Of a stretch of 34,034 nt of DNA, positions 1-34,034 are shown in pieces. Source of the DNA: a virus; IMG/VR virus record IMGVR_UViG_3300037189_009263, positions 1 to 34,034 of that record; one strand, given 5' to 3'. The position numbers and the translations under genes are program-made. The stretch's first letter is position 1. The number at the start of each line of letters is the position of its first letter. The notes below the pieces were generated by a model, which worked only from the letters and a program-made list of their open reading frames with translations, was not told the DNA's origin and made no database searches.

Positions 1-2123
1 CCAGTCCCGAGGTGAGCAGGTAGCGCCGCACGATCAGCGAGAGCCAAAAACCCACGACCATAAACAGTATTAGGCGTAGCAGCAATCGAAGTAAGGTCCG
101 TATCTAAAGGTTGATAAATAGATTCTGCGGTTGCTGATGTTAGATACGCTGTGAGTACTCCAGGAATTACGAACGCATTAGAGTCTTGAGTTGCAGCTGT
201 GCCTAATTCAAGCTTTGTGCGCGCACCAGCTGCGTCAGCGAGAGCCAAAAAACCACGGCCATAAACGGTATTAGGAGTGGCTGCGATTGAAGTAAGATCT
301 GTGTCTAATGGCTGATACCCAGAAGATGCTGCAGAGGTCGTCAAATAAGAAGTTAAAGCCGAAGAAAGTTCCGCAGCGGTCGTATAAGTTGGGTGTGGAT
401 CCACTGCCGATTCATGTGTTGATATGGCAGAAGCTACTGCGCCAGCAGTCTCGAAAGCGCCAGTGTTTTGAGTTGCGGCGGTGCCAAGTCCAAGCTTTGT
501 GCGCGCACCTGTTGCATCGGTTAAGGCCAGGAAACCGCGACCGTAGACGGTATTGGGCGTGGCTGCAATCGAGGTTAAATCCGTATCTAATGGTTGGTAA
601 GAAGACGCTGCAGTAGAGGACGTAAGGTAGGGAGATAATGCTGATGTTAGTTCGGCTGCTGTTGTGTAGGTCGGATGCGGATCTCCTGCAGCAGCATGTG
701 CTGCAACTGCTCCGGCCGCTTCAAATGCAGCACTACTTTGTGTCGCAGCTGTTCCTAGCTCAAGTTTTGTACGCGCTCCAGAGGCGTCGGTTAAGGCTAA
801 GAATCCACGGCCAAATACAGTGTTAGGAGTAGCTGCAATAGACGTAAGATCAGTGTCAAGGGGTTGATACGAAGAAGACGCTGTAGAGGTAGTAAGGTAA
901 GGAGAAAGCGCTGAGGAAAGCTCGGCTGCTGTAGTATATGCAGGGTGGGGATCGGGAGCGGAGGCGTGTGCCGCTACAGCACCAGCTGCTTCAAATGCTG
1001 ACGTGGACTGTGTTGCAGCCGTACCGAGATTAAGGGCAGTAACTGCTGCTGATAGCTCCACAGCGGTTGTATACGTTGGGTGTGGATCAGGCAGGGCTTC
1101 GTGGGCTGTAACTGCTGCTGCGAGTTCAGCTGCTGTGGTATATCCTGGGTGAGGATCTCCAGCTGCGGCGTGAGCAGCGACTGCACCGGCAGCTTCAAAT
1201 GCGCCAGTATTCTGGGTGGCAGCTGACCCTAATCCAAGATTTGTTCTAGCTGTTGCGGCAGTAGCGGTTAATTCTGATAAGTTATTCGCAGCAAGAAGAT
1301 CACCACCACCACCGCCACCACCAGCTGGGGTTGCCCAGGTACCATCTCCGCGCAAGTAGGTCGTACCAGACGGTGTGCCGGTACCGAGCAATCCAAGCAT
1401 TGCAGCGTTATTAGCCAACTCTAGAAGCGCCCGACCATAGACAGTAGTGGAGAGTCCAGCGATGGCTGTCAGATCGGAATCAAGGGGTTGATAAGCCGCA
1501 AGAGCTGCCGTGAGTTCAGCTGCCGTAGTATACGTTGGGTGTGGATCAGCTGCTCCGGTGTGGGCAGCGAGCGCTGCAGAAGCCGTGCCAGCAGCATCAA
1601 AGGCTGCAGTAGAAGAGAGCGCTGCAGATCCTAATTCGGCTGCAGTTCTAAGTGCTGCTGCATTCGCAAGTGTAAGCAGGGCTCTACCGAAGACGCTTGT
1701 AGAAAGCTGAGAAATTGCTGTAAGATCTGAGTCAAGTGGTTGTCCACCCAGGTTTGCCAGAGCCGTTGCCGGATTAGCGACATCTGTCAAGTTATTAGCT
1801 GATATCAGGTCTCCAGACCCATCGCCCGCATTAATAGTGACTGTGACCTCACCACCAGATGCATCAGTTACATTTACACCAGTACCGACAAAGTTAAGTG
1901 ATGTTGCTGAAGATAGAACAGTTGTACCTTCGTCTTCTACTTTAACTCCGATAGTAGCAGACTGTTCCGAGGTTAAATATGGAAGATCATTCCAAGCAGT
2001 TATGCCATTGCCTATTTTTAACTTGTTAGCTGTCTTATTCCAGCCAAGTTCTCCATCCGAGAGAACAGGGTTTACGGCATTCCACTGCGCTTCAGTGCCT
2101 CTTCTGATTCTAATCTTACTCAC
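1..2123 (-). CDS. Repeat-built tail fibre protein, C-terminus beyond window
   Basis: This open frame begins at a GTG (2123-2121) that overlaps the TGA of the upstream 277-aa gene (GTGA overlap) and runs without a stop to the left edge, giving about 707 visible codons. The first 45 residues (SKIRIRRGTEAQWNAVNP, then DGELGWN, LKIGNG and AWNDLPYL) match the small N-terminal head of Mtd-like and other phage fibres. After a Ser/Gly linker come repeats with two alternating motifs, QPLDTDLTSIAATP followed by YGRGFLAL (near 1740, 1490, 860, 595, 312 and 112) and DPHPTYTTAAEL (near 1545, 1150, 1085, 945, 680 and 395). Such repeats form trimeric beta-rich shafts. The receptor-binding tip should lie outside the window. 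Role: host recognition at the tail or baseplate. The fold class is a confident call; the exact position on the virion is inferred. Confidence 0.85.
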   Translation of the reverse strand, partial: MSKIRIRRGTEAQWNAVNPVLSDGELGWNKTANKLKIGNGITAWNDLPYLTSEQSATIGVKVEDEGTTVLSSATSLNFVGTGVNVTDASGGEVTVTINAGDGSGDLISANNLTDVANPATALANLGGQPLDSDLTAISQLSTSVFGRALLTLANAAALRTAAELGSAALSSTAAFDAAGTASAALAAHTGAADPHPTYTTAAELTAALAAYQPLDSDLTAIAGLSTTVYGRALLELANNAAMLGLLGTGTPSGTTYLRGDGTWATPAGGGGGGGDLLAANNLSELTATAATARTNLGLGSAATQNTGAFEAAGAVAAHAAAGDPHPGYTTAAELAAAVTAHEALPDPHPTYTTAVELSAAVTALNLGTAATQSTSAFEAAGAVAAHASAPDPHPAYTTAAELSSALSPYLTTSTASSSYQPLDTDLTSIAATPNTVFGRGFLALTDASGARTKLELGTAATQSSAAFEAAGAVAAHAAAGDPHPTYTTAAELTSALSPYLTSSTAASSYQPLDTDLTSIAATPNTVYGRGFLALTDATGARTKLGLGTAATQNTGAFETAGAVASAISTHESAVDPHPTYTTAAELSSALTSYLTTSAASSGYQPLDTDLTSIAATPNTVYGRGFLALADAAGARTKLELGTAATQDSNAFVIPGVLTAYLTSATAESIYQPLDTDLTSIAATPNTVYGRGFLALADRAALPAHLGT

Positions 2124-2953
2124 GGAGCGCCTCCATCGATATCGGTTGGGGATTCTGCTACGTACACGACATCAGTAGCACTACCAACGGATCCCGAAAT
2201 TCTTAACCTGTATTTATAGCCTACTTCCCAGTATACCAGATCTGGTTCTCCATATACTGGTGTTGCATCATTGGACGGCATGTAGATAATGACTATGCCA
2301 CTTGTTGAGTCTGAAGCGACGATCGTCGTTACATCCTCCCAGCGAGCCATACCTCTACCAACTGTTTTGCGTTGTACTCTGAAATAATCAGAAGACACAA
2401 AGTTAGCTGCAATAATAGTATTGAAAGTTATTTCGATTCTTCCCTCATTATAAGAAGAAGAAACGTAATAAGCCTCATCTGCAGTAGGGACTATAGAGGC
2501 TATTCTTAGATCAGTGTCTGAAGAAACTACTATTGCAGTAGTTAAATCTACAGCGGTAATATCTCTAATAGAAACATCTTCTATAACTACAGGAACTTCT
2601 ACCGGCACTTGTTCCGTTACATCAATAGTGGTATCGGTTGGTGTAGTGAATGTTACTTGCGACATAGCAATAACTTCTTGGTAAGGCGTCTTAAGTCCGC
2701 TGATACTTAAAATGTAATCAGTATCGCCCACCAATGCGTTTGCGTAATAAAGGGTTAACGTCCTAGAGATAGAATCATAATCTCTTAGTACGTTAATGGT
2801 CTCGAATGGATCAGCAACGGGTGAGGGTGTCGCGCCATCTATAGCCAAATCAAAATTATTATTAATCAGCGTATCTATATCAACAGTCAAAGATAGCTTG
2901 ATCTTAATGAATCCCGTGGCTATGGTTAGGCCTTGCACTATATTAATCGGCAT
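2120..2953 (-). CDS. Virion structural protein, beta-rich, 277 aa
   Basis: I do not recognise the family. The protein is rich in Thr, Val, Ile and Asp with almost no Cys, and alternates short hydrophobic strands with turns, as expected for Ig-like or fibronectin-like beta domains. A Thr/Val/Pro linker near residues 105-125 (TDTTIDVTEQVPVEVPVV) separates two halves. It starts at an ATG with an AGAGG ribosome-binding site and is the first gene after the capsid terminator. Its TGA overlaps the GTG of the tail fibre, so the two are probably translationally coupled. A fibre connector or adaptor would fit this context. The structural call rests on context and composition only. Confidence 0.6.
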   Translation of the reverse strand: MPINIVQGLTIATGFIKIKLSLTVDIDTLINNNFDLAIDGATPSPVADPFETINVLRDYDSISRTLTLYYANALVGDTDYILSISGLKTPYQEVIAMSQVTFTTPTDTTIDVTEQVPVEVPVVIEDVSIRDITAVDLTTAIVVSSDTDLRIASIVPTADEAYYVSSSYNEGRIEITFNTIIAANFVSSDYFRVQRKTVGRGMARWEDVTTIVASDSTSGIVIIYMPSNDATPVYGEPDLVYWEVGYKYRLRISGSVGSATDVVYVAESPTDIDGGAP

Positions 2954-3005
2954 AAGGTAACCTCTCGGAACAGTTCTATAGAAATAGTAACGTCATAAAA
3001 GCAAA

Positions 3006-3030
3006 AGACCCACCCCATAGGGGTAGGTCT
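3006..3030 (-). terminator. Intrinsic terminator after the capsid gene
   Basis: An 11-position inverted repeat (one C/A mismatch) with loop ATA lies 31 bp past the stop codon of the capsid gene. On the minus strand it is followed by CTTTTGCTTTT. It would end or attenuate the head operon and separate strong capsid expression from the fibre genes. The T-tract is interrupted, so read-through is likely. Confidence 0.7.
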
Positions 3031-3060
3031 CTCGCTTGTTTTATGTATAGTATCAGACTA

Positions 3061-4113
3061 TCAGGAGACAGCCTTTGTAAGCTGGATGTCGTGGCTAGCC
3101 GAGAGACGAACGTTCTTAGCAACCGTGATACCCTCACCATCGCCCATGGCGATGATGTCGTAGCGCTCCTTCATCTTCATGTAGCGGATGTCGCGAGTCT
3201 GATCGTTCCAGTCATCGACGCTCATGTCGTCCTTGACTAGAAGAGTACCAACCTCGTTGCGATCCAACAGGAAGACATCCGACTTAGCGGCAGTTGCGCC
3301 AACCTTAGCTGTAAAGCTTACGAATGGCGAAAGAATCACGTTAAGGCCGAATGGGGCGGTTGAGCCAAGTACGCCGGACTTTGAGCCGAGGCTCTGGTTC
3401 CAACCAAGGGGTGGGGCACCCAATGGAGCGTGGAATGGAGCCGAACGAAGGAAGATCGACCACATAAGTGGGTGGAGGATGAAGTCGGTTGGGACGTGGT
3501 TCTCAGCGTGGAGAACAGCGGCCATCTCGATAACATCTTCCCAAGCCAGCGTTAGGTTGGCGGTACCAACTGGGCCAAGACCCGTGGTGTCGTCGTAGCT
3601 ACCACTGTCGTTGTCGAAAACGATAGTAGCGGCGTCCTTGAAACGCTGAAGAGCGATCTGCTCCTTGAGACGAGCCATAGCACGACCTGCAGCGCGAACA
3701 TGAAGACCAACAATGTCCCAAAGTGAGTCAGTTACTACTTCCTCGGTGAAAGCTACCTTTACACCTTTCTTTGAGACCTTGCCTTCAATCTGCTTTGCGA
3801 AGACGAGTGCTTGCTCTGGATACTCTTGGCCCTCAGGAATTTCAGCAGCCTGAAGGGCGTTGACGGCGGGAAACTCTAGTGAGCGACCCTTGGACAGACG
3901 GACCGTGCTTAGCAAAGGCGTTACAAGAAATTCTGGCTCAGCGGCTTCCTTAAGAGTGCGTGAAATCACCTTTGGAAAAAGGATCGCGGCATCAGGTGTA
4001 GCAAAAGCTTCCTTGATAGTCACACGAGTATCCTCGTTTACAAAGCCATCTTCTTGTAGCGCCGCCTCCCACGATTCGGCTCTATTTAACAGTTCCTCGA
4101 TATTTTTTGACAT
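3061..4113 (-). CDS. Major capsid protein, HK97-fold
   Basis: The 350-aa product has the layout of an HK97-type major capsid protein. It has a helical N-terminus (MSKNIEELLNRAESWEAAL), then LFPKVISRTLKEAAEP, a P-domain-like helix with KEQIALQRFKDAATIVFD, the stretch VPTDFILHPLMWSIFLRSAP, and a C-terminal region RDIRYMKMKERYDIIAMG typical of capsid cores near the end. There is no long delta domain, which fits scaffolding supplied by the separate protease-scaffold protein upstream. The start ATG has a perfect AGGAGG 14 nt upstream, one of the strongest sites in the left arm, and a terminator follows, as expected for the most abundant virion protein. Icosahedral shell subunit; no Cys residues are visible. 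Confidence 0.85.
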   Translation of the reverse strand: MSKNIEELLNRAESWEAALQEDGFVNEDTRVTIKEAFATPDAAILFPKVISRTLKEAAEPEFLVTPLLSTVRLSKGRSLEFPAVNALQAAEIPEGQEYPEQALVFAKQIEGKVSKKGVKVAFTEEVVTDSLWDIVGLHVRAAGRAMARLKEQIALQRFKDAATIVFDNDSGSYDDTTGLGPVGTANLTLAWEDVIEMAAVLHAENHVPTDFILHPLMWSIFLRSAPFHAPLGAPPLGWNQSLGSKSGVLGSTAPFGLNVILSPFVSFTAKVGATAAKSDVFLLDRNEVGTLLVKDDMSVDDWNDQTRDIRYMKMKERYDIIAMGDGEGITVAKNVRLSASHDIQLTKAVS

Positions 4114-4139
4114 TCTTAAAGAAAGCCTCCTACTAGAAA

Positions 4140-4895
4140 TTACAGGGTAAGTGAAACGCGTACAGCACCAGTTACGTAAGCAACGTCGAGGTTGCCGCGG
4201 ATACCGAGCTTGCCATTGTATGTACCAGGCTTTGTTAGTTCAAAAACCTTCTTCAGAGCGCCTGGATCTGAAGGAAGCTGCATGTAGCTCAAAAGGCCAT
4301 CGTCAAAGTTCGTAGCGAACTTCTCAACTTCGATGACTTTACCAACCTGAACATAGTGTGGGTCGGTGCCAAGAGTCATCTTGACTGGACGACCGATATT
4401 GTCAGCTCTAACAACATCGCCAACGGCGAGGTCATCGTTAACCGCAGCAACCGTTGGCCACTCTACATAACCGTGCGTGATCCAACCGGCACCCTGAGAC
4501 GTACCCTTATCGAAAGGACGATAGAGGTCATACTGAGCGCAGCCGATAGGAATCGAACGAGCAGCAACTGAAACTGTGTCTGTCGATCCAGTCGTTGACG
4601 TAGGTGTAGCACCTGTGTCAGCTGGAGCGAAGTTTGCCATTACATCTCCCCAGTTCTGCACCGAAGAAGTACCATTGGCTGGTACGATACGAGCGTCACC
4701 GGCTGAATCAGCCTTTACTGAGAGGATGGTACCCTTTGTGATAACGATCTCGAAACGATCGTCCTCTGTGTCGGAGTACAGTGTTGGAAGACCAACAGCT
4801 GGAAGCAGGTACGCAGCTGGGGCGATACCTTCTGAAACTACGAAGCGGCCTGAGCCACCTCTGTGATATACCTTGCGGAATTTTGCTAGACTCAT
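4140..4895 (-). CDS. Probable head decoration or capsid-associated protein
   Basis: This 251-aa protein lies between the protease-scaffold gene and the capsid gene, the usual place for a decoration or cement protein. It contains a Gly/Ser/Thr-rich middle (TGATPTSTTGSTDTVSVAA, residues ~93-112) between beta-rich segments, and a motif YVEWPTVAAVNDDLAVGDVV followed by KVIEVEKFATNFDDGLLSYM, reminiscent of small barrel domains in phage head proteins. It begins at an ATG with AAGGAG, and 13 bp separate it from the upstream gene. The decoration role is inferred from position; a structural role seems safe. Confidence 0.6.
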   Translation of the reverse strand: MSLAKFRKVYHRGGSGRFVVSEGIAPAAYLLPAVGLPTLYSDTEDDRFEIVITKGTILSVKADSAGDARIVPANGTSSVQNWGDVMANFAPADTGATPTSTTGSTDTVSVAARSIPIGCAQYDLYRPFDKGTSQGAGWITHGYVEWPTVAAVNDDLAVGDVVRADNIGRPVKMTLGTDPHYVQVGKVIEVEKFATNFDDGLLSYMQLPSDPGALKKVFELTKPGTYNGKLGIRGNLDVAYVTGAVRVSLTL

Positions 4896-4908
4896 TTAAA
4901 TCTCCTTA

Positions 4909-6573
4909 TCAAGCTGGGCGACGGCCCATGAGTACGTCAGTAAACAGATCGACAGCCTTCTCTTCAGCTGTCTTAGCAGGAACTTTGTCATCTGTAGTTA
5001 CATCCACGATACCCTCTTCGCCAGTAGCAAAGGCTCTGTACGTGCTGTTACCGAGATCAGCAAGTGACTCGGTGCTCAACGAAGGCATTGGGCGGAACTG
5101 ATGAAGGTCCTTTAGCGAATCAGCAAGCGATGAAGCTGAACGAGCGACATGGTCTTGAAGTGCTTCGGCACGCTCCGTAGCGGAAACGATACCAAGATCA
5201 ATCTTCTTGTCCACGACTCTTTCAGCAAGCATCTTATGCATGATGGTCTTTAGCTGCTTATTTTCGTTGACGACTCTTTCGTACTGGGCCTGAAGCTCAG
5301 CAGTATCTACACCAGCGGACTCTTCAGTCTCTTGTGTTTCTTCTGAGAGTTGCTCTTCTTGTGTAGCTTCGCCATCAACGGGTTGAACCTCTTCGCCAGG
5401 AGCTTCGGAATCACTTGCATCAGAACCATTTAGATCTGACTGGTCTTCCTCTACTTCTGACTCTTCTGATTCAACTTCTTCTGTCGAGTCAACCTCTGCT
5501 GTGGTTTCCTCTTCGACTTCTTCTGATTCCTCGGTAACTTCATCCTCGGACTCTACGACTTCAGAGGACTCAGTTGATTCCTCTTCAACTTCCGAAGAAG
5601 TTGCAAGATCGTCGCTAAGCTGTTCTACGACAGCCGCGATATCAAGATCTTCAACTTCATTCTCAATTGCTTCTGGCATTTCTTTCTCCTCAGCAGTTTG
5701 ATCGACAACATTAACATCAGTCTGAGCTGATGCTTCGTTAGACATAGTAGTAATGTTTACATCATTTGTAATGTTTTCTATAATTTTATCAGATTGATAA
5801 TCATGTATAGCACTTACAGAGAGCCAAGTACCTTTTAGATTGGTATAAGTGAAATGTGCGTCCTTTTTCTTCATTCCCTCAAGAATGTTAATAGGATCGT
5901 GATTTTCACCAAACTCCATGATGCTTTCATTGTTCATATCCAACGAATAGATCTTAGCGGAACGAACCCAACCCTCATTCTCAGCTCCACCGGATGAAGG
6001 TAGAACCATCGAACGTTGATCGGCTGGTACGTTCACAAAAGAGTATTCGCGGAAACTTAACCCGCCCAATTCAAAAGTAGCAAGCTTCCCATTATACACT
6101 TTTCCTCTTTGGTGCTTACATGGAGCACCTGGGCCCTTGCTCTCAGCCCAGTCAGTTGAACAAATAGAGCACTTGGCCGACTTAGCACTTCCGCCAACAG
6201 AGCCGGTCATGTAGCGCTGATCCAAAACCCTTTGGATAGCTTCTGGATCTGTAATTGCAATCTGCAAACGAGTAAAAGGAGTTCCGTCAGATTCTTTGTC
6301 CATGCGAGCAGCCATAACGCGCCCAAGCGGATGAACATCGGTATCGTGATTAATAAGGATTGGCTTTGGATATGGGGACACCCAAGAAGAAACAGCCTCG
6401 GCTAATGCTGGTCCGCTGTAGAAGTTGTAGTTAGCCGTTAGACCTTCATGAATAGCGGCCATCTCGATAATGAGCTTGTGCCTCTCAGCAACAGCGCTTT
6501 CGGAATAGTTAAATACACTTTCACTTACATCTGGTAATTCTATTGTTGTATTTTCTACAAACTCAAAAGCCAT
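4909..6573 (-). CDS. Capsid maturation protease fused to scaffold
   Basis: This 554-aa two-part protein is a protease-scaffold fusion. Residues ~1-215 look like a prohead serine protease: PILINHDTDVHPLGRV supplies a His, and YMTGSVGGSAKSAK the likely catalytic Ser region. An inserted Cys cluster (CSIC, then PCKH 14 residues later) could bind zinc. Residues ~300-420 are a very acidic Glu/Asp/Ser/Thr-rich stretch, followed by a helix (AELQAQYERVVNENKQLKTI) and a C-terminal tail ending LMGRRPA, typical of scaffold domains. It would direct shell assembly and then cleave itself and the capsid N-terminus. It is followed after 13 bp by the decoration-like gene and then by the capsid gene. Start ATG with AAGGAG. 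Catalytic residue assignment is tentative. Confidence 0.75.
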   Translation of the reverse strand: MAFEFVENTTIELPDVSESVFNYSESAVAERHKLIIEMAAIHEGLTANYNFYSGPALAEAVSSWVSPYPKPILINHDTDVHPLGRVMAARMDKESDGTPFTRLQIAITDPEAIQRVLDQRYMTGSVGGSAKSAKCSICSTDWAESKGPGAPCKHQRGKVYNGKLATFELGGLSFREYSFVNVPADQRSMVLPSSGGAENEGWVRSAKIYSLDMNNESIMEFGENHDPINILEGMKKKDAHFTYTNLKGTWLSVSAIHDYQSDKIIENITNDVNITTMSNEASAQTDVNVVDQTAEEKEMPEAIENEVEDLDIAAVVEQLSDDLATSSEVEEESTESSEVVESEDEVTEESEEVEEETTAEVDSTEEVESEESEVEEDQSDLNGSDASDSEAPGEEVQPVDGEATQEEQLSEETQETEESAGVDTAELQAQYERVVNENKQLKTIMHKMLAERVVDKKIDLGIVSATERAEALQDHVARSASSLADSLKDLHQFRPMPSLSTESLADLGNSTYRAFATGEEGIVDVTTDDKVPAKTAEEKAVDLFTDVLMGRRPA

Positions 6574-6626
6574 TAGAAAATCTCCTTATCGAACTTGTTA
6601 AAATAGTAATATATACCTACAAAAAC

Positions 6627-7415
6627 TTAAACACTAATTGATTCAGTTAATTGGATATTAGGATTCCTTGAATCAAACCCAGCTCTTTTGTATTCAGCTA
6701 GAGTATGTTTGTGCATTGCATGGAATGCGTAGATGTTTGAGGCACAGTAGGATCTGAACCCTCTTTTGTGTAACGATCTAGCAAATCCTAGATCTTCGCC
6801 TTGTCTGTGCCAGATGTATCTAGTGGTGCGATAAACTTCTTTAGACATCATTTTTGCTGCCATGACAATATCTGCCTGAAAGAACGATCCCAGCTTTACT
6901 CTGGACTTATCTCTATACGCCTCAAAGCCTGGTTCGTCTTGCCACCACATAACGCTAGGATAATCTGTGTCATAAGGTGTCATATAAGACAGTGGGGATA
7001 CTACATCATAATATTCTGTAGCTTCAGATAAAAACATTAGAGTATCTGGATTCTCCAACAAGATATCGCTATCCAAAGAAAAATAGCAATCGAAATCATA
7101 GCAAGATGCTCTTTCCAGTAAAGAGTTTCTCAGCTCTACCATTACTTCGTACTTTTCGCCACTCCAATGTCTTTGACCATCTTTGTGAGTTGCGTGATTC
7201 AAATCCGCTCGGATAACCCCATCGAAAACAGATACCTCAGGGTGTGCTTCATGCCAGTCATAAAGCACTTGTTCCGTAGCTTCATCATCTTCTCCAAGCT
7301 CAAATATAAAACCTAGCTTACTGAGTGGATAGTTCTGGTTCTCTATGTATTTGAACCAGTCTTTCAATACCCAATCCCTTTTATAGACCGGACAACCGAT
7401 AAGTATAGATTTCAT
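6627..7415 (-). CDS. GT-A family glycosyltransferase
   Basis: The 262-aa product has a Rossmann-like start (MKSILIGCPVYKRDWVLKDW) typical of GT-A enzymes and a clear DxD motif in CYFSLDSDILLENP (D115, D117), which binds metal and sugar nucleotide. The C-terminal part, with HRQGEDLGFARSLHKRGFR, resembles the acceptor/base region (ED) of family 2-like transferases. It transfers a sugar from a nucleotide-sugar to an unknown acceptor. Its place between portal-proximal genes and the capsid protease suggests modification of virion proteins, though a host-surface target is possible. The ATG overlaps the stop of the upstream gene (ATGA). The ribosome-binding site is weak, so translation probably depends on coupling. 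Confidence 0.8.
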   Translation of the reverse strand: MKSILIGCPVYKRDWVLKDWFKYIENQNYPLSKLGFIFELGEDDEATEQVLYDWHEAHPEVSVFDGVIRADLNHATHKDGQRHWSGEKYEVMVELRNSLLERASCYDFDCYFSLDSDILLENPDTLMFLSEATEYYDVVSPLSYMTPYDTDYPSVMWWQDEPGFEAYRDKSRVKLGSFFQADIVMAAKMMSKEVYRTTRYIWHRQGEDLGFARSLHKRGFRSYCASNIYAFHAMHKHTLAEYKRAGFDSRNPNIQLTESISV

Positions 7416-7765
7416 AATATTTTCTTACCCCTGTCGTACCGTGCGTAAGCTACCTGTTTAGTTCTCATGGTGGTAACTGGCGCATCTAAAACATTTTCAT
7501 AAACTTTATGTAATGTAGGGGTAATACTAACACAATTAGTTTGATTAGATAATTCTTCCAAGCAAAGAGCTATTAATTGATTATCTGGCTCTGATATCTT
7601 CAATACGTGAAGAGCCTGACCAATGATGTAGAAACAGTCTTCAGTTAATTCAACGATATAGGTTTTCTTATCGCTGGCATAACCGTTAATGAATCCAAAG
7701 GCTGGAGTTACAGTAGAAGAAGTCCTCTCTGTTTCCGCTGTAATTCCAATACCTTCAGTACTCAT
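7412..7765 (-). CDS. Hypothetical protein, 117 aa
   Basis: No family recognised. I chose the ATG at 7765 because AGAGGG lies upstream at good spacing and it starts just after the TGA of the preceding gene (7769-7767). An upstream in-frame ATG at 7804 would overlap that gene by 38 bp. The protein has a Ser/Thr-rich N-terminus (MSTEGIGITAETERTSSTV), a predicted helical core with ISEPDNQLIALCLEELSNQ, and a basic end (ARYDRGKKIL). Its TGA overlaps the start of the glycosyltransferase gene, so the two are co-translated. Role unknown; head-operon context. Confidence 0.6.
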   Translation of the reverse strand: MSTEGIGITAETERTSSTVTPAFGFINGYASDKKTYIVELTEDCFYIIGQALHVLKISEPDNQLIALCLEELSNQTNCVSITPTLHKVYENVLDAPVTTMRTKQVAYARYDRGKKIL

Positions 7766-7766
7766 T

Positions 7767-8000
7767 TCAAACAATCCCTCTGTAATTGTAGATATAGCTT
7801 CCATCTTCTTTTTTTACCAGTTCATACTTATGAAGAAAGTGTCTTTTGTCTAAATTCAAATCTGGATGTTTAGCTTTTTTAGAACTTTCTTTTTCTTCAT
7901 AAAACACAACTTTGTTTACTTCTACAATATTCAGCATGATTTCGCCGTCTTTAGGACCACCATAAAACTGTATCTTTCGAGGAATCTCCTCTTTATTCAG
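7767..8000 (-). CDS. Small FYGGPKDGE-type protein, start uncertain
   Basis: The frame encodes KIQFYGGPKDGEIMLNIVEV followed later by HKYELVKKEDGSYIYNYRG. This is the F-x-GGP-x-DG ... Y ... G ... Y-x-Y-x-G layout of a short beta-rich family that I associate with actinophages. No ATG, GTG or TTG lies between the end of the upstream gene and the conserved part. The only in-frame candidates are CTG (8000-7998), ATT (7985-7983) or ATA (7973-7971). An AAAGAGGAG sits at 7994-7986. A TTG at 8129 would force a 130-bp out-of-frame overlap and is unlikely. The printed start is the CTG. Function unknown. Confidence 0.5.
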   Translation of the reverse strand: MNKEEIPRKIQFYGGPKDGEIMLNIVEVNKVVFYEEKESSKKAKHPDLNLDKRHFLHKYELVKKEDGSYIYNYRGIV

Positions 8001-8331
8001 AAACGCCTTCTTCCGGAGTTGAATCTGAAGGCTGAGGACTATTTGCCTTAGATGTCTTACGAGACTTAGCTGTCGAAGCTTCTGCATCGGCTGTCTCTTC
8101 TGTCTGGGTGGAAGTGGTGCTCTGCTCAAGCTTTTCCTCCAAGATATCGACCATGTATTGCATGTATTCCATTGCTAGGCGCATTTGATTATTATTTACT
8201 GCCGCCTTGAAACCGCGCTTTAGATCTGTATCTAGGTTAAATCCCTGACGACTGTTTACAAACGGATTTTGATCTGGTCGATATCCATGCTTTGGACCGA
8301 ATGTTTCTGGATCAATATTAAAAATCGACAT
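7993..8331 (-). CDS. Hypothetical head-region protein, 112 aa
   Basis: No family recognised. Residues 1-40 (MSIFNIDPETFGPKHGYRPD, then NPFVNSRQGFNLDTDLKRGF) look extended. Residues ~42-72 form an amphipathic helix (MRLAMEYMQYMVDILEEKLEQ), and the last 40 residues are disordered and rich in Thr, Ser, Ala and Glu. ATG with AAGGAG at good spacing. It lies 3 bp after the portal stop and belongs to the same transcript. A portal-associated or scaffold-accessory role is possible but not shown. Confidence 0.65.
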   Translation of the reverse strand: MSIFNIDPETFGPKHGYRPDQNPFVNSRQGFNLDTDLKRGFKAAVNNNQMRLAMEYMQYMVDILEEKLEQSTTSTQTEETADAEASTAKSRKTSKANSPQPSDSTPEEGVSE

Positions 8332-8334
8332 ATA

Positions 8335-10005
8335 TCAATCTCCTTCATTTTCTATTAATTGTACCAAATCGTCTATCCACTCAGAGATAATCGGTTGGTC
8401 ATCATTGTGTCTTATGTTAGGGCTCAATCTACGGCCGTGTTGATTAGATGGCTTCATGAGCTGTCCGAGACCCTTTTTATTGTTAGGGTTGTTCTTAGTT
8501 CCGCCAGTTGAAGGTTTAGCTGCATCTGGCTTAACTGGCTCTACGGTCTTCTTGGAAACTCCACCAGTAGCTGTTTTTGTAACTGTTTGAGATTTCTGTT
8601 GAGGAGTTACCTCTGCGGAAGTTCTCAGCTGATGATCTTGAGCGTCAATCGTCAACTTATGTTGCATCGACATGAACAAGTTATCAGGATCTTCATTTGG
8701 ATCAAGTCTTAGTCTAATTCTAAGCTCTTCCCAAGTAATACCATTTGAGTTAAAGAGGTTCAGCTCGTGCGTTTCTTTCTTAACCTGTGTATCAGTATCG
8801 ATCTCTCTGAATCTGAAAACACAGCGATCTGATTCTGTTTCATCATCTACTGGGTTTACCAGTGGATTGAATCCACCTTCCAGAAGAAGAGGATTGAAGA
8901 TGTGCAATCTGATTGCGTTTTCTACATATCGCTGGTAAGACTTAATCTTGTCGTAAAGCGCAATGTCCAAACGATCAGTTACGGCGCGGTTTGACGTTCC
9001 ACTTGTCATACCTAAGTGGTGAGGCGAAAGACCAAGTCCAATAGCCACTCTTTCCTTGAAGTGCGAAAGAGGTTCTGATATTTCAAGAGCCTTACCCTCA
9101 GAGCCAACGACTTCTACGTCATGGCGCTCTGGCAAAATCAATCCACCTTGAGTACGGAAGTTCTCCAACTCTGTAGCAGCGTCTTCGATCTCCTCTTTTG
9201 TAGCAGGGCGATCTTCTGTTCCAACTCTGTACTTATACAGGGGGAACAGCTCCTTGTGGTAAAGGTTTTGAACATCCTCTTCAAGTTGGCGCAAAGCGAC
9301 AACGTCATCGAGTGCTGAGACTACAAATGGAGTACCGAATGGTCTACCTGGCTTACGGTCTCTATAAAGATGAATTACGTCCTTAGCGTCCCAAATAGGA
9401 TCGTCAGGACCGCCATTAATAGAACTCTCATCAAGCTCTTGCTTATAAGCTATTGTTCTGTTGAACTTATCGCGCAGAATTCTAACTTGCTCAGTCGGAA
9501 TGATATAGAACCCAGAAATTGGGTCCTGGCCTTCTTTTGTGTAAAGGCTAGTGTTTACGAAAGGACGAATGTCTCCACGAGCTATACCAATGAATACATT
9601 ATGGAACTTTACGAGTTGATCGACAACTTCGACCAAAAACTCTTGAAAAGACTTGCCCATAACGATTTCCATCAAATCGACACGCTCATAAAGGAATTCT
9701 ACAGCGTCAGAGTTTTCACTGACGATATCCCAGCCTTCTTTCCAGAGAAGCTCTTGATATTTGTTGAATCCCTGCTTAATATATGAGTCTGTATCTATAG
9801 CCTGTATAATCTTATCAAAATCATAAGGGGCTTCCTCGAAAGAGGCGCGTTTTTTATCCTGTGTTATATAACTTGACAGACCATTATTAAACCCGATTCC
9901 TAAAGAACGGATTTTAAATACCTTTAATATACCTTTGGTATCAGGTTCTTTAATTTGTGGGGCGCTTTTTGACTTTGGTGCTGCCGAAAAAGGAAACATT
10001 CTCAT
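8335..10005 (-). CDS. Portal protein
   Basis: The 556-aa product has the portal layout. An N-terminal region contains AIDTDSYIKQGFNKYQELLW, with KFHNVFIGIARG and GFYIIPTEQVRILRD forming the wing. The helical crown/stem region contains DAKDVIHLYRDRKPGRPFGT, ALDDVVALRQLEEDVQNLYH and a typical late segment GLGLSPHHLGMTSGTSNRAV. The C-terminal ~100 residues are basic and low complexity (Lys, Thr, Pro, Asn). Twelve copies would form the DNA channel and dock the terminase. Start ATG has AGAGGTG; a second ATG two codons on is possible. The ATG overlaps the TGA of the homing-type endonuclease gene upstream. Confidence 0.85.
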   Translation of the reverse strand: MRMFPFSAAPKSKSAPQIKEPDTKGILKVFKIRSLGIGFNNGLSSYITQDKKRASFEEAPYDFDKIIQAIDTDSYIKQGFNKYQELLWKEGWDIVSENSDAVEFLYERVDLMEIVMGKSFQEFLVEVVDQLVKFHNVFIGIARGDIRPFVNTSLYTKEGQDPISGFYIIPTEQVRILRDKFNRTIAYKQELDESSINGGPDDPIWDAKDVIHLYRDRKPGRPFGTPFVVSALDDVVALRQLEEDVQNLYHKELFPLYKYRVGTEDRPATKEEIEDAATELENFRTQGGLILPERHDVEVVGSEGKALEISEPLSHFKERVAIGLGLSPHHLGMTSGTSNRAVTDRLDIALYDKIKSYQRYVENAIRLHIFNPLLLEGGFNPLVNPVDDETESDRCVFRFREIDTDTQVKKETHELNLFNSNGITWEELRIRLRLDPNEDPDNLFMSMQHKLTIDAQDHQLRTSAEVTPQQKSQTVTKTATGGVSKKTVEPVKPDAAKPSTGGTKNNPNNKKGLGQLMKPSNQHGRRLSPNIRHNDDQPIISEWIDDLVQLIENEGD

Positions 10006-10475
10006 GACTTCACCTCTTGCAACTGAAGATAGTCAATCGCAGCTTGCAAAAAATCCAAATTGTCTCTAAAAGCTCCGAGACCTACATTACACTTCATGCA
10101 AAGAAGTCCTCTTACACACTTGCCACATGATTTGCGAGTAGAGCAGCATTTATGATCGTGATCTATGTTCCAATCTTTAACTCCAGAAGTAAGGCTTTTA
10201 CAAATCGCGCACTTAAACTCCTGCTTTTCTAGCAGGGCTTGATATTGCTCGAATGTTATTCCTTTAACAAGAGTATTTTTTCTTCTTTTATCCAGCTGAG
10301 TAAGATTAGCGTATTCCTGTCTTTGACGCTCTTTTATCCTAGTTGAATGAAGTTTATACTTCTTTTTATCGTACTCCCTACGTGCTTCTATTTTCTCTGG
10401 AGTTCTATTCCAGTGATATTTACATAGGTCTTCTTTAAACGAATAATTTTGACAAGTGATTTCTTTGCACAACAT
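10002..10475 (-). CDS. HNH homing-type endonuclease (endonuclease VII-like)
   Basis: The 157-aa protein carries a zinc-bound His-Me finger of the phage endonuclease VII class: CAIC (C89, C92), WNIDHDHKC (D105-H108), then RGLLCMKCNVGLG (C126, C129). An N-terminal mini-finger (MLCKEITCQNYSFKEDLCKYHW) is usual in free-standing phage HNH genes and supports the start at 10475, with GGGAGA upstream. A longer start at 10532 would add a hydrophobic extension of no family value. It could act as a Holliday-junction resolvase, but a small free-standing gene wedged just before the portal, with ATGA overlap, looks more like a selfish homing endonuclease. Confidence 0.8.
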   Translation of the reverse strand: MLCKEITCQNYSFKEDLCKYHWNRTPEKIEARREYDKKKYKLHSTRIKERQRQEYANLTQLDKRRKNTLVKGITFEQYQALLEKQEFKCAICKSLTSGVKDWNIDHDHKCCSTRKSCGKCVRGLLCMKCNVGLGAFRDNLDFLQAAIDYLQLQEVKS

Positions 10476-10503
10476 ATATAGAAATCTCCCAAATGATAGA
10501 TCT

Positions 10504-10526
10504 AGACTTAGTAGTAATCTAAGTCT
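10504..10526 (-). other. Perfect 8-bp hairpin before the HNH gene
   Basis: AGACTTAG and CTAAGTCT flank a 7-nt loop, in the short gap between the 54-aa gene and the HNH gene. There is no T-tract, so it is not a classical terminator. It could stabilise a processed 5' end, or mark a junction left by insertion of the endonuclease gene. Confidence 0.5.
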
Positions 10527-10541
10527 TATCAACTATCAAGT

Positions 10542-10706
10542 TTATTCGGCTGACTCTACCTGGTCGAAATCGCCAGTCAAGATCAACGCTTTAGCGCGAT
10601 CGAGCCAAAGGTATGTCTCAGATGGAGACATATTGGTCTTGATATAGATATGATCGGAGATGGTTATAATAACCTCTCCTTCTTGAGGAGTCTCTACATC
10701 AGTCAT
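10542..10706 (-). CDS. Small acidic protein, 54 aa
   Basis: A short gene with ATG at 10706 that overlaps the TGA of the 74-aa gene by 8 bp and ends TAA at 10544-10542. The product begins MTDVETPQEGEVIITISDHI and ends LTGDFDQVESAE. The middle (TNMSPSETYLWLDRAKALI) looks like a helix after a small beta unit. It fills the space between two confident genes in the operon direction, and its codon use matches theirs. Function unknown; small phage proteins with SETYLWL-like helices often sit next to coiled-coil proteins in head operons, but that does not give a role. Confidence 0.65.
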   Translation of the reverse strand: MTDVETPQEGEVIITISDHIYIKTNMSPSETYLWLDRAKALILTGDFDQVESAE

Positions 10707-10923
10707 TACTTACCGCCTTAGCTAGTGGGGCGTAGGATTTTCCAGAGTCTTTAGCGCTTGATTCAAGCTCAAGAATCTTTTCTCTCAACATTTGGTTACC
10801 CGCCTGGAGAGTCGCTACCTCTAGGTTTAGTTGCTTATTACGTTCCATCAAATTGTCCAATACTCTTTCGATGGGGACATGCATATTGTTGTTATCATCA
10901 AACATTGACTCTTGCTCTGTCAT
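10699..10923 (-). CDS. Small coiled-coil protein, 74 aa
   Basis: ATG preceded by AAAGGAG. Residues ~16-52 (VPIERVLDNLMERNKQLNLE continuing through LREKILELES) have heptad-spaced Leu/Val/Met typical of a leucine-zipper coiled coil. The ends are polar and probably disordered. Likely a small oligomeric assembly factor or adaptor made with the portal genes; no named family recognised. A TATAAT-like box on the minus strand, at about 10941-10946, just upstream could add transcription here, but no good -35 is visible. Confidence 0.65.
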   Translation of the reverse strand: MTEQESMFDDNNNMHVPIERVLDNLMERNKQLNLEVATLQAGNQMLREKILELESSAKDSGKSYAPLAKAVSND

Positions 10924-10953
10924 TTAAACTCCTTTCACGTAATACAAATTATA

Positions 10954-12906
10954 TCATATGGTTCTACCGAGAAGACCACCGGCGCAATCTATGGTAAATA
11001 CCCTTGTTGCATCGATGTAAAACTCTAAGGCAGTGCCATTCCAATGAACGTGCCAGTTATTTCCGCCACCATCTGTTTTACCGACGAATCCACTACCACC
11101 AGTGACACCACCAGTTCTATTACCTTGTGCTTTGAATACTCCCGGATTACCACCAGCGGCGGCTAAAAGAAGATCTCCATAGATGTTCATTTGGCCGTAT
11201 ACACCGTACATGGCAGAAGAAAGACCTGATCCGTTAGAAAGATTCAGTCTGAAAGAAGAGTTACCCGCATCTGGATTCAGAATTATTTCTGATGCTACGT
11301 TGGATTCTAGAACTCTCGTTCCAATTGCTAATCCCGCAGTTGATTGAATTTGAGAAAGCCAACCAGTAGAAGGTTGATCAAAATAGATTTTACCAGTAGC
11401 TGTCGAACCAGAAGATGTTTGAGAGTATATGGTTATGGTGCTACCAGATAGTATAACTCTATTACCACTCGTAGCTGTATTAAAGCTTGAACTCGTTATC
11501 GTAGCATTTGTCAATGTCAAGCTACTCGCTGTAACATCACCAGCTGCTGAAACCCTAAAAGGAGCACTGGCGAAAGATGCGTTGCCAAGCCACATATTAC
11601 CAAATTCATCTACATTAAAAGACGATGCTCCTGAGCCGATGACGATTGTACCACCAGCTATAGCTCCAATAAAGAAGACATCTCCAGATGAATTGATTCG
11701 CCAGTTCTTGGCGGAAATAGTTCCATTAATAAGGTTAAAAGTAGTTCCAGTAGTTGAGAAAGCAGAACCATCAAGGACACCTACGTAGCCATTGGACGTT
11801 ATAGAACCAGTTCTAATTTTGTTACCACTAATAGTGGTTGAATTAGAGTTAACATCAGCAGCAGCTCCACCGACTGGCACCTTATCTCCAGCAGGAGGCG
11901 CTGCACCGTTGATTGTCAAAGAACCAGTTGCTGCGTCAAGGAAAAAGGTTTCTGTTGGGGGAGCGCCGGGTGCATACCCACGAATACCATCTTTTGTAAT
12001 CTTGACACCGGAGAAGGCTTCTCTTGAGGTTTGAATAACGGATTCAGTAAATACTCCACCATTAACTGAATAGATACTATTGTTATCCCAAACGGAAAAT
12101 GAGTCATGTGCGACTCCATCCCAAGTGGTTTGGTCTATACTTGTTGATCCATCAAAATAATCTCTTAATACGGCTGACTGCTCGACCATAACAGCATCAA
12201 TTAAATAATACTGACCTAAAGTCATTGCACTGCTTGAATATATAACAACGCCTATTTTAGATGTGCCATCTGGAGCAGTTGCTGCAACATTGCTAATTCT
12301 GACCCAGTTTTGAGTAGAGGTAATCTGATTGGTTACGAATGAAACAGTTTCCGTTATCAAAGTGCCAGTAGCGCTATAGAATCTAAAACCAATCTTAAGA
12401 CCTACCGCAGCTTGCCCAGTTGGAACTTTAACGTAAGCTGTTACCGTATAAGGCAATCCAGCGGTTCCATTCATTCTTCTCACTGAAGAAGTAACAAAGC
12501 CAATCGATGAACCAGCTGTAGAAGCTTGGACTTGCAAAGATGCTTCAGTTTCAGTCGGATCACCAACAAAGTAATCACTGCTGAATTGGGCAATTGTGGT
12601 ATTGGTTAGTGCTTCCCATCCAACGGTATTCACTTCAAATGACGGATTAGTGACTAAGTTGGTACGAATCATTGGCGTAGACGAGAAATTGAATATCATC
12701 TGTCCACGAGCGTCGTAACCGACCATTCCATCGCCATTGATCATAAGTCTGCGTGCAGAAGCTAATCCCGCAGCGCCTGTATCAACGATAAGCGATTCTG
12801 ACCAATCAGAAGGAGTTCCGAACAAGTTAAAGCTTCTCGTTCTAACTGCATACCTAGATTCCGTATTGAGTTCTATCGGTAGAGTCTTTGTTACATTAGT
12901 TGTCAT
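10954..12906 (-). CDS. Minor tail or fibre protein with lectin-like domain
   Basis: The 650-aa product starts with a fibronectin-like fragment (ESRYAVRTRSFNLFGTPSDW). Next is a carbohydrate-binding-module-like domain at residues ~80-260, which opens with RTNLVTNPSFEVNTVGWEAL and closes with VLRDYFDGSTSIDQTTWDG. This pair of motifs is widespread in actinophage minor tail proteins. The remaining ~350 residues are Gly/Ser/Thr-rich strands (ITKDGIRGYAPG, TGSLTINGAAPPAGDK, then many T-S-S repeats) like a beta-helical shaft, ending VFTIDCAGGLLGRTI. It should bind cell-wall or surface sugars. It starts 2 bp before the stop region of the upstream fibre-like gene and is weakly primed, so coupling is likely. 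Confidence 0.75.
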   Translation of the reverse strand: MTTNVTKTLPIELNTESRYAVRTRSFNLFGTPSDWSESLIVDTGAAGLASARRLMINGDGMVGYDARGQMIFNFSSTPMIRTNLVTNPSFEVNTVGWEALTNTTIAQFSSDYFVGDPTETEASLQVQASTAGSSIGFVTSSVRRMNGTAGLPYTVTAYVKVPTGQAAVGLKIGFRFYSATGTLITETVSFVTNQITSTQNWVRISNVAATAPDGTSKIGVVIYSSSAMTLGQYYLIDAVMVEQSAVLRDYFDGSTSIDQTTWDGVAHDSFSVWDNNSIYSVNGGVFTESVIQTSREAFSGVKITKDGIRGYAPGAPPTETFFLDAATGSLTINGAAPPAGDKVPVGGAAADVNSNSTTISGNKIRTGSITSNGYVGVLDGSAFSTTGTTFNLINGTISAKNWRINSSGDVFFIGAIAGGTIVIGSGASSFNVDEFGNMWLGNASFASAPFRVSAAGDVTASSLTLTNATITSSSFNTATSGNRVILSGSTITIYSQTSSGSTATGKIYFDQPSTGWLSQIQSTAGLAIGTRVLESNVASEIILNPDAGNSSFRLNLSNGSGLSSAMYGVYGQMNIYGDLLLAAAGGNPGVFKAQGNRTGGVTGGSGFVGKTDGGGNNWHVHWNGTALEFYIDATRVFTIDCAGGLLGRTI

Positions 12907-12907
12907 C

Positions 12908-13687
12908 TCACGGCCCCACGTAAATTCTTAAAGGGTTTAAAGAAGGATTTAGCTCTTCTCCCAAATCAATTCCTAATACATACTTTGAATACTCAAATTT
13001 AACGATCTTTACAGAACTACCAATGGATGCTTGATTTTTACTTCCTGTAACACGCATTCTTATATTGTGTCTAGCTAATGCAAGTCCAGACGTGCTATAA
13101 ACTGGTTGTTGACTAGTTGTAGACGCATAGCAATCTATTTCAACTGAATCCTGGTTATCGACTATAAGTTCAAGAATGCCCCTATTAGGACCCTTCTCCA
13201 CTACCAGTCGTGCGTTTATACCAAAGAACATAAATGATGCTCTTGCATTGTCGGTAGTCGAAACCCCGTTCACCCAGTCTTCAGTGGGTCTCGTATAAGA
13301 AAGACCTACACCGCTGGTGTCTGAAGTGTCGATAACATAATCAGCTGGAACATATTCATCCACAGCAGGAGCGTTATACATAGACGCATTCGCCATATAA
13401 ACGTAATAGTCAGTATTGGTTACAGTAATAGGCGCAACCGCATTGAACTGAATAAAAACATCTTCGCCAACTACCGATATATCTCTTGGTACTGGGGTAG
13501 ACGTAGTTCCGTTCCAATGGATAATGGCAATGTCCGCAAAATCAGGTCTAACTTTATTTGAGTTTATCAACACGTTATAGTTAAAAGAAATAGTTAAAGG
13601 ATAGCCAGTACCGATTTCAAGATCAGTCGAAGGGTTAAACCTTATATTTCTTCTAAGCGAATAAGATGTATTCCACCAGTCTGCCAT
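12908..13687 (-). CDS. Fibre-associated beta-sandwich protein, DUF2341-like
   Basis: The 259-aa product begins MADWWNTSYSLRRNIRFNPS, then GYPLTISFNYNVLI. The W-W-x-x-S-Y-x-x-R-x-x-I start followed by a jelly-roll-like pattern recalls DUF2341 and concanavalin-like adhesion domains. YVYMANASMYNAP in the middle is also typical of that group. The second half (RASFMFFGINARLVVEKGPN through KFEYSKYVLGID) looks like another beta sandwich. Probable role: surface or glycan contact, or joining fibre parts. It touches genes on both sides, with a weak ribosome-binding site of its own. Confidence 0.6.
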   Translation of the reverse strand: MADWWNTSYSLRRNIRFNPSTDLEIGTGYPLTISFNYNVLINSNKVRPDFADIAIIHWNGTTSTPVPRDISVVGEDVFIQFNAVAPITVTNTDYYVYMANASMYNAPAVDEYVPADYVIDTSDTSGVGLSYTRPTEDWVNGVSTTDNARASFMFFGINARLVVEKGPNRGILELIVDNQDSVEIDCYASTTSQQPVYSTSGLALARHNIRMRVTGSKNQASIGSSVKIVKFEYSKYVLGIDLGEELNPSLNPLRIYVGP

Positions 13688-13688
13688 T

Positions 13689-15221
13689 TTAACCTAATTC
13701 CGTTATTTCAAATTCATAACCTGCTACATTATCATCTTCTATATCAAATGACACCAACATTGTTACGGTAGAATCCCCAGTGGGTCCTACTATCGAAGTA
13801 GCGCCCGCAACTTCTAGGTTATAGGGTACTCCAGTAACAGATGCCGAGCTATTTACGTTTAATGCTGTGATTGAATTAAACTCGATATCTCCACCAGCTA
13901 TTTTAGCAGACCCGTCTACGCCGTTGTGTTTGTGCAGTGAGGGGACTATACCGCCCACTTTGATTCCATCAGCTAGAGTAATGTCTCCAGTGATTGTTCC
14001 GCCAGCCTTCAGTAAATACTGAGGATGAGCATCATCTTCATCTATGCCGCTTAGTTGAGCATGCGCGTTAACGAAAGCTGCTTCATAGTTCTTTATCTTT
14101 CTAAAGTCTTTAACAAGATCTATATTCCCTACCGCTGTCAACTCCTCTTGTGAAAGAGGTACAGAAGAGAACTCATTTTTGACAGTAGCACCTTTTGAAG
14201 CAAGTTGTGTTATGTAATAGTTGTAGCTATCTCTTACAGTAGCTACTCCAATTATATCTATACTACTTTCTTTGAAATTTGATATTCTTTTGAGAAGATC
14301 TGCTAAGTGAACCGAAAAGTTCGAGTCAAGACTTGCAACTGTATTTCTGATTTCCTCTTTTAGAATAGGCGAAGATATACCGGTTCCAAGATCTCTACTG
14401 ATCTTAAGACGAAACTTCAAGGCTCTACCAAGGTAGTTTCGATAGAAGATATCAGCAGTAGCATTTAGGTCCCGGTACATCTCGCCAAACACAGAAGAAA
14501 TTCTTTGATTCAGTGCATTTAGTTTGACTTTAAAAAGAGCTTGGGTCCCAGTTGCTTTGGATCTATCAAGGTTATCCAGTTCGGATGCTGGGAGTTGGGT
14601 TCTGTTTTCTTTTTTGCTCGCTTTAAGTATCTCTGAGAGCGTATTGTATGCGTTTTCCCCCCAGTTCTGGAATGCTTCGATGATTCTGTATTCCGATGTA
14701 TCATCTATTTCACCAATGAACTCATCTATAAATTCCTCCATGCGTGACATTTCATTACTGATAAATACTGTAAGCTTCAGCAAATCTAGACTTATGGTCC
14801 CTGATGGACCTCTTAATCTGGATTCGTATAAAGATATCAAGTAATTTGCGGCGTTAGAATCGCCATGCATGAGTAAGTGCTTGTAAAGACCGAAATGCAC
14901 GTACCCTGAAGAAGCGGAAAGCCCAAGGGACTTAGCCACAAACTCGGTAGCCAAAACAGTAACTTCATCTTCTGGATCGACAATATAGGAGTATCCTGAT
15001 AAATCATTCTCAAGATTTGTAACTAAAACTCCTATCTGTACTTTCATTATCCTAAAAAGCTCTTTTACATAAGCTATGTCGTGAAAGCCTGCACCTACTG
15101 GACTAGAATTAGTAGAATTATCACCCTCAGTGAGAATCCCAGTATTTGATACATTACCAGCTCTATAAGTGCTACTTACACCTTGAAATGAGATTGGATC
15201 ATATTTATTATTTTGCACCAT
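13689..15221 (-). CDS. Structural protein with fibre-type C-terminus
   Basis: The 510-aa product has two parts. Residues ~1-390 are mostly helical (MKVQIGVLVTNLENDL, SRMEEFIDEFIGEIDD, LNALNQRISSVFGEMYRDLN) and not recognised. Residues ~391-510 carry the fibre signature DDAHPQYLLKAGGTITGDIT, followed by SLHKHNGVDGSAKI and a short beta domain. HPQYL and GGTITGDIT are common at knob-shaft joints of phage fibres. It lies 1 bp after the terminase gene. Likely a fibre-anchoring or head/tail appendage protein whose helical part attaches it to the virion. Confidence 0.65.
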   Translation of the reverse strand: MVQNNKYDPISFQGVSSTYRAGNVSNTGILTEGDNSTNSSPVGAGFHDIAYVKELFRIMKVQIGVLVTNLENDLSGYSYIVDPEDEVTVLATEFVAKSLGLSASSGYVHFGLYKHLLMHGDSNAANYLISLYESRLRGPSGTISLDLLKLTVFISNEMSRMEEFIDEFIGEIDDTSEYRIIEAFQNWGENAYNTLSEILKASKKENRTQLPASELDNLDRSKATGTQALFKVKLNALNQRISSVFGEMYRDLNATADIFYRNYLGRALKFRLKISRDLGTGISSPILKEEIRNTVASLDSNFSVHLADLLKRISNFKESSIDIIGVATVRDSYNYYITQLASKGATVKNEFSSVPLSQEELTAVGNIDLVKDFRKIKNYEAAFVNAHAQLSGIDEDDAHPQYLLKAGGTITGDITLADGIKVGGIVPSLHKHNGVDGSAKIAGGDIEFNSITALNVNSSASVTGVPYNLEVAGATSIVGPTGDSTVTMLVSFDIEDDNVAGYEFEITELG

Positions 15222-15222
15222 C

Positions 15223-18117
15223 TCAGAACATCTTTCTCTTTACTTCTCGCTGAGAAGAGCGAGTTTTATTGTAAGTCAAAGCTCTTCTTGCGTAGACCGG
15301 AGCAACACCAGCGTCCCAAATCTTTTCAGCTGCCTTTTCTTCTGCTGCGTTAGAAACAGTGAACATAGGAAGGAATGTGTCATTACTGACGGAAACTCCC
15401 CTTACGGCATAATCGGGATTCAGTAAGGTGTCGTAATTGTAAGTTACAGCAAATGCAGCCAACAAAAGAGCATCGTGAGCGTGATCGGGCGCAGATCCAC
15501 CAGGGCCAAAGACTGGACGGTTACTTATTGAGGTTCTAATGACGATATAGGAAATCATTTGAAGATACAGGTCTTCGTCAGCTGGATTGAAGATAATCTT
15601 CTTTTGCTCCAACATATAACGAAGGTTATCTACCATAAATGGCTTAAGATCCTTTTTTACCTTTTCATGGGTATAAGGATCGGGAACTTCAATAACCTCG
15701 TTGAAAGCCCATGCTCGGGCTACATGTTGCAGTCTTGTTTCTGGGTGTTCCTTACCATAAAGGTGTATATGCTCCATCTGCATCTCACCATAGCCTCTAT
15801 CAGCGTAGATATGCTTTGGCTTAAAGATCTCGTTAAGTTGAACGACTCTATCTACAGCCTTATGAAGTAAGAATTGATCTTTTGAAATTTCTTCTCTATA
15901 GGCTACGCGAATCTTCGATGGATATAGCGGGTTATCATCAGAGCAGATTTCCACCACTACAATGTTTACGCCAGCTCCATATTTATCCCAGTCAATACCA
16001 AATACGTATATAGACTTAGGATGGCCAATATCAGCCTTATATTCCCACGGTTCTCCATCGAAGAAGGCGTGATCGACCAATCTTCTAGGATAGACACCAT
16101 CTGCGTCTTCACCCCAGTCAGCTTCGTATTCGTGCTGGAAAGCTAATTGAGTAGTGCTGTTTCTAAGGCGCTCTTCTTCTTTTTGCTCCCATAACGGGTT
16201 GCAATAGGTCGGATACCAAAACGCGCTATACGAAGGGTCATGGTTCCAATCCCAGAACATGTTGCGCTGACCGGTTGGGGTAGAAGCAGCAATAAGAACC
16301 TTATCCTCTTGATCTTCAGAGGTCTTCTGAAGCATAGGGAGAACAGCCACAAGGTCTTCTTTACCCATGTAGTCCATCTCGTCAAGAACGATGACGTGGG
16401 CTTCCTGACCACGGACAACGTCGGCCTTGGAGTTTGACTTCATACCCGTAGTGAAGAGCTTAATACTCGACCCGTTAGAGAAGTTAATCTCGTACTGAGG
16501 AGATGCGACAGCTCTTACGATTGAAGACTTGACTATCTCGTTTCTTTCGGCCATCTCACAAATAGCATCAAAAATAACGCCTACCTGCGATTTCATTGGC
16601 GCAAGGACAATAGACTTGCCATTTGTGTGGGTATACGAATACCAAAGCAGGTAAATAGACATACAGAAGGTATTATGAGTAGGAATGCATTCTCGACCAG
16701 CAAGATATAAATGGTTAGGCGAATCGACAGAAATACATTTCACCGGCTCTGATTCTATAGGAGTGATATCTACAATGTATCTTCTATCCCTACCAGATCC
16801 GGGCTTTATCGATTGGCGATCCAACTTACGTTGCAACTTGAAAACTGGAGTATTACTCTTAAAGTGAATACGAACTCTATCTTTATGACGAACTCCATTA
16901 AGCCAAGATTCGCATACTTCCTTTGTTGCTTTAAATCCTAATTGAATAATAAGATCAAAAACTTGTTCCGCAAAATATGGATTTGAACTCGAAAATTCAC
17001 ACCAGCCGTTCTGATCACATGACCCATCAGTATCCATCAAGCCTTTAAGAAGTTCAAATCTCTGTTCAACTGAAGCCATCATATATTGATGTGGAATGTG
17101 TTTGTTATTCTTTAATCCAAGCAAATTCAGTAATTTAGCTAATCCTTCAACTCTGTATTCATATTTGGTTGATTCGGCTTTATAGATATTATATCCATCA
17201 TTCTCTATATGATAAATTGACTCCTTTACGTCTTCATCACCTATAGAGACCAGCCCATTAGCTGAAACGCCATCACCAAGCCAAAAACCAAGGAGATATG
17301 GAGAAATGGGCAAATCTATGCCTTCTTCGGTAAAACGAATTGGTTTTGTAACCTTAATAGAATAATTAGACTCTTGCTTAGATCCAATCTTAACTTGTTC
17401 CAACATTTGACCAGTTGTTAGTACCATTGGCGGAAGCTGCTTGTATTTGTTCCGAGCATTGCTTTTTCGAATTCGTTTCGTCTCTACAGCCCACTGGTGG
17501 TCGTGATCGGCCTTGATAACTGAGCCATCACTAAAGACAATGTTATAACACTTCCTATTTTCCATTACTTCCGTTACGAATGTAACATTACATGGTTTAC
17601 CGTTTTCATCAAGAACCTGATCACCCTCCTTGATATCGCCCATAGTTGACCAACCAATTGGCGTTAAGATAGGAGTATCCAAAGCTAGTGCCTTACCCAT
17701 ACGACGACCGAAGCGCATAACTCGGTTAACATTGGGATCACGTAAAACGAGAGTTTGGTAGACGCGAGGCTCTAAGCCCAGAAAAGACTTACACCAAAGG
17801 ACTGGTTCTGAAGCTATGTGAATATGCTTCTGTTGCTCTTCGTTAAAACCCCATTTTTTAGCCATTTTCATATCAAATATGAAAGGAGGGTCAATAAGGT
17901 GACAAAGTTCTTCGTTGGTCAGATCTCTACTCTCGATTGGTGAACCATCATCCCAAGTTAAGTGGCCAAGCTTATTTTTGAACACCCACTCAATTCTATT
18001 GATCTGCTTGATGTATTTAGGCGATTGCTGCGCAATGAACTCTAAAAGCTCTTCGCGCGACAAAGTACTTAAGCGTCTTTTAAATTCTTTGGTTGTTTCT
18101 AATTCAATCTGTCCCAT
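15223..18117 (-). CDS. terL: Terminase large subunit with intein
   Basis: The 964-aa precursor is a packaging motor whose Walker A motif (GRRMGK / T) is split by a 340-residue intein; the spliced protein would have about 624 aa. After the intein come Walker B (VIVLDEMDYM), a coupling segment (LIAASTPTGQRNMFWDW) and the RNase H-like nuclease with acidic residues in FGIDWDKYGAG, HIYADRGYGE and APDHAHDALLLA. It cuts and pumps concatemeric DNA into proheads through the portal. The start at 18117 follows the upstream TGA by 1 bp with a GGGG-type site. A TTG at 18159 is the alternative and would overlap that gene by 41 bp. No small terminase is recognised with certainty nearby. Confidence 0.9.
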   Translation of the reverse strand: MGQIELETTKEFKRRLSTLSREELLEFIAQQSPKYIKQINRIEWVFKNKLGHLTWDDGSPIESRDLTNEELCHLIDPPFIFDMKMAKKWGFNEEQQKHIHIASEPVLWCKSFLGLEPRVYQTLVLRDPNVNRVMRFGRRMGKALALDTPILTPIGWSTMGDIKEGDQVLDENGKPCNVTFVTEVMENRKCYNIVFSDGSVIKADHDHQWAVETKRIRKSNARNKYKQLPPMVLTTGQMLEQVKIGSKQESNYSIKVTKPIRFTEEGIDLPISPYLLGFWLGDGVSANGLVSIGDEDVKESIYHIENDGYNIYKAESTKYEYRVEGLAKLLNLLGLKNNKHIPHQYMMASVEQRFELLKGLMDTDGSCDQNGWCEFSSSNPYFAEQVFDLIIQLGFKATKEVCESWLNGVRHKDRVRIHFKSNTPVFKLQRKLDRQSIKPGSGRDRRYIVDITPIESEPVKCISVDSPNHLYLAGRECIPTHNTFCMSIYLLWYSYTHTNGKSIVLAPMKSQVGVIFDAICEMAERNEIVKSSIVRAVASPQYEINFSNGSSIKLFTTGMKSNSKADVVRGQEAHVIVLDEMDYMGKEDLVAVLPMLQKTSEDQEDKVLIAASTPTGQRNMFWDWNHDPSYSAFWYPTYCNPLWEQKEEERLRNSTTQLAFQHEYEADWGEDADGVYPRRLVDHAFFDGEPWEYKADIGHPKSIYVFGIDWDKYGAGVNIVVVEICSDDNPLYPSKIRVAYREEISKDQFLLHKAVDRVVQLNEIFKPKHIYADRGYGEMQMEHIHLYGKEHPETRLQHVARAWAFNEVIEVPDPYTHEKVKKDLKPFMVDNLRYMLEQKKIIFNPADEDLYLQMISYIVIRTSISNRPVFGPGGSAPDHAHDALLLAAFAVTYNYDTLLNPDYAVRGVSVSNDTFLPMFTVSNAAEEKAAEKIWDAGVAPVYARRALTYNKTRSSQREVKRKMF
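16672..17691 (-). mobile_element. Class 3-type intein with LAGLIDADG endonuclease
   Basis: The 340-residue element starts ALALDTPILTPIGWSTMGD, with Ala where most inteins have Cys or Ser, and ends ECIPTHN before the extein Thr. It shows the three marks of Class 3 inteins: Trp in block B (HDHQW), Cys in block F (EPVKCISVDSPNHLYLAG) and Thr in block G (PTHN). In this class splicing begins with attack by the block F Cys, not residue 1. A LAGLIDADG endonuclease sits inside, with its two helices at YLLGFWLGDG and LLKGLMDTDG, both Asp present, so it may still home. Insertion inside the P-loop keeps the terminase inactive until splicing. Confidence 0.85.
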
Positions 18118-18118
18118 A

Positions 18119-19294
18119 TCAACCCCAAGCTGCGTGTATTCCAGCCGCCTCGTTGCCAAGAGCAGAACGCATGTTCAATCTGCTGTTCGAGATAGCCATA
18201 ACACCTCTTTGGCGAGATGTTGAAGCTACCATGTTGTCTCTGAATCCCATACCCATAATAGGCTTATCTATTGAGCCCTTTACGGAATTTCCAGCATCGA
18301 TGGCGGTTTTAGCAGCTGAAGAGAATACCTTACCTGTCATTACAGCAACATCTCTAGCGAGCAATGCCCAACCTATAGGTCCAGCGGCTCGTGCTAAGGC
18401 TGGAGCAAAGCGGGCGCTTCTAGCACCAAACTTAGCCATCCCACTGCCTTCTTTCATTATCGTATCAAACTTCGCGGCACCTTTTGCAAAGTTTGAACCT
18501 GGTGCAGCTAAGTTTGTAGCTTCTCTAACTCCGACCCCCATATGTGACATCGTAGAAGCATGGACGAATCCAGCCGCCCTTTGGGATATAGAACCTCTCA
18601 TCGACATACCAACTGCTTGAGCCGCTTCATTTCTGCCGAAGGCGTCGATGGTCATTCCAGATAAGCCCATAGATCTTTTAACAGCGGCCCCATATCCCCC
18701 TGGCGCTGCATTCGCAACACCCCAACGAGTAAGGGCCTGATTGTATTGAGTAGGATTCAATTCTTTAAAAGCATTACCAATGTTCGGTAGCATTCTGTCA
18801 AATGCTCCTTGACGTGCGCCGTAAACACGCCCCATAGTACTGAGACGACCAGCAGAACCTGCTGAAAACCAAGTTCCATCAGATCCAGCAGGTCCTAAGT
18901 GTCCAGCTATGTATCTACCAGTTCTACCTTTTGAATTAGCAGCTCTGACTGCACCTTTATTACCATAGTTTGCTAAAACGTTAAAAGGTGAATAAGTTCT
19001 CGAACCTGACGGTGGTTCAATGTTAGAAACTGAGCCAAGTCTATTAAAAGCTGCGGGAGAAAAGGTCTGTCTAAGTCCTCTAGCGCTAGTTGCACCTCTA
19101 CGAGGTCCTTTGACCATCGTATTAGAAACACGACGCATGTTCCACATCATGGTGTGAGAAACGGTCGGCAACGAAGAAAGAAGATCTTGAGCTAGTGGAA
19201 TGTCGGTTCCGGAAGCAGCCATAGCGTCTAGGCCTATTTGGCCACCCATGGTAGTGGCTTCTATCGGCTGTCCTGTGTTGGGATCAACTATCAT
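18119..19294 (-). CDS. Glycine/alanine-rich virion-type protein, 391 aa
   Basis: No family recognised. The protein is basic and rich in Gly, Ala, Ser, Arg and Met, with many short turns (GNKGAVRAANSKGRTGRYIA). A hydrophobic stretch near residues 312-330 (ALARAAGPIGWALLARDVAV) could insert in a membrane or pack as a helix. Such composition is typical of internal or ejected phage proteins. It follows the 204-aa and 969-aa genes with 4-bp overlaps and precedes the terminase. ATG with AGAGGC. A role in the virion interior or in DNA delivery is inferred only from composition and context. Confidence 0.55.
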   Translation of the reverse strand: MIVDPNTGQPIEATTMGGQIGLDAMAASGTDIPLAQDLLSSLPTVSHTMMWNMRRVSNTMVKGPRRGATSARGLRQTFSPAAFNRLGSVSNIEPPSGSRTYSPFNVLANYGNKGAVRAANSKGRTGRYIAGHLGPAGSDGTWFSAGSAGRLSTMGRVYGARQGAFDRMLPNIGNAFKELNPTQYNQALTRWGVANAAPGGYGAAVKRSMGLSGMTIDAFGRNEAAQAVGMSMRGSISQRAAGFVHASTMSHMGVGVREATNLAAPGSNFAKGAAKFDTIMKEGSGMAKFGARSARFAPALARAAGPIGWALLARDVAVMTGKVFSSAAKTAIDAGNSVKGSIDKPIMGMGFRDNMVASTSRQRGVMAISNSRLNMRSALGNEAAGIHAAWG

Positions 19295-19905
19295 GCGTGC
19301 CTCTGATTATAAGCTCCGAATACAACATCGCCTGAAACTGATGGCATGCGATTTCTTACATACATTCCTGTATCATTCATTTTGTATCTACTAGCAGTAG
19401 CTCTACTGGCAAATTCCTCTCCTAGTGGACCCGCTGCGTATCCACGCACTGGCATGACCCCACCAGCTATATAACCAGTTGTAGCTCCTATTCCGACTCC
19501 AGCTGTAGCTCCAGCCGCAACTCCAAGCGTTTTCATTCCCATTCCAAGCGTTTTTCCCACTATATTATTAGACTTTGAAAGTGCTGCGCCTATTCCGTAT
19601 GCAGTGCCTCCTCCAATAAGTCCGCCAGTAAATCCGCCAGCCACACGCCCGACTTGTTTACTTACGCCAACCTGGGCTCCAAGAGTGGAACGACGCAGGT
19701 CACTCATCAAACCTATGTCCTCGCCAAAATAAGCATTGTCGATGTCTTGCGATCCCAAAGTCATATCTAAATACGAGTTCGTAAGTTGACCGCCAGTATT
19801 AGCTCCAGAATAAAGGCCTTGAGCTACCGCGCCTACTCCCAAAGCCCCCATAGCCATGGAAGCCCCTCTGCCTCTAAACATCTTTGCTACAGATTTACCT
19901 ATCAT
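19291..19905 (-). CDS. Glycine-zipper membrane-active protein, 204 aa
   Basis: The protein has three glycine-zipper stretches: residues ~14-36 (GASMAMGALGVGAVAQGLYS), ~84-110 (RVAGGFTGGLIGGGTAYGIG) and ~122-150 (GMKTLGVAAGATAGVGIGAT). These are typical of proteins that insert into or pack within membranes. It could form part of a DNA-ejection channel or act as an internal virion protein. ATG preceded by GGAGGAG. It overlaps both neighbours by 4 bp (ATGA), so expression is locked to the exonuclease-domain protein before it. A holin-like role is less likely at this place in the operon. Confidence 0.55.
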   Translation of the reverse strand: MIGKSVAKMFRGRGASMAMGALGVGAVAQGLYSGANTGGQLTNSYLDMTLGSQDIDNAYFGEDIGLMSDLRRSTLGAQVGVSKQVGRVAGGFTGGLIGGGTAYGIGAALSKSNNIVGKTLGMGMKTLGVAAGATAGVGIGATTGYIAGGVMPVRGYAAGPLGEEFASRATASRYKMNDTGMYVRNRMPSVSGDVVFGAYNQRHA

Positions 19906-22811
19906 AGGACTCCTCCATACAAGGAACTATTTCTATCCCAACTCATATCTCCATGCCCAATTCTGTTGTCGTAAAGATTTCCGACTAAAGGCGCTGTAGC
20001 TAATGGATCCATGTACTTTGCTCCATTTTCTCCTGCAGCCATTCTCAACATGATTTGAGAGTTGAGAGAATAGTTAGTTCCAACTTCATACGGCATTTGT
20101 TGCATTGGTTCTTCGAGCATCTGGTTTTCTTGATACTTCTTGAACATATAGTACCCTACTGCAGCCAAACCTGCTACAGCTGCTCCCTTTTTAACATATG
20201 GAACTGCTTTACTCACATTGTCCGCTGCTCTTAGAGCTTTTCGAGCGCCCTCATCCGTAGAGGTGTTATTGACAATCCTAGAAGCCAGCAACCGATCGCG
20301 TCTACTACCCAAAACTTGGTTACCGACAAAATCATCAAGATAGACTCTTGCTTCTTCTGTTCTTTCCGCAAGTTGGCCTAATGACGGTCCATCTAGGAAC
20401 CTATCTGCTACGAATGCTCCAACCCTTGTTCTGCTGGCGTTTCTGTCGATGATCTGTGCTCTAAACCCTAAAGCTCCATCATCAGTCTCAAGGCCACCTC
20501 TAGCCTCTTTGATTAGGTCATACATTCTTCTTGCCACGGATGAATCGTTGACTTTGGCAACACTAACGCCATTGGATAATGCATCTTGGCTTCTAAGTCT
20601 TGCAACTACACTCGGTATATCAGCTCTGAGTTTTTGTACCGCCCTAACACCTTCTGGTGTCCCAAGATCAACGCCTATCATTTCTGCTAATTGCGCGTCT
20701 GTTCTTTGAGGAAGAGAATCAATTCCGCCGATTATCCTATCGAGGTGTTTTTGATCTTTGAAGTTATAGACCAAGTTAACACCGTATTTATCTACGGGAT
20801 TAATAGAATCTTGAGCTGCTGCCCTATAAGGACTGATCGTCACGGTTCTAGCCGAATCAGGATCAAGTGCATCCAAGATAGCAAGAGGGATACCTGCTCT
20901 AACCCTTTCATTTCTAGTGCTTACATAAAAGCTATCGTAGTTATTGAAATGGCTGATTAAAGAATCAGTACCTATTTTGGCTGCTTTCTGCGCATGATGA
21001 GGTCCAGCCATTTCAGTCGTAAGATTCGACAAGGCAGAGCTTATTTTTCTCTCCTCATAAGAAAGACCTGCGTATGGCAATCCACCTTCAACGGCTCTTT
21101 GCTGGAATTCTGCAAAAGTCTTGAAGTTTATCGGTTCACCGGTAGTTCTTACCATAGCGCCAAACTTTTTACGTATTGATCCACCATAAGGAGTTTTTCT
21201 ACCAGTAAATCGATCAAATTTGCCCATGGCAAGAAGTCTGGAATCCATATCCAGTCCAGTTTGAGATCTAAGAGCAAAATTACGTGTAGTGGCTATTTCT
21301 TGCTCTAAAGGATTGGCTTTTATACTTACGTCGTACTTTCCAGAGCGAATCATCTTTACAGCTTTTTCGACTTTAGCGTTTGCCTTTCCAGGCGTTCCGA
21401 TTTTAGCTATAGCGTTACGCAACACAGGGCTTTTTGTTTTGATGCCATCTCCGCTTCTAAGCATCTGTCTCAAAAGATTGTCGCTTACCTCAGAAATGTC
21501 ACGTATATCAGTTATCGGAATAATGGCAGCAGCTCTTGTTACTCCGCTTCTAAAAGCGTCAGATCCGATTCCGCCGCTTCTCACCTGTAGTGATGGTATC
21601 AATTCCGCCAATTTGGCGGTAACAGCAGCGTCGACATCACCCATGTGAAGGCCCGCACCGTTATCGATCATTGCAATAAGCTCTGGAGAGGCTTTCTCTA
21701 AAAAGTCTGTCTGTAGCAAAATGTTTGAGATACTATATCTTTCCGAAGATCCCAGCTTTGCTAACTCTTTAGCTGTAGCAATGCCTCTAAGGTTCGGGGC
21801 ATCGCGGGCCATAGTGAGCGTATCCACGATTTTAGAGTCTATAGAGCTGTAAGTATCATCGACCAAACTACGAAATTCAGCATCTGTGTTATATCTCGAC
21901 GTACCGGACAATCCTACAAATACTTGTTGGATGTCGAATCTTGAAATGTTGTGACCCAATATGTATTGAGATTCTTGCATCCTTCTTAGGAATGGGACCA
22001 TTCGATCAGCAAAATCGTCACCATTGCCAACTCTTCCAGCTTTCGACCAATCAACTCCAAACTTCTTGGACATATACTCTTCAGCGGTAAGGGGTTGGCC
22101 CTTGACCATTCTCATACCTCTATTGAAAGCTCCAACCCTGAATCGTTCAGTTGTGGTTGAGCCAGCCAATCCAAAGGTCTGCCCTTCGCCTACGATTCCA
22201 CCTCGATATGAGACTTCATGAATTCCGCCAAAATCGAGACCTGCAGTTTCGATGTCGAATACCGTGAAGCTAGCACCAGCAGTAAAACCTCCAGCGGCAC
22301 TTCGCATTCCCGATCTAACTGATTTAGAGGTAGGAATAGTTGATCTACCCACAGAGAAGTAATCAATGCCCAAATTACTGCCAGAATAAGGCTTTCCATA
22401 CTGGACATTCATTTGGTTATATATATGACCAAGAGCTGAGCGATCTGACGGATCGACTACAAAACCGCCATATTGTTTCTTCTTAGATCCGCGCAAAGAA
22501 AAGAAGCCTGATCTCGATGCTCTTTCAGCTACTCCGACTCCAATGTCAGAACTTGGTCCTCCAGATATATCGCTCAATACATTATCAAAACCGATAATAT
22601 TTCGATATTTGGCCATATGAGTTTTTTGAGTCTCAATAGGTAATAGCTCTAAAGGTACTGTAGATCTGAATTTCAGTCTTTTTTCAAGATCAGGCCTATA
22701 AGTGCTCGCATCTTTGAAGACCTGGGCTTCCCAAGCCTCAAGCGCAGACAGAACCGCGTTATCGTCAGACCCAGAAAATGATATACCTACACCAGGAGTA
22801 AGTTTAGCCAT
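19902..22811 (-). CDS. 969-aa protein with DEDDh exonuclease domain and C-terminal TM
   Basis: Residues ~180-400 contain every DnaQ-type (DEDDh) 3'-5' exonuclease motif in order: TVFDIETAGL (D186, E188), LGHNISRFDIQ (D293), KIVDTLTMARDAPNLRG, and LHMGDVDAA (H389, D394). The ~180-residue N-terminus and ~470 residues after the domain are not recognised. Residues ~872-892 (VKKGAAVAGLAAVGYYMFKK) form a single TM-like helix. There is no polymerase domain, so this is not a replicative proofreader. Its place among glycine-zipper proteins just upstream of the terminase suggests a virion or ejection protein carrying nuclease activity. Weak ribosome-binding site; 8-bp overlap with the upstream gene. 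Confidence 0.75.
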   Translation of the reverse strand: MAKLTPGVGISFSGSDDNAVLSALEAWEAQVFKDASTYRPDLEKRLKFRSTVPLELLPIETQKTHMAKYRNIIGFDNVLSDISGGPSSDIGVGVAERASRSGFFSLRGSKKKQYGGFVVDPSDRSALGHIYNQMNVQYGKPYSGSNLGIDYFSVGRSTIPTSKSVRSGMRSAAGGFTAGASFTVFDIETAGLDFGGIHEVSYRGGIVGEGQTFGLAGSTTTERFRVGAFNRGMRMVKGQPLTAEEYMSKKFGVDWSKAGRVGNGDDFADRMVPFLRRMQESQYILGHNISRFDIQQVFVGLSGTSRYNTDAEFRSLVDDTYSSIDSKIVDTLTMARDAPNLRGIATAKELAKLGSSERYSISNILLQTDFLEKASPELIAMIDNGAGLHMGDVDAAVTAKLAELIPSLQVRSGGIGSDAFRSGVTRAAAIIPITDIRDISEVSDNLLRQMLRSGDGIKTKSPVLRNAIAKIGTPGKANAKVEKAVKMIRSGKYDVSIKANPLEQEIATTRNFALRSQTGLDMDSRLLAMGKFDRFTGRKTPYGGSIRKKFGAMVRTTGEPINFKTFAEFQQRAVEGGLPYAGLSYEERKISSALSNLTTEMAGPHHAQKAAKIGTDSLISHFNNYDSFYVSTRNERVRAGIPLAILDALDPDSARTVTISPYRAAAQDSINPVDKYGVNLVYNFKDQKHLDRIIGGIDSLPQRTDAQLAEMIGVDLGTPEGVRAVQKLRADIPSVVARLRSQDALSNGVSVAKVNDSSVARRMYDLIKEARGGLETDDGALGFRAQIIDRNASRTRVGAFVADRFLDGPSLGQLAERTEEARVYLDDFVGNQVLGSRRDRLLASRIVNNTSTDEGARKALRAADNVSKAVPYVKKGAAVAGLAAVGYYMFKKYQENQMLEEPMQQMPYEVGTNYSLNSQIMLRMAAGENGAKYMDPLATAPLVGNLYDNRIGHGDMSWDRNSSLYGGVL

Positions 22812-23532
22812 TTTCTTCTGTCTCGATTACATGTGCTTCTTCGATGAACGGATCATAATCAAGCATGCCCAGCTTTTGAAGTTGGGCTCTTTCAGACGCA
22901 GCATTGAGTTGTTTGAACTCTGACATGAGATTTGCCATTGCTTGGGCCGTATCAGCCGCTCCAAGGCCCACTTTGGCCTTAGCCTCTCTGGTAGCCATAA
23001 GTTGCTTCAGCAAGTCTCTCTGGCGCTTCAGGAGCTTCTCCTGGAGTTCTACGGCTAGGTGTAGCTCCTTCTTTAAGATGACTTCGCCGTTTTGGTCAAT
23101 ACCTACAACGTTTTCCTGAATAAAGCTTTCCTTGGCTAGGAATTTGCTTGCACGGAGGTACTGAACTTCATAATCAACAAGATTTCGTATCAATGAGATT
23201 TCAACAAGGTTATCTTCATCGATTTTCATCTGATCCATGTAGTCACCGGTGAATTGGACGACCATAGCCATCTCAATTGGGCAGGGTGAACCCACTGGAG
23301 CTATCTTTTGCTTTTGTAGCGGGCAGGTATCAGCAAAGCTACACTTCTCTCCACGACAGTGCATAGGGATCGAAGAGTACATGGAGGTCTTGGTTCTCGA
23401 CGGCTTAGTAGCTTCGATCACAGCTTCTTTCTGCTTATCAGTATAAGTAGCAGGTAAGAACTCTCCAAACTGGAGGTTTTTGAACGCAGCTAGAAAATCA
23501 GCCTTTGTTTCGTATTTTTCAATCTCAGACAT
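22804..23532 (-). CDS. Cys-rich helical protein, possible packaging factor
   Basis: The 242-aa protein has an N-terminal cluster of four Cys in MHCRGEKCSFADTCPL and SPCPIEMAMV, then a long helical part with a charged coiled coil (LAVELQEKLLKRQRDLLKQL) and an acidic tail. I have the impression of similar Cys-cluster proteins next to phage terminases, where a small-terminase role has been considered, but this is memory without a search. The four Cys could bind zinc or an iron-sulfur cluster. ATG with GAGGT; TAATG overlap with the gene upstream. Confidence 0.6.
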   Translation of the reverse strand: MSEIEKYETKADFLAAFKNLQFGEFLPATYTDKQKEAVIEATKPSRTKTSMYSSIPMHCRGEKCSFADTCPLQKQKIAPVGSPCPIEMAMVVQFTGDYMDQMKIDEDNLVEISLIRNLVDYEVQYLRASKFLAKESFIQENVVGIDQNGEVILKKELHLAVELQEKLLKRQRDLLKQLMATREAKAKVGLGAADTAQAMANLMSEFKQLNAASERAQLQKLGMLDYDPFIEEAHVIETEENG

Positions 23533-23702
23533 TATGACCTCAACTTGTAAACAAACATATAAACACCATCAACAACAAACAAATCCCAATGGGTTTGACA
23601 CATATGCGAAAAATCAGCTACTTGTTCTGAAAACCAAACTTCTTTTATTGCGATTTCATTACAATATTGACATTTCAGCACATAGAGCCTTTTACGCCCC
23701 AT
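23532..23702 (-). CDS. Small zinc-finger-like protein, 56 aa
   Basis: I chose ATG 23702 (GGAAGAA upstream, 11-bp overlap with the gene before) over a longer frame opening at 23762, which would overlap that gene by 71 bp. The product begins MGRKRLYVLKCQYCNEIAIK and contains CQYC and, later, HMCQTH, a C-x2-C ... C-x2-H zinc-finger layout. It could bind nucleic acid or a protein partner. It overlaps the 242-aa gene through TAATG. Function unknown. Confidence 0.55.
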   Translation of the reverse strand: MGRKRLYVLKCQYCNEIAIKEVWFSEQVADFSHMCQTHWDLFVVDGVYMFVYKLRS

Positions 23703-23886
23703 TTCTTCCGCCCGACCTGTAAAGGTTGTAGCAGTCCTCACCAACAAGAATATGATCTTCAAACATCTGCTTTATAACACATCCGCAGCCAGTGCATAAG
23801 GATTCTTCATAATGAACCAGTTCAGAGATATGTCCCTTGAAAATAGGTTCAATCGTAGATAGGCAATGTGGGCAGTTTGCTGACAT
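23692..23886 (-). CDS. Small zinc-ribbon protein, 64 aa
   Basis: The product has two Cys pairs, CPHC at residues 5-8 and CTGCGC at ~31-36, with a His nearby: a classic small zinc ribbon. It starts at ATG 23886 inside the last 38 bp of the 147-aa gene and ends 11 bp inside the next one. Such dense overlap with two other Cys-rich small genes suggests co-translated factors. Likely nucleic-acid or protein binding; no family name can be given. Confidence 0.55.
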   Translation of the reverse strand: MSANCPHCLSTIEPIFKGHISELVHYEESLCTGCGCVIKQMFEDHILVGEDCYNLYRSGGRNGA

Positions 23887-24292
23887 CCTCTAAGGCTTTC
23901 TCTAAACCTTTAGCCAATTGGTCGATAATGTCAGCTTTTTGTCCCGCGCCTAAAACGAATGATACGTCTCGCATCCTATCGGCAGATAGATTCTCATTAG
24001 TCAAGAATCGACTACCACCGCATATTTCGCAGAATCTTCTAGGATCACATGTACAGGGCGTAATGATATCGTAATATTCTAAGACTTTGGCGATTTCAGA
24101 CCATTTGTCCTTGAAGGTGTTTTTGGTCATCTCCTTGTATGAGCGTAATTTGACCGGATCGCTGGAAAGAAGTGTTCCGTAGTCCAAAGAGGCTTTCATC
24201 AAAGATTTGATTGTGTCGTACAAATAGTTAGGTAGCGCAAAGTTACCCTGGTCGTCTAAGTAGCCGACCATCTCTTGTTTATATCTCAACAT
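23849..24292 (-). CDS. Hypothetical protein with Cys cluster, 147 aa
   Basis: Helical N-terminus (MLRYKQEMVGYLDDQGNFAL), then a helix pair with TKNTFKDKWSEIAKVLEYYD, a compact Cys cluster (CTCDPRRFCEICGG, residues ~80-93) and a C-terminal helix (DQLAKGLEKALEDVSKL). ATG with AAGGATG. The cluster could bind zinc. Size and the helical-plus-zinc layout would also fit a small terminase or an adaptor, but nothing specific is recognised. Confidence 0.6.
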   Translation of the reverse strand: MLRYKQEMVGYLDDQGNFALPNYLYDTIKSLMKASLDYGTLLSSDPVKLRSYKEMTKNTFKDKWSEIAKVLEYYDIITPCTCDPRRFCEICGGSRFLTNENLSADRMRDVSFVLGAGQKADIIDQLAKGLEKALEDVSKLPTLPIYD

Positions 24293-24308
24293 AAAACATC
24301 CTTACAAA

Positions 24309-24515
24309 TTAGTACATGTAGGGACCAGTAGGTCTCCCATTCGGCTTATCAGCCGCTCTACCACTTCTACCCATCAAACCAGCAGCACCAAGTCCGATGA
24401 CAGCGCCACCGCCGACCATCTTCTTATGACCACCCACGAAACGGCCTGCGCCTCTAGCTGCGCTTCCTGCTCTTACTTTAGCGCCGTGTCTCAATTTGTT
24501 AATTGGTAAACGCAT
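24309..24515 (-). CDS. Small basic glycine-zipper protein, 68 aa
   Basis: ATG 24515 with GGAG at 6-nt spacing was preferred to a GTG six bases upstream. The N-terminal 30 residues are very basic (RHGAKVRAGSAARGAGRFVG), followed by a glycine-zipper helix (KMVGGGAVIGLGAAGLMG) and a Pro/Gly-rich tail. Basic region plus membrane-packing helix resembles the larger 204-aa and 391-aa proteins, so it may belong to the same assembly. It directly follows the ClpC-like gene. Confidence 0.55.
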   Translation of the reverse strand: MRLPINKLRHGAKVRAGSAARGAGRFVGGHKKMVGGGAVIGLGAAGLMGRSGRAADKPNGRPTGPYMY

Positions 24516-24517
24516 GA

Positions 24518-25912
24518 TCACTCCACATAAAATTGATTTTTTTCCTTATCAACGTTAATAGTAATCGTCGCGCCTCTTTTAACGTCAGTATCTAAAATCA
24601 GTTCCGCAATTAAGATATCTATGTACTTGGAACGCACACTTCTCATGCCGCGAGCGTTTGAAACCGACGTAAAGCCCAATTCCACCATATGTTCAATGAC
24701 ATCGGCATCCCAATCAAGCTTAAATCCAAGTTTAGACAACTTATCTTCTGAATCATGAAGCTGAAGCTCAGCAATGGTGCGACAGTGGTCTTCGGTCAAG
24801 AAATTAAAGATAACTGTGGAATCTATTCTATTTATGAACTCTGGTTTGAAGAACTTACGCATCGCTTCTTTAGTGGCACGTTCTACTGCTTCGCGAGAAG
24901 GTACGTTTCTCGATTTGAAGTCAACATTGATGGAAGCGTTAAATCCGGCACCTTTGCCTTGAATCAATTCGGACACTTGGTCATTTCCAAGGTTCGATGT
25001 CATGATGATTATTGCATTACGGAAAGAAATCTCATTATTCTTGCCATCTGTCAAAACGCCCTCATCGAAAACTCTTAAGAACGTGTTCAGCACATCGGGA
25101 TGGGCTTTTTCTACTTCGTCCAACAGAACAACCGTATTGGGTTTGTCTTCTAGGCGAGAAAGCATTCCTCCTTCGTCATGAGCAACGTATCCTGGAGGAG
25201 AACCAAGTAGTTTTTGGTTTTCGTGCTTATGTTGGAACTCACCACAATCAATTCTCAGCATCTGGTACTCAGTGCCGAAAAGATAGGTATGGAGTTCTTG
25301 GGCTAAGAGGGTCTTTCCGACCCCTGAGGGACCCGCAAACAAAAAGACACCCAGTGGGCGCTTTTTATCGCTCAAGCCCGCCTGATGGAGTCTGAGTGCC
25401 CTTACAATCTCTTTTACCGCTTCTGATTGACCGATAACTCTTGATGAAAGGAAAGTCTCGATATTCTGAAACTTGGCACTGGGTATTTTAAAGGCTCTGG
25501 GCTTAACTTTCTTAGAAGGATGCTTAACAGAGGTTTCTGATTCATCTTCTTTGAAGAAGATGTCATCAATGTCTTTGTCCGACAAGCTACGCGTACGCAT
25601 TTCATAATCTGGCACTGCTGAATACGCAATGTTGACCCAAGAGGTCCCACTGAGCGCTGGGTTCAGCATCAGGCATCCGTTGTAAAGTGCTTTTAGGCAA
25701 TTGTTACCTTGTTCTTTGGACATCATGATGATAGACATCAAAACATCCGTACCGAGATTGAACACACATGTTTTAAGCACGTTTGCAGCGTATTCAATTG
25801 GACCCGTATTCTCATTATCAGAGAGAAACAGTTCTAATTCTTCTCCGTCCATGATTTTAAAGCGCACGTGAACTGCGAGTTCCGGGAAGAAGATACTCTG
25901 GTACTTGAACAT
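24518..25912 (-). CDS. ClpC/ClpB D2-like AAA+ ATPase with phage N-domain
   Basis: The 464-aa protein is one AAA+ ring subunit. Walker A is GPSGVGKT (194-201), the pore loop GYVA (241-244), Walker B VVLLDEVEKA (261-270), sensor 1 IIIMTSN, and the arginine finger lies in FKPEFINRID (R362). A D2 small domain follows. The first ~110 residues replace the usual Clp N and D1 domains and are not recognised. Between sensor 1 and the finger lies KGAGFNAS, at the place where ClpC-type unfoldases carry the ClpP-docking G-F loop. It may unfold proteins for the host ClpP or act as an assembly chaperone. ATG with AAGGTGG. Confidence 0.85.
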   Translation of the reverse strand: MFKYQSIFFPELAVHVRFKIMDGEELELFLSDNENTGPIEYAANVLKTCVFNLGTDVLMSIIMMSKEQGNNCLKALYNGCLMLNPALSGTSWVNIAYSAVPDYEMRTRSLSDKDIDDIFFKEDESETSVKHPSKKVKPRAFKIPSAKFQNIETFLSSRVIGQSEAVKEIVRALRLHQAGLSDKKRPLGVFLFAGPSGVGKTLLAQELHTYLFGTEYQMLRIDCGEFQHKHENQKLLGSPPGYVAHDEGGMLSRLEDKPNTVVLLDEVEKAHPDVLNTFLRVFDEGVLTDGKNNEISFRNAIIIMTSNLGNDQVSELIQGKGAGFNASINVDFKSRNVPSREAVERATKEAMRKFFKPEFINRIDSTVIFNFLTEDHCRTIAELQLHDSEDKLSKLGFKLDWDADVIEHMVELGFTSVSNARGMRSVRSKYIDILIAELILDTDVKRGATITINVDKEKNQFYVE

Positions 25913-25930
25913 ACAACCACCTTATATAGG

Positions 25931-25949
25931 TTACTACTTAACATAGTAA
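25931..25949. promoter_or_regulatory. Inverted repeat upstream of the ATPase gene
   Basis: TTACTA and TAGTAA flank a 7-nt spacer, 19 bp before the ATPase start. The symmetry and AT-rich surroundings suit a repressor site or a 5'-UTR hairpin. No clear -35/-10 pair for the minus strand was found here, so the ATPase may be read from the promoter of the 60-aa gene. Confidence 0.35.
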
Positions 25950-25992
25950 TGCTAAAAGACCATTACATTTTTGTTACAATGCTTAAAAACAT

Positions 25993-26022
25993 TTGACAAG
26001 CTTTTTAAACGCTTGATATACT
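25993..26022 (+). promoter_or_regulatory. Strong sigma70-type promoter, plus strand
   Basis: TTGACA (25993-25998), an 18-bp spacer and TATACT (26017-26022) make the best housekeeping-type promoter in the window. Transcription would start near 26029. The first plus-strand gene I support begins 340 bp further on, so the transcript has a long leader, antisense to the 60-aa minus-strand gene, or is a small RNA. Confidence 0.65.
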
Positions 26023-26135
26023 CGGAATAGAGAGAGAGCCACCATAAGGCTTACAGCTTGAGCCACGTTAGCGGCTACCCATAGTATGATTAAGTTTGTT
26101 AGCTTGTTTGATATTGAAGAAAAATATAAGATAAG

Positions 26136-26318
26136 TTAAAGAGACTGCGTAAATCCCAAATCCCAAGGTCGACACTGCTCAATTCTAGGTCCCGAAAATA
26201 CTGACTTACCTGTAATTTTCCAGAATCTGAAGAGATCAGATGGGCTATCGAAGCGTGTGTTGAGCAATTTGATTGCGTAACCAAGTTCTTCATCAGAAAA
26301 CTTTGGATTTCCCGCCAT
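26136..26318 (-). CDS. Hypothetical protein, 60 aa
   Basis: ATG 26318 is preceded by AAGGAAAG; a longer frame to 26384 has no better site and would cross the divergent promoter. The product begins MAGNPKFSDEELGYAIKLLN and ends RPWDLGFTQSL. The SDEELGYAIKLLN helix looks like the start of a small helix-turn-helix or winged fold, but this is a guess. It is the first gene of the minus-strand arm and lies opposite the long leader made by the plus-strand promoter at 25993, so antisense regulation is possible. Confidence 0.5.
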   Translation of the reverse strand: MAGNPKFSDEELGYAIKLLNTRFDSPSDLFRFWKITGKSVFSGPRIEQCRPWDLGFTQSL

Positions 26319-26335
26319 ATTTCTTTCCTTTCCAC

Positions 26336-26364
26336 TTGCAAAATGTTTCTGTATACTGTATATT
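26336..26364 (+). promoter_or_regulatory. Promoter for the recombination genes
   Basis: TTGCAA (26336-26341), a 17-bp spacer and TATATT (26359-26364). The expected start of transcription, about 7 bp downstream, falls on the ATG of the 61-aa gene at 26372. A TATAAT for the opposite strand (26367-26362) overlaps it, so this may be a divergent promoter pair. Confidence 0.55.
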
Positions 26365-26371
26365 ATACAAT

Positions 26372-26557
26372 ATGACGACTTCAACTAAGAAAGCACCCTC
26401 TCGTCTACAGAAGTTAGTACTTTTGGAGCGCGAAATTTATCAGAGACAACTTGGTGAACGAGATTTTGAGTACAGAGACCATCTAGAATCCCTCCGGTTG
26501 CGTGTGGAAGCTGAAATAAAGCTTGAGCAAGTAAGATTTGCGACACACCAAGACTGA
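26372..26557 (+). CDS. Small charged helical protein, 61 aa, possibly leaderless
   Basis: ATG 26372 begins MTTSTKKAPSRLQKLVLLER; the product is basic at the start, then one long amphipathic helix rich in Arg, Glu and Leu. The frame is open upstream to 26273, but that part is unlike a phage protein and crosses the promoter. There is no Shine-Dalgarno sequence before this ATG, and the promoter places the transcript start on it, so a leaderless mRNA fits. It stands 15 bp before recA in the same direction. Possible accessory or DNA-binding role; not recognised. Confidence 0.6.
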   Translation: MTTSTKKAPSRLQKLVLLEREIYQRQLGERDFEYRDHLESLRLRVEAEIKLEQVRFATHQD

Positions 26558-26572
26558 ATCGGAGAAAATATA

Positions 26573-27577
26573 ATGGCGATAGATGAAGCAGGGGCTCAAA
26601 AAGCTCTTGAACTTGCTTTGGCAAAGTTAGAAAAGCAATATGGAAAGAATACAGTCTTCTATGGAGACATGTTCCCCGAGCAAGTGCCAGTGATTCCAAC
26701 TGGAAATCTTAAGTTAGACCTTGCTTTGGGTGTGGGTGGCCTACCAAAAGGTCGCATCATAGAAATCTTTGGTGCAGAAGGACTTGGGAAGTCACTTTTG
26801 GCATTGTCCACAGCTGCTAACTGTCAGCGTGAAGGTGGTAAGGTTGCGTTCTTGGATGTTGAATGTGACCTGGACCCCGATTGGTGCCGCACATTAGGTG
26901 TCGATGTTGATAAGATGATGATTGCACAACCCGAAACTGGTGAAGAGACTCTTGAAATAGCAGAGACATTAGTAAAAACTGGTGCAGTAGATCTCATCAT
27001 CATCGATTCCGTTGCCGCGATGTCACCAAAGGCCGAAGTAGAAGGCTCCATGGAAGACAACCACATCGGCTTACAGGCCCGTATGATGGCACAGGGGCTT
27101 CGCAAACTGCGTCAGCCAGTAGCAGAGACCGGAACATGCTTTGTGTTCTTAAATCAGATCAGAGACAAGATCGGTTTCATGCAACAAGGTACTACTTCCC
27201 CCGGTGGTAGAGCACTCAAGTTCGCCGCATCAGTCAGAATTGAACTGAAGAGAATGGGTGACGTGAAAGATGCTTCTACTGGGGAGTCCAGAGGTACCAA
27301 TGTCAAGGCCATGATCATCAAGAACAAGGTTGCAAGACCTATGGTTTCAGTTGAATATCAGGTACTACATGGATTAGGTATCAACAACTATGGTTCATTG
27401 CTGGAACTTGGCGAAAGATTTGGTCTGATCTCCAAACGTGGTGCGTATTACTACAAAGCCGCCGAAGACAAAGCCTTTGCTCAAGGTGAAATCAAAGCCA
27501 TGGCGTTCCTCAAAGAAAATCCTGAGTTGACCGAGATGTTGGAACTGGAAATAAAGAAAGCCTACAATGACAAATAA
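26573..27577 (+). CDS. recA: RecA recombinase
   Basis: The 334-aa product is a bacterial-type RecA. Walker A is GAEGLGKS (67-74), the catalytic region FLDVECDLDPDW, and Walker B LIIIDSVAAMSP. L1 lies in EVEGSMEDNHIGLQARMMAQ and L2 around GFMQQGTTSPGGRALKFAAS. Relative to cellular RecA the N-terminal helix is short and the acidic C-terminal tail is nearly absent, as in other phage RecA proteins. It should carry out strand exchange for recombination-dependent replication and repair, and could interfere with or trigger host SOS. ATG with GGAGA at 8 nt. The next gene starts inside its last 11 bp. Confidence 0.95.
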   Translation: MAIDEAGAQKALELALAKLEKQYGKNTVFYGDMFPEQVPVIPTGNLKLDLALGVGGLPKGRIIEIFGAEGLGKSLLALSTAANCQREGGKVAFLDVECDLDPDWCRTLGVDVDKMMIAQPETGEETLEIAETLVKTGAVDLIIIDSVAAMSPKAEVEGSMEDNHIGLQARMMAQGLRKLRQPVAETGTCFVFLNQIRDKIGFMQQGTTSPGGRALKFAASVRIELKRMGDVKDASTGESRGTNVKAMIIKNKVARPMVSVEYQVLHGLGINNYGSLLELGERFGLISKRGAYYYKAAEDKAFAQGEIKAMAFLKENPELTEMLELEIKKAYNDK

Positions 27578-27737
27578 TACGTACGAAACGAATTGTCCCA
27601 AGTGCGACTCTTGGAACGTAAGATTCGTTGGAACATCGGGCAAAGAAATTCCAAATGGATATGGTGCTCTAGAACAAAGAGTATATGTCCACTATGAATG
27701 TAGAGATTGTCCAACCGATTGGAAAGAAGACCTATAG
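27567..27737 (+). CDS. Zinc-ribbon protein, 56 aa
   Basis: ATG 27567 lies inside the end of recA and the frame ends TAG at 27735-27737. The product starts MTNNTYETNCPKCDSWNVRF and ends with CRDCPTDWKEDL. CPKC and CRDC, about 38 residues apart, form a standard zinc ribbon. Tight overlap with recA suggests a co-translated partner, but phage zinc ribbons have many roles. Not a shadow: it is in the operon direction and fills the gap before the deformylase. Confidence 0.65.
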   Translation: MTNNTYETNCPKCDSWNVRFVGTSGKEIPNGYGALEQRVYVHYECRDCPTDWKEDL

Positions 27738-27753
27738 CCTTGAGGGGGTAGTC

Positions 27754-28215
27754 ATGAAATTGATTCATTATCCGAATCGTGGATTGACTACCCCTTGTGA
27801 GCCTGTGGAGACTTTCGACCGCTCGCTCCATAAAGAAATTCAAAAACTGAACTATGCTCTAGATCAATTTCAATTGAGTTCACTATCAATGAATCAAATC
27901 GGCGGAGTAGAAGCCATTTTTTCAATATTATTACCCGATAAGACCAAGAAAGTCCTGGTCAACCCACATATCGTGGAACAATCAATGCCAAAGACAATGC
28001 CAGAAATCTGCGGTTCATTCATTGGTTGTATTTTTCAAGATATTTTAAGACCATCCAAGCTTACTATAGAGTTCATAGACTTTCCAAAATATGATCTGGT
28101 GCGCGAAACCTTTCGAGGTCCTCAAGCCCGTTTGATTGCCCACGAAATGGATCATATCAACGGTGAACTCACGGATGGATATGTACAACAATGGAGAAAT
28201 CGTTTCTTGAAGTAA
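27754..28215 (+). CDS. def: Divergent peptide deformylase
   Basis: The 153-aa product starts at ATG 27754, with GAGGGGG 6 nt upstream. It keeps the three metal-site motifs of peptide deformylase, which removes the formyl group from new proteins. Motif I is LSSLSMNQIG (Q48; usual form GxGLAAPQ), motif II PEICGSFIG (C86; usual form EGCLS), motif III HEMDHINGEL (H130, E131, H134). All metal ligands and the catalytic Glu are present, but motifs I and II depart from the consensus. Phage deformylases are best known from marine cyanophages. It may speed processing of phage proteins during infection. Ends 25 bp inside the next gene. Confidence 0.85.
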   Translation: MKLIHYPNRGLTTPCEPVETFDRSLHKEIQKLNYALDQFQLSSLSMNQIGGVEAIFSILLPDKTKKVLVNPHIVEQSMPKTMPEICGSFIGCIFQDILRPSKLTIEFIDFPKYDLVRETFRGPQARLIAHEMDHINGELTDGYVQQWRNRFLK

Positions 28216-28427
28216 TCGGTGTCAAGCCAATCCTACAAGATGACTTCGTGCCAAATGGTCTACCACATCTGGTGATCTGTAAATCCTCTGACGGTAAACA
28301 ACTGTCTCCGGTCTACTTAAATGGTGACCAATGGGACTTGTGTTACTGGATCTGGAGACTATCTGGAACACATGAGGATATGAACGGAACATTAGCTGAG
28401 ATCCTGGAAGAACTATTGTCAAAATGA
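28191..28427 (+). CDS. Hypothetical protein, 78 aa
   Basis: Begins MEKSFLEVIGVKPILQDDFV inside the last 25 bp of the deformylase gene. The middle, CKSSDGKQLSPVYLNGDQWD, looks like a small beta unit, followed by a helix with TLAEILEELLSK. No family recognised. Stop TGA overlaps the ATG of the next gene (ATGA). Composition matches recA and def, not the GC-rich module that follows. Confidence 0.6.
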   Translation: MEKSFLEVIGVKPILQDDFVPNGLPHLVICKSSDGKQLSPVYLNGDQWDLCYWIWRLSGTHEDMNGTLAEILEELLSK

Positions 28428-28579
28428 CAGAAGATTTTTGTTGGTTTTGTGATGGAGACGGCCGTTATTCAATCTTACACGTTGAAACCGATGACCAAGG
28501 TCATATAATAGCCACATGGAATGTACAAGAAGAGTGTGTGATCTGTAACGGACATGGAGTGATCGATACCGAATCTTAA
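28424..28579 (+). CDS. DnaJ-type Cys-pair mini protein, 51 aa
   Basis: ATG 28424 overlaps the previous TGA; the frame ends TAA 28577-28579. The product starts MTEDFCWFCDGDGRYSIL and has two C-x2-C-x-G-x-G units, CWFCDGDG and CVICNGHG, as in the zinc domain of DnaJ. Two such repeats can bind one zinc. A chaperone-adaptor or nucleic-acid role is possible. It is the last gene before the terminator. Confidence 0.65.
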   Translation: MTEDFCWFCDGDGRYSILHVETDDQGHIIATWNVQEECVICNGHGVIDTES

Positions 28580-28642
28580 CAACTGTAAGTATTTGTGAAA
28601 AAATGAGTGCGTAACTGCATTCTATCCTACCTATGTAGCGCT

Positions 28643-28678
28643 AAAGGGCCTCTCGGCATTGAGGGGTCCTTTTTTTTT
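28643..28678 (+). terminator. Strong intrinsic terminator after the recA operon
   Basis: A 12-bp stem with two G-U pairs (AAAGGGCCTCTC with GAGGGGTCCTTT), a 6-nt loop GGCATT and a run of nine T. This closes the recA-def transcript and insulates the GC-rich module downstream. Confidence 0.9.
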
Positions 28679-28793
28679 GTTGCCCCGATTTCCTATATGG
28701 ACTGAAAATATACCAGAAAAAATTTGAAAGGTATATGAACATATAAAAAACTCTTATATAAGGAAAATATGGGAAAAATTTGGTGAGTATCAG

Positions 28794-28854
28794 AGTGGAT
28801 ATATCCAACTTTAGATCTCGTTTAACGAGGCCCCGGGGGGATACCCCATCCACT
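28794..28854 (+). ncRNA. Candidate multi-stem RNA element
   Basis: AGTGGAT (28794-28800) pairs with ATCCACT (28848-28854) and encloses two hairpins: CTCG-TTTAA-CGAG (28817-28829) and GGGG-ATA-CCCC (28837-28847), the second stacked directly on the outer stem. The pattern suits a structured leader RNA or a protein/terminase recognition site at a module edge. Confidence 0.4.
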
Positions 28855-28889
28855 TAAGTCTATGTACAATCCTTGTATATAGCACATGT

Positions 28890-28907
28890 ATGTCTATAGG
28901 AGGACAT
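28890..28907 (+). promoter_or_regulatory. Loop-displayed RBS of the 79-aa gene
   Basis: Stem ATGTC/GACAT (5 bp) with loop TATAGGAG carrying the Shine-Dalgarno core, two bases before ATG 28909. First of the series of such hairpins in the right module. Confidence 0.6.
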
Positions 28908-28908
28908 C

Positions 28909-29148
28909 ATGAACATCTATGACTACATCAATGTCATCATGATCATTGCACTGCTGTGTGTGATCATTCCCATGCTGTGTGTACTCACGTATGCATGTGT
29001 GTATCCCATGATCATGAGCGTGCGTAAGGCTGATGCCCTGCGTACACGTACTCATGGTGTTGTTGTGCGTACCCCTGCATACAACGCTCAGTGTGAGGCC
29101 CTTGTGCTCATGCTCATGAGTGAGGATGACATCTCCATGTGTGCGTAG
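28909..29148 (+). CDS. Single-TM small protein, 79 aa
   Basis: The N-terminal 38 residues are strongly hydrophobic (VIMIIALLCVIIPMLCVLTY), giving one long or two short membrane segments. The remaining ~40 residues are soluble, with RKADALRTRTHG at the membrane exit and an acidic end (MSEDDISMCA), so the tail is likely cytoplasmic. No signal-peptidase site is evident. It opens the GC-rich module and has a GGAGG site in a hairpin loop. Codon use is C/G-ended with CGT, unlike the genes before the terminator. Possible superinfection or host-membrane function; not recognised. Confidence 0.65.
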   Translation: MNIYDYINVIMIIALLCVIIPMLCVLTYACVYPMIMSVRKADALRTRTHGVVVRTPAYNAQCEALVLMLMSEDDISMCA

Positions 29149-29317
29149 TAGTACCCATGTATACACATGCCTATATGTATAGGTAGTGTGTATGTATGCA
29201 CTGAGGGTACACCCCATGTATGTATGCGTAGTAGTACGTGTATGTATGTGTGGTGTGCCCAATTGTGTATATATGCACCCATGCATAGTACACATGTCCA
29301 ATAGGAGGGACATACCC
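29149..29317 (+). promoter_or_regulatory. Structured TG/TA-rich leader
   Basis: The 169-bp gap is unusually rich in TGTATG, with CCTATATGTATAGG (29170-29183, a 6-bp hairpin) and two copies of TGCGTAGTAGTAC (29142-29154, whose start lies in the previous gene, and 29225-29237). It ends in the loop-displayed RBS. No clear promoter pair was found. Likely a leader RNA. Confidence 0.45.
29294..29313 (+). promoter_or_regulatory. Loop-displayed RBS of the 176-aa gene
   Basis: Stem ATGTCC/GGACAT (6 bp), loop AATAGGAG, ending 4 nt before ATG 29318. Same plan as the first hairpin, with a longer stem. Confidence 0.6.
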
Positions 29318-29848
29318 ATGTACACCATCACCATCCTCATGTACCTCACCCTCATCACCATGGTGGGGGCCTACCACATGCAGAAGGCTGCCTTCCGCTA
29401 CCTCACCCGGTACGTGGAGAAGAACAGCACCCCTGCCCCCATCGGCTACTACCTCGGCATGCCCGTCTACGCCATGGAGGCAGGTATGGGTGGCCTGGAC
29501 CTGGATGACCACTTCATCCCCGACTTCCTGCGTCATGGTCTGATCCAGGCAGAAGCCGATGTACTGGACGTGCTGGACGACGAGTACTACGCCCAGCAGC
29601 TCACCGACTCCATCAACACCTACGAGGCAGAGATGGACATGGAGTGGGAAGACGAGATCATGGGCTACACCCTGTCCGACATCGTGGAGTTCATGGTGCT
29701 GGACAGCGATGATGATCCCTACGAGGACCTGCCCTTCACCGCTTCCATGCGTCGTTCGGCCAAGGTCGGCAAGTCGGGCATCAACTACGCCCTGAACTGT
29801 GGTGCTGAGCGCTCGATCCACAACGCGGGTGACAAGGTCCGCAAGTAA
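29318..29848 (+). CDS. Membrane-anchored acidic protein, 176 aa
   Basis: ATG 29318 is set by AGGAGGG in a hairpin loop; the open frame reaches 29186, but that part is the structured leader. Residues 1-18 form an N-terminal TM helix (MYTITILMYLTLITMVGAYH). The soluble part is acidic, with MEAGMGGLDLDDHFIPDFLR at ~55-75 and an Asp/Glu-rich stretch (AEMDMEWEDEIMGYTLSDIV). The GG-x-DLDDHF string recurs in the polymerase-like protein downstream. C-terminus is basic (NAGDKVRK). No family recognised. Strong C/G-ended codon bias suggests high expression. Confidence 0.6.
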   Translation: MYTITILMYLTLITMVGAYHMQKAAFRYLTRYVEKNSTPAPIGYYLGMPVYAMEAGMGGLDLDDHFIPDFLRHGLIQAEADVLDVLDDEYYAQQLTDSINTYEAEMDMEWEDEIMGYTLSDIVEFMVLDSDDDPYEDLPFTASMRRSAKVGKSGINYALNCGAERSIHNAGDKVRK

Positions 29849-29855
29849 GAGGTTA

Positions 29856-29903
29856 GCCCTACCCTGGTGGGTAACTGTATGGGTTCGATTCCCATATAGG
29901 GCG
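29856..29903 (+). ncRNA. tRNA-like minihelix without anticodon arm
   Basis: A textbook T-arm (ATGGG-TTCGATT-CCCAT, 29879-29895) is followed by an acceptor strand (TAGGGC, 29897-29902) that pairs with GCCCTA at 29856-29861. Between them lie only ~16 nt, able to form a small D-arm-like hairpin (CCC-TGGT-GGG). There is no anticodon arm and no encoded CCA, so it cannot be a working tRNA. It may be an RNase P/Z processing signal between two genes, or a tRNA remnant. Confidence 0.5.
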
Positions 29904-29932
29904 CTACGTAGTATACATCCCGTATACACGTA

Positions 29933-29947
29933 TGTCCAAGGAGGACA
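29933..29947 (+). promoter_or_regulatory. Loop-displayed RBS of the Cys-rich protein
   Basis: TGTCC-AAGGA-GGACA: 5-bp stem, 5-nt loop, five bases before ATG 29953. An upstream in-frame ATG at 29932 lies in the 5' strand of the hairpin and has no site of its own. Confidence 0.6.
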
Positions 29948-29952
29948 ACATC

Positions 29953-30969
29953 ATGAAGTGTTTCGCAATCACCGCCGAAGGTACCCACTGCAGCCGTGAG
30001 GTTGTGTCGGGCAAGACCATCGCACTAGACGGACGAATCGCCCGCCTGTGCAACCAGCACTACAAGACCGTGTCCAACATCGCCCAGGTGTGGACCACCG
30101 AACCCATGTACATCAGCAACGTCCAGGAGGACAACACCATGACCATGAACGAAGAGTTCGACTTCCACGCCGCTCGTGAGTGCAGCAGCGTCTACCGCAA
30201 CATGTGCCCCAACAAGCCCATGACCATCATCCACGAGTACTCCGAGGGCTACGAGCTGTCCTCCGGTGTCTGCTTGGAGTGCGCCATGATCGCCCGCAAG
30301 ACCATCATCAACAACTCCCAGGAGGAGATCATCAACAAGGACTTCGATGACAAGAACAGCTTCGACTCGGCCGTCGCCAAGTTGGAGGGTCAGCCCTACA
30401 CCATCTACAACGGGGGTTACCAGGGTATGTTCCTCTTGGAGAGCTGTGGTCACCCCGAGTGCCAGCAGGAGTACCAGGAGGCCCTGTGGGACAACATCGG
30501 CTGCATCTGCTGCGGCGAAGACAACTGCCAGCACTACTACACCCTGCTCTGCCTCAACCACACGTCCAAGGAGGACACCATGAACATCAACACCATCATC
30601 ACCAGCAACGAGGTCAAGGAGAACAACCTGCCCTCGTCCACCGTCACGGGTTCGTCGGACCGCGGTGACAAGTGGATCAAGTGCGTCAAGTGCTCGAAGG
30701 AGATCGGGTCGAACTGGTACCACGCCAACGTCGCTGATGTGCGTACCTGCATGGGTGCTGCTCCTGCGCCCGTCAAGCGTGTCTACAAGACCGACGTGCT
30801 CACCGGTGAGACCGTGCTGACCAACAGCGATCTCCGCTTCTTCTACGACTCCTCCAAGGTCGTGGTCTTCGCCAAGGCCAAGGAACTGCGTGAGGCTGGT
30901 GTCCACGTGTTCAAGGTCGCCAAGGCCACCAAGGGCAACCAGGACTGGTACGTCGAGTACAAGATCTGA
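29953..30969 (+). CDS. Three-segment Cys-rich protein with internal starts
   Basis: A 338-aa frame made of three zinc-binding-like segments. Segment 1 (29953-30138) starts MKCFAITAEGTHCSR and has RLCNQHYK, like the short C-A-x-T-x-x-G-x-x-C ... C-x2-H fingers. Segment 2 (30139-30579) has many Cys (VCLECAM, ESCGHPECQQ, CICCGEDNCQH). Segment 3 (30580-30969) has WIKCVKCSKEIG with a later His and Cys. The ends of segments 1 and 2 (SNVQEDNT, HTSKEDT) are literally translated ribosome-binding leaders, each followed by an in-frame ATG. It therefore looks like three former genes joined by loss of stop codons, possibly still made as nested products. Function unknown. Confidence 0.7.
   Translation: MKCFAITAEGTHCSREVVSGKTIALDGRIARLCNQHYKTVSNIAQVWTTEPMYISNVQEDNTMTMNEEFDFHAARECSSVYRNMCPNKPMTIIHEYSEGYELSSGVCLECAMIARKTIINNSQEEIINKDFDDKNSFDSAVAKLEGQPYTIYNGGYQGMFLLESCGHPECQQEYQEALWDNIGCICCGEDNCQHYYTLLCLNHTSKEDTMNINTIITSNEVKENNLPSSTVTGSSDRGDKWIKCVKCSKEIGSNWYHANVADVRTCMGAAPAPVKRVYKTDVLTGETVLTNSDLRFFYDSSKVVVFAKAKELREAGVHVFKVAKATKGNQDWYVEYKI
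30121..30132 (+). promoter_or_regulatory. Internal loop-displayed RBS (segment 2)
   Basis: GTCC-AGGA-GGAC, 4-bp stem, followed after 6 nt by in-frame ATG 30139. Sits inside the open frame of the Cys-rich protein. Confidence 0.5.
30564..30576 (+). promoter_or_regulatory. Internal loop-displayed RBS (segment 3)
   Basis: GTCC-AAGGA-GGAC, 4-bp stem, 3 nt before in-frame ATG 30580. Nearly identical to the hairpin that starts segment 1. Confidence 0.5.
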
Positions 30970-31033
30970 GCTGCTCTGCTCCAGATGACGTAACCGTTGC
31001 GTCGTTAAATAAGCACGGTACAACCCCAGCGTC

Positions 31034-31098
31034 TCATATGGCTGGCTAAACACATATGAAACCAGTGAGCACGTGCAACTGGCTAAACATGTACGTGT
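31034..31098 (+). ncRNA. Tandem hairpins with identical 12-nt loops
   Basis: Hairpin A (31034-31059): 7-bp stem TCATATG/CATATGA, loop GCTGGCTAAACA. Hairpin B (31069-31098): 9-bp stem GCACGTGCA/TGTACGTGT with two G-U pairs, loop ACTGGCTAAACA. Stems differ, loops agree at 11 of 12 positions, and both are followed by ACCA, which could pair with the loop TGG. They lie in the leader of the polymerase-like gene and suggest a regulatory or protein-binding RNA. Confidence 0.6.
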
Positions 31099-31099
31099 A

Positions 31100-31123
31100 C
31101 CACAGAGGAGGAAACTACTGTGG
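31100..31123 (+). promoter_or_regulatory. Loop-displayed RBS with start codon in the stem
   Basis: CCACAG/CTGTGG (6 bp) encloses a 12-nt loop that begins AGGAGGAAA. The GTG start at 31120 lies in the 3' strand, so the stem must open for initiation. The 5' strand may also pair with the loop of hairpin B. Confidence 0.6.
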
Positions 31124-33564
31124 AAACCATCAAGCGTGACATCTACAACAAGATGTCCATCATTGGCAAGGTCATCCCTGGTTTGGAAATCCAGGACATC
31201 GACCTCGCTACCGTTGCGACGGAAGACATGGCAGAACTCAACACCAAGCTCACCGCGGATACCACCGTGTTCAGCTGGGTCAAGGGTTCTGGTGTGACCT
31301 TCTTCGCTGCGCCCAACTCCACCTCGTCCCGCTACCCTGACTTGCTCGCCAAGCTGGGCATCGATGTCAAGGTCGGGGCCAAGACCATGAAGCGTATCGC
31401 CCGTGCGTTCAGTGATCGTGACGTGGTCGTTCACCTCGACATGGACTCCATCAAGATGGAGCTGACTGCTGGTGACGAGTTCAACCGTGGTACGTTCACG
31501 GATCCCGATGACATCGACGCTCTGCAGGATGGTATGATCGCCATCTCCAAGAGCTTCGCTACTCACCTCATCCGTGAGGCAGGCATGAAGACCAGCATCC
31601 TCAAGGGTGCGGAGGCCCTGTCGTTCTCCATGGTGTTCCCCGGTGGCTTCTTGAAGGCGCTGGCTTACATCGTGGAGGACCACAAGATGGCTGTCATCGG
31701 TGCAGACATCATCACCTGTGGTGCCAACATCAAGAGTGAGATGTTCACCAAGGACAACATGGCCTGGATCGCGTTCGACGTGTTCCGTCCCTACTCGGAT
31801 CCGAAGACCAACATCCAGACCGACATCATGTTGCGTGAGATCTTGGGCAACCAGGGTCTCGATGCTCAGTACTTGACCGATACCTTGGCCAAGGACAAGC
31901 GGAACATCATGAACGGTACTGCCGTCAAGTCCCTGCAGGAGTGGAACATGCCCTCCCTGGAGCGCAAGTTGGGTTCCAGCCACAAGGTCAACGCTGACTT
32001 CGCGTCCCTGCCTGACATGGCTACGGACATGATGGCTCGTGGCCTGGACTACCGGTGGTTCCCCGGTCTCATCGACATGCTGGCATCGGGTGCCTCCAAC
32101 CAGTGGTTCAACAACGCTGGTCAGTGGGCCAAGTACCCTCTGCCCTGCGCGTGGAGCCGTCCGGTCATCTCGGAGTCCGGTGCTTGCCTCATCGGTGAGG
32201 AGATCACTGTCAACCGCGGTGACATCCGGGCCATCCGTCATGGTGAGGTGTGGGTCGTCAATGATGAGGACTACATCGAGTTCTTCCGTACCAACGCTGG
32301 TGGTGCTGACCTGGACGACCACTTCATGCTCATCTTCCGCCGTGTGGAGGGTGCGCGTAAGGTCGTCGTGGGTCGTATCCCCATGGGTTGGCGGGAGTTC
32401 TCCGTCTTCAACTTCGTGGACGGTGATCCCTTCCCCACCTACACCAGCCTCAACGGTGTGTTCAAGGCATTCCCGGAGATCCCCGGTGCCATCCCCAAGA
32501 CGCTCTTCGAGTGCCTGCGGGACGGTGACATGACCATCACTGGCATGGATGCCTTCGCACCGCTGACCTACCCCGCTCAGTACGATCACACCGTCGTGAT
32601 GAACATCGTCAACGACCTGTGCTCGGGCGAGCTGGGCAACGTGGGTTCCATCATCAACGCCATCATGGTGGCAGCGACTGTGGATCCCGCTCTGCTGGCA
32701 GAGGTCCCCGCGTCCATGGAGACCATCATCGACAGCTTCACTCAGGGTGGAGGTTCTGAGGTCCGCAAGGCTCTCACCATTTGGAGCGAGGCACTCATCG
32801 ACATGATGGATGCACGTGGTAACCAGTTGGATGTGATCTTCACCGCCAACAAGGCACTCGGTCGTCGTGGTCGCCTCGGCAACTACAAGGTCCGTGCTGC
32901 TACCCTGGTGCGTGGTGAGTACACCCAGCGGATGGCTGCCAACCTCGGTCTGCGCAACTCCTTCGTCAAGGAGATCAAGGACTTCGGTCAGGACTACAAC
33001 CGCAAGGGCAACCCGCTGCTCATCAAGATGCTGGCCATGTTCAACATGCGCTACTCCAGCGACATCGCCAACACGGCTGATCCTCTGTTCGTCGGTATGC
33101 GTCGTATCACCAAGCAGTTCAACGGTGATGTCATCGCCTACAACCAGATGAACAACGAGGGTCGTGGACAGGGAGAAGCATTCGTGCCCATGTCCTCGGC
33201 TCAGTGGCTGGCCATCTACACCAACTACAAGAACCGCATCACGGAACTTGCTGGTGGCGATGAGACCAAGATGGAACTGTGCACCATCATCGGCTGGATG
33301 ATCTGCATGACCATCCCCAGCTCCAAGGGTCGCATCTCGGATCGTGCCCTCATGAACTCCACCATGTGGCCCATCTTCATCCAGGCTCTGGTCAACTTCG
33401 GTCTGGCCAAGGATCTGGACAAGGTGGTCGCTGGTGAGGAAGACACCATCAACACCTGGGATGTCACCTGCATCACCTGTGGTGCATCCCGTACCCTGGC
33501 TGACGTGAGCAACTACGCTCGCTTCATCAGCAACGACTGCCTCTGCAAGAACTGCAAGGGCTGA
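31120..33564 (+). CDS. Two-barrel RNA polymerase-like protein (QDE-1/RDR/YonO type), tentative
   Basis: The 814-aa product shows, in the family's order, motifs like those of single-chain two-barrel RNA polymerases. LQDGMIAISKSFA (135-147) corresponds to DG-x-G-x-IS-x-x-x-A. ILKGAEALSFSMVF gives the KG strand. FDVFRPYSDPKTNIQTDIML then LREILGNQGL resembles the N-R-Q-I-I-x-LL-x-x-LG block. EITVNRGDIRAI resembles HPGDIR. NAGGADLDDHFMLIF (392-406) resembles GGDLDGDxYF. Here the metal motif is D397-L-D399-D400-H401, not D-x-DGD, so activity is uncertain. A zinc ribbon ends the protein (CITCG ... CLCKNCKG). It could transcribe phage genes or copy RNA. Starts at GTG in a hairpin. No search was possible. 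Confidence 0.55.
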   Translation: METIKRDIYNKMSIIGKVIPGLEIQDIDLATVATEDMAELNTKLTADTTVFSWVKGSGVTFFAAPNSTSSRYPDLLAKLGIDVKVGAKTMKRIARAFSDRDVVVHLDMDSIKMELTAGDEFNRGTFTDPDDIDALQDGMIAISKSFATHLIREAGMKTSILKGAEALSFSMVFPGGFLKALAYIVEDHKMAVIGADIITCGANIKSEMFTKDNMAWIAFDVFRPYSDPKTNIQTDIMLREILGNQGLDAQYLTDTLAKDKRNIMNGTAVKSLQEWNMPSLERKLGSSHKVNADFASLPDMATDMMARGLDYRWFPGLIDMLASGASNQWFNNAGQWAKYPLPCAWSRPVISESGACLIGEEITVNRGDIRAIRHGEVWVVNDEDYIEFFRTNAGGADLDDHFMLIFRRVEGARKVVVGRIPMGWREFSVFNFVDGDPFPTYTSLNGVFKAFPEIPGAIPKTLFECLRDGDMTITGMDAFAPLTYPAQYDHTVVMNIVNDLCSGELGNVGSIINAIMVAATVDPALLAEVPASMETIIDSFTQGGGSEVRKALTIWSEALIDMMDARGNQLDVIFTANKALGRRGRLGNYKVRAATLVRGEYTQRMAANLGLRNSFVKEIKDFGQDYNRKGNPLLIKMLAMFNMRYSSDIANTADPLFVGMRRITKQFNGDVIAYNQMNNEGRGQGEAFVPMSSAQWLAIYTNYKNRITELAGGDETKMELCTIIGWMICMTIPSSKGRISDRALMNSTMWPIFIQALVNFGLAKDLDKVVAGEEDTINTWDVTCITCGASRTLADVSNYARFISNDCLCKNCKG

Positions 33565-33574
33565 CCTACCATTA

Positions 33575-33608
33575 GTAGTGGGGGTATGATTCGCTCTGCC
33601 CCCACTAC
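33575..33608 (+). terminator. Hairpin at the 3' end of the polymerase-like gene
   Basis: Perfect 10-bp stem GTAGTGGGGG/CCCCCACTAC with a 14-nt loop, 11 nt after the stop. There is no T-run, as in many actinobacterial terminators, so it may terminate or protect the mRNA end. Confidence 0.5.
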
Positions 33609-33643
33609 AGTGGTTATTCTAAATGTGCCCACGCACACACCTT

Positions 33644-33658
33644 TCGGTGTTTAGCCGA
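33644..33658 (+). ncRNA. Anti-loop hairpin
   Basis: TCGG-TGTTTAG-CCGA. With its flanks, GTGTTTAGCC (33647-33656) is the exact 10-nt complement of GGCTAAACAC in hairpin A before the polymerase-like gene. An overlapping hairpin ACACC-TTTC-GGTGT (33637-33650) is an alternative fold. Confidence 0.4.
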
Positions 33659-33731
33659 TCGCTGACGCTCACTCATTCTAAACAAAGCTGGATAACTACT
33701 CAACTCGCGTTTGTCTCGCCTAAAGCGTGAA

Positions 33732-33875
33732 CAGTAAAAAAGGGGTGAATCTCTCTGATGAGTCGGGAATGTGAAGCAATGTGTGTTCTTGCATTGTGTG
33801 AGCCTGACGATGGACAAGTGCCATCATAACGCAACGTCAGAGGGGTTCACGTCAGTTCAGTAAAGAAGGGGTGAA
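33732..33875 (+). repeat. Two direct copies of an 18-nt leader repeat
   Basis: CAGTAAAAAAGGGGTGAA (33732-33749) and CAGTAAAGAAGGGGTGAA (33858-33875), 126 bp apart, differ at one position. The first contributes to the 16-bp stem and the second to the hairpin before the last gene. Confidence 0.7.
33745..33850 (+). ncRNA. Long-stem leader RNA with alternative pairing
   Basis: 33745-33760 pairs with 33835-33850 over 16 bp (three G-U). Inside are CAATG/CATTG (33777-33796) and GATGG/CCATC (33809-33825). CTGACG (33804-33809) can instead pair with CGTCAG (33835-33840), which would break the long stem. Two exclusive folds suggest a switch or attenuator. Confidence 0.5.
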
Positions 33876-33894
33876 GTTCAAGGAGAATTTCCCC
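33868..33894 (+). promoter_or_regulatory. Upstream RBS hairpin with 7-codon mini-ORF
   Basis: GGGG (TG bulge) AAGTTC-AAGGA-GAATTTCCCC, 10-bp stem, loop AAGGA. A GTG at 33895 follows and opens a 7-codon frame whose TGA overlaps the ATG of the last gene, a possible coupling device. Confidence 0.4.
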
Positions 33895-33895
33895 G

Positions 33896-33912
33896 TGATC
33901 TATGGAGGATCA
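33896..33912 (+). promoter_or_regulatory. Loop-displayed RBS of the last gene
   Basis: TGATC/GATCA (5 bp), loop TATGGAG, ending 2 nt before ATG 33915. Its stem is unlike the TGTCC stems, but the plan is the same. Confidence 0.6.
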
Positions 33913-33914
33913 TC

Positions 33915-34034
33915 ATGAAGAACGCATTCGCACATCCCGTCCTGACCACCAAGATCGCCGTTGGCACTGGTGTGGTCGCAACCGTCGATGGCATCCGCGC
34001 CGTCAACAACCACACGCTGGCTCCCGTGGTCAAC
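33915..34034 (+). CDS. Truncated gene, first 40 codons
   Basis: Begins MKNAFAHPVLTTKIAVGTGV and is open to the window edge. Strong GGAGG site in a hairpin loop and codon use like the rest of the right module. The visible part alternates small hydrophobic residues and Thr/Ala, which could be a weak membrane segment or beta strands. Too short for identification. Confidence 0.6.
   Translation, partial: MKNAFAHPVLTTKIAVGTGVVATVDGIRAVNNHTLAPVVN

Follow-up and report, generated by a model that had tools for sequence, protein, structure and literature searches.

A block of genes toward the right of a viral contig raises the question of whether its Shine-Dalgarno (SD) sequences are displayed in the loops of small hairpins by selection and, if so, what the hairpins do. 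The contig, referred to here as the window, is the whole stretch of DNA that was analysed, 34,034 bases long (IMG/VR virus record IMGVR_UViG_3300037189_009263). Its leftward genes include the large terminase, portal, major head protein, and head protease, and its rightward genes are RecA, peptide deformylase, and then the hairpin-bearing block. The deformylase block is divided from this module by a terminator-like hairpin and T run at 28640-28675. The terminase gene (15223-18159, minus strand) contains an insertion of about 340 aa within the Walker A motif (GRRMGK / TFCMS) that is absent from the related contig L002; it starts with ALALDTPILTPIG, ends with HN, has a LAGLIDADG match and Ala at position one, and is a probable intein.

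The phage collection was searched at the DNA level with the window, and phage records and viral contigs were searched with single module proteins as queries; neither search returned a relative. Related contigs were reached via portal alignment, the window portal being akin to portals of large phages, e.g., Bacillus phage KLEB27-3 and Moorella phage MTATph1. G003 (IMGVR_UViG_3300021963_009201) is a 190-kb jumbo-phage contig in which RecA, deformylase, and the module have the same order and orientation as in the window. A further scan gave G014, here L131 (IMGVR_UViG_3300013132_000047), a 68-kb jumbo-phage contig colinear with G003. The module was found in these three genomes only, of which the window and G014 are fragments. 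Contig L002 is 84-89% identical to the window and stops at the terminator preceding the module. RecA comparison gave no usable pointer to the host. The module, its hairpins, and the two reading frames discussed below are as follows.

28909-34034, plus strand: codon-optimised module with GC-rich third codon positions; counterpart of 148-164 kb in G003.
28890-28907, plus strand: SD hairpin ATGTC-TATAGGAG-GACAT before ATG 28909 (79-aa ORF); stem probability about 0.79 in context.
29294-29313, plus strand: SD hairpin ATGTCC-AATAGGAG-GGACAT before ATG 29318 (176-aa ORF); stem probability about 0.9, dG -6.5.
29933-29947, plus strand: SD hairpin TGTCC-AAGGA-GGACA before ATG 29953; inner pairs with probability >0.95.
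29953-30969, plus strand: single 338-aa reading frame whose three parts each follow a copy of the leader.
30121-30132, plus strand: in-frame internal leader copy GTCC-AGGA-GGAC before ATG 30139, inside the 29953 ORF; stem probability 0.97.
30564-30576, plus strand: second in-frame internal copy GTCC-AAGGA-GGAC before ATG 30580; stem probability about 0.5.
31100-31123, plus strand: longer hairpin CCACAG-AGGAGGAAACTA-CTGTGG with the GTG start 31120 in its right arm; stem probability about 1.0.
31120-33564, plus strand: 814-aa protein, with homologues of 876 aa (G003) and 863 aa (L131).
33896-33912, plus strand: SD hairpin TGATC-TATGGAG-GATCA before ATG 33915 (ORF runs off the contig); stem probability 0.17 in context.

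The preliminary description of the window had listed seven starts preceded by such stems. All seven stems are present as written, but the starts belong to only five ORFs, since 29953, 30139, and 30580 share one. It had also placed the SD core in the loop or at its edge; GGAG or AGGA does lie in a loop of 4-8 nt at six of the sites, but the final one or two G of the core fall in the right arm. The hairpin at 31120 has a 12-nt loop containing the whole SD, and its start codon is paired (probability of an unpaired start, 0.00), so that this hairpin is predicted to show the SD yet mask the start codon. Isolated hairpins have dG values of -1.2 to -6.7 kcal/mol. In short-context predictions (65 nt), most stems form with a probability >0.7 and leave GGAG about 75% unpaired, the weak cases being 33915 (0.17) and 30580 (0.5) in the window, 155918 (0.37) and 161209 (0) in G003, and 7135 (0.48) in L131. 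Nearly all leaders have the final one or two G of GGAGG in pairs, which makes the display of the SD partial.

Whether such stems exceed chance was assessed in two ways. With the SD kept and the flanks shuffled, the seven window sites gave per-site P values of 0.006 to 0.13. In the arm-swap test, each left arm was matched to the right arms of other leaders, which gave P = 0.03 for the seven window sites. These leaders are not independent because five of them share GTCC/GGAC arms; they look like copies of one leader, as the preliminary description had suspected when it ascribed part of the similarity to duplication. Taken by itself, the window is moderately suggestive of selection. Its leftward arm had been described as free of stems, and this was borne out, with a stem at one of 27 SD starts versus about 1.6 expected. 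Counts for the left arm and for regions outside the module used a crude automatic gene call, which missed several module genes.

G003 and L131 had no part in the first description and thus are an independent replicate of the window. Their leaders, with GGAG or AGGA in the loop, have arms such as TATCCC, TATCC, GTTATC, ATCATTC, TGACC, and TGACCT, and further TCATC, TATCATC, CACGACC, and TCACCT, all unlike the window arms. Of the 53 SD leaders in all three modules, 15 reached the threshold with their own arm versus 5.5% with swapped arms (P = 0.0002). When only the gap-preceded leaders of G003 and L131 were used, 11 of 26 had a stem, whereas 2.3 would be expected if arms were swapped (P = 5e-5). 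Module starts in the 53-leader, ortholog, and coupling sets came from manual, unblinded curation, and for this reason the swap test carries the weight rather than the raw count. Outside the module, G003 had no clear excess of SD hairpins.

The arms also change in a compensatory manner between the two relatives, as seen in a handful of orthologous leader pairs. From 155003 (G003) to 13415 (L131), the left arm exchanges G for C and the right arm C for G, in the same register; a two-sided change between orthologous leaders is seen in TGACCT-ATAGG-AGGTCA versus TCACCT-ATTGG-AGGTGA. Pairs are replaced on both sides in 160287/7638 and 160803/7135 (G003/L131), and six or seven pairs are kept in 155918/12772, with one T-A to C-G change and one G-U. 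At 157593/10767, the L131 leader has no stem, and there a new gene upstream overlaps this one, which makes it a coupled gene. Loop-anchored alignments of hairpin leaders gave two-sided changes at 4/5 and 3/5 pairs, exceeding slid registers; the sets were picked for having stems, which makes the percentage paired circular, and they mix orthologous and unrelated leaders. The earlier statement that the letters of the stem vary while pairing is kept therefore extends to orthologous leaders of G003 and L131, and the loss of pairing without compensation that would have spoken against it gave way to two-sided arm changes. As swapped arms give far fewer stems and homologous leaders compensate, the proposal that selection keeps the SD in a hairpin loop is supported, and the hairpins are very probably real and selected for their shape.

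Recurrence of one exact leader was set aside as proof. The leader GTCCAAGGAGGACANCATG was found among viral contigs in 52 contigs and 23 protein families, with no occurrence of the scrambled-arm control; this was a single control that places the rare Cys codon TGC in-frame, and many of the 52 leaders are coding in the frame where it does so. A general excess of SD hairpins was not evident in the 52 contigs.

The hairpins are not at every start of the module, as had been claimed: coupled genes of the relatives mostly have none, about half of the uncoupled genes have none, and two of the window copies (30139 and 30580) are internal. Among GGAG-bearing module genes, 16 of the 31 preceded by a gap (cut-off, 25 bases) have a hairpin versus 1 of the 15 that adjoin or overlap the gene before them (Fisher P = 0.003). 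Genes served by coupled ribosomes are thus mostly without a hairpin, and genes that recruit their own ribosomes often have one.

The internal copies lie in a stop-free frame, with 62 codons from 29953 to 30139 and 147 codons from 30139 to 30580. Part 1 of this ORF has homologues that are separate genes in G003 (161877) and L131 (6176); a search for homologues of parts 2 and 3 found none. G003 has in-frame nested SD-bearing starts of its own, at 161104 in 161209 and at 162069 in 162159. The leader of the latter nested start, TATC-TGGGAG-GATA, differs by a paired change from that of the free-standing L131 gene 5833, CATC-TGGGAG-GATG, and on our reading the two are probably homologous. Fused cistrons that retain their own starts would be the simplest account of the nested leaders, and the 30139 and 30580 copies would then start shorter proteins within the fused ORF. 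The 29953 fusion may also stem from a one-base assembly error in the metagenomic contig.

The G003 and L131 homologues of the 814-aa protein share 82% identity with one another and 24-26% with the window protein. No match was found for the latter in Pfam, PHROG, or PDB, no homologue was found in the genome contigs searched for it, and AlphaFold gave no usable model (pLDDT 33). It has a conserved GGxDxDDHF motif, which we take to be a possible DxDGD-type RNA polymerase motif, and a C-terminal cluster of Cys pairs.

The composition of the module was compared with that of the left arm. GC1/GC2 are 0.52/0.39 in the module and 0.52/0.41 in the left arm, and GC3 is 0.81 versus 0.38. Lys is always AAG, Asn is AAC in 97% of cases, and Arg is CGT in 57%, with no AGA or AGG. 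Because only GC3 differs, the block is codon-optimised and not evidently foreign; a horizontally acquired GC-rich module was considered and set aside, as GC is not raised at all codon positions. The capsid gene shares the codon lean of the module and has no SD hairpin. In G003, most of the genes with the highest GC3 fall in the same module. G003 encodes tRNAs and a tmRNA, and the module would be expressed early on the host tRNA pool. The tmRNA gene of G003 (L117, 9798-10188, minus strand) has an unusually long predicted tag, ADEYVCDWDAEMATLLEEEGALV, and a second tmRNA gene is found in G002 (L121, 11218-11593, plus strand).

Better initiation at uncoupled genes is probably the function of the shape-selected hairpins. 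A small local stem would keep the SD from pairing elsewhere, and a short loop, mostly of 4-8 nt and a few bases ahead of the start codon, would offer GGAG or AGGA to the 30S subunit, with the stem melting as the ribosome docks. The outcome would be reliable initiation at free-standing cistrons of the codon-optimised module, uncoupled from the upstream gene, and the hairpins would in this way raise or stabilise initiation. Codon optimisation of the module in both the window and G003 fits genes selected for efficient translation. Against this explanation count the partial display of the SD, the paired start codon at 31120, the stems that are weak in context, and the lack of a hairpin at about half of the gap-preceded genes and at the capsid gene, despite its codon bias.

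A regulator that binds RNA and reads the GGA of the loop, either CsrA/RsmA-like and host-encoded or a phage protein, might instead dock at these sites and switch the module jointly. Sites bound by the CsrA family show GGA in the loop of a short hairpin that covers the SD, and the hairpins here are alike in this respect, with loops such as AAGGA, AGGGA, and TAGGAG; the loop is also conserved while the arms vary. Any SD placed in a loop would have the same look, however, and the sites here differ from CsrA/RsmA-type sites in serving many genes of one block. CsrA and RegB genes were sought in the four phage records, of which the window and G014 are fragmentary, and were not found, which argues weakly against a phage-encoded regulator of those two types. 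Joint control by a regulator is considered unlikely. A DNA operator with a single consensus was ruled out, as the arms differ among genes within one genome.

Protection of the transcript, in which a 5' hairpin beside a processing site blocks nucleases or SD-directed cleavage of short mRNAs, is quite improbable as the function of the stems. Pistol ribozymes, hammerhead-like elements, and tRNA-like fragments in the module spacers of the relatives, together with one tRNA-like fragment in the window, speak for it, since processing elements in the spacers make transcript processing near the leaders possible. Stems of 4-7 pairs would be weak against nucleases, though, the position of the hairpin follows the SD exactly, and no RegB was found in the four phage records.

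The spacer elements are of several kinds. Pistol ribozymes above the Rfam gathering score are found in the modules of both relatives (L118, 11996-12072, minus strand; L131, 16312-16391, plus strand), each adjoining a tRNA gene. Hammerhead-like elements are found in L119 (2172-2231 and 2912-2943, both minus strand); the 3' end of the element abuts the SD, G003 has a second copy, and a sequence resembling it lies upstream of L131 5324. Their Rfam score of 24.8 bits is below the gathering score of 48.5, and with a core unlike that of the canonical hammerhead, the element may be something else. The tRNA-like fragments, at 29851-29906 in the window and in the L129 spacers near 161565-161627 and 162558-162620 of G003, have acceptor and T-arm pairing (GGTTCGATTCC) and no space for an anticodon arm. 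ARAGORN called none of these fragments, which are possible RNase P/Z processing signals. The spacer before 29318 also contains a degenerate TGTATGTATG repeat at 29172-29254.

Mild damping of translation, with the stems sequestering the end of the SD (and the start codon at 31120) to offset strong SDs and optimal codons, would account for the pairing of the final one or two G of GGAGG at most sites and of the start codon at 31120. It is very unlikely given that GGAG is about 75% unpaired at most sites, that damping would be odd in the most codon-optimised genes, and that a weaker SD would be the simpler route. The absence of any selection for shape, with one leader duplicated in the window and the remainder due to chance, fits the five window leaders with GTCC/GGAC arms and the window P of 0.03, but is largely refuted and highly improbable in view of the relatives, where unrelated arms gave P = 5e-5 with the window excluded and orthologous leaders changed on both sides.

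The hairpins were compared with the Start-Associated Sequences (SAS) of other phages. Cluster K mycobacteriophage SAS have the 13-bp consensus GGGATAGGAGCCC, lie a few bases before start codons in the place of the ribosome binding site, occur only in the non-structural genome part, and favour genes with a large upstream gap (cut-off, 50 bases); about half have an upstream 17-bp imperfect inverted repeat, the ESAS (PMC3203893). The hairpins here are alike in their site just before the start, in the preference for an upstream gap (16/31 versus 1/15), and in their association with the non-structural region, with no excess on the structural left arm or in G003 beyond the module. In cluster K, the loop ATAGGAG lies between GGG and CCC, which is the same geometry, and ATAGGAG is also in the loops at 28909 and 29318. 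The cluster K arms are nearly frozen, with uncompensated variants, whereas here the arms differ between genes and covary. By the definition of cluster K SAS (at most two deviations from GGGATAGGAGCCC), no match with two or fewer mismatches was found; four matches had three mismatches, none of them at hairpin leaders and fewer than expected by chance. A search of the five window spacers for ESAS-like inverted repeats of at least 12 bases, requiring a 9-base exact seed, found none. Cluster EF Microbacterium phages have SAS with the consensus GGGAAAGGACCCC (PMC7302621). The position and the arm-SD-arm layout are the same, the arms are otherwise frozen, and the phages are unrelated to this group. 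Gene 39 of AnnaSerena (cluster EF) was described as seeming to lack an SAS (PMC7302621); it has CTG-AAAGGAC-CAG, a paired variant (one case). SAS function in actinobacterial phages is still called unverified (PMC12699233). The hairpins here resemble SAS in position and geometry and are not members by sequence.

In clusters K and EF, the SAS ends are able to pair on either side of an SD loop, but the arms hardly vary, so that sequence conservation cannot separate a protein site from an RNA shape and structure could not be inferred from it. In this phage lineage, the arms differ and change in concert, which makes the shape what is conserved. Tentatively, the start-associated elements of the unrelated cluster K, cluster EF, and this jumbo-phage group may represent a single structural solution, a small stem with the SD in its loop, whose shape is conserved while its sequence is frozen or drifts with compensation and which would serve genes that recruit ribosomes unaided and, here, also create in-frame internal starts. 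The natural arm variants are ready for testing how an SD acts when placed in a hairpin loop. Codon optimisation can give a block a GC-rich, foreign look, which calls for caution, and in-frame SD hairpins may flag internal starts that gene callers have merged into one ORF.
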